From assembly GCF_002929845.1 (NCBI RefSeq), contig NZ_PJJS01000054.1, forward strand, positions 20,392 to 84,391: a stretch of 64,000 nucleotides of DNA. Direction: 5' to 3'. Shown piece by piece: positions 1 to 64,000 of this stretch. The translations under genes were made by a program, and so were the position numbers. How positions within the stretch are numbered: position 1 is the first letter of the stretch; every line of letters begins with the position of its first letter. The notes beneath the pieces were generated by a model, which saw nothing but the letters and a program-made list of their open reading frames with translations, was not told where the DNA came from and did not search any database. The DNA comes from Cryobacterium sp. M96 (lineage in GTDB: Bacteria > Actinomycetota > Actinomycetes > Actinomycetales > Microbacteriaceae).

Positions 1-92
1 CAGCCAGATGCGAATCCGACTGGGGTTGCGTTGGTCCCCGGGTCCCCCTGAATCCCCCCGGTCAGTCGAGAACTGAATCTCACCCGGAGACT

Positions 93-106
93 TGTACGAT
101 CGTACA
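93..106. promoter_or_regulatory. Perfect 14-bp palindrome, candidate TetR operator
   Basis: TGTACGATCGTACA is a perfect palindrome about 90 bp upstream of the TetR-family gene starting at 195. A second, imperfect dyad (CACCGTTCG-gt-CGAATGGTG, one mismatch) lies at 156-175, closer to the start. Either could be the autoregulatory operator; the assignment is inferred from position and symmetry only. Confidence 0.5.
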
Positions 107-155
107 GCACTCTCAGGTGAAGGCGTCCCGGCCCGATGGTTAGGCTGGTATATCG

Positions 156-175
156 CACCGTTCGGTCGAATGGTG
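156..175. promoter_or_regulatory. Imperfect 20-bp inverted repeat upstream of TetR gene
   Basis: Arms of 9 bp (CACCGTTCG / CGAATGGTG) with one mismatch flank a 2-bp centre. The repeat ends 20 bp before the likely GTG start at 195, where a repressor could block transcription. It shares no obvious core with the palindrome at 93-106. Confidence 0.35.
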
Positions 176-194
176 ACGATTCCCGGAGGTGCTG

Positions 195-803
195 GTGGCT
201 GGAAGTGATGCTCGCAGGATCGAGGCGCGTGAACGCATCCTGGCAGCGGCGGCAATCGAATTCGCCGACCGCGGCTACGCGGGCACCTCGATCGGCCTGG
301 TTGCCGAGAAGTCGGGCACCGGCAAGGGGTTGGTGCAGTACCACTTCAAAGCCAAGTCGGATATGGCGCTCGCGCTCGTGCATTCCTCGTTTTCGCGGGC
401 TCCGTTCGCCAACGTACTGGGCGATGCGTCACCCGTGCGCGGGATCGAGGCCATCGTGGCGTCGATCCGCGGGGTTGCCGGCGCTTTCCGGAACGACGTG
501 CGCGTGCGGGCTTCGGTGCGGCTCGTGCGGGAATATCATCTGATCCCGGCAATCCTGCCGACCCCGTACGTGGGCTGGGTCGCGCGCATCGCGATGCTGC
601 TTCGCGAGGCCGAGGCAGCGGGGGAGATCCTGTCCGGACTCGACCACGACCGCGAGGCCTGGCATCTGGTGGCGTACTTCAGCGGCGTTCAGGAGGTATC
701 GAACCGGCTTGCCGAACGGGAGGACCTACCAGAACGGATCGAGGAGATGCTTGCGCGGTCCCTGGCTGCGCTGGGTGTGGTGGACCTCGACCGGTTCCTC
801 TGA
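195..803 (+). CDS. TetR/AcrR family transcriptional regulator
   Basis: About 202 residues, usual for TetR regulators. The N-terminal helix-turn-helix is clear (FADRGYAGTSIGLVAEKSG followed by KGLVQYHF), with a helical C-terminal ligand domain. GTG 195 is preferred to GTG 189 because GGAGG at 185-189 is correctly spaced only for the later start. The HTH wording resembles gamma-butyrolactone-receptor-like TetR proteins, but ligand and targets cannot be read from sequence. Two dyads upstream (93-106, 156-175) suggest autoregulation. The only gene close downstream is a truncated DUF664 fragment, so the original target may be lost or lie to the left of the window. Confidence 0.85.
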   Translation: MAGSDARRIEARERILAAAAIEFADRGYAGTSIGLVAEKSGTGKGLVQYHFKAKSDMALALVHSSFSRAPFANVLGDASPVRGIEAIVASIRGVAGAFRNDVRVRASVRLVREYHLIPAILPTPYVGWVARIAMLLREAEAAGEILSGLDHDREAWHLVAYFSGVQEVSNRLAEREDLPERIEEMLARSLAALGVVDLDRFL

Positions 804-1128
804 GAGCCTGGCCCCGCGCTGCCGTTGTGACAATCAGTCAGATCTCCTGTCTCACCGTTTCTCACAGATGGGCACCACCGCCGTTCACCCGCCCGCCGGC
901 GCCGGGTGCCCCGCCGCGGGATATAACAACCGTTTTGGCGCTGGTTTCGGTTGCGCCTGAGGATCCTCCTTCGGTGCTGCGGTCCGCGCCGGTGGCCACG
1001 TCCGCCCCGACCCGCTGCCGGCTCCGCCCGTCGCGGCGTAAATCCATCGGCCACTCGGTCTGCTCTGTCTCCGACCGATCGGGGCCCACCGAAGGTTCGC
1101 CGGCTCACGACCAGACGAAGGACAACGA
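804..1128. other. Gene-free stretch
   Basis: 325 bp between the TetR gene and the DUF664 fragment. No reading frame here has a credible start, ribosome site and protein-like composition. No clear terminator, tRNA or repeat was seen. Confidence 0.5.
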
Positions 1129-1323
1129 ATGCTGTCGAGCTACCTGATCGCCGAATCGTACGGGCGCGTCCGCGGAGTCGTGCACGCCGTGCTCAAGGAT
1201 GCCGGTGCGGAGTCGCTGAACCTCCGGCCCGTCCTGGAGGTGAACAGCATCGCGTCGCTGATCCGGCATCTGACCCGGGTGCAGGACGACCACCTGTCCG
1301 AGATCATGAAGAAGGAGCTCTGA
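1129..1323 (+). pseudogene. DinB/DUF664 (mycothiol-transferase-like) N-terminal fragment
   Basis: The 64 residues match the start of the actinobacterial DinB_2/DUF664 family: a helix with RVRGVVHAVL, then NSIASLIRHLTRVQDDH, where the His of HLTRVQDDH is the family's conserved metal-ligand region. Full-length members have roughly 160-170 residues, so about the last 100, including the remaining metal-binding histidines, are missing; the frame ends at TGA 1321-1323 and the opposite-strand response regulator ends only 18 bp later. GAAGGA at 1116-1121 is a plausible ribosome site. Most likely a 3'-truncated remnant; an expressed mini-protein cannot be excluded. Confidence 0.65.
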
Positions 1324-1341
1324 AACAGCTACCCGAACGGT

Positions 1342-2043
1342 TCACCGGCGCCAGACGTATTCGTTCTCTGGCCGCCCCGGCGTGCCGTAGCGCGGCGACC
1401 GCTCGAGTGAGCCGGTGTCGGCCAGATGCTCAAGGTAGCGCCGGGCGGTCACCCGAGAAATGCCGAGCTGCTCCATGACCTCGCTGGAGGAGACCGGAAC
1501 GGTCTGCAGCTTCAGGAACTCGATCACCGCGCCCAGGGTGCCCTCGGACAGACCCTTCGGCCGCGGCAGCTCGGTGGGCGTGCGCAGGCTCGCGAACGCC
1601 AGGTCCACGTCGGTCTGGCTGGTCATCGCGGACAGGCCGCCCAGCTGAAGCCGAAAGTCCCGATACTGCACCAGCTTCTGCGCGAAGGTCGAATAGGTGA
1701 ACGGCTTGATCAGGTATTGAACAATGCCGGCCGCCACGGCGCCGCGCACGATGTGCAGTTCGCGCACCGCCGTGATGGCGATGATGTCCGTGGTCAGGCC
1801 GGCCGCGCGCATCCGTCGGCTCACGTCGAGGCCGTGCAGGTCGGGCAGGGTCATATCCATCAGCACCAGATCGATGGGCTGCCCGGCGGTGACGGCCGTA
1901 GCCAGGGCGCGCAGGGCGGAATGGCCGTCGCCGACGGTGCCCGCGTGCACGAAACCGGTCAAACGCCCGAGGTAGGCGGCGTGCGCCTCGGCCGCAATGG
2001 CTTCGTCTTCGACGACGAGCACCCGGATGTCCCGGTCAGTCAT
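1342..2043 (-). CDS. CitB/DcuR-type response regulator
   Basis: The 233 residues comprise a receiver domain (acidic pair E12/D13, phosphoacceptor D63 in LVLMDMTLP, K113 in LIKPF) and a C-terminal helix-turn-helix (about 170-225, with SSSEVMEQLGISRVTARRYLEHL), the layout of the CitB/DpiA/DcuR subfamily that controls di- and tricarboxylate uptake. It overlaps the 3' end of the sensor kinase gene by 8 bp, so the two are translationally coupled. With dctA divergent from the kinase, the pair probably activates C4-dicarboxylate uptake. Confidence 0.92.
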   Translation of the reverse strand: MTDRDIRVLVVEDEAIAAEAHAAYLGRLTGFVHAGTVGDGHSALRALATAVTAGQPIDLVLMDMTLPDLHGLDVSRRMRAAGLTTDIIAITAVRELHIVRGAVAAGIVQYLIKPFTYSTFAQKLVQYRDFRLQLGGLSAMTSQTDVDLAFASLRTPTELPRPKGLSEGTLGAVIEFLKLQTVPVSSSEVMEQLGISRVTARRYLEHLADTGSLERSPRYGTPGRPENEYVWRR

Positions 2044-3712
2044 GCGATCCGCCCATCGTCGCCTCGAGGTCGGGTTCGATGCCCGCAGCGGGCTCCTCCG
2101 GCTGCCGGGGGAGGGTGACCGTGAACACGGCCCCCTCGCGGCGGGTGATGCTGAGGCTGCCGTCGAGCCGGTTGACCGTCTGCCGCACCAACGCCAGTCC
2201 GAGGCCGCGGCCGAAACTGCCGGGCTCCTTGGTGCTGTAACCGCGGCGGAGGATGTCGGTCACGGCGTCCGGGTCGACGCCGGGGCCGGTGTCGGCCACC
2301 TCGATCGCCACCGACGAGGGCGTGGAGCCGACCGAGAGGTGCACCCGGCGGGGTGCCTCGCCGCCGGCGGCCGCGTCGAGTGCGTTATCGACCAGGTTGC
2401 CCACGACCGTGACCAGGTCCTGCGCCGTCAGGCCGGAATCGGCGAGGGTTCCGGCCGCCTCAACCGTGAGCAGCACGCCCAGCTCGCTGGCTTGGGCGAA
2501 CTTGCCCATCAGCAGGGCGCTGAGCACCGGTTCGTCCACCGAGTCGAGCATGTCATCGGTGAGTTGCTGGCTGAGCTCCAGGTCTTTGGTGGCGAAATCG
2601 AGGGCCTCGGCGCCGCGCCCGAGTTCCATCAGGGACACGATGGTGTGAAGCCGGTTGGCGTGCTCATGGGTCTGGGCGTGCAGGGCATCCGAGAGGGTGC
2701 GCATCGACCGGAGCTCGCTGCCCATCGATTGCAGGTCGGTGTGGTCGCGGATGGTCGCAACCCAGCCCATCGGCGCGGGTTTGGTGCGGCCGCTGCCCGG
2801 TTTCAGTGCCGGCAGCTGGCTGACGACCAGCACGCGCGTGTCGGTGACGTGGATCTCGTCGGTGGCGGGGCGGCCGCTCTTCAGTAGCTCGGCGAGCGCC
2901 GGGGGAAGGTCGAGACGGTCAAGGCTCTGCGTGGCGGCGGAGGATGCTCGGCCCTCAGTCGGTGAGCGCGGCGGCAGGCCCAGCAGCCGGGCAGCCTGAT
3001 CGTTGTAGAGCACGACCTCGCCCGTGAGAGTGACGAGTACGAGACCCTCCCGCACCGAATGCAGCACCGAGTCGTAGTAGACGAAGAGCTGGGCGAGTTG
3101 CTCCGGTCCCCAGCCGAGCGTGACCCGGCTTAGATAGCGACCGAGCAGCCAGGCGGCGAGGGTGCCCGTGGCTAGCAGCATCAGGGCCACCCCCAGCACG
3201 GCCGGCAGCCGCGCGCTCAGCGCGATGGAGAGGTTGCTCGTCTTCACCCCCGCAGCCACCAGGCCCTGAACGGCTCCCTGCTCGTCGGTGATCGGAACGA
3301 CGGCCCGCACCGAGGGTCCGAGCGTGCCCGTGGTCACCTCGGTGAACGGTTCCCCGGCCAGGGCGGGCGTGACGGTACCGATGTAGGGGCGGCCGATCTC
3401 CAACTCGGTCGGGTGGGTCCAGCGGGTGCGGTCGGGCGCCATGATCGTGATGAAGTCGAGGGTGGCGTCGGCGGTGACCCGCTCGGCGTACGGCTGGAGC
3501 ACCGCGCTGGGATCGGCTGAGCGGCTGGCCTCCAGTACGAGCGGGTTGTCGGCGATGGCGCTGGCGACGGACAGCATCCGTTCCTCGGCGGCGACGAAAC
3601 CACGGTCGCGGGCGTCCACGAAGGCCGCGGTGCCCGCGAACACGGTTATCGCCATGATGACCAGGGCGTTCGCCAGGAACAGGCGGCGCGCAATGCTCCA
3701 GCCTTGCCCCAT
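2036..3712 (-). CDS. CitA/DcuS-type sensor histidine kinase
   Basis: About 558 residues from the chosen ATG (MGQGWSIARR), preceded by AGAAGGA; an upstream start adding 35 residues has no ribosome site. Order: TM1 (about 9-31), an extracytoplasmic PAS-like sensor (about 35-170), TM2, a cytoplasmic PAS, then a SpoOB-type dimerisation helix with THEHANRLHTIVSL near residue 350 (phosphoacceptor His) and an HATPase with N box (NLVDNALDAA) and G boxes (DTGPGVD, GRGLGLALV). This is the CitA/DcuS architecture, which senses carboxylates outside the membrane. Operonic with the response regulator and divergent from dctA. Confidence 0.92.
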   Translation of the reverse strand: MGQGWSIARRLFLANALVIMAITVFAGTAAFVDARDRGFVAAEERMLSVASAIADNPLVLEASRSADPSAVLQPYAERVTADATLDFITIMAPDRTRWTHPTELEIGRPYIGTVTPALAGEPFTEVTTGTLGPSVRAVVPITDEQGAVQGLVAAGVKTSNLSIALSARLPAVLGVALMLLATGTLAAWLLGRYLSRVTLGWGPEQLAQLFVYYDSVLHSVREGLVLVTLTGEVVLYNDQAARLLGLPPRSPTEGRASSAATQSLDRLDLPPALAELLKSGRPATDEIHVTDTRVLVVSQLPALKPGSGRTKPAPMGWVATIRDHTDLQSMGSELRSMRTLSDALHAQTHEHANRLHTIVSLMELGRGAEALDFATKDLELSQQLTDDMLDSVDEPVLSALLMGKFAQASELGVLLTVEAAGTLADSGLTAQDLVTVVGNLVDNALDAAAGGEAPRRVHLSVGSTPSSVAIEVADTGPGVDPDAVTDILRRGYSTKEPGSFGRGLGLALVRQTVNRLDGSLSITRREGAVFTVTLPRQPEEPAAGIEPDLEATMGGSHD

Positions 3713-3834
3713 CGCATCCTTCTTCCATTTGCGCGACCGTGACCAATATGACCGCAACAGTGACGCGGGCGCCTCGGTCGTCCAGTCTGAAACACACCAC
3801 GGATGGTCCGGGCGCACCAGCGCTTCACCCCAGC

Positions 3835-3845
3835 CTAGTTACTAG
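3835..3845. promoter_or_regulatory. Short palindrome in dctA/kinase divergent region
   Basis: CTAGT-t-ACTAG is an 11-bp dyad immediately upstream of the dctA ribosome site (AAGGAG at 3850-3855). It could be part of an operator or chance symmetry; no second copy was seen nearby. Confidence 0.25.
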
Positions 3846-3860
3846 ACAAAGGAGTCTTTT

Positions 3861-5240
3861 ATGGCATCACTGCCTCGCGCTCGCGCTGCACAGCCCGCGA
3901 AGAAGTTTGACAAGTCCCACTACCTGTACATGGCGGTCATCGTCGCGGTGATCCTCGGCGTCATCGTCGGCCTGCTCTTCGGCGGCACAGGCGGATTCGC
4001 CGTCTCGCTCAAACCGCTCGGGGACATCTTCATCGCCCTGATCAAGATGATGATCTCGCCGATCATCTTCTGCACGATCATCCTCGGCATCGGTTCCATC
4101 GCGAAGGCCGCCACGGTCGGCAAGATCGGCGGACTGGCCCTCGGCTACTTCCTGACCATGTCCACCTTCGCCCTGGCGATCGGCCTCGTCGTGGGCAACG
4201 TGATCAAGCCCGGCTCAGGGCTCGATCTCACCGCGACCACCTTCGTGCCGCCGGAAGCCGCCGAATCGGACTTCTTCCTCGGCATCATCCCGACCACACT
4301 GTTCTCCGCACTGACCGCCGGCAACATCCTGCAGACCCTGCTGGTGGCCCTCATCGCCGGCTTCGCGCTGCAGAAGATGGGAGCCGCCGGCAAGCCGATC
4401 CTCGAGGGCATCGCGCACGTGCAGGCCCTGGTCTTTCGCATCCTGATCATGGTCATGTGGCTCGCGCCGATCGGCGCCTTCGGTGCGATCGCCGCCGTCG
4501 TCGGTGCCACCGGCTTCCAGGCCGTTATCAGCCTCTTCACCCTGATGGGCGCCTTCTACCTGACCTGTGTGCTCTTCATCGTCGTCATCCTCGGCGGGTT
4601 GCTCAAGATCGTCACCGGCATCAGCATCTTCAAGCTGATGCGTTATCTCGGCCGAGAGTACCTGCTGATCTTCTCGACTTCCTCTTCCGAGGCGGCGCTG
4701 CCGCGCCTGATCGCCAAGATGGAGCACCTCGGCGTCTCCAAGCCGGTCGTGGGCGTCACGGTTCCCACCGGATACTCCTTCAACCTCGACGGCACTGCGA
4801 TCTACCTGACCATGGCGTCGCTCTTCATCGCCACGGCCATGGGTCAGCCGCTCGCCCTGGGCGAGCAGATCGGGCTCCTCGCCTTCATGATCATCGCCTC
4901 CAAGGGTGCCGCCGGAGTGTCCGGTGCCGGGATCGCGACCCTGGCCGCCGGCTTGCAGGCCCACGCCCCGCAGCTGCTTGAAGGAGTCGGCTTCATCGTG
5001 GGCATCGACCGCTTCATGTCCGAGGCCCGCGCGCTCACGAACTTTACCGGCAACGCCGTCGCCACCGTGCTGATCGGATCCTGGACCAAGGAGATCGATC
5101 GTGCCCAGGTCGACCGGGTGCTCGACCGTCACGAGCCGTTCGACGAGACCACGATGATCGCCCACCACGGTGCGCCCAGCGCCGCCGAAACGGCCGCCGC
5201 GACCGAGAAGTCCGCGCAGATCGCGGCGCTCAAGGCCTGA
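3861..5240 (+). CDS. dctA: C4-dicarboxylate:cation symporter DctA (DAACS family)
   Basis: 459 residues, family length, with eight transmembrane segments and two re-entrant loops expected. Diagnostic motifs are present: TSSSEAALPRL (re-entrant loop 1, about 273-283), the GYSFNLDGTAIYL segment (about 303-315) with the NLDGT cation/substrate signature, and KGAAGVSGAGI in re-entrant loop 2. It imports succinate, fumarate or malate with Na+ or H+. Glutamate/aspartate transporters share the fold, so substrate rests partly on the divergent CitA/CitB-type system. AAGGAG precedes the ATG. A GC-rich hairpin follows at 5248-5270. Confidence 0.92.
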   Translation: MASLPRARAAQPAKKFDKSHYLYMAVIVAVILGVIVGLLFGGTGGFAVSLKPLGDIFIALIKMMISPIIFCTIILGIGSIAKAATVGKIGGLALGYFLTMSTFALAIGLVVGNVIKPGSGLDLTATTFVPPEAAESDFFLGIIPTTLFSALTAGNILQTLLVALIAGFALQKMGAAGKPILEGIAHVQALVFRILIMVMWLAPIGAFGAIAAVVGATGFQAVISLFTLMGAFYLTCVLFIVVILGGLLKIVTGISIFKLMRYLGREYLLIFSTSSSEAALPRLIAKMEHLGVSKPVVGVTVPTGYSFNLDGTAIYLTMASLFIATAMGQPLALGEQIGLLAFMIIASKGAAGVSGAGIATLAAGLQAHAPQLLEGVGFIVGIDRFMSEARALTNFTGNAVATVLIGSWTKEIDRAQVDRVLDRHEPFDETTMIAHHGAPSAAETAAATEKSAQIAALKA

Positions 5241-5605
5241 GTCCGTTCCGGGTCGTCGAACGCGACCCGGCACGGATGCTCCGCGGCGGCTGTCTCGCGG
5301 CCTGCGGTAGGGCCGGTTCTCCCCGCTACCCGAAACCGTCGAAATCGCTGCTTCTGCGACGCAAATACCCCCGTGTTAGGCTTACTGCTGGTCTTACGAC
5401 CCTTCACCAGGACGCGAATGTACAGCCACGGCCCCATCGGTACGGCGCTTCGTATGGTGAGGCCATGACGGATGCGATCCCCATGATCGCCCCAGCCCAC
5501 GCTTTCCATCGCGTCGAGGCCGGTCACGGCCTACCCGTCCGACACAGCGTGCATCCGTTCCGTCGGCCGTGATTCGGCCCCGCCCGGCGTGCACCGGGAG
5601 AATCC
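5241..5605. other. Gene-free stretch before the osmoprotectant operon
   Basis: 365 bp. It begins with a hairpin (5248-5270) that may terminate dctA and must contain the promoter of the downstream ABC operon, but no strong -35/-10 pair or known riboswitch fold was recognised. Short frames here are overlapping and not protein-like. Confidence 0.45.
5248..5270 (+). terminator. Hairpin downstream of dctA
   Basis: Arms CCGGGTCG and CGACCCGG form an 8-bp perfect stem around a 7-nt loop, 8 bp after the dctA stop codon. There is no T-run, so it is at best a GC-only actinobacterial terminator. Confidence 0.45.
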
Positions 5606-6892
5606 GTGACCGAAACTATTGCCGTGAAGGCAGATCGACTGTACAAAGCGTTCGGGCGTCGTCCGCACGAGCTCGTCAAGAAGCTGACCGCGGGAGCCAG
5701 CCGCGATGAGGTGTCCTCGCTGGGCACCGCCGCCGTTATCGACGCCTCATTCGAGGTTCACCGCGGCGAAATCTTCGTGGTGATGGGGTTGTCCGGTTCG
5801 GGCAAATCCACCCTGATCCGCATGCTCAACGGGCTACTGGACGCCACCTCTGGCAGCGTGACGGTGGCCGGCCAGGCCATCACCGGCATCTCCGCCGCCG
5901 CGCTGCGCGAGGTGCGCCGCACCAATATTTCCATGGTGTTCCAGCACTTTGCCCTGCTACCGCATCGCACCGTGATCGACAACGTCGCCTACGGACTCGA
6001 GGTGCAGGGCATGGGCCGCGAGGAGCGGCTCGCCAAGGCGCGCACCATCATCCGCCTCGTCGGGCTCGACGGCTGGGCCGACAGCCTGCCGTCCGAGCTT
6101 TCCGGCGGAATGCAGCAGCGAGTCGGCCTCGGCCGGGCTCTCGCCGCCGACACCGACGTCCTCCTGATGGATGAGGCGTTCTCGGCCCTTGACCCGCTGA
6201 TCCGCCGCGAAATGCAGGAGCAGTTGATCGAGCTGCAGGCCGAGCTCGGCAAAACCATCATCTTCATCACCCACGATCTCAACGAGGCCATGTTCCTCGG
6301 CGACCGCATCGCGGTCATGCGCGATGGTCGCATCGTTCAGATCGGCACCCCCGAGGAGATCCTGACCGACCCGGCGAACGACTACGTCGCTCAGTTCGTG
6401 CAGGATGTCGACCGCGCCCGGGTGCTGACCGCGGCCAGCGTGATGGAGCCCGTGCGCTCCGTGGTCACGATCACCGGCGGTCCCCGAGCTGCGCTCCGCA
6501 CCATGCGCGACCTGCAGACCTCCGCCACCTTCGTGCTCAACCGCGACCGCACCTTCGCCGGTGTGGTGCGCGATCGCGACGTGCTGGGGCAGGTCAAGGC
6601 CGGCGAGACCGATCTGCGCGCGATAGTGCGCACGGATGCGATCTCCGTCAACCCGGACACCCCGCTGGTCGACCTGGTCGAACCCTCGGTCGGCAGTGAT
6701 CTGGCCATCGCCGTGGTCGATGAGAAGAACCGTCTGCTCGGCGTCATCCCGCGGGTGACCTTGCTGGCCGCGCTCGGCAACGTGAGCACGAATACGGGAG
6801 ACGTGCCCGTGATCGAGCCCGCAGCCACGATTTCCATCAGCGTGATCACCGAAACCCTCCGCGACACCGCTCTGGAAGGAGCCGACCTGTGA
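5606..6892 (+). CDS. Glycine betaine/proline ABC transporter ATPase (ProV/OpuAA)
   Basis: 428 residues from a GTG with GGGAGA upstream. ABC domain: Walker A GLSGSGKST (61-69), signature LSGGMQQR (near 165), Walker B VLLMDEAF (near 185-192), H-loop FITHDLNEA. A C-terminal pair of CBS-like segments (about 280-395) follows, as in OpuAA/ProV, where it senses ionic strength or cyclic dinucleotides. The stop overlaps the permease start (GTGA), so the two are translationally coupled. Role: energises uptake of compatible solutes under osmotic or cold stress. Exact substrate (betaine, proline, carnitine) is not determined. Confidence 0.93.
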   Translation: MTETIAVKADRLYKAFGRRPHELVKKLTAGASRDEVSSLGTAAVIDASFEVHRGEIFVVMGLSGSGKSTLIRMLNGLLDATSGSVTVAGQAITGISAAALREVRRTNISMVFQHFALLPHRTVIDNVAYGLEVQGMGREERLAKARTIIRLVGLDGWADSLPSELSGGMQQRVGLGRALAADTDVLLMDEAFSALDPLIRREMQEQLIELQAELGKTIIFITHDLNEAMFLGDRIAVMRDGRIVQIGTPEEILTDPANDYVAQFVQDVDRARVLTAASVMEPVRSVVTITGGPRAALRTMRDLQTSATFVLNRDRTFAGVVRDRDVLGQVKAGETDLRAIVRTDAISVNPDTPLVDLVEPSVGSDLAIAVVDEKNRLLGVIPRVTLLAALGNVSTNTGDVPVIEPAATISISVITETLRDTALEGADL

Positions 6893-7776
6893 ACGACTTC
6901 CGACTTCCTCTGGGTACCCTCGTGGAGGGGTTCATCGACTGGATCACCGACACGTTCGGGTTCTTATTCGACTTCATCCGGGCCGTCTTCGACGGTGCCT
7001 ACGAACTGGTCGACTTCCTCCTGGTGGCGCCGCCCTTCTGGGTGATCATCGTGCTCTCGGCGGGGCTGGCCCTGGCCACCCGCGGTTGGAAATTCATGGT
7101 CGGTACCGTCCTCGGTCTGATCGTCGTCGTCGGCGTCGACCAGTGGGAGAACGCCATGGACACCCTCGCACTGGTGCTGGTCGCCAGTGTGCTCGCGATC
7201 GCCCTCAGCCTGCCGCTCGGTATCCTGGCGGCGAAGTCCGCGGTGGCGTCCAACATCATCCGGCCGATTCTCGACTTCATGCAAACCATGCCGGCCTTCG
7301 TGTACCTGATTCCCGCGCTGATTCTGTTCCGCGTGGGCGTCGTGCCCGGAATCGTGGCCACCATCATCTTCGCGATGGCTCCGGGAGTCCGCCTCACCGA
7401 GCTGGGCATCCGCGGGGTCGACCGAGAAGTGGTTGAGGCCGGGCAGGCCTTCGGCGCCTCGCCCTGGCGCATCCTCCGGCAGATCCAGCTTCCGCTGGCG
7501 ATGCCGACGATCATGGCGGGTATCAACCAGGTCATCATGCTCTCACTGTCGATGGTCGTCATCGCCGGTATGGTCGGTGCCGGGGGGCTGGGAGCGGATG
7601 TCGTCGCCAGCCTGAACCGCATCGACGTCGCACTCGGTTTCGAAGCCGGCCTCGCCGTGGTGATCCTCGCCATCTTCCTTGACCGCCTGACCGCCGCACT
7701 CGGCACCGGCGACACCCCGCTCGGTCGAATCATGTCGGCCCGCAAGCGCCGCGCCCAGCAAGCCCTGGCCGCCTGA
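6889..7776 (+). CDS. Glycine betaine/proline ABC transporter permease (ProW/OpuAB)
   Basis: 295 residues, typical length, with about six transmembrane helices. The permease coupling segment (EVVEAGQAFGASPWRILRQI, around 182-201) has the EAA-like motif that docks on the ATPase. The N-terminal amphipathic stretch and following helices match ProW/OpuAB. GTG start overlaps the ATPase stop by 4 bp. Second gene of the osmoprotectant operon. Confidence 0.93.
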   Translation: MNDFRLPLGTLVEGFIDWITDTFGFLFDFIRAVFDGAYELVDFLLVAPPFWVIIVLSAGLALATRGWKFMVGTVLGLIVVVGVDQWENAMDTLALVLVASVLAIALSLPLGILAAKSAVASNIIRPILDFMQTMPAFVYLIPALILFRVGVVPGIVATIIFAMAPGVRLTELGIRGVDREVVEAGQAFGASPWRILRQIQLPLAMPTIMAGINQVIMLSLSMVVIAGMVGAGGLGADVVASLNRIDVALGFEAGLAVVILAIFLDRLTAALGTGDTPLGRIMSARKRRAQQALAA

Positions 7777-7854
7777 GTCAGTGCGCCACGCACACGACCT
7801 CCTGATTTCTGATTCTGCCCCGGTCGCCCACCAGGCGACACGAAAGGAAACAAT

Positions 7855-8751
7855 ATGAAAAACCGATCACTGTCCCTCATCGCCCTCGGAGCCGTTGGGC
7901 TCCTCGCACTCAGCGGCTGCGCCTCGGCCGAGGCCGCCGTCGTCGGCGACGGGAACAAGGACCAGAAAGACATCACCATCGCCGTGTTCAACGGCTGGGA
8001 TGAAGGCGTCGCGGTCTCCGAACTGTGGAAGGCCATCCTCGACGAGAAGGGCTACAACGCGGAGTTGGAATACGCCGACGTTGCCCCCGTCTACTCGGGT
8101 CTCTCCACCGGAGACTATGACATCAACATGGATGTCTGGATGCCGGAGACCCACGCGTCCTACGTGAAGGAGTACGGCGATGACATCGTCGACCTCGGCG
8201 CATGGAACGAGGAATCCCGCCTGACCATCGCCGTCAACAAGGATGCCCCCATCGATTCCCTCGACGAGCTGGCCAGGAACGCCGACAAGTTCGGCAACCG
8301 CATCGTCGGAATCGAACCCGGAGCCGGCCTGACCAAGGCCACCACTGAGAAGGTCATCCCGGCCTACGGCCTCGACGACATGGAATACCTGACCTCATCG
8401 ACCGCAGCCATGCTCACCGAGCTGACCGCGGCCACCAAGGCCGGCGAGAACATCGTCGTCACCCTCTGGGAGCCGCACTGGGCCTACGGTTCGCTGCCGA
8501 TCAAGACTCTCGAGGACCCCAAGGGAACCCTGAAGAACACCGAGTCGCTCCACAGCTACGCCAAGTCCGACTTCGCCGAGGACTTTCCGCAGGCCACCGA
8601 GTGGATCAAGGGCTTCGACATGGACCTCGACAAGCTGTACTCGCTTGAGAAGGCCATGTTCGTCGACTACGACGGCAAGGACTACGAGCCGATCGTGGCG
8701 AAGTGGATCTCCGAGAACCAGGAGTACGTAGACTCTCTGACCACCACGTAA
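7855..8751 (+). CDS. Glycine betaine-binding lipoprotein (OpuAC/ProX-like)
   Basis: 298 residues with a lipoprotein signal peptide: basic start MKNR, hydrophobic core, lipobox LSGC (Cys about residue 22). The rest is a type II periplasmic-binding fold of the OpuAC family; conserved aromatic residues (NGWDEG near the N-terminus, MDVWMPETHASYV, LWEPHWAYGS) fit the Trp cage that binds quaternary amines. GAAAGGA precedes the ATG. Last gene of the operon, followed by a strong terminator. Anchored on the outer face of the membrane, it delivers the solute to the permease. Confidence 0.93.
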   Translation: MKNRSLSLIALGAVGLLALSGCASAEAAVVGDGNKDQKDITIAVFNGWDEGVAVSELWKAILDEKGYNAELEYADVAPVYSGLSTGDYDINMDVWMPETHASYVKEYGDDIVDLGAWNEESRLTIAVNKDAPIDSLDELARNADKFGNRIVGIEPGAGLTKATTEKVIPAYGLDDMEYLTSSTAAMLTELTAATKAGENIVVTLWEPHWAYGSLPIKTLEDPKGTLKNTESLHSYAKSDFAEDFPQATEWIKGFDMDLDKLYSLEKAMFVDYDGKDYEPIVAKWISENQEYVDSLTTT

Positions 8752-8780
8752 CACAGAACACAACACGAGAGCGGCAGGAG

Positions 8781-8811
8781 AGGCCCGGTCAAGGATACCC
8801 GGGCCTTTCTT
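8781..8811 (+). terminator. Rho-independent terminator after the osmoprotectant operon
   Basis: Arms AGGCCCGG (8781-8788) and CCGGGCCT (8799-8806) form an 8-bp stem followed by a T-rich tail (TTTCTT), about 30 bp after the binding-protein stop codon. Confidence 0.8.
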
Positions 8812-9026
8812 GCACCTCAGCGGGGCAGCACGGATGTGCGCCCCCGGGTGTCGAAGGCGGCCGACCGCGCCCCGCAGGGTGCCGGGGCGACGCTGGCAAT
8901 GGTTGCCCTGGTTTTGGAGGTCGAATCGAAGATGACCAGGGTGCTCACGCCGTGCTCCAACGATCGGGTTCGTCAGGTGCCGGCCGCTTCAGTGCATCGC
9001 AACCGCGGACCGGGGAAGGTTGCCGA

Positions 9027-9809
9027 CTACGGGGTTGTCTGTGTCAGGAACTCAGTGAGCTCGCGGGTGATTTCGGCGGCAACGGCATCCGTTGACATGG
9101 TGGCAACACCGTCGCCGTTCTCGACGCCGTAGTCGCCGAACCGCGCATGGTTGGCTCCTTCGATTTCGACGAAACGGGTGTCGGGCACAAGTAGATCTGC
9201 GCTGTCGGCGATCTTCTCCGGGGTGCTGAGGCCGTCGGCGCTCCCGCTGAGGCTGAGGGCCCGCAGATCGGTGCGCTCCGGCGCGGCCGCGCAGTAGCTG
9301 CCGAACAGCACCAGCCCTGCCACCGCGGGATCGTCCGCCAGCATGCAGGCTCGCACGCCGCCGATCGAGTGGCCGCCCACGAACCAGGTGGAGACGTCGG
9401 GGACGGCGTCGGTGAAGGTGGACAACGTCCGGCGGTCGAAGATGGCGAGGTTGAGCACCGGCTTGATGATCACAACGGTCACCCCGGTGTCTTCGACCGT
9501 GCCCGCCAGCTTGTAGAGGTAGGCATAGGGGTCAACCCGGGCACCGGGAACGAAGACCAAGCCGATGTCGCCGGCGTCGTCGGCGGGCGCGAGGACGACC
9601 GACGTGGGGGTGTCGGTGACGGTCACGTTCGGGTTGGCGAAGACCTCGTCCGACGCGGCCCGATCGGCCACGCGCACAGTGTTCACCCAGGCAAGGAACA
9701 CGATCACGACGAGTACGAACGCGGTCAGGGTCCACCAGCCACCGGCCCGGATGCCGCGCCGCAGCCGTCCTCGTCGACGTGCCTCGGTCATGCAGCCGGG
9801 CTGGATCAT
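9027..9809 (-). CDS. Membrane-anchored alpha/beta hydrolase
   Basis: 260 residues. After a basic N-terminus (RRRGRLRRG) comes a single transmembrane anchor (about 24-44), then an alpha/beta-hydrolase domain with nucleophile elbow GGHSIGG (Ser near 151), an acidic candidate in SGSADGLS and a C-terminal His in EGANHARFG. This resembles the membrane-anchored, chlorophyllase/dienelactone-like hydrolases common in Actinobacteria, active outside the membrane. Substrate unknown. GGAG lies 4 nt before the first ATG; ATG at 9791 is an alternative lacking a ribosome site. Confidence 0.85.
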   Translation of the reverse strand: MIQPGCMTEARRRGRLRRGIRAGGWWTLTAFVLVVIVFLAWVNTVRVADRAASDEVFANPNVTVTDTPTSVVLAPADDAGDIGLVFVPGARVDPYAYLYKLAGTVEDTGVTVVIIKPVLNLAIFDRRTLSTFTDAVPDVSTWFVGGHSIGGVRACMLADDPAVAGLVLFGSYCAAAPERTDLRALSLSGSADGLSTPEKIADSADLLVPDTRFVEIEGANHARFGDYGVENGDGVATMSTDAVAAEITRELTEFLTQTTP

Positions 9810-9909
9810 CGCGCTCCGCTCCTCGCCTGTCCGGTCGGGGTGAGACCGGAAACCGCTGGTGGTCTCAACCTAGCCGCAACCGACCTGCCGGGGCCGAACC
9901 GCTCCGGCC

Positions 9910-10503
9910 TCAGTCGTCGAGACCGCGGGCGGCCAGAGCCTCACCGATCGCATCCGCGGCATAGAGCGAGCGCACGACCACCGGCACGGCCAGGGCGAGC
10001 AGCGAACCCTGGGTGCCGCGCGCCCGACGGGCCTCGATCACCTCGGACACGATCTCGGTGACGAGCGGGATGCACCGCAGGGTGAGGGCGAGGAGGAGGC
10101 CGACCCGGTCGGCGTCGACCCAGCGACGGAACGGTCGTAGAAGCTTCTGAAAGCCCTCAAGCACGGCCGTGACCGTGGTCGTCACGGTGAACAGCGCCGC
10201 CAGCGCCACGGCGATCAGTAGCCGCCCGGCCATCAGGCCGGCCGTGGTCCAGCCGGCGAACAGCGCCTGGACTGGAACGGCGATCACCAAAATCCACAGG
10301 ATCGGGCCGATCTGCTGCCACGCCGCGCCCAGCGGCACCCGCGCCACCAGGAACAGTGCGGCGACCCCGAGAAGGCAGGCGCCCAGCTGCCAGAGCTCGC
10401 CGAGCGAGCCGACGAGCAGCACGGCGAGCGAGAGAAGCACGAGCTTGAGCAGCATCGGCGCGCGGTGGATCAGCGAGTGGCCGGGGTGATAGAGCCCGAT
10501 CAT
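9910..10503 (-). CDS. bioN: ECF transporter T component (BioN/EcfT-like)
   Basis: About 197 residues from the ATG at 10503 (MIGLYHPGHSLIHR, a typical EcfT start). The frame stays open upstream, but those residues overlap bioM and are not family-like. Several transmembrane helices precede cytoplasmic coupling helices with RGTQGS and the C-terminal ALAARGLDD, which holds the ARG motif that docks onto the ATPase. It couples ATP hydrolysis to the biotin-binding S component. Third gene of bioY-bioM-bioN, 10 bp after bioM. Confidence 0.88.
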   Translation of the reverse strand: MIGLYHPGHSLIHRAPMLLKLVLLSLAVLLVGSLGELWQLGACLLGVAALFLVARVPLGAAWQQIGPILWILVIAVPVQALFAGWTTAGLMAGRLLIAVALAALFTVTTTVTAVLEGFQKLLRPFRRWVDADRVGLLLALTLRCIPLVTEIVSEVIEARRARGTQGSLLALAVPVVVRSLYAADAIGEALAARGLDD

Positions 10504-10513
10504 GCCGGCCCGA

Positions 10514-11194
10514 TCATGCCAGCAGCTCCCGGTAAGCGCCGAGCGCGGCATCCGGTGCACCGTCGGCGACCACCCGGCCGTCCTCGATCACAATCACGCG
10601 GTCGAAGGCGGCGAGCAGGTCCAGCTGGTGGGTGACCACGATGACCTGCTGGCTCAGGCCGAGCAGAAGTTCGGTGATGCGCCGGGCATTGCGTGCGTCG
10701 AGCAGCGTGGTCGGCTCGTCGGCGACCACGATCTCAGGCTCCGCCACGAGCACGGCCGCCAGCGCGAGCAACTGCTTTTGGCCGCCGGACAGCCGGTGCG
10801 CCGGATGGTCGGCGTGCTGGTCGAGCCCGAAGCGCTCGAGCGCCGCCCGCGTGCGGGTCGAGATCTCGAGCGGGGTCAGCCCGCGGCGGCGCAGGGTGAA
10901 GGCGACGTCTTCGGCCACGGTGGGCATCACGATCTGATTGTCCGGGTTGGTGAAGATGAAGCCGACCTGCCGGCGCACCGCCTTGGCGTTCCGGGCCACG
11001 TCGAGGCCGCCGACGCTTACGATTCCGGTGTCGGGCTTGATCAATCCGTTGATCAGGCGCACGAGGGTGGACTTTCCCGACCCGTTCGCACCGACGATGC
11101 CGATGCGCTGTTCGGTGAGGGTCAGACGGATGTCCCGCAGCACCATCCGTTCACCGAACGCATGCGAGACGCTGTCGAAGTCGATCCTGCTCAT
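10514..11194 (-). CDS. bioM: ECF transporter ATPase for biotin (BioM)
   Basis: 226 residues. Walker A GIVGANGSGKST (about 32-43), Q-loop in FTNPDNQIV (typical of energy-coupling-factor ATPases), signature LSGGQKQLLALA, Walker B EIVVADEPTT, H-loop VVTHQLD. Its 5' end overlaps the 3' end of bioY by 4 bp (ATGA). Role: energises biotin import in the BioMNY complex. Confidence 0.92.
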   Translation of the reverse strand: MSRIDFDSVSHAFGERMVLRDIRLTLTEQRIGIVGANGSGKSTLVRLINGLIKPDTGIVSVGGLDVARNAKAVRRQVGFIFTNPDNQIVMPTVAEDVAFTLRRRGLTPLEISTRTRAALERFGLDQHADHPAHRLSGGQKQLLALAAVLVAEPEIVVADEPTTLLDARNARRITELLLGLSQQVIVVTHQLDLLAAFDRVIVIEDGRVVADGAPDAALGAYRELLA

Positions 11195-11850
11195 GATGCG
11201 GGCGTGACTGCTCCGGCGGTGACGTCGGCGGCCTCGGGCGCGGGAGCGGCGCTGCGGCGCGGCGGGATCAGACCCGGGTAGGCCCTGTGAACCTGGCGGG
11301 CCACCAGTACGGTCACGACCACCTTGATCAGGTCGCCGGGCAGAAACTTCGCGGCGTCGACAAGAGCAACCCAGAGCGGCAGGCCCAGGTTGATCGCGGT
11401 GACGGGCACGCCGATCAGGTAGACCACGACGAGACCGCCGAGGGTGGTGGCGCCGAGCGCCGCCCAGAGCCGGTAGCGGGGGAGGAGCAGGCCGGTCAAG
11501 TAGCCGATGACCAGGGCGCCGAGCAGCCAGCCGTAGAGGTAGCCGGCGGAGGGTGAGGTGGTGAACCAGACGATGCCGCCGCGCCCGCCAGACAGCAGCG
11601 GGAGGCCGGCTGCGGCGAGGGCGAGCAGGAGGAGCACGGCGAAGAAGCCCTTGCGCGCCCCGAGGATCGCCCCGGCCAGCATCACCCCGAGGGTCTGGAA
11701 GGTGATCGGCACGGCCACCGCCCCAATACTCAGGGCGCCGGGCAGTCCGAGTGCGGCGATCAGGGCGGCGAAGATGGCGATCTGCGACAGGTCGCGCACG
11801 CTCATGATGCGGGGTGTCGGGGTGCGGGCGATGAGGGGGCTGGAAGTCAT
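11191..11850 (-). CDS. bioY: Biotin transporter substrate-binding component BioY
   Basis: About 219 residues, six transmembrane helices. BioY hallmarks: PITFQTLGVMLAGAILGARKG (split here as PITFQTLGVML then AGAILGARKG) near residues 50-70 and the GGRGG..W..PSAGYLYGW segment near 90-110 that shapes the biotin site. The ATG at 11850 is chosen over a TTG 9 bp upstream; the ribosome site is weak (GAAG). First gene of the biotin ECF operon. No biotin-repressor dyad was recognised upstream. Residues after about 200 are Ala/Pro-rich and probably a flexible tail. Confidence 0.92.
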   Translation of the reverse strand: MTSSPLIARTPTPRIMSVRDLSQIAIFAALIAALGLPGALSIGAVAVPITFQTLGVMLAGAILGARKGFFAVLLLLALAAAGLPLLSGGRGGIVWFTTSPSAGYLYGWLLGALVIGYLTGLLLPRYRLWAALGATTLGGLVVVYLIGVPVTAINLGLPLWVALVDAAKFLPGDLIKVVVTVLVARQVHRAYPGLIPPRRSAAPAPEAADVTAGAVTPAS

Positions 11851-11895
11851 GATCTTCAATCTAGAATTCCGCGGCAGCGCGAGTCTGAAGAAGAC

Positions 11896-12390
11896 CTACA
11901 AAGAATGCGGCGGAACTCTATACGGGCGCGTCCGGCAAGCTCCCGACGCAGGGGTGTCTCGGGGTTTCTGCCGGTAGAGCGGTTCCCCGCATTCGAGCAT
12001 GCCGATGTAGGTCGCAATCTTCGCGGCGCGAGCCTCGGGCTGCTTCGTACCGTCGAGGCGGAACAGGATCGCGAAACGGTTCTGGGACGTGAGCGCCGGG
12101 AAGAACCCGGCGGGACGCATCCACCCCTCCACGATGAGGGTGAGGGCTGAGTCCCGGTTGAGCTGTGACCACACGCTGCGGGCTCGGCGGGGAGTGAAGG
12201 CCTGCGACAAGTAACCGTCGAGAGAGTTCACTTGCCCGTCGATCCAGCCGCAGCACAACGCGATCTCGAGCGCCTGGGATGGGTGGTCTCCGGTGCCGCG
12301 GGGCGTTTCTTCCGCAGCTGCAAACGGATGCGCTCGTCCGACGGAGTACTGCTGTGCCATGCTCACCCTTTGCTCCTGCACAACAAGCAC
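11896..12390 (-). pseudogene. YdeI/OmpD-associated family protein, degraded
   Basis: The 164-residue frame contains two family-like blocks that are too close together: ALEIALCCGWIDGQVNSLDG followed by FTPRRARSVWSQLNRD, and later NRFAILFRLDGTKQPEARAA followed by KIATYIGMLECGE. In intact YdeI-like proteins (about 190-200 residues) an N-terminal strand/helix unit precedes the first block and a longer linker separates the two. Here the N-terminus is unrelated and the linker is short, so an internal deletion and altered start are likely. A functional divergent protein is possible but less likely. Confidence 0.55.
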
Positions 12391-12500
12391 TGGACGATCA
12401 TCCGCACCGGAACTCAGTGCCGACTGCGGTCACCGATGCAGGTTGACCCGGAGTGGACGATAATCGCGTTGCCGAGCGAGCAAACAAGCGGGGCCGCGGG

Positions 12501-12893
12501 TCAGGCGACGAGGCGGGCGTTGTTCGTCGAAGCAGCGGCGGAGAAGCGCGGAAGGGTGGCCGTCGGCGCCCGCTCCGGTTCGGCCCAAACGGAGATCGGG
12601 GCGGGAATGAAGGGGAGCGCGGTGGGCTCGGCGGTGACCTCGCCGCGCAGAACGGCGGTCTCTGTGCGGAGCACGGAGGCCAGGGACGAGGCAATCTGGT
12701 TCGCCTTCAGATCGTGGAAGATCACGTCGGTGTCGTCACTGCTGCGGGGAACCAGAGTCCACTGGCCTTGGGCGCCGACGAGACGAGCGATTTGGGTGTG
12801 CAGGAGCTCGAATATCTGAGCGTCGCTGAGCTCGGGAACGGGCGGGGGGATGACCGGTGCGACCGGTGCGACGCGACGTCGTCGACCAAACAT
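12501..12893 (-). CDS. Hypothetical protein, small soluble
   Basis: 130 residues. Basic start (MFGRRRRV), a Pro/Val-rich linker (about 9-20), a helical core (SDAQIFELLHTQIARLVGA..) and strands around WTLVPRSSDDTDVIFHDL, ending in an Ala/Pro-rich tail. No signal peptide or transmembrane helix and no family recognised. GAAAGGGG lies upstream of the ATG. It stands alone between the YdeI remnant and a small membrane protein on the same strand. Confidence 0.65.
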   Translation of the reverse strand: MFGRRRRVAPVAPVIPPPVPELSDAQIFELLHTQIARLVGAQGQWTLVPRSSDDTDVIFHDLKANQIASSLASVLRTETAVLRGEVTAEPTALPFIPAPISVWAEPERAPTATLPRFSAAASTNNARLVA

Positions 12894-12984
12894 CGGGAGC
12901 CCCTTTCGGCTAACGTGCCCGTGAACTCTTCAGTTTGCCGTGCGGCGCGCTACGGCCCGCGTTGACACGCCGACAGCGGAGGAC

Positions 12985-13173
12985 TTAGTCCTCGATTCGG
13001 CGATCGTCGGCATCCTGGATGACGGTTCCGATGGCGACGGCGGCGCTGAGCAGCCAGCCGATCCACATCAGCGCCAGGCGCCAGTCGCGCGGACCGGTGC
13101 GGGTGGCGCTCAGAATGTTCCAACCGCCGGCGAGCACGCCGATGATGGCACTGCTGAAAATGAACTTTCGCAT
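12985..13173 (-). CDS. Small two-helix membrane protein, hypothetical
   Basis: 62 residues from ATG 13173, with GGAGGT 4 nt upstream deciding the start; a longer in-frame extension to about 13428 runs antisense through the TetR gene and is not protein-like. Two hydrophobic helices (about 5-20 and 33-52) are separated by a basic loop (RTGPRDWR); the C-terminus is acidic (DADDRRIED). No known family. It is transcribed away from the neighbouring TetR gene, and the TetR operators at 13233-13266 lie 60-90 bp upstream of it, so it may share that regulation. Confidence 0.7.
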   Translation of the reverse strand: MRKFIFSSAIIGVLAGGWNILSATRTGPRDWRLALMWIGWLLSAAVAIGTVIQDADDRRIED

Positions 13174-13232
13174 GGTGACCTCCGCGTCTAACGCTACCCG
13201 GAAGTTGCCCGGCTGCACGTTTCCCGACAATC

Positions 13233-13266
13233 TGACCGATCGGACAAGCTCTGACCGATCGGTCAG
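13233..13266. promoter_or_regulatory. Tandem TetR operators upstream of the MMPL operon
   Basis: TGACCGATCGGACA (13233-13246, one mismatch) and the 16-bp perfect palindrome CTGACCGATCGGTCAG (13251-13266) repeat at 19-bp spacing, 14 bp before the TetR GTG at 13280. Two matching palindromes at helical spacing upstream of a TetR gene are a strong sign of an autoregulated operator. Confidence 0.8.
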
Positions 13267-13279
13267 GTACCGTGATCGG

Positions 13280-13897
13280 GTGACTCCAGAGCCCGTTGTG
13301 CCCCAGCCCCCACACAACCGCCAGAGCACCAGCGCAGAACTGCGCGCGACAGCGCTGGAGCAGTTCGCCTCGGTCGGGTTCGCCGGCACCTCGCTGCAGC
13401 AGATCGCCGACGCGGCCGGGTACTCCAAATCGAGCGTGCTCTACCACTTCGCCTCCAAGGAAGCGCTCCTCGACGAGGTGCTCACCCCGGCGGTGAACCG
13501 GCTGGAGGCCATTCTCGAACGGTTCCTCGCCACCGAGGAGAGCGCCCTGACCCGGAGCCGGTTCGTGAACGACTTCATCGACTTCATCCTTGAATTCCGC
13601 CTCGAGCTGCACACCTTCATCAACCAGTCTCAGTCGCTGCGCGGCATCCCCGTGATCGACCGGGCAGGAGTGGTGATCGTGCGCCTCTCCGACACGCTGT
13701 GCCACGGCGATGCGAGTACGGAGGACCGCATCCGCTTCGGTATCGCCCTCGGCGGCGCCGCCTACACCCTGGTGGCCGGCATGACGTTCCTCGGGGAGGA
13801 GATAGCCCCGGTGGAAGAGGTCCGACCGGCTCTCCTGACCGTCATCACCGAGTTGCTTGCCCCTGTCACCGTTCGCACCGCCCCGTCCCGGAAGTAG
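13280..13897 (+). CDS. TetR family repressor of the MMPL/YhgE operon
   Basis: 205 residues from GTG 13280. N-terminal HTH is clear: ATALEQFASVGFAGTSLQQI then ADAAGYSKSSVLYHFASKEA. The C-terminal domain carries the ligand pocket (inferred). Upstream GTGs would place the start inside or before the tandem operators at 13233-13266. The MMPL gene starts 5 bp after the stop codon, so the repressor, MMPL transporter and YhgE/Pip protein form one operon. Signal unknown; lipophilic or cell-wall-active compounds are a reasonable guess for this context. Confidence 0.88.
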   Translation: MTPEPVVPQPPHNRQSTSAELRATALEQFASVGFAGTSLQQIADAAGYSKSSVLYHFASKEALLDEVLTPAVNRLEAILERFLATEESALTRSRFVNDFIDFILEFRLELHTFINQSQSLRGIPVIDRAGVVIVRLSDTLCHGDASTEDRIRFGIALGGAAYTLVAGMTFLGEEIAPVEEVRPALLTVITELLAPVTVRTAPSRK

Positions 13898-13902
13898 CAC
13901 CC

Positions 13903-16803
13903 ATGGCAACCCTGCTCTATCGAATCGGTCACTTCGCCTACCAGCGTGCGGGCCTGGTGCTCGGCATCTGGGCCATCCTGCTGGTCGGGATCCTCGGCTC
14001 CGGGGTGGCCCTCGGTGGCCAGACCCAGGAGTCGTACGCGATTCCCGGCACGGAATCACAGGACACCATCGACAAGCTCGGCGAGGTGTTCCCCCAGGCG
14101 GCCGGCGCCGCGGTACAGGTTGTCTACACGGCCCCGGACGGGGCATCCGTCACTGACGAGCCTTACCGCACGGCCATCGTCGACATGGCGGCCGAACTCG
14201 CGGACGTGCCCGGCGTCGACTCGGTGCTGACGCCCTATGACGAATATGCGTCGGGCGCGATCTCCGACGACTCGGAGAGTGCGTTCAGCCAGGTTCAGTT
14301 GTCCGGCTTATCAACCGACGTCACCGCGGAAACCCTCGACGACGTGACCGCGACGCGGGATATCGCCGAGCAGGCCGGCCTCGAGGTAGCCTTCGGCGGC
14401 CAGGTTTTCCAGGACAACACCTTCGGCATCACCATCTCCGAGGTTCTCGGCCTGATCTTCGCGGGCGTGGTGCTGGTGATCACCTTCGGTTCGCTCGTAT
14501 CCGCCGGGATGCCGCTGCTGATGGCCCTGATCGGCGTCGGCGTCGCCATCGGCGGCATCACCGTGATTTCCGCATTCGTGCCGGTCTCGAGCACGGCCCC
14601 CATGCTCGCCCTGATGCTCGGGCTCGCCGTAGGCATCGACTACGTGCTCTTCATCCTGTCGCGGCATCGCACGCAGCTCGCCAACGGGGTCGAACCACAC
14701 GATTCGGCCGCCTCGGCCGTGGCTACCGCCGGCAGCGCCGTCGTCTTCGCCGGGATCACCGTGATCATCGCCCTGCTCGGGCTGCTCGTGGTCGGCATCC
14801 CCTTCCTCAGCGTGATGGGGCTGGGCGCCGCCTTGGCCGTGCTGGTCTCCATCTTCGTGGCGGTCACGCTCCTCCCCGCCGTTCTCGGCCTCGCCAAGGG
14901 GCGCCTCACTCCCAAGACAGGCAGCCGCGCGCACCACCGGGCCACCCGTCCAGACACCGGCCGGCCCACCCTCGGCCACCGCTGGGTCAACCTCGTGCTC
15001 AGGGCGCCGGTCGTGGCCGTGCTCCTCGTGGTGGGCGTGCTCGGCACGCTGGCGATCCCGGCCCTCAGCCTCGACCTGAACCTGCCTGACGGGGCGTCCG
15101 AGCCGGCCGGTTCGACGCAGCGAGAGGCGTTCACCATGCTCGAGGAGGGCTTCGGTCCGGGCTACAACGGTCCGCTCATCGTCGTCGTCGACATCACCCA
15201 GACGACGGATATCTTCGGTGACCTCGACACCATCGGCGCGGCCCTGCGCACCCTGCCCGGCGTGGCCTTCGTCGGCAAGGGCACTCCGAACCCGACCGTC
15301 GACACCGCCATCATCCAGGTCATGCCGGACAGCGCGCCGAACGCGCCCGAGACCAAGGCGCTCGTGCAGGCCATCCGCGATCTGGCACCATCGATCGACG
15401 ACGACTTGCGCACCCCCATCGCCGTGACCGGCGCGACCGCCGTGTCGATCGACATCTCCAACCGCCTCAGCAACGCGCTCGTGCCGTTCGCCTTGATCGT
15501 GGTGGGGCTCTCGATCATCCTGCTGACCATGGTGTTCCGGTCGATCTTCGTGCCGATCAAAGCGGCCCTCGGGTTCCTGCTCTCGGTGGCCGCATCGATC
15601 GGCGCGACCGTGGCGATCTTCCAGTGGGGCTGGTTCTCCGAGCTGCTCGGGGTGGAAACCCCCGGGCCGATCCTAAGCTTCCTGCCCATCCTGCTGATGG
15701 CCGTGCTCTTCGGTCTGGCCATGGACTACGAGGTGTTCCTCGTCTCCGGCATGCGGGAGGAGTTCGTGAAGACCGGCCTGGCCCGCGAATCCATCGTGCA
15801 CGGGTTCTCCCACGCTGCCCGCGTGGTCACGGCCGCCGCCCTGATCATGTTCTTCGTCTTCTTTGCCTTCGTGCCCGAGGGCACCGGGGCGATCAAGGGC
15901 ATCGCGTTCGCCCTCGCCGTCGGAGTCTTCCTCGACGCGTTCCTGGTGCGGATGACATTGGTCCCGGCCGCGATGGCCCTCGCCGGCGATGCCGCCTGGT
16001 GGCTGCCACGCTGGCTCTCCCGCATTCTGCCCAACGTCGACATCGAGGGTGAGGGTCTGCGCCGGCACCTGGCCGACAAGGAATGGGCCATCAGCAAGCC
16101 GCACGCCATCACGGCCGAGGGAGCCGTCTTCGGGCTGCCGGAGAGCCCCTTCGGGCCGCTGGACCTCACCATCGACGCCGGCGCGGTGGTGGTACTGACC
16201 GGCTCCGCCACCCACCGCCGCGTCGTCGCCGCCACCCTGGCCGGCCGGCTCGACCCGGTGTTCGGCCGCCTCCAGGTCATGGGCTTTCCGCTGCCGTCCG
16301 AGCGCAGCCGCGCCCTCCGCGCGGTGGCGCTCGCCGACGTGGGCGACAGCCGCGACAATGGGCTCACCGTGGGGGAGTTGCTGGCCGAACGGCTGGACCT
16401 GGCGCATCCGTGGTACCGCGCCGCGTCGCGCCGTTCGCTTCTCGCGGGGTGGATCGCGCGTCTGAACGGTGCGCTCGGCACCCCGTCGAGCGGCCGGGAC
16501 GCCGGCCCGATCGTGGCCGGCACGACGGTATCGTCCCTCTCCGCCCTGGGCCGTGCCGCGGTGCACGTGACCGCGGCGCTCATCGAGACCCCGGGAGTTG
16601 TCATCGTCGACCTCGGCGAGGGACTGCCCGTCGACCCGGCGGGGCGGGACCTCGTGCAGGTGCTGGCGATCCTCGCCCCGGCCTCGACCGCCCTCATCGT
16701 CGGTGCCGCCTCCTTCCCCGAGGCGATCGCGGTCTACCGCGGGGCCCGCCCGCTGCAGACCCTCGAACTCGATTCCCGTGACCGAAAGGCCCTGCAGCGA
16801 TGA
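13903..16803 (+). CDS. MMPL family transporter with degenerate ABC-ATPase-like C-terminal domain
   Basis: 966 residues. Residues 1 to about 705 form a complete MMPL/RND-like exporter: a TM helix (about 15-35), two extracytoplasmic loops and two membrane bundles, with the proton-relay-type GLAVGIDYVLFILSRHR (about 241-257) and its partner GLAMDYEVFLVSGMREEF. Usual MMPL proteins end soon after. Here a soluble region (about 730-966) has the outline of an ABC nucleotide-binding domain: a GPLDLTIDAG strand, VVLTGSATHRR where Walker A should be (near 765; no GK[S/T]), LSALGRAAVHV in place of the signature, and VVIVDLGEGLP in place of Walker B (near 898; no DE). The tail is probably a non-hydrolysing pseudo-ATPase. 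Stop overlaps the next start (ATGA). Confidence 0.88.
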   Translation: MATLLYRIGHFAYQRAGLVLGIWAILLVGILGSGVALGGQTQESYAIPGTESQDTIDKLGEVFPQAAGAAVQVVYTAPDGASVTDEPYRTAIVDMAAELADVPGVDSVLTPYDEYASGAISDDSESAFSQVQLSGLSTDVTAETLDDVTATRDIAEQAGLEVAFGGQVFQDNTFGITISEVLGLIFAGVVLVITFGSLVSAGMPLLMALIGVGVAIGGITVISAFVPVSSTAPMLALMLGLAVGIDYVLFILSRHRTQLANGVEPHDSAASAVATAGSAVVFAGITVIIALLGLLVVGIPFLSVMGLGAALAVLVSIFVAVTLLPAVLGLAKGRLTPKTGSRAHHRATRPDTGRPTLGHRWVNLVLRAPVVAVLLVVGVLGTLAIPALSLDLNLPDGASEPAGSTQREAFTMLEEGFGPGYNGPLIVVVDITQTTDIFGDLDTIGAALRTLPGVAFVGKGTPNPTVDTAIIQVMPDSAPNAPETKALVQAIRDLAPSIDDDLRTPIAVTGATAVSIDISNRLSNALVPFALIVVGLSIILLTMVFRSIFVPIKAALGFLLSVAASIGATVAIFQWGWFSELLGVETPGPILSFLPILLMAVLFGLAMDYEVFLVSGMREEFVKTGLARESIVHGFSHAARVVTAAALIMFFVFFAFVPEGTGAIKGIAFALAVGVFLDAFLVRMTLVPAAMALAGDAAWWLPRWLSRILPNVDIEGEGLRRHLADKEWAISKPHAITAEGAVFGLPESPFGPLDLTIDAGAVVVLTGSATHRRVVAATLAGRLDPVFGRLQVMGFPLPSERSRALRAVALADVGDSRDNGLTVGELLAERLDLAHPWYRAASRRSLLAGWIARLNGALGTPSSGRDAGPIVAGTTVSSLSALGRAAVHVTAALIETPGVVIVDLGEGLPVDPAGRDLVQVLAILAPASTALIVGAASFPEAIAVYRGARPLQTLELDSRDRKALQR

Positions 16804-18716
16804 GCACCAGGCTTGAGGAACTGTTCAGCCGCACGCCCGGGCAGCGCCGAGGGGCCCTCGGGGCCCTGCTGGCGGGCCTGATCGTGGTGCCGCTGGCGGT
16901 TGCCGGACTCTTCGCCGGGGCCCTCGCCACCGCCGATCAGCGCGTGGACACGCTGCCGGCGATCGTCGTCAACAACGACGAGATCGTCACCACCACCCTG
17001 CCCGACGGCACCGAGCAGCCGGTGCTCGCCGGCCGCCTGCTCGTGACCGAACTCACCAAGCCTTCCGATGAGGGGTCCGAGGCCACCGGGTTCGACTGGA
17101 CCATCTCCAACTCCGCGGATGCCGCGTCGGCCCTGGCCTCCGGCGACGCCTACGCGGTGCTCACGATCCCGAAGGACTTCTCGGCGTCGGTGACCTCGCT
17201 GGGCGGGGCGGCTCCCACCCAGGCCGACCTGGGCATCCGCACGGATGACGCGCACTCGTTCCTGGCCGGATCGGTGGCCCAGTCGGTGGGCACCGCCATG
17301 TCGGGCGTCTTCGGCCGCGAGATCACCTCGCAGTACCTCAACGGGCTCTACACCAGCCTGGCCGTGCTGGGCGAGTCCCTCACGCAGGCGGCGGATGGCG
17401 CCGCGCAGGTTTCGACCGGGGTCACCGGCGTGGCCACCGGACTCGATTCGCTGGCCGGCGGCACGGCCGCCGCGGCATCCGGGGCCTCGTCCGCCGCGAC
17501 CGGCGCCGCCAGCTTCTCCTCCGGCGTGACCGAGTACACCCAGGGCGTCACCGGACTGAGCGACGGCCTGAACCGGCTGAGCACGGGCGCGGTCGGGCTG
17601 GCTCCGCTCGCGACCGGCCTACCGGCCTACGCGGCCGGGGTGCAGGCCAACGCCGACGGTTTCAGGCAGCTGAACGCGGCCATGCAGAGCGACCCGCGGG
17701 TCGCCGACTACGCGCCGGCCCTGCTGCAGCTCCAGGGCGGATTCGACGCCCTCGCCGCGCAGAGCACCGGCATCGGCCAGGCCGGTCCGGGCCTCGAAGG
17801 CGTGCTCGATGGGGTGTCTCAGAGCGCCAACGGTGCGAGCCTGCTCTCCGCCGGCGGCAGCGACCTCCGCGGCGGTGCCAGCGACCTCGCCACCGGCGTT
17901 GCCGGCATCGCCACCGGCCTCTCGCAGCTGGCCACCGGAACAACGGATGCCGCGGCGGGCGCCCGCCTGCTCGAATCGGGCGCGGTCGAACTCGCCAGCG
18001 GGCTGCAGGACGGCGCGGACAGCGCGGCCCTTCTCACCGACACCGACCCGGTGACGACCGCGGCGGTCGTCTCCGAACCGGTCGGCATCACCGCGGAGCG
18101 CGACAACGCCTTCGCGTCGATCGGCCCGGTCATCGGCATGGTCTTCGTGCCGATCGGCCTGTGGATCGGTGCCCTGGCGATCTTCCTGGTGATGAAGCCG
18201 CTGTCCGCGCTCGCGCTCGCGTCGACCGCGTCGACCGGCAACCTCGTGGCCCGCAGCCTCGGCCGTGCGTTCGGAATCGCCGCAGCGCAGGCCGTGGTCG
18301 TGGTGTTGTTGCTGCACAGCACGCTCGGCGTCTCGTGGTCGATCCTGCCGTCGACCCTGGCCTTCGCGGTGTTCCTCGCCTTCGTGTTCGCGGCGGTGCA
18401 CCATTTCCTCACGGCGGCGTTCGGCCGGGTCGGAATCGTGGTCTCCCTGGTACTGCTCGCGCTGCAGCTCACCGCGGTGGGTGGGCTCTACCCGATTGAG
18501 CTGGTGTCGGCGCCGTTCCAGATGATCAGCCCGTTCCTGCCGCTCACCTGGGCGGTGCGGGGCATGCAGGCCATTGTCTCCGGGGGAGGCGGCAGCGCCG
18601 GCGGGCCCGCGGCCATCCTGCTGATCCTCGCACTGGTGAGCGTTCTGGCCTCGTACTGGACCGTCGCCAGCCGGCGCGGCGCCCGCTCGTTCGGCCTGGC
18701 GCAGGCCCGCAGCTGA
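16800..18716 (+). CDS. YhgE/Pip-type ABC-2 membrane protein
   Basis: 638 residues. An N-terminal TM (about 22-42) is followed by a large extracytoplasmic domain and then about five C-terminal TM helices (about 440-625) of the ABC-2/YhgE type. The middle (about 200-420) is Ala/Gly/Ser-rich with repeated units such as ATGLDSLAGG and ATGVAGIATG, the XXXLXXG heptad repeats known from YhgE/Pip proteins and type VII-associated factors. ABC-2 permeases normally need an ATPase; the nearest candidate is the degenerate domain fused to the preceding MMPL protein, translated through an ATGA overlap. Likely joint export or cell-envelope function. Confidence 0.85.
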   Translation: MSTRLEELFSRTPGQRRGALGALLAGLIVVPLAVAGLFAGALATADQRVDTLPAIVVNNDEIVTTTLPDGTEQPVLAGRLLVTELTKPSDEGSEATGFDWTISNSADAASALASGDAYAVLTIPKDFSASVTSLGGAAPTQADLGIRTDDAHSFLAGSVAQSVGTAMSGVFGREITSQYLNGLYTSLAVLGESLTQAADGAAQVSTGVTGVATGLDSLAGGTAAAASGASSAATGAASFSSGVTEYTQGVTGLSDGLNRLSTGAVGLAPLATGLPAYAAGVQANADGFRQLNAAMQSDPRVADYAPALLQLQGGFDALAAQSTGIGQAGPGLEGVLDGVSQSANGASLLSAGGSDLRGGASDLATGVAGIATGLSQLATGTTDAAAGARLLESGAVELASGLQDGADSAALLTDTDPVTTAAVVSEPVGITAERDNAFASIGPVIGMVFVPIGLWIGALAIFLVMKPLSALALASTASTGNLVARSLGRAFGIAAAQAVVVVLLLHSTLGVSWSILPSTLAFAVFLAFVFAAVHHFLTAAFGRVGIVVSLVLLALQLTAVGGLYPIELVSAPFQMISPFLPLTWAVRGMQAIVSGGGGSAGGPAAILLILALVSVLASYWTVASRRGARSFGLAQARS

Positions 18717-18782
18717 TGCGGGGTATCTGTTCCCGGAGGGAACGTGTGCCCGCCCGCGTGAGGTTGCGCCCCGTGCGCCGCA

Positions 18783-18804
18783 CGAATTCGCCGGAGATTT
18801 TGGC
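18783..18804. repeat. Partial copy of the convergent-gene palindromic repeat (left arm only)
   Basis: CGAATTCGCCGGAGATTTTG matches the left arm of the elements at 19044-19131 and 29720-29805 with one difference (GCC for GAC). A degenerate partner may exist near 18892-18915 (CCTAAATTCTCC), but pairing is weak. It lies downstream of the YhgE/Pip gene. Confidence 0.6.
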
Positions 18805-18820
18805 TCACCCGAGCAACCGT

Positions 18821-18846
18821 GGTTCAGGTTCAGGTTCAGGCTCAGG
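18821..18846. repeat. Short tandem hexamer repeat
   Basis: Three GGTTCA units followed by GGCTCA and GG. A four-unit microsatellite-like tract in non-coding DNA; no function suggested. Confidence 0.7.
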
Positions 18847-19043
18847 CGAGCTTGCGTGTGGGGCTGACTCAGGACATCCGTCGCCTAAATTCTCCAGTCG
18901 GCGCGGACCAGTGCGGAACAGGTGCGGATACCCGGCTCGGCCCGGCCGGATCTCCTGAGGTGGCCACACCTCCCGCCTGATGCGCCGAAGTGCCTGTGCG
19001 GTTCGGGCGTGCACCTCGCGCTTTGTTCTGCCCCGCAGCGCGG

Positions 19044-19131
19044 ACGAATTCGACGGAGATTTTGCCAAGGTAGGTCCAGGATGCCCCGGAAAGTAGCGTT
19101 TTCGCCAAAATCTCCGTCGAATTGGTTCGAC
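19044..19131. repeat. Intergenic palindromic repeat, full element 1
   Basis: Left arm AATTCGACGGAGATTTTG (19047-19064) and right arm CAAAATCTCCGTCGAATT (19106-19123) are perfect 18-bp inverted repeats around a 41-nt centre. The right arm plus its flank (19106-19131) is identical over 26 bp to 29780-29805. It sits between the ends of two convergent genes, so it may act as a bidirectional terminator or mRNA 3'-end stabiliser, like REP/BIME elements. Confidence 0.8.
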
Positions 19132-19162
19132 GACCTGGCTCAGAGTGGGTCGACGACCAGGA

Positions 19163-19939
19163 TCAGGGGAGAGACGGGCCCTGGCCGATACTCAACCAGG
19201 CGTCGGTTCCTCCGCGAGCGTTCGGGCCGGGGCCTCGGTTCGTGGCGCGGGCCTCCTTCATCGCTTGAAGCTGGCGGTCGACAGCCGCTCTGGTCGCCCC
19301 AGCCGAGAGCTGCCGCTCGAGGTCCGCGTCGAGCGGGGCCGTGACATCGTTCAGAGCGCCGCTGGAGAGCAGCTCGTCGGTGGCGGCGGCGCGGGCCTGC
19401 ATCTGGGTGACCCGGTCCTTGGCCCGGTCGAGGTCGGCACCGACCGTGCCCAGTTGCGAGCCGATGCCGGACGCGGCCTCGTTGGCCTTGACCCGAGCCT
19501 CGGAGGCAGCGTAGGTGGCCTTGATGGTCTCCTTCTCCAGGCGGAAGGCGGCGACCCGTTCGGCGAGGCGTCGTTCGTTGTCCTGCAGTTGCGCCTGCTG
19601 CTGCACCAAAACGAGGTACTGGTCACGGATGGCTGCCACCTGGCCCTCGAGGAGCGACCGGCGTTCCAGCGCCGTGCGGGCCAGATCTTCCCGGCCCTGG
19701 TTCAGCGCCTCCTGGGCCTGGTCGGCCAGCCGCTGGTAGCGGCCGCCCATGTCCTGCCCCTGCAACTCAATTCGCTTCTTTGCCGTTGCGACCTCGGCCA
19801 GCCCCAGGCGCACCTGCTGGAGCGACTTCACCTGCTGCTCGTAGCTGTCGTCGAGGGCCTCGCGGGGGTCTTCGATCCGGGTCAGGGCCTGGTTTGACTT
19901 GCTGCGGAGGATGACGCGCAGCCGCGAGGTGAGGCTCAT
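19163..19939 (-). CDS. pspA: PspA/IM30 family membrane-stress protein
   Basis: 258 residues. Starts with the amphipathic membrane-binding helix typical of PspA (MSLTSRLRVILRSKSNQAL), then a long coiled coil (about 30-200, with EDPREALDDSYEQQ and repeated E/Q/R heptads) and a loose C-terminal tail (about 215-258). PspA/IM30/Vipp1 proteins polymerise on the inner membrane surface and protect it from leakage. The ATG overlaps the stop of the membrane-anchored coiled-coil protein upstream, so the two probably form one stress module. No helix-turn-helix regulator is adjacent. Confidence 0.9.
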   Translation of the reverse strand: MSLTSRLRVILRSKSNQALTRIEDPREALDDSYEQQVKSLQQVRLGLAEVATAKKRIELQGQDMGGRYQRLADQAQEALNQGREDLARTALERRSLLEGQVAAIRDQYLVLVQQQAQLQDNERRLAERVAAFRLEKETIKATYAASEARVKANEAASGIGSQLGTVGADLDRAKDRVTQMQARAAATDELLSSGALNDVTAPLDADLERQLSAGATRAAVDRQLQAMKEARATNRGPGPNARGGTDAWLSIGQGPSLP

Positions 19940-20604
19940 GATTCAGTCCTTCTGTTGAAAGTATTCATGGGCAAGGGCCGGCGCGGATCAGAGAACCCGT
20001 CGTTGCCGTTATGGGAGTGGCCGTCGAGGGAGCAGCCGTTGAGCGAGCGGCCGTTGAGGGAGCGCAACTCATCGACCCCAGCCCGGAGCGCGGCCACCTC
20101 GCGGTCGACCTCGGACCGAAGGGCCGTGAGGGTGTCATCGGTGAGCTCTCCGAGACCGGCAGCGACGGCCGAGCGCAGCCGGCGCACCAACCCGGCCACT
20201 TGGTCGACACGGCGGCCGGCCACCGACAGCGCCTCGGCGAGCACGACAGGATCGGCCTCGCTCGTCAGCAGCCGCAGCTGCGATTGCAGCGTGACGCTTT
20301 CGCCCTGAATGCGACGGAAAAGTCGCGGAAGCTCGCCGAGCGGGCCCTGGCTGCTCCGGGCCAGGTCGACGGCTGCCTGACCACTGTCGAGAGATTCCCT
20401 CAGCCGCAACTGCAGCTTCAGAACCTCGTGTTGCGGGCCCCGACTCAGGATGGTGCGAGAACGCAACACCGCGCCGGTCAGCCTGCGGCTACGGCGAATG
20501 CGCCGGTACAGCCTCCGCACCAGAACGAAGAACGAGACGAAGATAACGAGGCTGATGGTCGCGAGTGAGATCGACACCCAGCTCAGCAGTGAATTCAGGT
20601 CCAT
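19936..20604 (-). CDS. Membrane-anchored coiled-coil protein, PspA partner (hypothetical)
   Basis: 222 residues. One N-terminal transmembrane helix (about 8-30), a strongly basic stop-transfer segment (RRLYRRIRRSRR), then predicted helices (about 45-180) with coiled-coil character, and a low-complexity Ser/Asn/Gly tail with a short repeat (SLNG, SLNG, SLDG, SHNG; about 184-200). No catalytic motif or named family recognised. ATGA overlap with pspA indicates co-translation. It plausibly recruits PspA to the membrane, the role PspB/PspC-like partners play elsewhere; this is inference from context only. Confidence 0.7.
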   Translation of the reverse strand: MDLNSLLSWVSISLATISLVIFVSFFVLVRRLYRRIRRSRRLTGAVLRSRTILSRGPQHEVLKLQLRLRESLDSGQAAVDLARSSQGPLGELPRLFRRIQGESVTLQSQLRLLTSEADPVVLAEALSVAGRRVDQVAGLVRRLRSAVAAGLGELTDDTLTALRSEVDREVAALRAGVDELRSLNGRSLNGCSLDGHSHNGNDGFSDPRRPLPMNTFNRRTES

Positions 20605-20807
20605 GGGTCCGCCTCTTTCAAACAGTCAGCCGGGGTCGCGCCACACCCGGACACGATCCACGGGTTAAAGTACGCGCGTTACCTCAAAGTTGTCCCCATG
20701 TCGGGCGACCGTGGCCGAGTGGCCAGCCCGGCCACCGCTTTCGGCCCACTGGTAGCCTTGGGAGACCACCAAGGCGTCGCTCTGCGCCCGCCGGAACGGA
20801 CGATCTC

Positions 20808-23060
<2,253 letters not shown>

Positions 23061-23093
23061 CCCCCGGGCGACGTTCCGCCCTCAGTGGACGTT

Positions 23094-23099
23094 TAGACT
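23094..23099 (+). promoter_or_regulatory. Candidate -10 for a leaderless ilvD transcript
   Basis: TAGACT ends 6 bp before the ilvD ATG (23106), too close for a ribosome site, and no Shine-Dalgarno sequence is present between otsAB and ilvD. Leaderless mRNAs are common in Actinobacteria. No good -35 was seen. Confidence 0.35.
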
Positions 23100-23105
23100 C
23101 AGTGC

Positions 23106-24800
23106 ATGACTGAGATCGATATGAAGCCTCGCAGCCGGGACGTCACCGATGGAATCGAAGCCACCACCTCGCGGGGGATGCTCCGGGCCGTCGGTATGGG
23201 CGACGCCGACTGGGAGAAACCCCAGATCGGCATCGCAAGTTCGTGGAACGAGATCACGCCCTGCAACCTCTCCCTGGATCGCCTCGCGCAGGCCGCCAAA
23301 GAAGGTGTGCACGGCGGCGGCGGCTACCCGCTGCAGTTCGGCACCATCTCCGTCTCCGATGGCATCTCGATGGGCCATGAGGGCATGCACTTCTCCCTCG
23401 TCTCCCGCGAGGTCATCGCCGACTCGGTCGAGGTTGTCATGCAGGCCGAGCGCCTCGACGGCTCCGTGCTGCTGGCGGGCTGCGACAAGTCGCTGCCCGG
23501 GATGCTGATGGCCGCGGCCCGCCTCGACCTGGCCAGCGTTTTCCTCTACGCAGGATCGATCGCTCCCGGCTGGGTCAAGCTTTCCGACGGCACCGAAAAA
23601 GACATCACCATCATCGACTCCTTCGAGGCGGTGGGCGCCGTCAAGGCCGGGCGGATGTCCGTGGCCGACGCCAAGCGCATCGAGTGCGCCTTCGCTCCCG
23701 GCGAGGGTGCCTGCGGCGGCATGTACACCGCCAACACCATGGCCAGCGTGGCCGAGGCTCTCGGCATGAGCCTGCCGGGATCGGCCTCCCCGGCCTCCGC
23801 CGACCGCCGCCGCGACTACTACGCGCACCGCTCCGGCGAGGCCGTCGTCAACCTGCTGCGTCTGGGGATCACGGCCAGGGACATCCTGACCCTCAAAGCC
23901 TTCGAGAACGCGATCGCCGTGGCGATGGCGTTCGGCGGCTCCACCAACGTGGTTCTGCACCTGCTGGCCATCGCGAACGAGGCCGAGGTCGAGCTCACCC
24001 TCGACGACTTCAACCGCATCGGCGACAAGGTGCCGCACATCGGCGACCTGAAGCCGTTCGGCAAGTACGTCATGAACGACGTCGACCGTCACGGCGGCGT
24101 GCCGGCCGTGATGCGGGCCCTGCTCGAGGCCGGCCTCATCCACGGCGACGCGCTCACCGTGACCGGCAAGACCGTGGCCGAGAACCTTGCCGAGATCGAC
24201 CCGCCCGAACTGGACGGCGAGGTGCTGCGCACCCTCGACAACCCGATTCACGCCAGCGGCGGAATCACCATCCTCAAGGGCTCTATCGCCCCCGAGGGTG
24301 CCGTCGTCAAAACCGCCGGCTTCGACTCCGACATCTTCGAGGGACCCGCGCGCGTGTTTGAGCGTGAGCGCGCCGCCATGGACGCTCTCACTGCGGGGGA
24401 GATCCAGAAGGGAGACGTCGTCGTCATCCGCTACGAGGGACCCAAGGGAGGGCCCGGAATGCGGGAGATGCTCTCGATCACCGCCGCCATCAAGGGCGCC
24501 GGGCTCGGCGCCGATGTACTACTCTTAACGGACGGTCGATTCTCAGGCGGCACAACCGGACTGTGCATCGGCCATATAGCACCCGAAGCGGTGGACGAAG
24601 GTCCAATCGCCTTCGTGCGCGATGGTGATCTGATACGGGTCGATATCGCAGCTCGCACGCTCGACCTACTGGTCGACCCTGATGAGCTGACCGCCCGGAG
24701 TGTTGGCTGGGCACCTCTGCCTCCGCGCTACACCCGGGGCGTTCTCGCAAAGTACTCGAAGCTTGTCCAGTCTGCGGCCGTCGGCGCCGTCACGGGCTAG
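23106..24800 (+). CDS. ilvD: Dihydroxy-acid dehydratase
   Basis: 564 residues, normal length. Dehydrates 2,3-dihydroxy-isovalerate and -3-methylvalerate to 2-keto acids (valine and isoleucine synthesis; cytoplasm). Conserved Fe-S cysteines occur in NEITPCN (C53), [11 protein letters not shown] (near 125) and [14 protein letters not shown] (near 200), with the C-terminal [16 protein letters not shown] active-site segment. The last ~290 bp have noticeably lower GC3, with rare codons such as CTA, TTA and ATA clustered around residues 470-490, unlike the first 1,400 bp. First gene of the ilv group, ending 37 bp before ilvB. Confidence 0.95.
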
Positions 24801-24837
24801 AACTCACTATTCGTCATCGAACTAGGGAACTGATCAC

Positions 24838-28241
<3,404 letters not shown>

Positions 28242-28256
28242 CACCCGAGCTCGCAT

Positions 28257-28295
28257 CGGCAGCGGGGCCAATCCACTGGATTGGCCCCGCTGCCG
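28257..28295 (+). terminator. Long hairpin terminator after ilvC
   Basis: Arms of 18 bp (28257-28274 and 28278-28295) pair perfectly around a 3-nt loop (ACT), 15 bp after the ilvC stop codon. No T-run follows, but the stem is the longest simple hairpin in the core region. Confidence 0.8.
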
Positions 28296-28363
28296 CGTCA
28301 ACGGCGCTGATTGCCCGAGGATGCGTTCGGGGTGCTTGCCACGTCCGGTCCGGGTGGTCACCA

Positions 28364-28690
28364 TTGATGCCCGTGGATGAACCCGGCCTGCCGGTTCGCA
28401 CAGGACACGACCCCCATTCGCAACCGGTTCATGGCATCCCCGACGGCCCGGCGGGGGAGACGGTCACGGCCGCGAAGCTCGAGCGCGCCTCGGCCCCGGA
28501 CACCGTCTTCCGGCTCGTCGCGCAGAAGAAGATCCCAGCCGACAAGCTGACCACGCATCGGTTCCGGATGGACCAGATCCTCGAGGCGTACGACACCTTC
28601 TCCCGCGCGGCGGAAACCAAGGCACTGAAAGTCGTGATCAGCCGGAAGTGTGCGCCGCCCGGGCGGCGCCTCGGTACGCTGGTCTCATGA
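28364..28690 (+). pseudogene. Zinc-type alcohol dehydrogenase, C-terminal remnant
   Basis: The last part of this 108-residue frame (about 49-92) matches the C-terminus of zinc-dependent medium-chain alcohol dehydrogenases: KKIPADKLTTHRF, then MDQILEAYDTFSRAAETKAL, then KVVI. The N-terminal catalytic domain, zinc ligands and the Rossmann GxGxxG are absent, and the preceding residues are unrelated. Only about a tenth of the original gene remains. It lies between the ilvC terminator and two small membrane-protein genes. Confidence 0.7.
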
Positions 28691-29277
28691 CTTCTGGACA
28701 CTCCGGTGACGACAACCGGGACGACGCCCTGGGCTGGGCCGGCGACGACGACCCCACGCTCGTCTCCGGCGACGAGTCTGGCGCGACCGCACGGCCCGCC
28801 GAGCCCGATTCGGGCGCTTTCGTCACGACCGGCGACGGTTCCGGCTCCGGCTCTGAAACCGACACCGGCACCGCGGCCGGCACCGAGACCGGTTCCGTCG
28901 CGCCGCCGGACGGATGGACCGTGGCCGGTCCGGCATCCGCTGTCGCGGCGAAGGCGGCGGCCGACGCCGCCCTGACCCGCACGGCCACGAGTTCCCTGGC
29001 GCTCGTCTCGCTCGGAATCTTCGGCGGAATATATCTGCTCTACACGGTGGGCTGGTTCATCGGCGTGGGCCGCATCCAGACCCCGCCCGCCGACGAGTTG
29101 TCCGAGTTCATGTTCTCCCTCGGTCTCTGGCTGGCCGTGGCCGCTCCAGCGGTCTGGTTCGCGGTGACGTTCTGGCTGACCAGAACGCATCCCCGAGCCC
29201 GGATCGGCTGGCTACTCCTCGGAGTCGTTCTGCTCGCCCCGCTGCCGTTCATCTCCGGACCGGGGGTCATCGCATGA
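28687..29277 (+). CDS. Membrane protein with long acidic N-terminal tail, hypothetical
   Basis: About 196 residues from ATG 28687 (MTSGHSGDD); an in-frame ATG 39 bp upstream lies in the dehydrogenase remnant. The first ~95 residues are acidic, Ser/Gly/Thr-rich and probably disordered; three hydrophobic helices follow (about 103-125, 140-162, 172-190). No family recognised with certainty. Its stop overlaps the start of the next membrane-protein gene (ATGA), indicating a functional pair. Confidence 0.7.
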   Translation: MTSGHSGDDNRDDALGWAGDDDPTLVSGDESGATARPAEPDSGAFVTTGDGSGSGSETDTGTAAGTETGSVAPPDGWTVAGPASAVAAKAAADAALTRTATSSLALVSLGIFGGIYLLYTVGWFIGVGRIQTPPADELSEFMFSLGLWLAVAAPAVWFAVTFWLTRTHPRARIGWLLLGVVLLAPLPFISGPGVIA

Positions 29278-29642
29278 CCGATTCACCGGTGACCACGCCC
29301 GCGACCATCCCCTCATCCCGGCGGCGCACCCCGCGCTGGCTGTCGACGGGCATCGCGATCCTGTTCGGCCTTTGCTATGCCTACGACATCTGGGAGGGCG
29401 TCGGCAACCTCGTCGGCCTCAACATCCTGGCTCAAAGCCTCGACACCCAGCTGAGCGGACTCGGTATTTTCGTGCTCCTCGTCGGCATCCTGGGCCCGCT
29501 CCTCGTCTTCGTGCTTGCCGCGTGGATCGGGCGCTCACGCGGACCCGCCGCGCAGGCTGCCCTGTTCCTGGCCGGCCTGGGTCTGAACGCCGCGATCGCC
29601 GCCAACATCTTCACCCTCGGCGCGGGCAGCCTGCTCGCCTAG
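29274..29642 (+). CDS. Small three-helix membrane protein, hypothetical
   Basis: 122 residues from ATG 29274, overlapping the upstream gene by 4 bp. Basic N-terminus (SSRRRTPRW), then three hydrophobic helices (about 24-46, 58-84, 92-120). No conserved motif or named family recognised. The last 18 bp, including the stop, are the source of an 18-bp tandem repeat that continues downstream (29642-29703), where the TAG has become TGG. Confidence 0.7.
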   Translation: MTDSPVTTPATIPSSRRRTPRWLSTGIAILFGLCYAYDIWEGVGNLVGLNILAQSLDTQLSGLGIFVLLVGILGPLLVFVLAAWIGRSRGPAAQAALFLAGLGLNAAIAANIFTLGAGSLLA

Positions 29643-29703
29643 CCCTGCCTGCTCGCCTGGCCCTGCCTGCTCGCCTGGCCCTGCCTGCTCGCCTGGCCCT
29701 GCC
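29642..29703. repeat. 18-bp tandem repeat derived from a gene end
   Basis: The unit GCCCTGCCTGCTCGCCTG occurs at 29642-29659, 29660-29677 and 29678-29695, with a partial fourth copy after. A related unit is the last coding segment of the preceding gene (Ser-Leu-Leu-Ala-stop). Repeated slippage appears to have copied the gene end with its stop codon changed. Confidence 0.85.
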
Positions 29704-29719
29704 GCTCGGTGTCCCGAAC

Positions 29720-29805
29720 GAATTCGACGGAGATGTTGCTCTCAACAGCGCGTTTGGGTTCAAAAACGGGTGTTTGACCCAAAATCTCCGTCGAATTGGT
29801 TCGAC
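29720..29805. repeat. Intergenic palindromic repeat, full element 2
   Basis: Left arm AATTCGACGGAGATGTTG (29721-29738) and right arm CAAAATCTCCGTCGAATT (29780-29797) pair with one mismatch around a 41-nt centre. Positions 29780-29805 are identical to 19106-19131. Like the first element, it lies between the ends of convergent genes. The centre differs in sequence from element 1. Confidence 0.8.
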
Positions 29806-29850
29806 ACCGGGCAGGGCGCTCCGCCTGTGGTGCACGGCGTCGCCTAGCGC

Positions 29851-30246
29851 TCAGGCGATCGCGACGACGATCAGCCCCATCAGCACGAGCTGCCCGGTCA
29901 GCCGCGGCACGAGGGGGATCGCGGCCACGCCGAAGCGGTCCGGGTAGCGCGCGGCGAAGGCGTTGGCGGGGAAGATCGCCGCCAAGAACACGATCAGGCA
30001 GACGCCGGCCGTCACGATCGTGGGTGGATACAGCAGTCCGAGCCCGCCCGCGATCTCGCAGACTCCGGTGAGGATGACGAGGTTGCCGGGGCGAAGCATC
30101 CCGGTCGTTCGCAGCCGTGGCGGGATCATCGCCCTCATCGTGCGCGCCACACCCGGCACGAAATGTGCGATGCCGGCGCCGATGAAGACCACCGCCAGCA
30201 CGATGCGCACGGCGAACTGGAGGTCGGGGAATGTAACGCTGCTCAT
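29851..30246 (-). CDS. DoxX-like membrane protein
   Basis: 131 residues from ATG 30246, with GGAG 9 nt upstream; the longer in-frame extension runs antisense through serA. Four hydrophobic helices (about 10-30, 53-72, 76-97, 112-130) with FIGAGIAHFV and the NLVILTGVCEIAGGLGLL segment typical of the DoxX/DUF4870-like group. Some family members associate with thiosulfate:quinone or oxidoreductive complexes, but the function here is not known. Divergent from serA, with a 97-bp gap. Confidence 0.8.
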   Translation of the reverse strand: MSSVTFPDLQFAVRIVLAVVFIGAGIAHFVPGVARTMRAMIPPRLRTTGMLRPGNLVILTGVCEIAGGLGLLYPPTIVTAGVCLIVFLAAIFPANAFAARYPDRFGVAAIPLVPRLTGQLVLMGLIVVAIA

Positions 30247-30343
30247 GGCCCTATTCTCCAGCCGATAGAGTGATTTCATATCTGGCGCCCCACGGTCGCG
30301 GCGCAAGCCATGCTTTTCTGCTGCAATCGGAGGATCCGTTTTC

Positions 30344-31936
30344 GTGTCAAAACCTGTTGTCCTAATCGCTGAAGAATTATCGCCTGCCACCGTCGACGCC
30401 CTCGGGCCCGACTTCGAGGTCCGCTCCGTAGACGGCACTGACCGGGTCGCGCTACTCGCCGGACTGGCCACGGCGCATGCCGTTCTGGTGCGCTCCGCCA
30501 CGAAGGTGGACGCGGAGGCAATCGCCGCCGCACCGTTACTGAAGGTCATCGCCCGCGCGGGCGTCGGCCTCGACAACGTCGACATTAAAGCGGCCACGGC
30601 TGCGGGCGTCATGGTCGTCAATGCCCCGACCTCCAACATTATTTCCGCCGCAGAACTGACCGTCGGGCACATCATCAGCCTGGCCCGTCACATCCCGGCC
30701 GCCCACGGCGCGCTGGCGCAGGGGCAGTGGAAGCGCTCCAAGTACACCGGCGTCGAGCTCTACGAAAAGACCATCGGCATCATCGGCCTCGGCCGCATCG
30801 GCGCCCTCATCGCGGCGCGGATGCAGGCCTTCGGCACGAACATCATCGCCTATGACCCCTACATCACCTCCGCCCGCGCCCAGCAGCTCGGCGTGGTTCC
30901 GGTCAGCCTCGATGAGCTCCTTGCACAGTCGGACTTCATCACCATCCACATGCCCAAGACGCCCGAAACCAACGGCATGATCGGCGCCGAACAGTTCAAG
31001 CTGATGAAGCCCACCGCGTTCGTCGTGAACGTGGCCCGCGGCGGCCTCATCAACGAGAACGACCTCTACGACGCCCTCACGGCCGGCACGATCGCCGGCG
31101 CCGGCCTCGATGTGTTCGTCAACGAGCCGCCGACCGGGTCGAAGCTGCTCGGCCTCAACAACATCATCACCACGCCTCACCTCGGCGCCTCCACGGACGA
31201 AGCCCAGGAAAAGGCTGGCGTCTCCGTCGCCAAGTCGGTTCGCCTCGCCCTGTCGGGGGAGCTCGTCCCCGACGCGGTCAACGTCGCCGGAGGCGTTATC
31301 GACCCCTACGTGCGCCCCGGCATCCCGCTGGTGGAGAAGCTCGGCCAGGTCTTCTCCGGTCTCGGCGCCCACAGCCCGCTGACCAGCGTCGACGTCGAGG
31401 TGCGCGGCGAGCTCGCCGACTATGACGTGAGCGTGCTCCGGCTCGCCGCGCTCAAGGGCATTTTCACCAATGTCGTCAGCGAGACCGTGTCCTATGTCAA
31501 CGCGCCGTTGCTCGCCGAGCAGCGCGGCGTCGCGGTGCGCATGATCACCGACAAGGAGTCGCCGGAGTACCGCAACGTCATCACGCTGCGTGGCGCCCTC
31601 GCGGACGGCTCGCAGGTATCGGTGTCCGGCACCCTGACCGGCACCAAGCAAATCGAGAAGATCGTCGAGATCAACGGCTACGACGTCGAGGTTCCGTTCG
31701 ACGACCACCTGATCGTGATGCTCTACACGGACCGTCCGGGAATCGTGGCCGTCTACGGCCGCGAGTTCGGCGACGCCCAGATCAACATCGCGGGCATGCA
31801 GATCGCCCGCCACGTGGCTGGCGGCAAGGCCCTGAGCGTACTGACGGTCGACTCGCCCGTTCCGGCGAGCCTGCTGGCCACGGTGCGCGACGCGATCTCG
31901 GCCGAGGCCATGATCGAAATCTCCATCACCGAATAG
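30344..31936 (+). CDS. serA: D-3-phosphoglycerate dehydrogenase
   Basis: 530 residues, the long type I form of Actinobacteria. Substrate domain, then NAD-binding Rossmann fold with IGIIGLGRIGALIAARM (GxGxxG, about 143-158), catalytic Arg in VNVARGGLI, Glu in FVNEPP and His in TPHLGAST; an ASB/intervening domain (about 320-450) and a C-terminal ACT domain (LIVMLYTDRPGIVAVYG; about 458-530), which binds serine for feedback control. First step of serine synthesis. GTG start with GGAGGA upstream. The 3' end overlaps the convergent TetR gene by 11 bp. Confidence 0.95.
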   Translation: MSKPVVLIAEELSPATVDALGPDFEVRSVDGTDRVALLAGLATAHAVLVRSATKVDAEAIAAAPLLKVIARAGVGLDNVDIKAATAAGVMVVNAPTSNIISAAELTVGHIISLARHIPAAHGALAQGQWKRSKYTGVELYEKTIGIIGLGRIGALIAARMQAFGTNIIAYDPYITSARAQQLGVVPVSLDELLAQSDFITIHMPKTPETNGMIGAEQFKLMKPTAFVVNVARGGLINENDLYDALTAGTIAGAGLDVFVNEPPTGSKLLGLNNIITTPHLGASTDEAQEKAGVSVAKSVRLALSGELVPDAVNVAGGVIDPYVRPGIPLVEKLGQVFSGLGAHSPLTSVDVEVRGELADYDVSVLRLAALKGIFTNVVSETVSYVNAPLLAEQRGVAVRMITDKESPEYRNVITLRGALADGSQVSVSGTLTGTKQIEKIVEINGYDVEVPFDDHLIVMLYTDRPGIVAVYGREFGDAQINIAGMQIARHVAGGKALSVLTVDSPVPASLLATVRDAISAEAMIEISITE

Positions 31937-32519
31937 CAGTTCCGTCGGTCATCCGCCCGATCACCGCGAGCAACCGGTCCAACCTCGTCGTCGATGTGTC
32001 ATCGACGGCAGGCTGGCCGGGGCTCGCGAGGGTGGATTCGTAGTACAGCCCGTCACTGACGAGCATGATCACCTCGGCCACGTCCGGGTCTCCCACCGCC
32101 TCCTCGATGACGCTCAGCCACTGGCGTCGAGTTGCGGCCAGGGCCGCATTGGCCAACGGATGTGCCCCCTGCGCGAGCCTGACGGCCGCACCGATCGACT
32201 GGTCGAGCACCGTCCCCTCGCTCATCGACGTGCGGATCAGGTAGTCGACCGCTCCGGCCGAGGCCGCTCGAATTTGTTCGACATCGTCGGCGACGAGCGC
32301 GTCGAGCCGGGCCAGGAGTCCCTCCACGAGCGCGTCTTTCGACCCGAAGTGATAGAGCAGGCCGCCCTTGGAAAGGCCAGCCGCCACCGCCACCGCCTCG
32401 AGGGTGGCCGCCCGCTCGCCCTGGTCGATCAGGAGGTGCGCGAACGCGTCCAGGATGCGATCGCGCGTGGGGGAGAGGCGGGGCACGTTCCGGGCCGGGG
32501 CTGCGGTTTTAGAGCTCAT
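31926..32519 (-). CDS. TetR family repressor of the divergent MFS exporter
   Basis: 197 residues. HTH near residues 17-62: ILDAFAHLLIDQGERAATLE, then AVAVAAGLSKGGLLYHFGSK. Long helical ligand domain follows. It is divergent from the DHA2-type MFS gene, with two identical 14-bp palindromes between them (32531-32544, 32552-32565), the classic arrangement of an autoregulated multidrug-efflux repressor. Inducer unknown. Confidence 0.88.
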   Translation of the reverse strand: MSSKTAAPARNVPRLSPTRDRILDAFAHLLIDQGERAATLEAVAVAAGLSKGGLLYHFGSKDALVEGLLARLDALVADDVEQIRAASAGAVDYLIRTSMSEGTVLDQSIGAAVRLAQGAHPLANAALAATRRQWLSVIEEAVGDPDVAEVIMLVSDGLYYESTLASPGQPAVDDTSTTRLDRLLAVIGRMTDGTAIR

Positions 32520-32530
32520 GGTGCTACTAT

Positions 32531-32565
32531 ACCGTCTGGACGGTTTACTGTACCGTCTGGACGGT
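32531..32565. promoter_or_regulatory. Duplicated TetR operator between repressor and MFS gene
   Basis: ACCGTCTGGACGGT occurs twice, at 32531-32544 and 32552-32565, 21 bp apart (two helical turns). Each copy is a dyad with 6-bp arms around TG. Spacing favours two repressor dimers on one face of the helix. Confidence 0.85.
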
Positions 32566-32602
32566 GCAGCATCCGTCCCTGGAGCCGAAAGAAGTCGTTC
32601 CC

Positions 32603-34138
32603 GTGTCGAATACCGTCCGAGAGACCACCCCCGTCATCGCCGTCAGCCGTGTGCTCAGCCCCCGCCGCCGGTGGTGGGCGCTCGTCGTGCTCATGCTGCC
32701 CGTGCTCCTGGTCTCGATCGACAACACGGTGCTCAACCTCGCCCTGCCGGCCATTTCCGAGGACCTGCGGCCGACCGGCACGCAGCTGCTCTGGGTAATC
32801 GACATCTACCCGCTCATGCTCGCCGGCCTCCTAGTGGCCATGGGCAGCCTCGGTGACCGGATCGGGCGCCGCCGGCTGCTGCTGATCGGCTCCGCCGGGT
32901 TCGGCGCCGTTTCCGTGGTGGCCGCCTTCGCCCCAAGCGTCGAGTGGTTGATCATCGACCGCGCCGTGCTGGGCTTCTTCGGCGCCATGCTGATGCCGCC
33001 GACGCTGTCGCTGCTCCGCTCCGTCTTCACCGACCGCAACCAGCGGCGGCTGGCGATCGCGATCTGGGCGAGCGGTTTCGCCGCAGGCAGCGCGCTCGGC
33101 CCCGTGGTGGGCGGCGTGCTGCTGGAGCACTTCGCCTGGGGCTCGGTCTTCCTGCTCGCGGTGCCGCTGCTCCTGCCGCTGCTGGTTCTCGGGCCCCTGC
33201 TCGTGCCGGAGTCCCGCGACCCGAACCCCGGACGCATCGACGCGCCGAGCATCGCGCTCTCGCTGGCGACCATGCTGCCGGTCGTCTACGGGATCAAGGC
33301 CCTGGCGGAGCACGGACCCACGCCCTTCTCGCTCGGCCCGATCGTGCTCGGACTCGCCGCAGGCGTGGTCTTCGTGCGCCGCCAGCCCCGGCTGACGCAC
33401 CCGATGATCGACCTCGGGCTGTTCCGCCAGGGGGCCTTCAGCGGGGCGATCGGCGTCAACCTGCTGAGCGTCGTGGCTCTCGTCGGCGGCCTGTTCTTCG
33501 TCTCCCAGTACCTGCAGCTCGTACTGGCCCTCTCGCCTCTGGAGGCGGGTCTGGTGCTCGTGCCGGGACTGGCGGCGATGATCGTGTCCGGCCTCGTCAT
33601 CGTGCCCATCGCCCGGCGCGTGCGGCCGTCGATCGTCGTTCCGGTGGCACTGCTGATCTCGGCCGTCGGCTACGCGGCCGCCGCCCTGGGCGGGGGAGAC
33701 CTCGACGCGGTCGGCATCGCGCTCGTCTTCGTGGCCCTCGGGATCGGGATCGGCGCGGCCGAGACGGTCTCGAACGAACTGATCGTGGCGAACGCCCCGG
33801 CGGCCAAGATGGGGGCGGCATCCGCTGTCGGCGAGACGGCCTATGAACTGGGCGCCGTGCTCGGCACGACCATCCTCGGTACCATCCTGACGGCGTCGTA
33901 CCGCAGTGCGGTCGTGTTGCCGGAGGCCCTCACCGCGGCGCAGAGCGCGGCGGCGGCGGAGACCCTCGGCGGTGCGGTGGCCGTGGCCGACGGGCTGCCC
34001 TCCGGCCTGGCAAACGTGCTGCTCTCGTCGGCCCGCGATGCCTTCACCAGCGGAATTGGGCCCACGGCCTGGATCGGTACCATTCTGGTGCTGGCGGCGG
34101 CGTTGGTGGCGCTGGTCACCCTGCGTAAGGCGACCTGA
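32603..34138 (+). CDS. MFS drug exporter, DHA2 (14-TM) family
   Basis: About 511 residues from GTG 32603 (VSNTVRETT); AGAAG lies 8 nt upstream. The first possible GTG (32564) is within the second operator and is disfavoured. Fourteen transmembrane helices expected. Motifs: IDNTVLNLALPAI (TM1, motif D1 type), GSLGDRIGRRRLL (motif A, loop 2-3), GSALGPVVGGVL (antiporter motif C). Resembles LfrA/QacA/SmvA-type proton-driven efflux pumps for cationic or lipophilic compounds. Regulated by the divergent TetR gene. Confidence 0.9.
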   Translation: MSNTVRETTPVIAVSRVLSPRRRWWALVVLMLPVLLVSIDNTVLNLALPAISEDLRPTGTQLLWVIDIYPLMLAGLLVAMGSLGDRIGRRRLLLIGSAGFGAVSVVAAFAPSVEWLIIDRAVLGFFGAMLMPPTLSLLRSVFTDRNQRRLAIAIWASGFAAGSALGPVVGGVLLEHFAWGSVFLLAVPLLLPLLVLGPLLVPESRDPNPGRIDAPSIALSLATMLPVVYGIKALAEHGPTPFSLGPIVLGLAAGVVFVRRQPRLTHPMIDLGLFRQGAFSGAIGVNLLSVVALVGGLFFVSQYLQLVLALSPLEAGLVLVPGLAAMIVSGLVIVPIARRVRPSIVVPVALLISAVGYAAAALGGGDLDAVGIALVFVALGIGIGAAETVSNELIVANAPAAKMGAASAVGETAYELGAVLGTTILGTILTASYRSAVVLPEALTAAQSAAAAETLGGAVAVADGLPSGLANVLLSSARDAFTSGIGPTAWIGTILVLAAALVALVTLRKAT

Positions 34139-34166
34139 TCACCTGGGCCGCCGCCGGCGCAGGCCG

Positions 34167-34212
34167 GTGCCGGGGCGCGTGTCGACGTCGACCTCGACGC
34201 GGGCCCCGGCAC
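34167..34212. terminator. Bidirectional hairpin between MFS and DUF6458 genes
   Basis: Arms GTGCCGGGGC (34167-34176) and GCCCCGGCAC (34203-34212) pair perfectly over 10 bp; the loop contains further self-complementary GTCGACGTCGAC. It lies between two convergent genes and may terminate both. Confidence 0.65.
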
Positions 34213-34225
34213 GACGGACGTCGAC

Positions 34226-34477
34226 CTAGACGTCGTCGACGGAACGCTTCTGCGACGTGACCTGTTCCCCGCTCGCTTGGTCGACGGCGCTGCGGGTCGT
34301 GGTGATGCTGCTGCGCTTGCGGGTCAGCAAGACGATGCCGATGACCATGATGACAGCACCGGCGCCCATCAGGATGTAGCCGACCAGCTCGATGTCCATC
34401 CACTCGACGGTCACGTTCAGGGCGAACACCATGATGGCGCCGACGACAAGAAGGAAGATTCCCAATCCGAGACTCAT
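34226..34477 (-). CDS. DUF6458 family small membrane protein
   Basis: 83 residues. Two transmembrane helices (about 4-22 and 30-50) joined by the short conserved segment [13 protein letters not shown], then a basic cytoplasmic tail ([10 protein letters not shown]). This pattern matches DUF6458, widespread and uncharacterised in Actinobacteria. It is monocistronic, convergent with the MFS gene and divergent from leuB. Confidence 0.85.
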
Positions 34478-34579
34478 GCGAAACTGCTTTCTATTGGTTG
34501 TCAGGAGTTGACCAGCTTAGACACTCGTTGCGTCGCAGTAGGGTTTATCTACAGCCAACTTTCAGACATACGGAGTCGA

Positions 34580-35653
34580 ATGTCCCCTCTCATCAAGCTT
34601 GCTGTCATTCCCGGCGACGGGATCGGCCCCGAGGTCGTCGCCGAAGCGGTCAAGGTTCTCGAGGCGGCCACGTCTGCCGACGACGTCACCTTCGACGCAA
34701 CCTGGTTCTCCCTCGGCGCCGCACGGTTCCTGGAAACCGGCGATGTGTTGACCGATGACGACCTCGCGGCGATCGCCGGCCACGACGCCATCCTGCTCGG
34801 CGCCGTCGGCGGCGTGCCGGGGGACCCCCGCCTCGCCAACGCGAATATCGAGCGCGGCCTGCTGCTCAAGTTACGCTTCTCGCTCGACCACTACGTGAAC
34901 CTGCGCCCGAGCGTTCTCTTCCACGGCGTGCCCAGCCCGCTGGCTTCTCCGGGCACCGTCGACTTCGTCGTCGTGCGCGAGGGCACAGAGGGTCCCTACG
35001 TGGGCAACGGCGGAGCGATCCGCCAGGGTACCGCGCACGAGGTGGCCAACGAGGTCTCCGTCAACACGGCCTTCGGCGTCGAACGCGTGGTGCGCTACGC
35101 CTTCGCCCAGGCCCAGGGTCGGCCCCGCCGCCACCTCACACTCGTGCACAAGACCAATGTGCTCGTCTTCGCGGGCAGCCTGTGGCAGCGGATCGTCACC
35201 GCCGTCGCAGCCGAATACCCCGAGGTGACCGTCGACTACCTGCACGTCGACGCGGCCACGATTTTCCTGGTCTCAAATCCGAGTAGATTTGACGTCATCG
35301 TCACGGACAACCTCTTCGGCGACATCCTCACCGATCTCGCGGCGGCAATCAGCGGCGGCATCGGCCTTGCGGCCTCCGGGAACATTAACCCTGAGGGCAG
35401 GTTCCCCAGCATGTTCGAGCCGGTTCACGGTTCGGCACCGGACATCGCGGGCAAACAACTGGCTGACCCCACGGCGGCCATCCTGTCGGTGGCACTACTC
35501 CTGGAGCACTTCGGACTCACGGATGCCGCGGCCCGGGTGACTGCCGCCGTGACCGCCGACATCGTGGCCCGGGCGGCTCTCGACATACCCCGGAGCACCA
35601 GCGCCGTGGGCGACGCCATCGTGACTCGACTGACAGACAAGGGAATCCAATGA
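34580..35653 (+). CDS. leuB: 3-isopropylmalate dehydrogenase
   Basis: 357 residues from ATG 34580 (CGGAG 4-8 nt upstream). Oxidative decarboxylation of 3-isopropylmalate in leucine synthesis, NAD- and Mg2+-dependent. Seen: [12 protein letters not shown] (N-terminal substrate loop), [15 protein letters not shown]-type [19 protein letters not shown] (Arg and Glu near the active site), KTNVL with catalytic Lys, [18 protein letters not shown] (metal-binding Asp), [13 protein letters not shown] (cofactor). Stop overlaps ilvE (ATGA). No other leu gene is in the window. Confidence 0.95.
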
Positions 35654-36795
35654 GCCAGCCAGCGCCCCCGACGACATCCGGAACCGCCACCTTCCCGCTG
35701 AAATTCAGCCTGACGCCGTCGACCGCGGCCCGCACGAAGATCGAGCGCGAAGAGATCCTCGTCGATCCCGGCTTCGGCAAGAAGTTCACCGACCACATGG
35801 TCGCCATCGACTGGACCCTCGACGCGGGCTGGCACAACGCCCGGGTCATGCCCTACGGTCCGCTGCACCTCGACCCGGCCTCCTCGGTGCTGCACTACGG
35901 CCAGGAGATTTTCGAGGGGCTGAAGGCCTACCGTCACGCCGACGGGTCGATCTGGACCTTCCGCCCGGAGAAGAATGCAGAGCGCCTGCAGCGCTCCGCA
36001 CGCCGCCTGGCACTGCCGGAACTCTCCGAGGCCGACTTCATCGAATCGATCCGGCAGCTCGTGGCCGTAGACGGCGACTGGGTGCCCTCCGCTGCGGAGA
36101 CCAGCCTCTACCTGCGCCCATTCATGATCGCCAACGAGAGCTTCCTCGGCGTGCGGGCCGCGCACCAGGTCGGTTACTACGTGATCGCCAGCCCGGCCGG
36201 CGCCTACTTCGCAGACGGTGTGGCCCCGATCAAGATCTGGCTCTCGACCGAGTACTCCCGCGCCGGCCGCGGCGGCACCGGCGCGGCCAAATGCGGCGGC
36301 AACTACGCCGCCAGCCTGCTGCCTCAGATGCAGGCTTATGACAACGGCTGCGCCCAGGTGCTCTTCCTCGACGGGGAGACCAGCAGCCGCATCGACGAAC
36401 TCGGCGGCATGAACGTGTTCTTCGTTCATGGCACCGACACGCTCGTCACCCCGCGCTTGACCGGCGCGATCCTCGAGGGCGTTACCCGCGACAGCATCAT
36501 CCAGCTCGCCCGGGACCGAGGCCTGACCGTGGAGGAGCGCGACGTGACCCTCGGCGAATGGCAGGACGGTGTCGCATCCGGTGCCATCACCGAGGTGTTC
36601 GCCTGCGGCACGGCCGCCGTCGTCACCCCGATCTCGCAGCTCAAGGGCCCGAACCTCTCCATCGGCGACCCGGATGGCCCGGCCGGCCAGATCACGATGG
36701 CGCTCCGCCAGGAGCTGACCGACATTCAGTACGGCCGCCTGCCCGACCGCCACGGCTGGCTCACCCGGCTCGACGCCCCGGTGGGACCCGCGTGA
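35650..36795 (+). CDS. ilvE: Branched-chain amino-acid aminotransferase
   Basis: 381 residues; class IV PLP enzyme of the longer actinobacterial/eukaryotic type II form. PLP lysine in [15 protein letters not shown] (near 215), substrate loop [14 protein letters not shown], and GITRDS-like [12 protein letters not shown] (near 277). It performs the last step of Val, Leu and Ile synthesis, using glutamate. Translationally coupled to leuB upstream (ATGA) and to the FAH-family gene downstream (GTGA). Confidence 0.94.
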
Positions 36796-37562
36796 AAATC
36801 GCACGGTTCAGTCACGAGGGACGTATCTCGTTCGGCATCGTCGACGACGACGAGATCGTCGTTTTAAAGGGCGACCCGATGTTCGCGGGCTATGACCCGT
36901 CCGGGGAGCGCGTGGCCCTGCGCGACGTGAAGCTGCTCGCCCCGGTGATCCCGCGGTCGAAGATCGTGGGCATGGCGTGGTCCTACTTCGCCGACGCGGC
37001 CGAGCAGTCCACCGCGGCCCGCTCGCCCGGTGAGCCCAGGTTTTTCCTCAAGCCGAACACCTGCGTCGTCGGCCCCGGCGACCCGATCACCGTGCCGGTG
37101 TCCACGGACAACGTGCACGTCGAGGGCGAGCTCGCGATCGTGATCGGCAAGATCACCCGCAACGTGTCCGTCGACGCCGCCGAGGACTCCATCTGGGGCT
37201 ACACGGTAGCAAACGATGTCACCGCCCGCGATCTGCAGGAGCGCGACGGCGACCTCACACGGGCCAAAAGCTTCGACTCGTTCTGCCCGCTCGGACCGGT
37301 CATCGACACCGAATACGATTGGACCGCGTTGACCATCGAGTCCCGCATCAACGGCGAGGTCTTCCAGAAGGGCAATGCGACGCTGCTCAAGTACACCGTT
37401 GCTGAGATGATCTCCTTCGTCTCCAGCGTGTTCACCCTGCTGCCGGGCGACGTCATTCTGACGGGTGCCCCAGACCGGTCCGCCTCCGTCGTGCATGGTG
37501 ACGCCGTGCAGGTGGAGATCGCCGGCATCGGCGTGCTGACGAATCCGGTGCGGCGCGCCTGA
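36792..37562 (+). CDS. Fumarylacetoacetate hydrolase (FAH) family protein
   Basis: 256 residues from GTG 36792; the frame's upstream extension is noise inside ilvE. FAH C-terminal-domain motifs: FLKPNTCVVGPGDPI, HVEGELAIVIGK (metal-binding Glu), VANDVTARDLQ (metal-binding Asp) and LLPGDVILTGAP. Related enzymes cleave or decarboxylate acylpyruvates and 2-hydroxy-hepta-2,4-diene-dioates. The 4-bp overlap with ilvE ties it to branched-chain amino-acid metabolism, perhaps clearing damaged keto acids; that role is inference. It ends 3 bp from the convergent TetR gene. Confidence 0.9.
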   Translation: MKIARFSHEGRISFGIVDDDEIVVLKGDPMFAGYDPSGERVALRDVKLLAPVIPRSKIVGMAWSYFADAAEQSTAARSPGEPRFFLKPNTCVVGPGDPITVPVSTDNVHVEGELAIVIGKITRNVSVDAAEDSIWGYTVANDVTARDLQERDGDLTRAKSFDSFCPLGPVIDTEYDWTALTIESRINGEVFQKGNATLLKYTVAEMISFVSSVFTLLPGDVILTGAPDRSASVVHGDAVQVEIAGIGVLTNPVRRA

Positions 37563-37565
37563 TCG

Positions 37566-38183
37566 TCAGGCGTCGGTTGCGGCGTGCACGGGAAACCAGG
37601 ACCGGATCTGCTCCGTCGCCGTATCCAGCAACGCCACCGATTCGGTCGCGTTGACCCGGGCGAGCAGCATGGCGCTCATGCCGAGCGAAGCCAGGGTGCG
37701 GGCGCGTTCCGGCGCGCGGTCCGGCGCGCTTCCTCCGGCCGCGGTCCCGGCCGCCCGGAGGGCGTCCTGAAGGGTGTCCGTCAGCTCGGACCGGTAGCCC
37801 TCCACGACCTGGCGGGCCAAGTCGTCGTGCCCGGCGAGGCCTGCGGCGCAGTTCACCAGCAGGCAGCCGCGGCGCGGGGAGTCCTCCGGCAGGGCGGAGA
37901 CCGCCGACCTGAGTTCGCTGAAGTAGGCCAGCAGCGAGGCCCGGCCGATCCCCGGCCCGGTCAGGGTCCGCAATCTCGGGCGGATGACGGAGGCCTGGTA
38001 GTCCTCGACGGCGGCGTCGAACAGGCCACGCTTGCTGCCGAAGGCATGGTAGAGGCTGGATCGCCGGAGACCGGTCGCATCTTCGAGGTCGGCGAGCGAG
38101 GTAGCCTCGAAGCCCTTGTCCCAGAACAGGTCCCTGGCCGCCTGGACGACGGTCGTGCGCTCGAAACTCTGCAGCCGCCCCAT
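37566..38183 (-). CDS. TetR/AcrR family regulator divergent from oxidoreductase
   Basis: 205 residues. HTH: VQAARDLFWDKGFEATSLAD then LEDATGLRRSSLYHAFGSKR; the C-terminal half matches the TetR_C group with RRGCLLVNCAAGLAGHD, whose cysteine (near 99) sits where some related repressors carry a redox-sensing Cys. Divergent from an NADP-dependent oxidoreductase, with a TTGTGTA/TACACAA dyad between. GGAGGAAAC precedes the ATG. Thiol or electrophile sensing is a hypothesis based on the Cys and the neighbour. Confidence 0.87.
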   Translation of the reverse strand: MGRLQSFERTTVVQAARDLFWDKGFEATSLADLEDATGLRRSSLYHAFGSKRGLFDAAVEDYQASVIRPRLRTLTGPGIGRASLLAYFSELRSAVSALPEDSPRRGCLLVNCAAGLAGHDDLARQVVEGYRSELTDTLQDALRAAGTAAGGSAPDRAPERARTLASLGMSAMLLARVNATESVALLDTATEQIRSWFPVHAATDA

Positions 38184-38214
38184 GGTGTTTCCTCCGTTTT
38201 CGCTGTGAGTGGTT

Positions 38215-38236
38215 TTGTGTATCGCTCAGTACACAA
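38215..38236. promoter_or_regulatory. Inverted repeat between TetR and oxidoreductase genes
   Basis: TTGTGTA (38215-38221) and TACACAA (38230-38236) are perfect 7-bp arms around an 8-bp centre, in the 93-bp divergent region. Likely operator for the TetR regulator. AT-rich DNA (ATATATTAAAACATT) follows and could contain the oxidoreductase promoter. Confidence 0.7.
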
Positions 38237-38276
38237 TATATTAAAACATTCGTTACAAAGCAGCAGAGGAGCCGCC

Positions 38277-39302
38277 ATGGCCTCGTCCATCACCATCACC
38301 AGCACCCAGATCCAGCTTGTCGCCCGCCCCACCGGCTGGCCAACGGATGCCGACTTCGGCACCATCCGCATCGACCTGCCCGAGCTGACCCCCGGTCAGG
38401 TTCGCGTGGCCAACGAGTTCGTCTCGGTCGACCCCTACATGCGCGGCCGGATGAACGACGCCAAGTCCTACTCCGCCCCCTACGCCCTCAACGAGACGAT
38501 GACGGGCGGGGCCGTCGGCCGCGTCGTCGCATCCGCCTCTGACGCGGTTGCCGTCGGCGACGTGGTCGTGCACCAGTTCGGCTGGCGCGACCTGGTACAG
38601 GAGGAGGCCTCCGGCTTCCGCGTCGTCCCGGAAATCCCCGGCGTGCCTCTCTCCGCCTACCTCGGCGTGCTGGGCATGACCGCACTCACCGCCTACGTGG
38701 GCCTGCTCGAGGTGGCCGGGCTCACGGAAGGCGACACCGTTTTCGTTTCCGGCGCGGCCGGGGCCGTAGGCAGCATGGTCGGCCAGATCGCCCGTCTCAA
38801 GGGCGCGAAGCGCGTGATCGGTTCCGCCGGGTCGGCCGAGAAGGTTGCCCTGCTGACCGAGAAGTACGGCTTCGACGCCGCCTTCAACTACAAGGACGGC
38901 GACATCGCCAAGCAGCTCGCCGCCGCGGCTCCGGACGGCATCGACGTCTACTTCGACAACGTCGGCGGCGAGCACCTCGAGGCGGCACTGGCCAGCTTCA
39001 ACGACGGCGGACGCGCCGCCCTCTGTGGTGCGATCTCCGTCTACAACAACACCGAGGCGACCGGCGGCCCGCGCAACCTGGCGAACATGATCGGTCGCGG
39101 GCTGACCCTCAAGGGCTTCATCGTGGGCAACTACGTGCAGCATTTCCCCGCGTTCTCGGCCGACATGGCCGGCTGGCTCGCCGCGGGCGACGTCGTCTTC
39201 GACGAGACCGTGGTCGACGGGATCGACCACGCGGTCGACGCCTTCCTCGGCCTCATGCGTGGCGAGAACACCGGCAAGATGGTCGTCCGCACGAACGTCT
39301 GA
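38277..39302 (+). CDS. NADP-dependent oxidoreductase, MDR family (CurA/LTB4DH-like)
   Basis: 341 residues from ATG 38277, with GAGGAG upstream; a long in-frame extension over the TetR gene is antisense noise. Zinc-free medium-chain reductase: VDPYMRGRMN near the N-terminus, VFVSGAAGAVGSMVGQIA (AxxGxxG NADP site, about 156-173), DVYFDNVGGE, and the C-terminal GENTGKMVVR. These enzymes reduce alpha,beta-unsaturated carbonyls or quinones. Divergent TetR regulator and downstream DJ-1/PfpI gene suggest a reactive-carbonyl defence unit. Confidence 0.92.
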   Translation: MASSITITSTQIQLVARPTGWPTDADFGTIRIDLPELTPGQVRVANEFVSVDPYMRGRMNDAKSYSAPYALNETMTGGAVGRVVASASDAVAVGDVVVHQFGWRDLVQEEASGFRVVPEIPGVPLSAYLGVLGMTALTAYVGLLEVAGLTEGDTVFVSGAAGAVGSMVGQIARLKGAKRVIGSAGSAEKVALLTEKYGFDAAFNYKDGDIAKQLAAAAPDGIDVYFDNVGGEHLEAALASFNDGGRAALCGAISVYNNTEATGGPRNLANMIGRGLTLKGFIVGNYVQHFPAFSADMAGWLAAGDVVFDETVVDGIDHAVDAFLGLMRGENTGKMVVRTNV

Positions 39303-39350
39303 CTTTCCCGACAGCATCCATTTCACACGATCACACACTCTGGAGAACCC

Positions 39351-40058
39351 ATGAATTCCGTACTTTTTGTCGTCAGCGCCGCCGATCACTGGACCCTCAA
39401 CGACGGCAGCCTGCACCCCACCGGCTACTGGGCCGAAGAGCTCGCCGAACCGCACCGCCTGTTCACCGAGGCCGGCTGGCGGATCACCATCGCGACGCCC
39501 GGCGGCATCGCCCCCACCATCGACGCGGGAAGCCTGGCACCCCAGGCGGCCGGCGGGGAAGACCGGGCCGCGGCCATCGTCGCCTACCTCGACACCATCG
39601 GCAGTGAACTCGACGAGCCCCGCTCGATTAGTGACATCACGGTCGCCGACTACGACGTCGTCTTCTACCCCGGCGGCCACGCCCCGATGGAGGACCTGGC
39701 CGTCGACGCCGACTCCGGACGTATCATGACCGAAGCCCTCGACTCCGGAACGATTCTCGGCGTGCTCTGCCACGCCCCGGCCGCCATGCTCGCCGCCCAG
39801 CTAGCCGACGGCAGCTGGCCCTTCACCGGCTACCGCATGACCGGCTTCACCGATGAGGAGGAGACTCTCGGCGGCCTCGCCCCCAAGGCGCCGTGGCTCG
39901 TGCAGAGCCGCCTGGTCGCGCTGGGCGCCGACTTCGTCGCCGGCGCAGCCTGGGCCGAGCACATGGAGATCGACCGCAACCTGTACACCGGCCAGAATCC
40001 GGCTTCCTCCGCTGCTCTCGCCGGCGCGATCATCACCGCCGTCACCGCACAGAAGTAG
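39351..40058 (+). CDS. DJ-1/PfpI family protein (Hsp31/glyoxalase III-like)
   Basis: 235 residues. Class I glutamine-amidotransferase-like fold: VFYPGGHAPMEDL (with the oxyanion glycines), nucleophile elbow GVLCHAPAAML (Cys near 139) and the catalytic Glu candidate in TGYWAEELAEP (near 26-28). Hsp31-type proteins convert methylglyoxal to lactate without glutathione and can act as chaperones. 48 bp after the oxidoreductase gene, likely the same TetR-controlled unit. GGAG precedes the ATG. Confidence 0.9.
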   Translation: MNSVLFVVSAADHWTLNDGSLHPTGYWAEELAEPHRLFTEAGWRITIATPGGIAPTIDAGSLAPQAAGGEDRAAAIVAYLDTIGSELDEPRSISDITVADYDVVFYPGGHAPMEDLAVDADSGRIMTEALDSGTILGVLCHAPAAMLAAQLADGSWPFTGYRMTGFTDEEETLGGLAPKAPWLVQSRLVALGADFVAGAAWAEHMEIDRNLYTGQNPASSAALAGAIITAVTAQK

Positions 40059-40119
40059 TCGAGTCGCCGCGAGGCCCTCTGGCCGAGCAGGCCCTGCGGT
40101 CGCGCCCGTCGTGACCCGG

Positions 40120-41211
40120 CTACGGACGCAGGGCGCGCAGGGCGTCGGCGACGTCGTCCTCGTCATTCCACAGGTGGAAGGCGACGCGGGCCCGCCCGGC
40201 CCTGCGCGACGCGGTGAGACCGGCCCGGGTGAGGCGTTCAAGGTCGGTGCCGTCGGCATCCGGCCAGGTCACGATCGACTGCCCGGCCGGGGCGAGCCCG
40301 AGCCCGGCGCAGAGCGCGTCGCCCAGCGCCACCGCGTGGTCGCGCACCGTCGACAGGTCGAGCCGCCCGAACAGCTCCAGTGCGGGTTCGGCGCCCACCC
40401 AGGAGTTCCAGGCCGGGGAGACGTCGAATCGGCGTGCATCAGCCGCAAGGTTCATGTCCGGTCCGTAACAGGAGGCCCACGGGTCCCGGCCGGCATACCA
40501 GCCCGCCTGCACCGGGTGCAGCAGTACGGCCAGCCGCTCGGCCACGGTCAGGAAGGCCACGCCGCGCGGGGCGCAGAGCCACTTGTAACTGTGGCAGATA
40601 GAGGCGTCGAAGACGGATGCGTCCACCGGCATCCACCCGGCGGCCTGCGTCGTGTCGCAGAGGGTGAAGCACCCGTAAGCACGGGCGGCGGCCACGATCC
40701 CCGCGGTGTCGGCGACGGCACCGGTGGCGGACTGCACGAGCGAGAACGCCACAAGCCAGGTGTCGGCGGTGATCCCGACGGCCAGCTCGGCCAGAGGCAG
40801 GTGCCGCACGGTGACCCCGCGGTGCGCCTGGCTGAGGAACGGGAACACCATCGAGCTGAAATCGCCATCGACGCAGAGCACCTCGGCGCCGTCGGGAACG
40901 CTCGCGGCGAGCAGGCCGGCCAGCACGGACGCCTGAGACCCGATCGCGACCCGGCTCACCGGAACAGCGACGAGTCTGGCATACGCGTGCCGGACCCGTT
41001 CGACCACGGCGGCGTACCCCGCCGCCGACGCGGTGCCCAGCGCCCAGGCGTCGGCGTCCAGGCGCAGGGCCGCTTCCGTTTCCCGGGTCGGCAGCCCGAG
41101 CGTGCAGGCCGCCAGATAGCCGCGGCCGCCCCGGAACCGCTCGCCCGCCTCGCGCACGCCGATGCGGGCCGGCAGCGTCGAACGGGACGCGGAAGAGTCG
41201 CTCTGGATCAT
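40120..41211 (-). CDS. Aminotransferase class V-fold PLP enzyme
   Basis: 363 residues. Cysteine-desulfurase-like/kynureninase-like fold: GSQASVLAGLL near the phosphate cup, VDGDFSSMVFP, CDTTQAAGWMPVD (Asp pairing with the pyridine nitrogen) and CHSYKWLCAPRG with the PLP lysine (near 218). No conserved active-site Cys loop of true desulfurases was recognised, so an amino-acid lyase or aminotransferase role is more likely. Divergent from a LysR regulator 81 bp away that probably controls it. Substrate unknown. Confidence 0.87.
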   Translation of the reverse strand: MIQSDSSASRSTLPARIGVREAGERFRGGRGYLAACTLGLPTRETEAALRLDADAWALGTASAAGYAAVVERVRHAYARLVAVPVSRVAIGSQASVLAGLLAASVPDGAEVLCVDGDFSSMVFPFLSQAHRGVTVRHLPLAELAVGITADTWLVAFSLVQSATGAVADTAGIVAAARAYGCFTLCDTTQAAGWMPVDASVFDASICHSYKWLCAPRGVAFLTVAERLAVLLHPVQAGWYAGRDPWASCYGPDMNLAADARRFDVSPAWNSWVGAEPALELFGRLDLSTVRDHAVALGDALCAGLGLAPAGQSIVTWPDADGTDLERLTRAGLTASRRAGRARVAFHLWNDEDDVADALRALRP

Positions 41212-41268
41212 TTCTCCAGCATGCGACCGGCCTATTCATTTGACAATAACCAGTAGCTGAGGCAATCC

Positions 41269-41283
41269 ATAAGCATCAGTTAT
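41269..41283. promoter_or_regulatory. LysR-type operator candidate
   Basis: ATAA-gcatcag-TTAT fits the LysR T-N11-A box (T41270 to A41282) with dyad symmetry, in the divergent region between the class V enzyme and the LysR gene, about 10 bp before the LysR start. A TTGACA at 41240-41245 may be a -35, but no matching -10 was found. Confidence 0.6.
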
Positions 41284-41292
41284 GATCACTTC

Positions 41293-42279
41293 GTGCCCGC
41301 CATCGTCCAGCCCGAACTCGACTCCACCATGCTGCGCGTCGTGGGTGCGCTCGCCGACTGCGGCTCGATCACGGCGGCCGCGGCGGCGCTCGGCTACAGC
41401 CAGCCCGCCGTGAGCCAGCAGCTTAGACGGCTCGAGCAGCGCATCGGGATGGCCGTGATCGAACGCATCGGCCGCGGCGTGCGGCTCACCGAGACCGGCC
41501 GGCTGCTCGCCCGGCACGCCGCCATCGTGAGCGGGGCCCTGGACGCCGCCGCGGGGGAATTGTCCGAGCTGCGCGGCCTGCGCGCGGGCCGGGTGCGTCT
41601 GGCGGCGTTCCCCTCCGCCTCGGCGACCATTGTGCCGCGCCTGCTCGCTGACCTGCAGCGCCGCCATCCGGGAGTCAGCGTCACCTACCTTGAGGCTGAG
41701 CCGCCCGAAGCCGTGGCTCTGGTGCGCCAGAACCAGGCCGATCTGGCGATCACGTTCAGCTACCCCGGCGACCGGGTCGACCCTCACCGGGACAGCGCCG
41801 AGGGCCTCGTCGTGACCCGGCTCCGCCGGGACGAGATGATGCTCGTGCTGCCGGCCGGACACGCCCTGGCCAAAAACAGCGCAGTCGACCTCGGCGACCT
41901 GGCCGAGGAGAATTGGATCGGCGGATGTCCTCGGTGCCGCGGCCACCTGCTGGAGCTTTGCGGTCACAACGGTTTCACGCCCCGCATCTCTTACGAGACC
42001 GACAACGCGGCCGCCGTGCTCGGCCTCGTGGCGGCCGGCATCGGGGTGGCGATGCTGCCCGCGCTTGCCCTCGACTCCGTCGGCGCGCAGCCTCTCGTCG
42101 CCATCCGGCCCACCCGCGGCCGCGACCACCGCACCCTGCACACGGTCACGGTCACTGGGTCCGCGGGCGTGGCGGCCATTGCCGTCACCCTGCGCCGGCT
42201 CGCCGCGCTGGCCGGACCGGACGCGCCACCCGCGGCGCCACCCGTATCCCCACCCGCGCCCTCACCCGGAGGCAACTAG
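41293..42279 (+). CDS. LysR family transcriptional regulator
   Basis: 328 residues from GTG 41293. N-terminal winged HTH ([20 protein letters not shown] then [12 protein letters not shown]; about 20-65), linker helix, and periplasmic-binding-type effector domain (about 95-300). The C-terminus is a Pro/Ala-rich tail. Divergent from the class V PLP enzyme, its likely target. gltX starts 11 bp downstream on the same strand, so read-through into gltX is possible. Confidence 0.92.
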
Positions 42280-42290
42280 AATCGGGGGTG

Positions 42291-43811
42291 ATGTCTGAGA
42301 CAATTGCGCACCCGTTTTCCACTGCCACCGGCACCGACGTTCGCGTTCGGTTCTGCCCCTCGCCGACCGGAACGCCGCACGTCGGTCTGATCCGCACGGC
42401 ACTCTTCAACTGGGCTTACGCCCGGCACACCGGCGGCACGTTCATCTTCCGGATCGAAGACACCGATCCGGCCCGCGATACCGAGGAGAGCTTCGTGCAG
42501 CTCCTCGACGCGCTGCACTGGCTGCGCCTGGACTGGGACGAGGGCGTCGAGGTCGGCGGACCGCACGCTCCCTACCGCCAGTCCGAGCGCTACGACATCT
42601 ACCGTGACGTGATCGAGCAGCTCAAGGCGTCCGGTCACATTTACGAGAGCTTCGCCACCGGCGAGGAGATCGAGGTGCGAAACGTCGCCCTCGGCCGCGA
42701 CCCGAAGGCCGGATACGACAACTTCGAGCGCGACCTCAGCGATGAGAAGAAGGCGGCCTTCCGTGCAGAGGGCCGCTCGCCGGCGCTCCGCCTCAAGGTG
42801 CCCGACACGGACATCTCCTTCGACGACCTGGTTCGCGGCGAGATCACCTTCCCGGCCGGCTCGTTCAGCGACTTCGTCGTCGTGCGGCCCAACGGGCATC
42901 CGTTGTACCCGTTCGTGAACCCGGTCGACGACGCCATGATGGGCGTCACCCACGTGCTGCGCGGCGAAGACCTGCTCTCCTCCACGCCGCGCCAGATCGC
43001 CCTGTACCACGCGCTGATCGACATCGGACTGGCCACGTTCGTGCCGCGTTTCGGGCACATGCCCTACGTCATGGGCGAGGGCAACAAAAAGCTCTCCAAG
43101 CGCGACCCCGAGTCCAACCTGTTCCACCACCGCGCCCGCGGCTTCGTTCCCGAGGGACTGGTCAACTACCTGTCGCTGCTCGGCTGGTCCCTCTCCAGCG
43201 ACCGCGACGTGTTCACGATCGATGAGATGATCGCCGCGTTCGACGTCGTCGACGTGCTGCCGAACCCGGCCCGCTTCGACCTCAAGAAGGCCGAGTCGCT
43301 CAACGGCGACCACATCCGGCTGCTCGACCCGGCCGATTTCGCCGCCCGGGTCATCCCGTACCTGGTGGCCGCCGGCGACGTGACCGAACCACTCAGCGAG
43401 GTGCAGCAGGCTATTCTCGAGGCCGCCGCACCGCTAGTGCAGGAACGCATCGCCCTGCTCGGCGAGGCACCCGGCATGCTCGGTTTCCTGTTCATCGGCG
43501 GCGACTCGCTGGCCTACCAGCCGGATGCCCTCGCCTCGCTCCCGCAGAACACGCGCGAGATCCTCGCCACGTCCACGGCAGCGCTGCTCGACATTCCCGA
43601 AGCGGAATGGACGCACGACCGCGTGCACACCACCCTGACCGAGACGCTGATCGACGGGCTCGCGCTCAAGCCGCGCGTGGCCTTCGGCCCCCTGCGGGTC
43701 GCGGTCTCCGGCCGGCGCATCTCGCCGCCGCTGTTCGAGTCGATGGAGATCCTGGGCAAGGCGGAGTCCGTGCTGCGTCTTGCACGTCTGGCTGCCACCA
43801 CTCTCGAGTGA
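42291..43811 (+). CDS. gltX: Glutamyl-tRNA synthetase
   Basis: 506 residues from ATG 42291 (GGGGGTG upstream). Class I synthetase: HIGH-type motif [15 protein letters not shown] (about 19-33), KMSKS-type KKLSKRD (near 264-270), and a C-terminal anticodon-binding domain (about 330-500). Actinobacteria usually lack GlnRS, so this enzyme probably also charges tRNA-Gln for GatCAB; a tRNA-Gln gene lies 136 bp downstream. Confidence 0.95.
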
Positions 43812-43887
43812 CTGGCCGCGCGGTGTCGGGCCCCTCGGGGTCTGCCCCGGCAATCGGCTCGAGCCGGCGATGATTTCGGCTCTGGGT

Positions 43888-43916
43888 TTGTCCCGGCACT
43901 CTGAGTGGGTTAGAGT
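43888..43916 (+). promoter_or_regulatory. Promoter of the tRNA-Gln gene
   Basis: TTGTCC (43888-43893) and TAGAGT (43911-43916) are separated by exactly 17 bp; the -10 lies about 31 bp before the tRNA 5' end, leaving room for a short 5' leader. Confidence 0.65.
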
Positions 43917-43947
43917 TACGAGTCGGTCCGTTCTGAGGAACAGGCAG

Positions 43948-44019
43948 TGGGGTATGGTGTAATTGGCAACACGACTGATTCTGGTTCAGTTGTTCTTGGT
44001 TCGAGTCCAGGTACCCCAG
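43948..44019 (+). tRNA. tRNA-Gln (anticodon CUG)
   Basis: 72-nt cloverleaf. Acceptor TGGGGTA pairs with TACCCCA; D arm includes GTGTAATTGGCAACAC; anticodon stem ACTGA/TCAGT holds loop TTCTGGT (anticodon CTG, Gln); T arm contains GGTTCGAGTCC. Discriminator G; CCA is not encoded. The weak-looking T-A first pair is normal for tRNA-Gln. It marks the border between core and copper island. Confidence 0.95.
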
Positions 44020-44499
44020 CAGTAATAGGTGCAGGATTTCGCGGCGATATCACCCATCGCCCATCCTCTCCCCTTGGCCCGGGTCCGCTCCGGTGTTTAG
44101 AACCACTATCACAAGCGCCATGCGGGGCTGCAGCGGCGTTTCGCCGCCCGGGTTGATTCGCTTTCGTCACGACGCAACCGGACTGACACTCGACGCCGTT
44201 CGGCGTTCAGCCCGCAGCGCCAAGGTGCACACTGCGATGTCTTTCCCGGCTTGTCGGGATGCGGTGGACAATCTGATTTTCAGACGATGACTCGATCAGT
44301 TGACGGATGGTTTGCTGCGCCGCTGGTGTCAGGAATCGACGCATAACGACCGTCGGCATGCGCTTTGCGGATCGGTATGAGCCTGGCCAGCGCGTTTCAT
44401 CAAACCTTCACATGCTCGGGGGCTGGAGCTTCATGCGCGGTCTGCATGCTGGTGTGTGGACACCAACTTGGTGGCTGAACGCGAAAGGTGTTGAGACTG
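44020..44499. other. Gene-free stretch at the core/island border
   Basis: 480 bp after tRNA-Gln with lower GC than the core. No accepted gene, no direct repeat of the tRNA 3' end and no integrase remnant were seen. Short frames lack ribosome sites and protein-like composition. Confidence 0.5.
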
Positions 44500-45039
44500 A
44501 TGAAATTCAATCGGAAGAACGTGACCGCTGGTGTTGCGGGACTCGGGCTTGTCGGAGCGCTTGTCACGGGCGGTGTTGCCGCGGCGCAGGCATCTACCGG
44601 TGATGGGGCTATTTCCCAGCCACCATCGACGACCTCGTCGTCAGTTGGCGAGCACCGTTCAGGCCACTTGGCCGGCATGGCATTCGGGCAGAGTTCGCCC
44701 ATGGTCGCGATCGCGAGCTACCTCGGCTTGAGTCGGACGGAGCTGCAGGACCGGGTCCAGTCGGGTGGGTCCCTCGCGGATGTCGCTGAAGCCCAGGGAA
44801 AATCGGTTTCTGGTCTCAAAGACGTAATTCTCTCGCAGCAGAGGACCACTCTCGACTCCAACAGCACTCTGTCATCTGATGACAGGGAGGCAGCCGTAGA
44901 ACAGATGAGGAGCCGCATTGACCCGATGCTGAACGCGACCCACACCCCAGGTGAGGGGATGGGCATGGGTTCGGGAGTCGGTATGCACTCGGGCGCAGGG
45001 ATGGGCGTAGGGATGGGCTTGGGAATGGCGCGGACCTGA
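44500..45039 (+). CDS. Secreted helical protein with Met/Gly-rich tail, likely copper-binding
   Basis: 179 residues from ATG 44500 (AAAGGTG upstream). Signal peptide (MKFNRKN, hydrophobic core about 10-31, cleavage near AQASTG). A helical domain (about 65-110, YLGLSRTELQDRVQSGGSLA then DVAEAQGKSVSGL) resembles the repeated helical units found in DUF2680-like secreted proteins. The last ~28 residues are a Met-Gly repeat (GMGMGSG, GMGVGMGLGM), with seven methionines and one His, a pattern typical of extracytoplasmic Cu(I) binding. First gene of the copper island; function inferred. Confidence 0.8.
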   Translation: MKFNRKNVTAGVAGLGLVGALVTGGVAAAQASTGDGAISQPPSTTSSSVGEHRSGHLAGMAFGQSSPMVAIASYLGLSRTELQDRVQSGGSLADVAEAQGKSVSGLKDVILSQQRTTLDSNSTLSSDDREAAVEQMRSRIDPMLNATHTPGEGMGMGSGVGMHSGAGMGVGMGLGMART

Positions 45040-45117
45040 CCGTCTCCTGAACAGGCGGAGCGGTCCACGGGCTGCCTGGATGTACGAAAATAAACACAAA
45101 CTGAAGGAGCAGAAGAA

Positions 45118-45378
45118 ATGATGTGGGGAAACGGATACAACATGACGTGGGGATGGCCGGTAGGGCTGCTCATGCTCGTCGCAGTCATCCTCCTTGTTGT
45201 CTGGGTTGTGCGGGCTTTTGCTGACGAAACTGAACGCGGAGGGTTCCGCGGGACTACTCCGCTGAGCCGCGGACAAGGCGAGCGCGGTCCAGCGCGTCAA
45301 ATACTCGATGATCGCTTCGCGAAGGGTGAATTGAATGAAACGGAATACCGAGAACGGTTGCAGGTGCTCGAGAGGTAA
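45118..45378 (+). CDS. Short membrane protein with SHOCT domain
   Basis: 86 residues. Met-rich, Trp-rich N-terminus (MMWGNGYNMTWGW), one transmembrane helix (about 14-33), a linker, and a C-terminal SHOCT domain (ARQILDDRFAKGELNETEYR then ERLQVL; about 58-86). GAAGGAG precedes the ATG. It is a close relative of the protein at 50034-50285. SHOCT domains are small oligomerisation modules; such mini-proteins recur in copper-resistance islands, but their role is unknown. It lies 92 bp before the two-component system. Confidence 0.88.
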   Translation: MMWGNGYNMTWGWPVGLLMLVAVILLVVWVVRAFADETERGGFRGTTPLSRGQGERGPARQILDDRFAKGELNETEYRERLQVLER

Positions 45379-45470
45379 GGCCTGAGTTGGTACTCCCTCG
45401 CCGAGTCCCTGGGGCGCAGTGCAGAGTCCGTGCCGCCGGACGGCGATAATCAGAAGAAAAGGGGTGAGCG

Positions 45471-46163
45471 ATGCAGAAGGTCCTGGTTGTCGACGACGAG
45501 GCGCAGATCAGGACGGTCCTGCGCGGCTACCTGGAAGCGGAAGGTTATGACGTAGCGGAGGCCGCGGACGGCGCCGAGGCGCTTGCGGTACTCCATAAGG
45601 ACCCTCCCGCTCTCGTGCTGCTGGATGTAATGCTGCCGGGGATCGACGGGCTGGAGGTTCTCCGGCAGTTGCGAGGCTTCAGCGACGCGTACGTGATCCT
45701 CGTCACGGCCAGGGCGGAGGAGGTCGACAAGCTCGTGGGGCTCGGTGTGGGTGCGGATGACTATGTGACCAAGCCATTCAGCCCGCGCGAGGTGACGGCT
45801 CGAGTGAAGGCAATGCTCCGTCGTGACAATCGGGATGAGCGAACCGACAGAGACGCCCTGCTTCGCTTCGATGGCTTGTCCATCAAACCCGCCCACCGAG
45901 AGGTTGAGGCGAATGGAGTCTCTGTGGGGTTGTCGAGCCTGGAGTTTGATCTTCTCACCGCACTCGCAACCGAGCCCGGGCGGGTGTTTTCCCGGGCACA
46001 ACTGCTTAAAAAAGTCTGGGGCTACGATTTCTACGGCGACGAACGGGTCGTCGATGTTCACATCCGCAGTTTGCGCGCACGACTCGGCGACGATGCCGGC
46101 GATCCACACCTGATCGCCACGGTGCGGGGCGTGGGCTACAAGTTTGTGGCCGGGCCCAGATGA
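45471..46163 (+). CDS. OmpR-family response regulator (copper island)
   Basis: 230 residues. Receiver domain with D8/D9 acidic pocket, phosphoacceptor D52 (LVLLDVMLP), Lys in VTKPF; C-terminal winged helix (about 130-228, RVFSRAQLLKKVWGYDF and RVVDVHIRSLRARLGDD). Stop overlaps the kinase start (ATGA). Likely controls genes for copper or envelope stress, given the neighbours and the Met-rich sensor loop. Confidence 0.92.
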   Translation: MQKVLVVDDEAQIRTVLRGYLEAEGYDVAEAADGAEALAVLHKDPPALVLLDVMLPGIDGLEVLRQLRGFSDAYVILVTARAEEVDKLVGLGVGADDYVTKPFSPREVTARVKAMLRRDNRDERTDRDALLRFDGLSIKPAHREVEANGVSVGLSSLEFDLLTALATEPGRVFSRAQLLKKVWGYDFYGDERVVDVHIRSLRARLGDDAGDPHLIATVRGVGYKFVAGPR

Positions 46164-47278
46164 AGATGCGCCTCTCGCTGCGCCTGTTCATCTCCTATGC
46201 CGCTATTGCCGTGGTCGGCGGCATGGTGGCTTATCTGACGATCTCGCTGCTCGCTCCTCGACTGTTCGAAGACCGGCTGGGGATGATGATGGACAGTGAG
46301 GGCACCGGAATGTCGATGGGGGCCATGGACGCGACCAGCGTGCGCTCCGCCTTCCTATCCGCGCTCACGACCTCGCTGATCGTCGGGGTACTGGCCAGCG
46401 TCATCGCCGCAGGTTTCGTCGCCGCGGCAGTCACGGGGCGCCTACTTCGCCCCCTCAACGCTGTGCGGGCCGCGACCAAACTGATCGCTGCCGGAAAATA
46501 CGGCGGCAGGGTCCCCGTCCCCTCCGAGCCGGAACTCGCAGCGCTGGCCACAGACGTCAACACGCTGGCCCAGGCCCTGGCCGATACCGAGTCACGGCGA
46601 ACCCGGCTGCTCGGGGAGGTTGCGCATGAAATGCGAACCCCACTGACCGTTCTGGACGGCTACGTCGAGGGGCTGATCGATGGCGTGTTCACCGCCAGCC
46701 CCGACACATTCGCCTCCCTCAGCGAGGAACTGCGCCGCCTGCATCGCCTCTCCGATGACCTGTCCAGCCTGTCGCGCGCTCAAGAACAGCGGCTCGATCT
46801 GCATCCAGTCGATGCCGACCTGGCCGATCTTGCTCGCCGCACGGCCAACCGGCTCGCTCCGCAATTCGAAGATTCGGGCGTGACGTTGACACTCAACGTC
46901 GCCACGCCGCTGCCCGTGCACGTGGACCCGGACCGGATCACCCAGGTTCTGACCAACCTTTTCGGCAACGCCCTGCTCGCCACCCCGGCGGGCGGTGCGG
47001 TCACCATCACGACGCACGGCGCCGACGGCCGTGGTGAGGTCGTCGTGATCGACACGGGAGTGGGCCTGGCCGAGGAGGACACAGACCGTGTTTTCGAGCG
47101 GTTCTACCGTGTGCCCGGACAGGCCCGCCGCTCCGCCGGATCAGGGATCGGTCTCACGATCGCCCGGGAAATAGCGCGTGCGCACGGCGGGGACGTGACG
47201 GCCTCGTCGGGAGGGACAGGGCAGGGAGCCAGATTCGCGGTCGTGGTACCCCTGCGGGCCGGCGCCAGATCAGGCTGA
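46160..47278 (+). CDS. Sensor histidine kinase with Met-rich sensor loop
   Basis: 372 residues. TM1 (about 9-31), a short extracytoplasmic loop (about 32-70) containing GMMMDSEGTGMSMGAMDA with seven Met, TM2 (about 72-95), HAMP (about 96-148), HisKA with EVAHEMRTPLTVLDGYVEG (His near 157), and HATPase with NLFGNALLA (N box), DTGVGLAEE and GSGIGLTIA. Methionine clusters bind Cu(I) or Ag(I), so this is a candidate copper-sensing kinase. The 3' end overlaps the convergent ATPase gene by 9 bp. Confidence 0.9.
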   Translation: MKMRLSLRLFISYAAIAVVGGMVAYLTISLLAPRLFEDRLGMMMDSEGTGMSMGAMDATSVRSAFLSALTTSLIVGVLASVIAAGFVAAAVTGRLLRPLNAVRAATKLIAAGKYGGRVPVPSEPELAALATDVNTLAQALADTESRRTRLLGEVAHEMRTPLTVLDGYVEGLIDGVFTASPDTFASLSEELRRLHRLSDDLSSLSRAQEQRLDLHPVDADLADLARRTANRLAPQFEDSGVTLTLNVATPLPVHVDPDRITQVLTNLFGNALLATPAGGAVTITTHGADGRGEVVVIDTGVGLAEEDTDRVFERFYRVPGQARRSAGSGIGLTIAREIARAHGGDVTASSGGTGQGARFAVVVPLRAGARSG

Positions 47279-49657
47279 AACTCCGACGTCATTCCCTGCT
47301 CCGTCAGCCGATGTGGTGGCCGTCGTGCTCTCGGGCTGTCGCGGGAGGCGCAGCCGCTTGAGTAGCAGCGCGTTGACCGCGACGATGACGCTGGAGCCGG
47401 ACATGGAGATGGCGGCGATTTCCGGACTGAGCCGGATGCCGAACGTCGGAAAGAAAACGCCGGCGGCAATGGGGAGCGCGATCGCGTTGTAGCCGACCGC
47501 CCAGCCGAGGTTTTGGCGCATTTTGCGCACGGTGCCTTTCCCGATGCGCAGGGCGATGGGGACGTCGAGGGGGTCTGACCGCATCAGGACTACGTCCGCC
47601 GTGTCGATGGCGACGTCCGTCCCCGCCCCGATGGCGATGCCCAGGTCCGCCTGTGCCAAGGCCGGAGCGTCGTTGACTCCGTCGCCGACCATCGCGACTC
47701 GCTTGCCGGACGCCTGCAGCTCCTTGATTTTCGCGGCCTTGTCTTCCGGGAGCACCTCGGCGATCACAACGTCGATCTGGAGCATGGATGCGATCCGCTG
47801 CGCGGTCGCCTCATTGTCGCCGGTGAGCATGACGACCTCGATTCCCGCTTCGTGAAGAGCGACAACGGCGGCCGCCGCGGTCTCTCGAACGGCGTCAGCC
47901 AAGGCGATGACCCCAGCGGCCTTCCCGTCGACGGCGACGAGGACCGCCGTCCGTCCGGTGGCGGCCAACGTCTGACGCTGGGCGGACACCGGATCAATAT
48001 CGATGCCCTGGGCGACCATGAGTTTGCGGTTGCCGACGAACACCTGGCGTCCTGCGACTGTTGCGCCGGCACCATGTCCCGGAACATTGCGGAACGCAGA
48101 TGCTTCCAACGCAGTCGCGCCGCGCCCGACGGCGTAACTGACGACGGCTGCGGCGAGCGGATGCTCGGACTCCCGTTCCACTGCAGCGACAAGGGCCAAC
48201 AACTCGACCTCATCCATCCCAACAGCAATGAAGTCCGTCACCTCTGGTTCGCCCCGGGTCAGAGTTCCCGTCTTGTCCAGGACGACCGTGTCGATTCGAG
48301 CTGAAGTCTCCAACGCGGTCGCAGTTTTAAAGAGGACACCGCGTTTGGCGCCCAGGCCGGTGCCGACCATGATGGCGGTCGGTGTCGCCAGGCCCAACGC
48401 ATCCGGACAGGTGATGACGACGACGGTGATCGCAAAGAGGATCGCGGTAGGAAGGCTCGCGCCGGCCAAGAGCCACGCACCCAGGGTGGCGCTGCCGCCA
48501 ATGAGGGCTACGAGCACAAGCCAGAAGGCCGCGCGGTCGGCTAGCCGTTGTCCGGGGGCCTTGGAGTTCTGTGCTTCCTGAACCAGGGCCACGATCTGCG
48601 CGAGTGCGGTATCGGCGCCGACTTTGGTCGCCCGCACGCGAAGGGTTCCGGTGGTGTTCACTGTGGCGCCGATCACGTTGGATCCGATGCTCTTGGCGAC
48701 GGGAAGGCTCTCCCCGGTGACCATGGATTCGTCGATGTCGGACTCACCGTCTTCTACGACGGCGTCAGTTGGAACTTTTGCTCCGGGCCGAACCAGGAGG
48801 AGGTCGCCCGGGACAACCTCCGCGGTCGGGACCTCAACCGGTTCCCCGTCTCGGATGACGAATGCCATCGACGGTGCCAACTCGAGCAGCGTGCGGATGG
48901 CGTCGTTTGCGCCGCCCCTGGCACGCATTTCAAACCAGTGGCCCAGGAGGACGAAGCTGGTCAGAACGGTCGCAGCCTCGTAGAAAACTTCCCCACCACC
49001 GGTAAGGGTGACAGACAGGCTATAGAGCCAGCCCGCTCCGACACCGACGGCTACCAGAACCATCATGTCCAGGGTTCGAGCCCGCAGCGCCCGGAAGGCC
49101 CCATCGAAAAAGATCCAAGCCGAATAGAAAATGACCGGCAGAGACAGGATCAACGCGAAAACGTCATTCCGCAGCCCGAACGGGGCAGGAACCGCGAAAC
49201 CGAAAACGTCGCGGCCGATCGGCGACCACAGGGTGATCGGAACCGACAGGATCACCGCCACCATGAACCGGTTGCGCATGTCCCGGATCATGCCGGCCAT
49301 GGACATGTCGCCGTGCGCGCCACCATGCCCCATGGTCTCCTGCATGGTTCGAGGCGGTTGTCCGGTCTTCATTTCATGTTCGGTGTGGTCGGTGACGGAT
49401 GACGCCACCGGATCGCAGATGTGATCGGGCACGGAGCGTCCAGCGCAGTGGTAACCGCATTCCCGGACCCATGCCGCCAGATCAGTGACGGAGGTCTGCC
49501 TGGGATCGAAGGTCACGCTCGCGGTTTGCGCTACCGGATTCGCATCAACGCTCAACACGCCGGGGCGGCGGGCGAGCACCGACTCGACGATCGCTCGCGA
49601 GGATGCCCATTGAACGCCCTGCACTTCGAGGACAGTAGTTTCGGCTTCCTGAGTCAT
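47270..49657 (-). CDS. Heavy-metal P1B-type ATPase with CPD motif
   Basis: 795 residues. The N-terminal HMA-like domain (about 8-75) lacks CxxC, having WASS instead, followed by a Cys/His segment (CGYHCAGRSVPDHIC) and a Met/His-rich stretch (HTEHEM, MGHGGAHGDMSM; about 92-123). The core is P-type: TGES actuator loop, DKTGT phosphorylation site (near 460), HP motif in SEHPLAAAV, GDGVND. The membrane metal site reads VITCPDALGLATP (near 417): CPD rather than CPC, CPH or SPC. Likely exports copper or a related ion. GGAAG precedes the ATG. The CsoR-type site 49723-49739 lies 66 bp upstream. Confidence 0.9.
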   Translation of the reverse strand: MTQEAETTVLEVQGVQWASSRAIVESVLARRPGVLSVDANPVAQTASVTFDPRQTSVTDLAAWVRECGYHCAGRSVPDHICDPVASSVTDHTEHEMKTGQPPRTMQETMGHGGAHGDMSMAGMIRDMRNRFMVAVILSVPITLWSPIGRDVFGFAVPAPFGLRNDVFALILSLPVIFYSAWIFFDGAFRALRARTLDMMVLVAVGVGAGWLYSLSVTLTGGGEVFYEAATVLTSFVLLGHWFEMRARGGANDAIRTLLELAPSMAFVIRDGEPVEVPTAEVVPGDLLLVRPGAKVPTDAVVEDGESDIDESMVTGESLPVAKSIGSNVIGATVNTTGTLRVRATKVGADTALAQIVALVQEAQNSKAPGQRLADRAAFWLVLVALIGGSATLGAWLLAGASLPTAILFAITVVVITCPDALGLATPTAIMVGTGLGAKRGVLFKTATALETSARIDTVVLDKTGTLTRGEPEVTDFIAVGMDEVELLALVAAVERESEHPLAAAVVSYAVGRGATALEASAFRNVPGHGAGATVAGRQVFVGNRKLMVAQGIDIDPVSAQRQTLAATGRTAVLVAVDGKAAGVIALADAVRETAAAAVVALHEAGIEVVMLTGDNEATAQRIASMLQIDVVIAEVLPEDKAAKIKELQASGKRVAMVGDGVNDAPALAQADLGIAIGAGTDVAIDTADVVLMRSDPLDVPIALRIGKGTVRKMRQNLGWAVGYNAIALPIAAGVFFPTFGIRLSPEIAAISMSGSSVIVAVNALLLKRLRLPRQPESTTATTSADGAGNDVGVSA

Positions 49658-49722
49658 GTGAATCTTCCATTCTGAAGAATCGGCCTCACAGCGACAATCT
49701 CCGTGTCGAACACTCTCATCCT

Positions 49723-49739
49723 ATACCCATGGGGGGTAT
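49723..49739. promoter_or_regulatory. CsoR-type operator upstream of the CPD-motif ATPase
   Basis: ATACCC-atggg-GGGTAT, a GC-rich-centred dyad with 6-bp arms, 66 bp before the ATPase start on the minus strand. The shape matches known CsoR boxes (TACCC..GGGTA). Confidence 0.75.
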
Positions 49740-49809
49740 GCGATCGGGGCGATCCACCTCGTCGGTGGGAGGCTGTCGTAGGGCCTCTGGGTCGTTAATC
49801 AGGCAACGC

Positions 49810-49826
49810 TACTAGGATAGATAGTA
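49810..49826. promoter_or_regulatory. BlaI/CopY-type dyad
   Basis: TACTA-ggataga-TAGTA in the divergent region, resembling the dyads at 51858-51876 and 53882-53896. BlaI/MecI/CopY regulators bind TACT/AGTA-type palindromes; assignment to the island's own BlaI protein is inference. Confidence 0.55.
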
Positions 49827-49969
49827 TTCCGGAATGCTTCTACCGGCTCACGGCTCACTTGTCGTTCGCTGCTCGCCGTGACGGCTTGAGGCGCACTGAA
49901 CGACTACCCCTTCCGGGAGGATGCACCGCCTGAAAAGGGGGAGTGGTGCACGCCGTTTGATTGTCCAAA

Positions 49970-49985
49970 ATACCCCAAGGGGTAT
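49970..49985. promoter_or_regulatory. CsoR-type operator upstream of SHOCT/MCO operon
   Basis: ATACCCCAAGGGGTAT: perfect 7-bp arms around AA, 48 bp before the SHOCT gene start at 50034. Best CsoR-box match in the window. Confidence 0.85.
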
Positions 49986-50033
49986 GCTTGCGGCAGTGTC
50001 TATTCTCGAAATATGAGTCGAAGGAGTCGGATC

Positions 50034-50285
50034 ATGATGTGGGGCTATGGAGGAAGTATGGGGCTGTACTGGCTCTTCGGGCTGCTGACAATTGTCGGTA
50101 TCTCGTTGCTGGTCGTGCTCATGGTTCGGCTGTTTTCTGGCGATCGTAGTGTCGGGCGGAAACAGGGGGGAGAGGTTGGGCTAGGCCGCGCGCGCCAGAT
50201 ACTGGATGAACGTTTCGCCAGGGGTGAGCTGACCGCAGAGCAGTACCGCGAACAGCGCGCAGTCTTGGGCGAGGATAAGTGGTGA
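50034..50285 (+). CDS. Short membrane protein with SHOCT domain (second copy)
   Basis: 83 residues from ATG 50034, chosen because AAGGAG (50021-50026) lies 7 nt upstream; an in-frame ATG at 50013 precedes the ribosome site. MMWGYGGSMG start, one transmembrane helix (about 12-34) and a C-terminal SHOCT domain (ARQILDERFARGELTAEQYR). Its layout and Met/Trp-rich N-terminus match the protein at 45118-45378, so they are paralogues. Its stop codon overlaps the multicopper oxidase start region, indicating co-translation under the CsoR-type site 49970-49985. Confidence 0.88.
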   Translation: MMWGYGGSMGLYWLFGLLTIVGISLLVVLMVRLFSGDRSVGRKQGGEVGLGRARQILDERFARGELTAEQYREQRAVLGEDKW

Positions 50286-51790
50286 AGCCTCTCAGCCGTC
50301 GAAGCGCTCTCACGCTCGGTGGCCTCGGGCTGGCGAGCACGGTTGCCGGGGGAGCGGGACTTCTCTGGAGCCAGCAGACAGCATCGCCTTCGGCCACCAG
50401 CTCAGGCTTTGGGGCGCCCTCCGGGGATCCACTGGTTCAGCCGCCCGAGCTACGTAGCGCCGATGGCCGCCTCAAGGTACGCCTGGATGCTGCACCGGGG
50501 GACGTGAAGATTTCCGGTCGCGGTGCCACCGTGCTGAGCTATAACGGGGGCGTGCCGGGGCCTACCCTACGCGTTCAGGCGGGCGACACGCTCAATGTGA
50601 GCCTGCACAACGGCCTCAACGATCCGAGCAACCTGCACGTGCACGGATTGCATGTTTCTCCGTCGGACAACGGCGACAACATGTTCGTGACCGTGAAGGC
50701 CGGAGAGTCCTTCGACTACGAATATCAGCTGCCGCCTGATCACCCGCCGGGAGTGTACTGGTATCACCCGCACCACCACGGGTTCGTCGCCGATCAGGTC
50801 TTCGGCGGCCTTTACGGGGCCATCATTGTCGAGGACCCCACGCCCATCAGGGCAACGCGAGAGCGCGTGCTCGTCATCTCAGACATCACACTGGACAGCC
50901 TGGGCCGCATCCCTCCCGTCACGCCGATGGAACAGATGGCGGGACGGGAAGGACAACTCGTTCTGGTCAACGGGCAGGTGAATCCGGTCATGACCGCCCG
51001 TCCGGGGGAACGCGAACGTTGGCGCATCGTCAACGCCTGTGTGTCCCGGTACCTGCGGCTGCGTCTCGACGGGCAGGAGCTACAACTCCTCGGCATCGAC
51101 TCGGGACGGTTCCAGACCCCCGGCGACGTCGATGAGGTAGTGCTGTTACCCGGCAACCGAGCGGACCTCCTGGTTACCGCTGTCTCAGGGACATCCATCT
51201 TCCAGACGCTGCCCTACGACCGCGGCGGCCCGAACGGAATGATGGGCGGGATGATGGGCGGCGGCGCTGGACCCAGCGGGCAGGACGCTCAGAGCAACCC
51301 TCGCGGCTTTTCAGTGGCGACACTAACGGTGTCCGGTGATGCGATGACCGCCCTGTCCGCGGTCCCCGAGCAGGCCGTGCCCCCAGATCTTCGTTCGCGG
51401 CCCGTGACGGCGCGTCGCGAGCTCACGTTCGGGATGGGAATGGGCGGGATGAGGGGCGGCTCGATGATGAGTTTCACCATTAATAAAGAGGTGTTCGATG
51501 CGGACAGAACAGACACCACGGTTCAGGCCGACAGCATCGAAGAATGGACCCTGACAAACACCAGCCAGATGGACCACCCCCTGCACCTGCACGTTTGGCC
51601 AATGCAGCTCGTTGAGGAAAATGGCAGGGCGGTCGAGTTGGTGGTTCGGCAAGACGTTGTCAATGTTCCGGCAGGGGGACGAGTGAAGGTCCGCATCGCC
51701 TTCGACGACTTCGCCGGACGGACTGTCTATCACTGCCACATCCTCGATCACGAGGACAACGGGATGATGGGCGTCATTGAAGCAAAGTAA
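50279..51790 (+). CDS. Multicopper oxidase (CueO/laccase type), Tat-exported
   Basis: 503 residues. Twin-arginine signal (SRRSALTLGGLGLAS), about 1-40. Three cupredoxin domains with all copper ligands visible: HVHGLH (near 115), YWYHPHHHG (near 160), HPLHLHVW (near 438) and HCHILDHEDNGMM with the type-1 Cys-His-Met set (near 483). A Met/Gly-rich loop (GMMGGMMGGG, near 320, and GMGMGGMRGGSMM, near 382) resembles the Met-rich insert of CueO that binds extra Cu(I). It oxidises Cu(I) to less toxic Cu(II) outside the membrane. GTG 50279 or 50282 both possible. Confidence 0.93.
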   Translation: MVKPLSRRSALTLGGLGLASTVAGGAGLLWSQQTASPSATSSGFGAPSGDPLVQPPELRSADGRLKVRLDAAPGDVKISGRGATVLSYNGGVPGPTLRVQAGDTLNVSLHNGLNDPSNLHVHGLHVSPSDNGDNMFVTVKAGESFDYEYQLPPDHPPGVYWYHPHHHGFVADQVFGGLYGAIIVEDPTPIRATRERVLVISDITLDSLGRIPPVTPMEQMAGREGQLVLVNGQVNPVMTARPGERERWRIVNACVSRYLRLRLDGQELQLLGIDSGRFQTPGDVDEVVLLPGNRADLLVTAVSGTSIFQTLPYDRGGPNGMMGGMMGGGAGPSGQDAQSNPRGFSVATLTVSGDAMTALSAVPEQAVPPDLRSRPVTARRELTFGMGMGGMRGGSMMSFTINKEVFDADRTDTTVQADSIEEWTLTNTSQMDHPLHLHVWPMQLVEENGRAVELVVRQDVVNVPAGGRVKVRIAFDDFAGRTVYHCHILDHEDNGMMGVIEAK

Positions 51791-51857
51791 CAACGACTCC
51801 TGACAGGGGCTTTCCTGTGTGACCGCGGTTCACTGCGACGGGAGCCAACTTCGGCTA

Positions 51858-51876
51858 CTACTATGAAAGATAGTAG
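51858..51876. promoter_or_regulatory. BlaI/CopY-type operator upstream of Met/His-rich protein
   Basis: CTACTATGAAAGATAGTAG has perfect 7-bp arms (CTACTAT/ATAGTAG) around GAAAG, 18 bp before the ATG of the secreted Met/His-rich protein gene. It is the clearest BlaI-type dyad in the island. Confidence 0.75.
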
Positions 51877-51894
51877 ACAAAGAAGGAGGCGCTC

Positions 51895-52224
51895 ATGCGC
51901 TCACGAATCTGGATCATCTCCCTGGCCGCTGGAGCGTTGCTTGCAGCAGGCACCGTCGCTCCGGCCTACGCGGCCGAGGGCAGCAGCCCTCCGGCCCCGG
52001 CGGGTCAGGCCGAGGATAGCGCCCGCGGACACATGGCCGCGATGCACAGAGCACCTGGCCTGGTGAAAATGCACGAACAGATGATGGCCGGGATGTCCGA
52101 CACGGCTGACATGACGGCCGGTGCACCCGGCATGGCGAAAATGCACGAGCAGATGATGGCCCATCACCCGGCTGGCGACGCTTCGTCGGAGGCTGGCAAT
52201 AAAAGCCTGGAGGCGTCACGGTGA
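51895..52224 (+). CDS. Secreted Met/His-rich protein with duplicated motif, likely copper-binding
   Basis: 109 residues. Signal peptide (MRSRIWI, hydrophobic core, cleavage near AYAAEG). The mature part contains two copies of a 14-residue unit, APGLVKMHEQMMAG and APGMAKMHEQMMAH, plus other Met and His (GHMAAMHR, HHPAG). M-x-H/H-x-x-M clusters of this kind bind Cu(I)/Cu(II). GAAGGAGG precedes the ATG; a BlaI-type dyad lies just upstream. Co-translated with the small protein that follows (GTGA). No named family recognised. Confidence 0.8.
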   Translation: MRSRIWIISLAAGALLAAGTVAPAYAAEGSSPPAPAGQAEDSARGHMAAMHRAPGLVKMHEQMMAGMSDTADMTAGAPGMAKMHEQMMAHHPAGDASSEAGNKSLEASR

Positions 52225-52400
52225 GTACGGCGCTCTATGGTCTGGCCCTCCTGGCCTGCCCAGCGGCTATGGGCTTGATGATGTGGTTCATGATGCGAGG
52301 GAAGACGACAGCTGATGCGCCGAAGTCGCTGTCGGCGGCCGATGAAATGGAGTTGACCACCGTGCGCGCGGAGGTGGACACGCTGTATCTGCCGAATTGA
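52221..52400 (+). CDS. Small Met-rich single-span membrane protein
   Basis: 59 residues, starting at GTG 52221 inside the stop codon of the previous gene (GTGA). An N-terminal transmembrane helix (about 4-25) includes Cys13 and a methionine cluster (MGLMMWFMMRG), followed by a short helical acidic tail with ADEMELTTVRAEVDTL. No family recognised with certainty; similar mini-proteins accompany copper genes in Actinobacteria. Coupling to a secreted Met/His-rich protein suggests they act together in copper handling at the membrane; this is inference. Confidence 0.7.
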   Translation: MSTALYGLALLACPAAMGLMMWFMMRGKTTADAPKSLSAADEMELTTVRAEVDTLYLPN

Positions 52401-52489
52401 GGTTCTTATTCAGCCTCAACACCTGTTCGATGGCCGTCAGTGCGGTTGCAGTGTGAGATCCGGGCTTCCGGGGGAATGCGCAGCGTCGA

Positions 52490-53458
52490 TCACATCGTCA
52501 AGGACTGCTCGTCCTCCGGGCACGGGTCCATTGTTCCCGCTGCGGATGCGGGGGCGATGGCGAGGAACAAGGGCAAGGCGATCAACAATCCCATAGCCAA
52601 AGCAGCGACGGTTGTCTTCCCGGCGCCGAGGGGCCGAGTCGGTGAAATAAGTCTCCTGACTCGGCTGGGAGCTGATTCTCCGCCAGCACCGAGGGCCGCC
52701 GCGGGGGTCAGCCCGTGTTCAGCCAGGCGCACCAAGGCGGTGGCGACTGTGGTCCGGTCACTATGACGGGCCGCACTGTCATCGGCGAGCATCTCGACGA
52801 GCCGGCCCAGTTCTCTGCGTGCGGTTCGAAATGCTGGGACACGGGGGAATGCATGCTGTAGCGCGTCGGCCGCCGCGAGGATGAGGTCGTGACGTCCCCG
52901 CAGGTGGGCCCGTTCGTGGGCCAGAACGGCGAGGAGCTGATTGTGATCCAACGCCGACAGGGCGGCACTGGTCAAGACGACCTGACGGACCCTGCCTGGT
53001 AGGCAGTACGCGGCGGCGGCCGGATGGTCGACGACGAGAGCGTCGTATCGGAGGTGGGGTCGCGCAATGAGGGCCAGGGCGTCCAGTTGTACTTTCCTGT
53101 TACGGGCTGCGATTGCCCGGTCCGCGGCCAGGCAATAGGCGACCCGGACGAGGATGGCACTTGCGGCGGCAGCGCCGGTGGCGCTGACCACGGCACCGCC
53201 TGGCGTGGAGTATTGCGCGAGGAGGGCCATCGCGCAGGTACGGATCCAGTCGGCGAGGTTGATGGTCCAGGGAATCGCGGGGATGGCCAGGCTCGAACCG
53301 GCAAGCAGCACCGCCAAAACAATTGAGACGCTCAGCGTTTGCCACGCAGTGATCCCGATCCGGGGAGACCGCTCGAGCCACGACATCCGGCGCAATAGGG
53401 TCGGCCCCAGGACGGCCAGAATCACGGCGAGGACCGCCAAAACGGCTGGAGCAATCAT
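52490..53458 (-). CDS. M56 (BlaR1-like) membrane metallopeptidase without sensor domain
   Basis: 322 residues. About three N-terminal TM helices (about 1-105), a cytoplasmic zinc-protease domain with LAHERAH (HExxH, near 180) and a downstream acidic ligand (EMLADDSAAR), and a C-terminal TM helix (about 285-305) with a short exported tail ending in a Cys-containing segment. BlaR1/MecR1 carry a penicillin-binding sensor after this TM; it is absent here. The start overlaps the BlaI gene (ATGA). Probably cleaves the BlaI-type repressor in response to an envelope or metal signal. Confidence 0.88.
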   Translation of the reverse strand: MIAPAVLAVLAVILAVLGPTLLRRMSWLERSPRIGITAWQTLSVSIVLAVLLAGSSLAIPAIPWTINLADWIRTCAMALLAQYSTPGGAVVSATGAAAASAILVRVAYCLAADRAIAARNRKVQLDALALIARPHLRYDALVVDHPAAAAYCLPGRVRQVVLTSAALSALDHNQLLAVLAHERAHLRGRHDLILAAADALQHAFPRVPAFRTARRELGRLVEMLADDSAARHSDRTTVATALVRLAEHGLTPAAALGAGGESAPSRVRRLISPTRPLGAGKTTVAALAMGLLIALPLFLAIAPASAAGTMDPCPEDEQSLTM

Positions 53459-53835
53459 GGCGCGGTGCCTGTGCGACCCTGAAGGTGCTCGTCAAGGGCA
53501 AGACGGAGGCTGGCGACTTCCTCTGGCGGAATGTGGTCGAGGAAGTGCAAAAATGTCACCGAAGTGTCAGCTCCTCCGGCAAGGACTTCCCCCATGAACG
53601 CGGCAGTGTGCTGCTCACGAGTCTGCGCAGGTCGGTAAAGATACGCACGGCCGTCCTTCTCCCGAGTCAGAAAGCCTTTGCGGCGCAGGTTGTCCATAAC
53701 TGTCATTACCGTTGTGTAGGCGAGTGTGCGCTCGCGTTGGAGATCCTCCAGCACCTCGCGAACGGCGACCGGGCGCCCCCAGGACCAGATGCGATCCATG
53801 ACGTGCTGTTCCAGCGTGCCGAGTGGGCGCACCAT
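53455..53835 (-). CDS. BlaI/MecI/CopY family repressor
   Basis: 126 residues. Winged helix with GTLEQHVMDRIWSWGRPVAV, then REVLEDLQRERTLAYTTVMT and VMDNLRRKGFLTREKDGRAY (about 5-70), and a C-terminal dimerisation helix set (about 75-120). Paired with the M56 peptidase. Family members respond to beta-lactams (BlaI) or copper (CopY); no CxCx(4)CxC copper motif of CopY is present, so direct copper sensing is unlikely. Three TACTA/TAGTA-type dyads in the island are candidate targets, including one 47 bp upstream of its own start. Confidence 0.9.
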   Translation of the reverse strand: MVRPLGTLEQHVMDRIWSWGRPVAVREVLEDLQRERTLAYTTVMTVMDNLRRKGFLTREKDGRAYLYRPAQTREQHTAAFMGEVLAGGADTSVTFLHFLDHIPPEEVASLRLALDEHLQGRTGTAP

Positions 53836-53881
53836 GGGTTGTTCCCTTCTACGCTCTAATGGAAACGAAAACCCCTAATCA

Positions 53882-53896
53882 ACTACCTTCCATAGT
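53882..53896. promoter_or_regulatory. BlaI-type dyad near its own gene
   Basis: ACTA-ccttcca-TAGT, an imperfect match to the 51858-51876 dyad, about 47 bp upstream of the BlaI start on the minus strand. Autoregulation is typical for this family. Confidence 0.5.
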
Positions 53897-53936
53897 AACG
53901 TACGGTCCCTGCTGCGCCCGCGGGATCCCGTGCCGA

Positions 53937-54575
53937 TCAGCCCTGGACGCCACCAGAGCAGGGTGCGCCGGGTTCGGGTGTCTGTGGGCCCTGTAGGTAG
54001 GTCTGCAGGAACAACTGCAGGCGGGGGTCATCCACGTTGTCCAGTTGCAGTTGTTTTCCCCAGGCGCTGGCGACAATCGGGGCGGGGAGGTCAGGATACG
54101 GGCTCAAGAGTTCGTATGGGTTCGACTCGGCATCAGCCGTCAGAGTGTCGATCTGCTCTTGCGGCAGATCGGATCGGTAGGTGACCCACACCGCGCCATG
54201 CTCGAGCGAGTGCACGGCCCGCCAGGTGTCTACCGGCTTCGTGTACACGCCGCAGTTTGTCAGCTCGGCCGAATGATCTCCGCCGACGGGGGGAAGCGTC
54301 GGAAACGCAACCTCGTTGACCACGTGGTCGCGGCTCAATCCATCAGAACTCTCCACGCCACTGATTGGCTTGTCTGCTGCCGATCTCGCCGCGTCCTGGT
54401 CTTTCTGGTTGACGATGAAGATGGAGACAACGGTCGCCACGAGGGTGATTGCGACGACGGTGCCCAAGCCGTAGATCCAGAAGCTCCGACGCCGCTCGCC
54501 CCGCTTCAGCTGTGCTCGTGCGGCCGCAACGATCGCCTGCCGATGTGCTCTGTCCTCTGTGTTCGGGTGTTCCAT
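53937..54575 (-). CDS. DUF3105 domain membrane-anchored protein
   Basis: 212 residues. Cytoplasmic basic N-terminus (LKRGERRRS), one TM helix (about 35-56), then an extracytoplasmic DUF3105 domain: PPVGGDHSAELTNCGVY, VHSLEHGAVWVTYR and a C-terminal GAPCSGG. The conserved His/Cys residues suggest metal binding, but the family is uncharacterised. Last gene of a minus-strand thiol-redox group (peroxiredoxin, thioredoxin-fold protein). AGAGGA lies upstream of the ATG. Confidence 0.88.
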   Translation of the reverse strand: MEHPNTEDRAHRQAIVAAARAQLKRGERRRSFWIYGLGTVVAITLVATVVSIFIVNQKDQDAARSAADKPISGVESSDGLSRDHVVNEVAFPTLPPVGGDHSAELTNCGVYTKPVDTWRAVHSLEHGAVWVTYRSDLPQEQIDTLTADAESNPYELLSPYPDLPAPIVASAWGKQLQLDNVDDPRLQLFLQTYLQGPQTPEPGAPCSGGVQG

Positions 54576-54589
54576 TTGGACGGTCCTCT

Positions 54590-54913
54590 CTATTGCTGAT
54601 GTGCATTGTGGTGTACGGCAACGTTCTGTGAGCTGCCGTTCGAGCCCGGCTGCCCCTGGGCGGCTACGTCGGGGCGGGACAGCTGGAGCCGCAGCTTCTT
54701 CTCCGATAGCCTCCCGTAGCTGAACATGACGTCGTCGATCAGGATGCCGGGGGCAAAGATGATGCCGTTCCGAGCGGCCAGAGCCCGGCCTTCATCGGTG
54801 TCCAGGCCGATCGCCTCGACCTGAAAGGAGTAGTCCGCGGAGAGTCGGGACACTACCAGCTTGGCTTGATCGCAGGCGTGGCACGAGGCTTGCGTCAGTA
54901 CGGTGATTCGCAT
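54590..54913 (-). CDS. Thioredoxin/glutaredoxin-fold protein
   Basis: 107 residues. Starts directly with the first strand and active site (ITVLTQASCHACDQ; CxxC at C11/C14), a fold that continues to about residue 80 with the cis-Pro region in IIFAPGILIDD. A polar tail (about 83-107) ends in VHHNAHQQ, His-rich. No signal peptide, so cytoplasmic. The start shares one base with the peroxiredoxin stop (TGATG), so the two are co-translated; it may reduce the peroxiredoxin or move metal thiols. Confidence 0.85.
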   Translation of the reverse strand: MRITVLTQASCHACDQAKLVVSRLSADYSFQVEAIGLDTDEGRALAARNGIIFAPGILIDDVMFSYGRLSEKKLRLQLSRPDVAAQGQPGSNGSSQNVAVHHNAHQQ

Positions 54914-55587
54914 CAGGCGTCGGTCCGGAGAGCCTGCATCTGGGTGAGGATCTCGTCTACCGGCACGTACATGGTGTAGTTAGGCGGGCCGCCGTAGTCG
55001 GCGCGCCACTCAATTTCCCCCGTCGGCCCAACCAGGATGAAGCTGTGTCCGTTGCGGGATTCACCCATCATTCCGTCCTTGTTGGTCTGGTTAGTCAGGG
55101 AGACATCCAGACGGGTGTCGGCCAAAGCGACCGCCGTCAGTTTGTCGTCGGCCATTTTCTGGGCGATCAGGATCACCGGCCCGCTGGTGATGGTGAGGAG
55201 CTGATCGACGCCGACAGACTGCAGCTCGGTCTGGGCGGCGTCCAGACCGCGGATTTGGTCGCAGCACGGCTGACACCCGATCCCCTCATGGAAAAAGAGC
55301 AGAACGGACTCGCCACGGTAGTCGCTGAGATTGACCGTCCCCCCGGCCGTGGAAGCGAGAGAAAAGTCGGGGGCTTCCGCGCCCGGGCCGGGAGCACCCA
55401 CGGCGTAATTGATGGAGGCGGTGTTTTCCACAGCCGTGGGGGTCCCGTTCCAAGTGCTTTCCATGACTACCAGGATGGCTGCCGCAACCGCCAAGATGCC
55501 CACGACCATCGTTGCCCGGCGCAACCCGGTGCTCCTGGCGCGTGACTGCGGGCGTATGCCCGGACGGCCTTTCTTCCGTGATGCCAT
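54913..55587 (-). CDS. Membrane-anchored peroxiredoxin/redoxin (AhpC-TSA type)
   Basis: 224 residues from ATG 55587 (GGAG 8 nt upstream). Basic start (RKKGRPGIRPQSRAR), one TM anchor (about 24-42), then a thioredoxin-like domain on the outer face: PGAEAPDFSLAST, LLFFHEGIGCQPCCDQI (peroxidatic-type Cys with two further Cys), and GEIEWRADYGGPP. Resembles exported redoxins of copper islands rather than housekeeping AhpC. Coupled by TAATG to the disrupted small gene upstream and by TGATG to the thioredoxin-fold gene downstream. Confidence 0.87.
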   Translation of the reverse strand: MASRKKGRPGIRPQSRARSTGLRRATMVVGILAVAAAILVVMESTWNGTPTAVENTASINYAVGAPGPGAEAPDFSLASTAGGTVNLSDYRGESVLLFFHEGIGCQPCCDQIRGLDAAQTELQSVGVDQLLTITSGPVILIAQKMADDKLTAVALADTRLDVSLTNQTNKDGMMGESRNGHSFILVGPTGEIEWRADYGGPPNYTMYVPVDEILTQMQALRTDA

Positions 55588-55823
55588 TACTGTGACTCCT
55601 CTGTCTGGGCGCGCGTATGCGCCTGGTCGGGTCGGTTGCCGGAGGCGGTCGGCGTGGCTGCGTGCTTTCGGCTGCGGAGCGCCGTCCAGACCAAAGCGCC
55701 GAGAGCGGCGAAGACGGCGAGCGTCGAGATTCACCCTGGAATGAAGGCCAGGAACTGCTGGATGACGGCGGCCCAGTGCCCCAGTGCTGCGGCAAGTTCA
55801 ACCTGCCACCCGTCCGGTGCCAT
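55587..55823 (-). pseudogene. Small membrane protein gene with one in-frame TGA
   Basis: A 79-codon frame from ATG 55823 to TAA 55587 is open except for TGA at 55733-55731. Before it: MAPDGWQVELAAALGHWAAV, then IQQFLAFIPG; after it a hydrophobic helix (ISTLAVFAALGALVWTALRS) and a polar tail. Reading the TGA as Trp (TGG) restores one 78-residue protein with a membrane helix whose stop overlaps the peroxiredoxin start exactly (TAATG). The intact frame boundaries imply a recent point mutation or a base error. A restart after the stop is possible. Confidence 0.65.
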
Positions 55824-55832
55824 GCCGGGTCC

Positions 55833-56246
55833 CTACACCGCGAGGACGACGGTGAGCACGCCAATGGCGATCATCAACCCGCTTGAGAGCACTGTTCCCA
55901 CGGGCAACCGCCACCGGGCCCCGGGCCCGATCGGAATGGTCGTGGCCGCGAGTAGGCGACTGGCTCCCCAGTCTTTTCTGTCCCACGCCAACGCCAAGGC
56001 GCACAGGGGCGCGACCATCCCGAATACGTAGGCGACGCCCACTGCGGCGGCGGCCGGGAAAGACGAAGCGGCACCGGAGAGCGCCGCCACATCGGCGAGG
56101 ACTGGGGCGCAGCACGCGCTGGCGGCACCGGAGAACACTCCGAGTCCGTACACCGAGCCGATGCTCGTTCCGCCGCCGCGCCCGGAGGGCATCGGTAGCA
56201 TCATTTTCCAGCCCCCAGGGTGGCAACGCCCACTGCCACCATCGCG
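55833..56246 (-). pseudogene. CcdA-like thiol-disulfide transporter, 3' remnant
   Basis: The open part (56204-55833) encodes 123 residues matching the C-terminal half of CcdA/DsbD-type membrane proteins: GSVYGLGVFSGAASACCAPV, VGVAYVFGMVAPLCALALAW and three hydrophobic helices. The first half, with the other conserved Cys, is missing. Upstream, a short stretch in another frame (MVAVGVATLGAG) looks like the preceding helix, suggesting a frameshift in the G-run near 56210. The remnant joins directly onto an M23 peptidase fragment at about 56247. CcdA would have fed electrons to the exported redoxin next door. Confidence 0.6.
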
Positions 56247-56885
56247 AGACCAGGCGGCCGTCGATCATGTGCTCGATGATGGCGCACACGCCGAGTCCGC
56301 TGGCGTCGGTTGCCGAGACGTCCTTCACGATGCCGTCCGCGACTGCCTGGCTGGGAGTGTTCACGCCGGGATTCATGTCCAGGCCCTTGTTGAAGCTCGA
56401 GCAGCGGTCGCAGGACGGCACGCGCGGACCGCAGTCCGTCGTGATGAAGACCCCGACTGTGAACGGCCGCTGAACTGGCGAAGTCACGTCCTTGACATAG
56501 CTGCCCGACCTTTGGTTATAGGCGCCTGGCTACGGCTTCTGCACTCGTCCCACGGTGAAAACGTCGCGCAGGACGCTGACGGTGTCTGCTTCGTTGATGG
56601 GCACGACCTGGGGCGCGTCAGCGGCCAGTTGGCTCTGTGGATTCGCCGCGGCCGGGCCGGGTTTTGCGAGCGAGAGCGGGGAGCGAGACACTGACGGCGA
56701 AAAGCGCGACGAAGGCCATCGCCACGACGCCGAACAATCGCCGCCGCACTGGTGGCGGAGCCGGTCGGTCGGACTGTTGTCGGCGCGATTTGTGTGCCAG
56801 CCTGCGGAACTGCCGATGACGCTGGTGTTTTTCTGCCGCCCGCAGACGGCGACGGGTCTCGATAGGCTTTACCGCCGGGAAAGGT
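56247..56885 (-). pseudogene. M23 peptidase gene, disrupted and truncated
   Basis: Pieced together in three parts on the minus strand: a basic N-terminus and signal helix (GVVAMAFVALFAVSVSLPAL), a shift near 56667, then AAANPQSQLAADAPQVVPIN ending at an in-frame TAG (56532-56530), then the peptidase start (SPVQRPFTVGV, CSSFNKGLDMNPGVNTPSQA, GLGVCAIIEHMIDG). The zinc-site region resembles SSFHxGxDxxP, but with Asn for His, and the final HLHFE half is absent because the frame runs into ccdA sequence. No start codon remains. Secreted cell-wall peptidases of this type are common in such islands. Confidence 0.65.
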
Positions 56886-56893
56886 GAGGGGTC

Positions 56894-57514
56894 CTACGGG
56901 GTGGAGAGGATGTCCTTCATGACATCGATCTCATCGGTCTGGCTCGTGACGATGTTCGACGCCATGGCCTTGGCGTCCTCGTTTCGACCTTCATCCAGTT
57001 CCAGCTCCGCCATCATGATCGCGCCCTGATGGTGGACGATCATCTGTTCCAGGTATAGCTCTCCGGCCTGCGGGCCCGACGCATTTTCGAGGGCCATCAT
57101 GTCGTCGTCGGACATCATTCCGTCGGAACCGTCACCCATCCCCGACATCCCATCCATGCCGCCGGTGCTGGTCTCATCGGTGCCCCACTCGGCGAGCCAG
57201 TCTCTGAGTTGCTCTATTTCCGGTTCTTGGGCGGCTTTGATCTGCGTGGCGAGGTCGGTGATGCGCACGTCGACCTCGTCCTTGGCGAGGATGTCCTCGC
57301 TCATCTCGACGGCTTGCTCGTGGTGGGGGATCATCATCTGTGCGAAAGTCACATCAGCCGACCCGAAAGAAGCGGACGCAGTGGAGGTGCTGGACGACCC
57401 GGACGAACTGTCGGGGGTTGTCCCGTTGGTGCAGGCGCTGAGCGTGAGCACGGCGGCAAGGGCCGCCCCCGTCAGAAGGTACTTACGTGATTTGAGCATT
57501 GTTTTTCCATTCAT
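56894..57514 (-). CDS. DUF305 lipoprotein, Met/His-rich
   Basis: 206 residues from the first ATG; ATG 57499 (MLKSRKYLL) with GGAAAA upstream is an equal or better start. Lipoprotein signal with lipobox LSAC. Two DUF305 repeats with MMIPHHEQAVEM and MIVHHQGAIMM separated by a Met/Gly/Asp-rich linker (GGMDGMSGMGDGSDGMM). DUF305 is a ferritin-like helical bundle frequent in copper and metal-resistance loci; the paired His and Met are likely metal ligands. Anchored outside the membrane. Downstream of the DUF6153 gene on the same strand. Confidence 0.9.
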   Translation of the reverse strand: MNGKTMLKSRKYLLTGAALAAVLTLSACTNGTTPDSSSGSSSTSTASASFGSADVTFAQMMIPHHEQAVEMSEDILAKDEVDVRITDLATQIKAAQEPEIEQLRDWLAEWGTDETSTGGMDGMSGMGDGSDGMMSDDDMMALENASGPQAGELYLEQMIVHHQGAIMMAELELDEGRNEDAKAMASNIVTSQTDEIDVMKDILSTP

Positions 57515-57594
57515 TAGTCAGACTTGAGAAACCGAGGCGCCGGCGGGCGCGAGGAGGCCACGCGTCCATGAGGGCGCGTCGGCGGCGGTTCGGT

Positions 57595-58056
57595 CTAAAT
57601 GCGACTGATGGAAAGAATGGTCAGGTTCGGCCTGTGAATATCCAGGACGAGGCGGTGAGAGAGCCGAGCGATGTGCCCGCCCGCGTCGAACAGCCTGCGG
57701 TACGTTGACGGTAACCGAGCCAGCAGGATCAGCGAAGCGAGCACCAGCAGGATGGTGCAGGTCATCGCGAGGATCGCACAGTCCAACATGCAATCGGAAC
57801 AATCCACGACTCCGAGACCGGTGTGTGCGATGACGGAAACCGCCGAGACAGCGCCCGCCGTGACAACGGGGGAGACACCGACCTGCGCGGTGGGGTCAGA
57901 TGCAACCGCGGTCCCACCCGTCTCGTGACTGGCATGCGTGGAGTTCATGGCCAGCACACCGAACAGGAGTCCGGCCATGGCGACCAACGCCACCAAACCA
58001 GACAGGAGGACAGGCCTCGTGCGGGGAACCACGTGTGCTGTGCTATCCAGCTTCAT
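57595..58056 (-). CDS. DUF6153 family membrane protein
   Basis: 153 residues. TM helix (about 16-37), a periplasmic loop with HASHETGG, then a second TM segment (about 95-115) preceded by the conserved DCSDCMLDCAILAMTC with four Cys. This matches DUF6153, an uncharacterised actinobacterial family often found next to DUF305 and copper genes. Cys/His content suggests metal or thiol chemistry. GGAGG precedes the ATG. Likely heads the DUF6153-DUF305 minus-strand unit. Confidence 0.82.
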   Translation of the reverse strand: MKLDSTAHVVPRTRPVLLSGLVALVAMAGLLFGVLAMNSTHASHETGGTAVASDPTAQVGVSPVVTAGAVSAVSVIAHTGLGVVDCSDCMLDCAILAMTCTILLVLASLILLARLPSTYRRLFDAGGHIARLSHRLVLDIHRPNLTILSISRI

Positions 58057-58155
58057 GTCGCCTCCGGTCCCGTTCCTGTCGCAGTTGGTTCCCGCGCAGA
58101 CCCCTCCACAGTATCGACTTTCACACTGCTCGACCTGTGAATGCGATCTCGCAGG

Positions 58156-60447
58156 TCACTTGATGGTGGCAGGATGTGCGGTGAGCGTTCCGGTAGGTAT
58201 CGGGGCACCCGCCACGTTGAGTCCGCGAAAGCCGCGCAGCCGGAGGCTGTTGCTCACCACGAAAACAGATGACAGTGCCATGGCCGCGCCGGCGATCAAC
58301 GGGTTGAGCAAGCCCAGCATAGCCAGCGGGATCGCCGCCACATTGTAGGCGAAGGCCCAGAACAAGTTGGCCTTGATGGTCGACAGGGTGCGCCGGGAGA
58401 GTCGGATCGCATCAGCTGCTGCGATGAGGTCGCTTCTGACCAGGGTCAGATCGCTGGCCTCGATGGCGACATCCGTTCCCGTTCCCATCGCAATGCCCAG
58501 GTCCGCGGTGGCCAGTGCCACAGCGTCGTTCACGCCGTCGCCGACCATGGCAACCACGCGACCCTCGCTCTGCAGCTCCCGGATGATCTGCGCTTTCTCG
58601 GCCGGCAGCACACCGGCACGAACGTCGCTGATACCGACCTCAGCCGCAACGAAGGCCGCGACGGCCTCGTTGTCGCCGGTGAGGAGCACCGGCTGCAGAC
58701 CCAGGCGACGGAACTCCGCGATCGCGGCAGCGCTGGTGTCTTTGACGACGTCAGAGACGGCGAGGATACCCCTGGCCTGGCCGTCCCAGGCGACGGCGAC
58801 CGCGGTTCGACCCTGTGCCTCGAAGGCGGCCAGCACCGTCTCGAGCTCTGACGGAAGCGGGATAGTCCACTGTTCCGTCAGCCAGCGCGGACGTCCCACG
58901 AGAACGACCCGACCGCCGACCAGGGCTTGAACGCCGAGACCGTCCGTCGACGCGAAGGACTCGGGTGACGGTAGTTCGCCGGCGCGTTCCCGGGCACCAG
59001 ACACAATCGCCTGGGCGATGGGATGTTCGGAACCCGTTTCCGCGGCTCCGGCGAGGTGAAGCAGGAGCTGCTCGTCTCCACCAGCGACGGGAACGGCGGC
59101 CACGAGCGTCATCCGGCCGGTCGTGACCGTGCCGGTCTTGTCGAGCACGATGGTGTCTACCCGGTGGGTTGATTCGAGAATCTGGGGTCCCTTGATCAGG
59201 ATGCCCAACTGCGCACCACGCCCGGTGCCCACGAGCAGAGCGGTCGGGGTCGCCAAGCCGAGCGCGCACGGGCACGCGATGATGAGCGTTGCCACGGCCG
59301 CGGTGAATGCGACGACGCTCCCTGCTCCGAGCAGCAGCCAGACCACAAGGGTGGCCAGCGACAACCCGATCACGATCGGGACGAAGATCGCTGAGACCCG
59401 GTCGGCGAGGCGCTGTACCTCGGCCTTACCGGTCTGCGCCTGTTCGACCAAGCGGCCTAGCTGGGCGAGCTGCGTGTCCGCGCCAACGCGGGTGGCCCGC
59501 ACGACCAGGCGACCACCCGAGTTCAAGGTGGCGCCGACCACGGCTGCGCCGGGCCCGACCTCGACCGGAACGGACTCGCCGGTGAGCATGCTGACGTCGA
59601 TCGCCGAGTTACCTTCTACAACGGTTCCATCCGTGGCGATCTTCTCGCCGGGACGGACGACGAACTGGTCGCCGACGACCAGCGACGCGGTGGGGACGGT
59701 GGTCTCGACACCATCCCGCAGAAGGGTCGTCTCTTTCGCCCCGAGTTCGAGCAGCGCCTTCAGTGCGGCACCAGACTGTTTCTTCGCACGGGCCTCGAAG
59801 TAACGGCCGGCCAGGATGAACACCGTGACGGCGGATGCGACCTCCAGGTAGATTTCATCGGCACCGCTTCCCGGGGTGGCGGTAAAGCTGAAGGCCATGG
59901 TCATGCCCGGGACTCCAGCCATTCCCAGGAAGAGGGCGTACAGCGACCAGCCGAGTGCGGCGAGCACTCCGATACTGATCAGGGTGTCCATAGTCGCAGC
60001 ACCGTGGCGCAAATTCACCCAGGCAGCGCGATGGAACGGCCATGCTCCCCAGACGGCGACCGGGGCGGCAAGGGTGAGAGCCAGCCATTGCCAATTGGTG
60101 AATTGCAGCGGGGGGATCATCGAGAGCAGGAGCACGGGGGTGGCGAGCACGGCGGACAGGATCAGCCGCTGGCGCAGGCTGGCCACTTCGCGGTCTTGGT
60201 CCGTGGGCACATCGAGTGTCGGAGCCTCAGGCGGTTTCGGACGTGCGGCCGTGTATCCGGTCTCCTCAATCACCGCGATGGCATCCTCAACCGTCGTGCC
60301 GTCAGGGATGAGGACACTGGCCTTCTCGGTGGCGTAGTTCACCGATGCCTCGACCCCGGGCATCCGGTTGAGTTTTTTTTCAATTCGCGCCGCGCAGGAG
60401 GCGCAGGTCATGCCGCCGACGAGAAGGTCGACCTGCTCTCCACTCAT
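58156..60447 (-). CDS. copA: Cu(I)-exporting P1B-1 ATPase
   Basis: 763 residues, standard CopA. One N-terminal HMA domain (GGMTCASC, C15/C18), eight TM helices with the CPC site in [13 protein letters not shown] (near 394), TGES actuator, DKTGT (near 432), SEHP in [10 protein letters not shown], and [10 protein letters not shown]. Transmembrane site residues of the P1B-1 type are visible in TM7 (FAYN) and TM8 (MALSS). Pumps Cu(I) out of the cytoplasm. Its start overlaps the CopZ-like gene by 4 bp, and both lie behind CsoR-type sites, divergent from csoR. Confidence 0.95.
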
Positions 60448-60764
60448 CGTGTCGCCGTGACCAGTTCGTAGCCTGCCTCATCGATGGCGGCGGCCACAGC
60501 GGCGGGATCGAGGGATCTGGAGCTGGAGACGGTGACCACGGAGACGCCGCCCGGAACAAGGTCAACGTCCACGGCTTCGGCTCCGGCGACCTTGCCCACT
60601 TCGGCCGTCACGCTCTTCACACAGTGAGAGCAGGTCATTCCCGATACCTGGAAAGTGGTGGTCATGCCGGTAGGTTCCGCGGTGCGCTCGGATTTGTGAT
60701 CGTGCGACCCGCACGTGCACGAAGAGTCAGTAAGACCAAGGTCGTTCTTATTCGACGTCGACAT
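60444..60764 (-). CDS. CopZ-like copper chaperone with Cys/His-rich N-terminus
   Basis: 106 residues from ATG 60764; a shorter start (MTTTFQV, residue 34) would give a standard CopZ. The C-terminal HMA domain has SGMTCSHC (C45/C48). The N-terminal 33 residues carry CTCGSHDH, an extra metal-binding-like patch not found in basic CopZ. Delivers Cu(I) to CopA. AAGGAA lies upstream of the longer start. CsoR-type dyads lie 77 bp and about 145 bp upstream. Confidence 0.9.
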
Positions 60765-60840
60765 AGTATTCGCGATTCCTTTCGTTCCCCAGCGATCGAA
60801 GCAACCGTCGGGACGTACTTCCAGGGGATACATCCACGGT

Positions 60841-60857
60841 ATACCCCAGGGGGGTAC
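60841..60857. promoter_or_regulatory. CsoR-type operator, copZ side
   Basis: ATACCCC-ag-GGGGGTAC, near-perfect dyad in the csoR/copZ divergent region, 77 bp before the copZ start. Confidence 0.8.
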
Positions 60858-60908
60858 CCGGTCAACATGAGATCGGTGCGCACAGTTGGTCACCCCGCCG
60901 CGTGTGAG

Positions 60909-60929
60909 GTATACCACCCGGGGGTATAC
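60909..60929. promoter_or_regulatory. CsoR-type operator, csoR side
   Basis: A 21-bp dyad with arms GTATACC (60909-60915) and GGTATAC (60923-60929) and a G/C-rich centre; only one mismatched pair. About 80 bp before csoR, it probably serves autoregulation. Confidence 0.8.
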
Positions 60930-61008
60930 TCGGAAAATTCAAAGTGCCACCACTCGCCGGCAGGCCACCAGGATCGCGCGGGGCAGACCAGATCGGATAC
61001 ACACACCA

Positions 61009-61335
61009 ATGAGTGATTTCAGCGACGAGAGCGCGATGACAACCCACGCTGGCCCGCACGGCTATATATCGAGCAAAGACGCGTATGTGAAGCGCCTCCG
61101 ACGAATCGAAGGACAGGCCAGGGGATTGCAGGGAATGGTTGCAGATGAGCTGTACTGCATCGACATTCTGACGCAGATATCAGCTATGACCAGCGCTCTG
61201 CAGTCCGTGGCCTTGGGCTTACTCGAGGACCACATGAGCCACTGTGTTGCTGCCGCTGTCGCTGCCGGCGGTGAAGAAGGCGACGCCAAGATCAAGGAAG
61301 CTTCAATCGCAATCGCACGATTGGTCCGCTCCTGA
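61009..61335 (+). CDS. csoR: Copper-sensing repressor CsoR
   Basis: 108 residues from ATG 61009; ATG at residue 10 (MTTHAGPHGY) is an alternative. All-helical DUF156 fold with RLRRIEGQARGLQGMV and the Cu(I) ligands C50, H75 and C79, at the same spacing as in Mycobacterium tuberculosis CsoR (C36-H61-C65). Copper binding releases it from DNA. Divergent from copZ-copA with two matching operators between, and a further two operators upstream of the CPD ATPase and SHOCT/MCO operons. Confidence 0.94.
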   Translation: MSDFSDESAMTTHAGPHGYISSKDAYVKRLRRIEGQARGLQGMVADELYCIDILTQISAMTSALQSVALGLLEDHMSHCVAAAVAAGGEEGDAKIKEASIAIARLVRS

Positions 61336-61375
61336 CCTCCCCCATGCGCACTGCGCCGCCAGCGCCTGCAAGTAC

Positions 61376-62491
61376 CTAGTGCTTCATCGTCGACGAGTCG
61401 CCAGAAACCACCGGAAGCTCCAACTTTGTTTCCGGGGACGGTTCGACGGTTTGCGTTGAGAAGCTGATTCCATTTGGTGTGGATCCGACCGGGATACGTG
61501 CCACAACGGTGAGCGACTTCAGATCGAGGACGGCGACCGTGTCTGCGGCCATGTTGGTGACGTACGCGTGTCGGCTGGAGGGGTCAATGACGACGCCGTG
61601 GGCGCCGTCGCCCGTCTTCACGCTCTTCACAACCTTGAATGTATCGACACTCAGGATGGAATCTGTTGTGCCTGGTTCGTCGTCGGTGCCCTGGTTGGCT
61701 ACCAATAGGTACTTGTTGTCCGGGCTCACGAACGTCTGGATCGGTCCGGAGCCGACCGCGGTCTTTCCGATCAGCTTGCGGGTGGCCACGTCTACCTTGG
61801 CAACGGCATTTTCCCCACTGAGCGAGGCGTACACGAAGCGTCCGTCCGGCGAGAATGCCACTTGGGCGGGCGCCGCGCCGACCTCAATCTCTGCGACCTG
61901 TGAGTTAGTTGCGGTATCGACGACGCCCAGAATCGTTCCGCCGATGTTGGCGACGTAAATCCATTTTCCATCGGGGCTTGGCCGGAGCCCGTGTGGGCCT
62001 GTCCCGACGGGGATGGTGGCCACCGACTGCATCGTCGAGGCATTGACTGCCGTCACGGTGTCGTCAGCGTTATTGGTTGTGTAACTCGTCGTGAGATCCG
62101 GAGTGACGACAACGTGAGCAGGCATGGCGCCGGTGGCGACCATTCCCGTCACAGCCAACGTAAATGCGTCGAGCTTGATCGCCATAGACGTGGATCCACT
62201 GACGGCCCACACGGACTCCCCATCGGCTGTCGCCTGCACATTGTGTGGGCTCTTAAGACCGGTCAGGGTGGTTGCGACCTTGTTCGAGGCCGCGTCGATC
62301 GCACTCAGGCTGGCGCCATCTTCGTTGGCGACCCAGACCGTTCCGGTCACGAGTCCCTCATGCATGGCTACCCGGGCCTCCGGGTCATCGGTTGTGGTCA
62401 TCAGAATTGCCGTCGCGGCCGCCACGATGACCAGGGGGATCGCGCCTATGGCCACTGCACGTCTTCTGTTCATTGCATTCCCGTCACTCAT
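61376..62491 (-). CDS. Exported YVTN/YncE-type beta-propeller protein
   Basis: 371 residues. N-terminal membrane anchor or signal (RRRAVAIGAIPLVIVAAATA; about 9-30) followed by about seven propeller repeats, e.g. TVWVANEDGASLSAID, WIYVANIGGTILGVVD, FVYASLSGENAVAKVD, HAYVTNMAADTVAVLD (YVTN signature). Such proteins can bind metals or iron complexes or act as structural scaffolds; the tail ends in MKH. Downstream of csoR on the opposite strand. A dyad (62542-62560) precedes it. Confidence 0.85.
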   Translation of the reverse strand: MSDGNAMNRRRAVAIGAIPLVIVAAATAILMTTTDDPEARVAMHEGLVTGTVWVANEDGASLSAIDAASNKVATTLTGLKSPHNVQATADGESVWAVSGSTSMAIKLDAFTLAVTGMVATGAMPAHVVVTPDLTTSYTTNNADDTVTAVNASTMQSVATIPVGTGPHGLRPSPDGKWIYVANIGGTILGVVDTATNSQVAEIEVGAAPAQVAFSPDGRFVYASLSGENAVAKVDVATRKLIGKTAVGSGPIQTFVSPDNKYLLVANQGTDDEPGTTDSILSVDTFKVVKSVKTGDGAHGVVIDPSSRHAYVTNMAADTVAVLDLKSLTVVARIPVGSTPNGISFSTQTVEPSPETKLELPVVSGDSSTMKH

Positions 62492-62541
62492 GCCGTTGTC
62501 TCTTCGGACGGACCCTCAGCGAGACCATGATTTGTCGAATT

Positions 62542-62560
62542 GTATTATTTACGATAATAC
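62542..62560. promoter_or_regulatory. AT-rich dyad upstream of the propeller gene
   Basis: GTATTATTTACGATAATAC has perfect 7-bp arms around TTACG, about 50 bp upstream of the propeller gene. Shape suits an ArsR/SmtB- or Fur/Zur-type regulator, but none is identified here, so the regulator is unassigned. Confidence 0.5.
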
Positions 62561-62723
62561 TGCTTTCTATACAGGCATAAGAAAAACGTGCCTGCGCATC
62601 GGCTGCTGATGCGGTCGCGGCGACCGGCGGTCAGAGCACATGCTCTCCGATGCCGCTGGTCCCGCAGCCCATTGCACGGTTCAATGTGTTCGACGCGAGG
62701 TCTTCAGGTAGCTGCAGATCTCG

Positions 62724-62828
62724 TCAGGATCGCATCCTGTCCGGCGGAGGAAGCAAGCCTCGATCCTCGACATAGCGCAGCGTTTTCGCCGTCATCCCGG
62801 CCACATCAGCCGTTCCTCCTATGCGCAC
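62724..62828 (-). pseudogene. MerR-family regulator remnant
   Basis: GTG 62828 starts a 34-codon frame with the MerR N-terminal HTH (RIGGTADVAGMTAKTLRYVE then DRGLLPPPDR), which stops at TGA 62724. After the stop, another frame reads DPDEICSYLK, similar to the C-terminal tail of mercury-type MerR proteins. A large internal deletion therefore joins the two ends. The divergent merA remnant downstream fits a former mercury operon. Confidence 0.6.
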
Positions 62829-62963
62829 CCTGTGCTCCTGCCATGACCGGACTCGTGGTCCGGCTTGACCTTCCAGCCGTGAGGAAGGTCGAGACTTGAG
62901 GTCCGTGCACACCGCACTGCGCGGCGGCAGCGCGATTGCCGATTGAAAGCACTTGGAGGATTC

Positions 62964-63816
62964 ATGTGTAAAAACACGCCGACCGACTTTGACTTGGCGA
63001 TCATCGGTTCCGGTGGTGCAGCATTCGCGGCCGCGATCCTGGCGACCAGGCTTGACAAGCAAGTGGTAGTGGTCGAGCGTGCAACTATCGGAGGCACCTG
63101 CGTCAATACGGGATGTATGCCGTCTAAGGCCTTGTTGGCGGCCGTCGAAGCTCGCCATGTTGCCTTGAATGCGAGGCGAATCCCCGGCATCGCAGCCTCT
63201 GCGGAGCCGGTGGATATGAAGAAGCTAATCGAGGGCAAGCGCACTCTGGTCAACACGATGCGGGCCAGCAATTAGGGGGACTTGATCGCCGAATACGATT
63301 GGGCCTTCCGTCACGGCGACGCAACGTTCACGGGAACTACGGAGGAGCCGCTACTGGAGATCACCTCGGACGACGGCAGCGTGGAAACCATGCGTTCGGA
63401 CCAGTACCTTGTGGCCACCGGCTCCGCCCCGTGGGCACCACCCATTGCGGGGTTGTCCGAGGTGGGCTAGCTGACCTCGGCGAACGCATGGAGCTAGACG
63501 AAGTGCCCGAGTCATCGCTGGTCCGGGGGGCTACGTGGCCCTCGAACAAGCACAACTGTTCTCCCCGCTCGGCTGCGAGATGACCGTCCGGGTGCGCTCC
63601 CGGCTGGTGTCGCAGGAAGAATCCGAGGGCACCCGCGACGTGATCGCCGAGGTGACAAGCGCCACCGGCAAGGAGACAATCCGGACCAGCAAGCTCCTCG
63701 TGGCCACCGTACGTAGACCCGCCACCGCGGACCTGCACCTCGACAAGGTCGGCGTCACAGTCGGGACACGAGGGCAGATCGAAGTCTCAGGCATGTTGAC
63801 TCACACGAAGCCGTAG
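62964..63816 (+). pseudogene. merA: Mercuric reductase, multiply disrupted
   Basis: From ATG 62964 (GGAGGA upstream) the N-terminal FAD domain is intact: LAIIGSGGAAFAAAILATRL then GTCVNTGCMPSKALLAAVEA with the redox-active Cys pair (CVNTGC). Then TAG at 63273-63275 (probably from TAC), reading on in frame to VATGSAPWAPPIAGLSEVG and a second TAG (63468-63470, again where Tyr is expected). Two frameshifts follow (MELDEVPES, then GGYVALEQAQLF), and the NADPH/dimer domains are joined across a deletion. The N-terminal HMA domain and C-terminal CC pair are missing. Not functional. Confidence 0.8.
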
Positions 63817-63820
63817 TCCT

Positions 63821-64000
63821 TCACCTATTGGCCTTCTGAAGCTGTGTTGACGCCGATGTCCACGACCGGACCGCCGCGAGCCCGGCGAGTACGGCGAGTA
63901 CGGCGATAGCGGCCAGGACGAGGGCAGTCGGGGCAAGTCCGAGCGTTGCCCCGAGGATCCCGGCCAGCGGGTAGGTGATGATGAAGCAGGCGTGGGAGAG
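63821..64000 (-). CDS. MFS-type transporter, C-terminal part (runs off the window)
   Basis: The last 59 codons are present, ending at TGA 63823-63821; the 5' part lies beyond the window edge. Two hydrophobic helices (LSHACFIITYPLAGILGATL and LVLAAIAVLAVLAGLAA) and a short polar tail match the end of an MFS permease. Substrate cannot be told; position beside mer remnants suggests a metal or drug exporter. Confidence 0.55.
   Translation of the reverse strand, partial: LSHACFIITYPLAGILGATLGLAPTALVLAAIAVLAVLAGLAAVRSWTSASTQLQKANR

What the first reader, a model, noticed from the sequence alone, without database searches (positions are those of the whole stretch)
13903..18716. MMPL exporter fused to a degenerate ABC ATPase domain and co-translated with a YhgE/Pip ABC-2 protein
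The MMPL protein has about 235 extra C-terminal residues laid out like an ABC nucleotide-binding domain, but Walker A reads VVLTGSATHRR (no GK[S/T]), the signature slot reads LSALGRAAVHV and the Walker B slot reads VVIVDLGEGLP. The next gene, coupled by an ATGA overlap, is an ABC-2-type YhgE/Pip protein, which would normally need such a domain. This suggests a hybrid export complex in which the RND-type exporter supplies energy and the dead ATPase serves as a docking domain.
Basis: partly seen in the sequence, partly recalled or inferred. Interest (0 to 1): 0.8.

Follow-up and report, generated by a model that had tools for sequence, protein, structure and literature searches.

The report
Membrane pump carrying a dead ATPase
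A bacterial lipid-type export pump carries at its end an ATPase-shaped domain whose ATP-burning parts are gone, and its gene is locked to the gene of a second membrane protein whose usual partner is a similarly broken ATPase, which suggests a transporter pair that swapped ATP for another energy source.

Summary
Residues 715-966 of the MMPL protein (16045-16800) are modelled with high confidence as an ABC nucleotide-binding domain, yet Walker A, signature, catalytic glutamate and H-loop are gone. The next gene is a true YhgE/Pip protein with an ATGA overlap. This is a lineage-wide unit: 107 of 299 family genomes match the full tail; YhgE follows in 135 of 136 collected loci with room, a TetR-like ORF lies upstream in 122 of 132; 0 of 140 tails have GK[ST]. 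dN/dS of 0.30-0.40 says it is kept. The new part: elsewhere in Actinomycetota YhgE is often preceded by a separate ABC-like gene that is already degenerate (0 of 33 with SGG, catalytic Glu or H-loop; GR[ST] for GK[ST] in 20). The tail is nearest to these, and fused-partner YhgEs form one clan. Best reading: YhgE's dead ABC partner moved once onto a proton-driven MMPL pump and serves as a non-catalytic docking/coupling module. Docking, energy coupling and cargo are inferred. 24 of 140 tails lack the helical subdomain, so the usual NBD groove cannot be essential everywhere.

The parts
13019..13897 (+). TetR-family regulator (longest ORF; the helix-turn-helix match begins at codon 110, so the true start is probably further in)
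   Evidence: TetR_N E 1.7e-14; a TetR-like ORF lies upstream within the fetched stretch in 122 of 132 loci, on the same strand in 108
13903..16803 (+). MMPL transporter fused to a degenerate ABC domain, 966 aa
   Evidence: PF03176 E 1.1e-79, 268 bits; translation; full-length model pLDDT 85.6, pTM 0.80
13903..16044 (+). MMPL core, residues 1-714
14638..14643 (+). D246-Y247, first proton-relay pair
   Evidence: invariant in 46 aligned fused proteins; the role is recalled from MmpL3
15724..15729 (+). D608-Y609, second proton-relay pair
   Evidence: invariant in 46 aligned fused proteins; the role is recalled from MmpL3
16045..16800 (+). pseudo-ABC domain, residues 715-966
16189..16221 (+). Walker A slot VVLTGSATHRR, no GK[ST]
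   Evidence: 0 of 140 distinct fused tails have GK[ST], Arg at the aligned Lys position in 121 of 140
16537..16569 (+). signature slot LSALGRAAVHV
   Evidence: 0 of 140 tails have [LVI]SGG
16597..16629 (+). Walker B slot VVIVDLGEGLP: Asp kept, catalytic Glu replaced by Leu
   Evidence: Asp in 99 of 140, gap in 30, another residue in 11
16687..16713 (+). H-loop slot TALIVGAAS, no His
   Evidence: 0 of 59 tails match an H-loop pattern against 23 of 29 ordinary ABC domains
16800..16803 (+). ATGA stop-start overlap
   Evidence: ATGA (102) or GTGA (20) overlap in 122 of 135 loci
16800..18716 (+). YhgE/Pip protein, 638 aa
   Evidence: TIGR03061 and TIGR03062 above cut-off

Best explanation
Shown by computation: the MMPL tail is an ABC nucleotide-binding domain by descent and modelled fold that has lost every catalytic motif, it is under purifying selection, and it sits in a conserved unit tetR - mmpL::pseudoABC - yhgE whose last two genes overlap. 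Shown with moderate phylogenetic support: the tail belongs with the already degenerate ABC-like proteins encoded beside YhgE in other Actinomycetota, and the fusion-partnered YhgEs share one origin. Inferred: the tail kept the ancestral partner's job of binding YhgE in the cytoplasm and now holds YhgE and the MMPL pump in one complex; no ATP is hydrolysed there, and the work is driven by the proton gradient through the intact MMPL relay; YhgE acts as accessory or exit factor. The cargo is most likely an amphipathic envelope lipid or toxic lipid-like compound, under TetR control.
Against: No physical interaction was tested. 24 of 140 tails lack the helical subdomain, yet YhgE remains beside those loci with room. 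The ABC tree does not give the fused tails as a strict clan: two separate proteins fall with them (99/95), and only 27% of 200 bootstrap trees have one group. In 20 YhgE loci from the phylum-wide search (own genome's second copy, three of the order, the rest further off) no MMPL was found within the stretch, and among 20 separate pseudo-ABC loci of the order only L158 has one, so the MMPL-YhgE link is special to the fused lineage plus scattered cases. 6 of the 20 YhgEs have no ABC-like neighbour at all, so YhgE can do without one. Within the window's genus only 2 of 6 sampled genomes have the full tail.
Confidence: 0.5

Rival explanations
1. The pseudo-ABC domain is a self-contained regulator of the MMPL pump (for example an allosteric cap on its cytoplasmic face) and YhgE is only a co-transcribed partner that does not touch it.
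For: The domain is covalently on the MMPL and is modelled after the last membrane helix through a short conserved linker; among the most conserved tail residues are E, G and W of this linker; short tails keep this part and lose the helical subdomain.
Against: The nearest relatives of the tail are encoded beside YhgE without an MMPL, and YhgE stays next to the fusion in 135 of 136 loci.
Confidence: 0.25
2. The domain is a pseudo-ATPase that still binds a nucleotide or another anion without hydrolysis and works as a sensor or switch.
For: An Arg stands at the aligned Walker A Lys position in 121 of 140 tails and the Walker B Asp is kept in 99; 10 of 33 separate relatives keep GK[ST] and 20 have GR[ST].
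Against: In the fused form GK[ST] is gone in 140 of 140 and the loop aligns as one residue shorter than in the separate proteins; signature and H-loop patterns are absent too.
Confidence: 0.12
3. The tail is a decaying leftover without function.
For: It evolves faster than the MMPL core (dN/dS 0.30-0.40 against 0.13-0.21).
Against: Purifying selection close to that on YhgE, a confident fold, full-tail matches in 107 of 299 family genomes, invariant residues.
Confidence: 0.05
4. YhgE is powered in trans by a normal ABC ATPase encoded elsewhere, and the tail only blocks or competes for that site.
For: The own genome has many ordinary ABC domains (92 PF00005 matches).
Against: In 20 YhgE loci the direct ABC-like neighbour, where there is one (14), is degenerate; the only other ABC-like trace is a weak match (23 bits) on the other strand in L264, about 0.9 kb from the pseudo-ABC gene.
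Confidence: 0.08

Closest known systems
MMPL/RND lipid exporters such as MmpL3 and FarE
   Same: MMPL domains, conserved D-Y pairs, TetR neighbour (FarE-FarR, passages of PMC12671165)
   Different: No member with a fused ABC-type domain or an overlapping YhgE gene turned up in the seven literature searches; MmpL3 equivalog score 205.5 against cut-off 1400
ABC ATPase domains (FtsE, EcfA, MlaF, LptB and others)
   Different: No Walker A Lys, signature, catalytic Glu or H-loop
YhgE/Pip proteins
   Same: Window YhgE passes both NCBIfam models
   Different: Overlaps an MMPL fusion gene rather than following a separate ABC-like gene or none
Separate ABC-like genes before YhgE in Actinomycetota (annotated 'ATP-binding cassette domain-containing protein' in Rhodococcus erythropolis R138)
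   Same: Nearest relatives of the tail by profile (E 1e-31); also 0 of 33 with SGG, catalytic Glu or H-loop
   Different: Separate gene; GR[ST] in 20, GK[ST] in 10, neither in 3 of 33
Degenerate nucleotide-binding sites in type I ABC exporters (PMC7756269, search listing and start of abstract only)
   Same: Loss of catalytic residues in an ABC domain
   Different: There a second, working site is present in the same transporter (recalled); here no working partner was found beside the gene

Membership tests
MMPL (PF03176) | MMPL domain over the curated cut-off, in two copies | tested here: met
   268.3 bits against 20.5, two stretches
MMPL (PF03176) | D-Y proton-relay pairs in both halves (recalled from MmpL3) | tested here: met
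   D246-Y247 and D608-Y609 invariant in 46 sequences
MmpL3 trehalose monomycolate exporter (NF052608) | Equivalog cut-off | tested here: not met
   205.5 against 1400 bits
ABC ATPase | ABC nucleotide-binding-domain fold | tested here: met
ABC ATPase | Walker A GxxGxGK[ST] | tested here: not met
   0 of 140 tails; control 29 of 29
ABC ATPase | Signature LSGGQ | tested here: not met
   0 of 140 tails with [LVI]SGG; control 26 of 29
ABC ATPase | Catalytic glutamate after Walker B | tested here: not met
   window reads VVIVDLG; in the aligned column Glu occurs in 0 of 140 (30 gaps). A loose pattern (hydrophobic run plus DE) hits 3 of 140 tails, outside that column; control 29 of 29
ABC ATPase | ATP hydrolysis | not testable with these tools
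   needs purified protein
YhgE/Pip | TIGR03061 and TIGR03062 over cut-off | tested here: met
   104.3 against 96.15 and 148.3 against 102.2 bits
Type VII secretion EsaA (TIGR03929) | N-terminal model cut-off | tested here: not met
   18.4 against 122 bits
Hybrid RND-YhgE complex | Physical contact of tail and YhgE | not testable with these tools
   no co-folding of two chains was available; contact is inferred from co-inheritance only

The most novel reading that the evidence does not exclude
A hybrid transport machine in which an ABC-type permease-like protein (YhgE) has given up ATP: its ABC subunit first lost catalysis while still paired with YhgE, then was moved onto a proton-driven MMPL pump, so that the dead ABC domain became the mechanical or structural link through which proton-motive force drives an ABC-2-like partner. 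It would be a switch of energy source within one transporter, with the intermediate stages still alive in other Actinomycetota.
Probability: 0.33. Interest if true: 0.92.

Novelty: new variant of a known kind. Interest (0 to 1): 0.72.

Why it matters
YhgE/Pip proteins are widespread, known to me mainly as phage-infection factors, and I know of no accepted energy source for them. The finding says that in the Actinomycetota sampled here their ABC-like partner, where there is one, is degenerate and, in one large lineage, fused to a proton-driven pump. That makes the question 'what powers YhgE?' directly testable, and offers a visible series (GSGKT, GSGRT, no P-loop, loss of the helical subdomain) for how an ATPase turns into a structural domain.

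Tried and rejected
Chance resemblance to ABC: rejected by profile, profile-profile and model comparison. Genome-specific oddity: rejected. Sequencing-error explanation: rejected, since open fused frames occur in many genomes. Disordered tail: rejected by the model.

Dead ends: YhgE in 14 genomes of family f86, chosen in the hope of an unfused MMPL-YhgE stage, gave 0 of 14 at 1e-20, so the MMPL search there was of no use. The order-wide search with A1 matches 395 of 396 genomes, mostly ordinary ABC ATPases as I read the frames, and is not a prevalence figure. The PspA-like gene, its neighbour and the hydrolase are not conserved beside the unit (1, 1 and 0 of 80 loci). The separate ABC-like protein of the own genome matches 232 plasmid records, mostly rhizobial, where the annotated rows include ordinary ABC ATPases, so only the fused tail was specific in that collection. 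The full-length MMPL query matches 244 plasmid records, one over at least 80% of its length, which I did not look up; the 8 rows shown stop by residue 733.

Corrections made on the way: a first script read only some locus files (redone). The short P-loop 'GSRTS/GSKTS' of separate proteins came from dropping insert columns; raw sequences read GSGRTS/GSGKTS and the like. The first ABC tree held four rows taken from the wrong strand among 18 ordinary ABCs, and the second one mis-trimmed row (L151); the third (91 rows, L151 left out) is the one used. It did not print which two separate proteins fall with the fused tails; they were L266 and L268. The YhgE tree is a quick build with 35 sampled fused-partner rows of those held. 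Literature: 7 answered searches (several listings capped, most hits not opened; passages of PMC12584985, PMC9782250 and PMC12671165 were seen) showed no report of an MMPL-ABC fusion beside YhgE; the library holds open-licence PMC papers only. The structure comparison re-aligned Foldseek's top 1000 PDB chains; families not listed are not excluded.

Full report
WHAT IS THERE. The first, 13903-16803, is an MMPL transporter (PF03176, 268 bits) with 252 residues from the EGE of a conserved linker to the end. The second, 16800-18716, starts at the stop codon of the first (ATGA) and passes both curated YhgE/Pip models. The ORF of a TetR-family gene ends at 13897, five bases before the MMPL start. The nearest named relatives are Cryobacterium loci, so the window is probably from that genus and the family is Microbacteriaceae (inference).

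IT IS DEAD BUT KEPT. From L039-L098, L129-L148, L169-L248 and the window, 160 MMPL-core hits gave 140 complete, distinct tails; the other 20 were truncated, duplicate or partial. None of the 140 has GK[ST] or [LVI]SGG. At the aligned Walker A Lys position 121 of 140 have Arg, and a Trp of the linker region is kept in 139 of 140; the Arg alignment rests on a shortened loop and is not certain. The same kind of patterns on 29 ordinary ABC domains find GK[ST] in 29, SGG in 26, DE in 29 and an H-loop in 23. dN/dS of the tail against four Cryobacterium loci is 0.30-0.40, against 0.13-0.21 for the MMPL core and 0.18-0.34 for YhgE: constrained, though less than the pump. The MMPL part looks active: D246-Y247 and D608-Y609 are invariant in 46 aligned proteins.

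IT IS A LINEAGE-WIDE UNIT. With the A2 profile 201 of 299 family genomes match at 1e-18 (some of these by separate ABC-like genes); 107 of 299 have a match at 2.5e-40 or better that covers the model from position 1 or 2 to at least 249 of 279, by my count of the listed rows; a few of these lie in frames of 269 to 689 aa, too short to show the whole fusion. Within the window's own genus 2 of 6 sampled genomes have it (G000, G239). In all 60 fetched family loci a YhgE ORF lies downstream (in L041 it is in two pieces). Over the 140-tail set, YhgE follows in 135 of 136 loci with room (the exception, L214, is a run-on frame that overlaps the YhgE match), a 4-base ATGA/GTGA overlap is present in 122 of 135, and a TetR-like ORF lies upstream within the fetched stretch in 122 of 132, on the same strand in 108. 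The loci were chosen for having the tail, so the tail is by construction, but the neighbours are not. Named loci also come from Tessaracoccus, Propionicicella and, more weakly, Brevibacterium (L246, no match to the tail model), and class-level genomes such as G967 and G893 have the full tail. Many ordinary MMPLs listed match only the first 30-60 positions of the model, the end of the pump.

WHERE THE TAIL CAME FROM. In other families the best A1 matches after the fusions are separate genes; in 20 of 20 that I fetched YhgE follows directly (L149-L168). The own genome has such a pair as well, at G000:C21:2083-4911. Of 20 loci fetched for strong YhgE matches in the phylum-wide search (one from the own genome, three from the order), 14 have such a gene directly upstream and 6 have no ABC-like neighbour. 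In 33 of these separate proteins, 20 have GR[ST], 10 GK[ST] and 3 neither at Walker A; none has SGG, a DE after Walker B or an H-loop, and 24 have D followed by D, N or Q at Walker B (L151 was left out). So the YhgE partner was degenerate apart from and, most simply, before the fusion. The tails are much closer to these (E 1e-31) than to ordinary ABCs (E 7e-12). In a 91-row tree ordinary ABCs are split off at 100/100, and the 29 fused tails group with two separate proteins at 99/95; strict one-origin of the tails appears in only 27% of 200 bootstrap trees. The YhgE tree is clearer: 35 sampled fused-partner YhgEs form one clan (SH-aLRT 99) nested among YhgEs with separate partners, and it splits into 11 rows with short tails (93) and 24 with full tails (99). 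Distances of separate pseudo-ABC and YhgE correlate at r 0.90 in 34 loci (2000 permutations reach at most 0.27; shared ancestry contributes). An independent look points the same way: among 72,556 plasmid records the window tail matches exactly one at 1e-5, a Rhodococcus gene annotated 'ATP-binding cassette domain-containing protein' directly before 'YhgE/Pip domain-containing protein'.

A COMPLICATION. 24 of 140 fused tails (among them Microbacterium, Tessaracoccus and Propionicicella loci) lack the helical subdomain, while YhgE stays. In ordinary ABC transporters the coupling helix binds in the groove between the two subdomains (established knowledge, recalled), so contact with YhgE, if it exists, must use the remaining core or the linker in those lineages.

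HOW IT MOST LIKELY WORKS. The dead domain holds YhgE to the MMPL pump; proton-motive force through the MMPL relay does the work; ATP is not burned. Fold (predicted), loss of catalytic motifs, retention and co-inheritance are shown by computation; contact, energy flow and cargo are inferred. A lipid-like cargo is suggested by the MMPL family and by the TetR-RND arrangement known from FarE-FarR, a fatty-acid resistance pair (passages of PMC12671165). In Saccharopolyspora hirsuta a YhgE/Pip gene and an MMPL gene with neighbouring tag numbers are induced by cholesterol, 3.82- and 3.33-fold (PMC9782250, passages with Table 2); that they are adjacent is inferred from the tags, and whether that MMPL is fused was not checked. 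An OtsAB trehalose gene lies downstream of YhgE on the same strand within 2.5 kb in 38 of 70 loci with room, a lead only.

NOVELTY. Seven literature searches showed no report of the fusion or of degenerate ABC partners of YhgE. I file it as a new variant of a known kind (an MMPL pump with a pseudo-ATPase module); the hybrid-machine reading would be categorically new but needs an interaction experiment.

Noticed in passing
G000:C21:2083-4911 (locus L253): Second system in the same genome: a separate ABC-like gene with GPTGSGRTSL (Walker A Lys to Arg) followed directly by another YhgE/Pip gene.
   Followed up: partly
L142, L149-L168, L253-L268: Separate YhgE-partner ABC-likes form a decay series (GSGKT, GSGRT, no P-loop); none of 33 has SGG, catalytic Glu or H-loop.
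   Followed up: yes
MMPL tails of L094, L095, 14 of L129-L148 and 8 of L236-L248: 24 of 140 fused tails have lost the helical subdomain but keep the linker and core strands.
   Followed up: partly
L270, L271, L272: Two YhgE genes in tandem without any ABC-like neighbour found, in three distant genomes.
   Followed up: no
window 20565-23060: OtsA-OtsB-like trehalose gene downstream, named by eye; a relative lies on the same strand within 2.5 kb of YhgE in 38 of 70 related loci with room.
   Followed up: partly
window 19163-20604, minus strand: A PspA-like gene plus a small membrane protein, named by eye, sit between YhgE and otsAB; of 80 related loci only L169 has both, also downstream of YhgE.
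   Followed up: partly
window 9910-11859, minus strand: Cluster that looks like a biotin ECF transporter (T, A and BioY-like proteins), named by eye from the sequence.
   Followed up: no
L214: The MMPL frame runs on to 1629 aa through the YhgE region in this Clavibacter contig, which looks like a frameshift.
   Followed up: no
L226: The MMPL is split over two open frames in this metagenome-assembled genome.
   Followed up: no
L158 9598-12048: The only locus among the 20 separate pseudo-ABC plus YhgE loci L149-L168 with an MMPL gene nearby.
   Followed up: no
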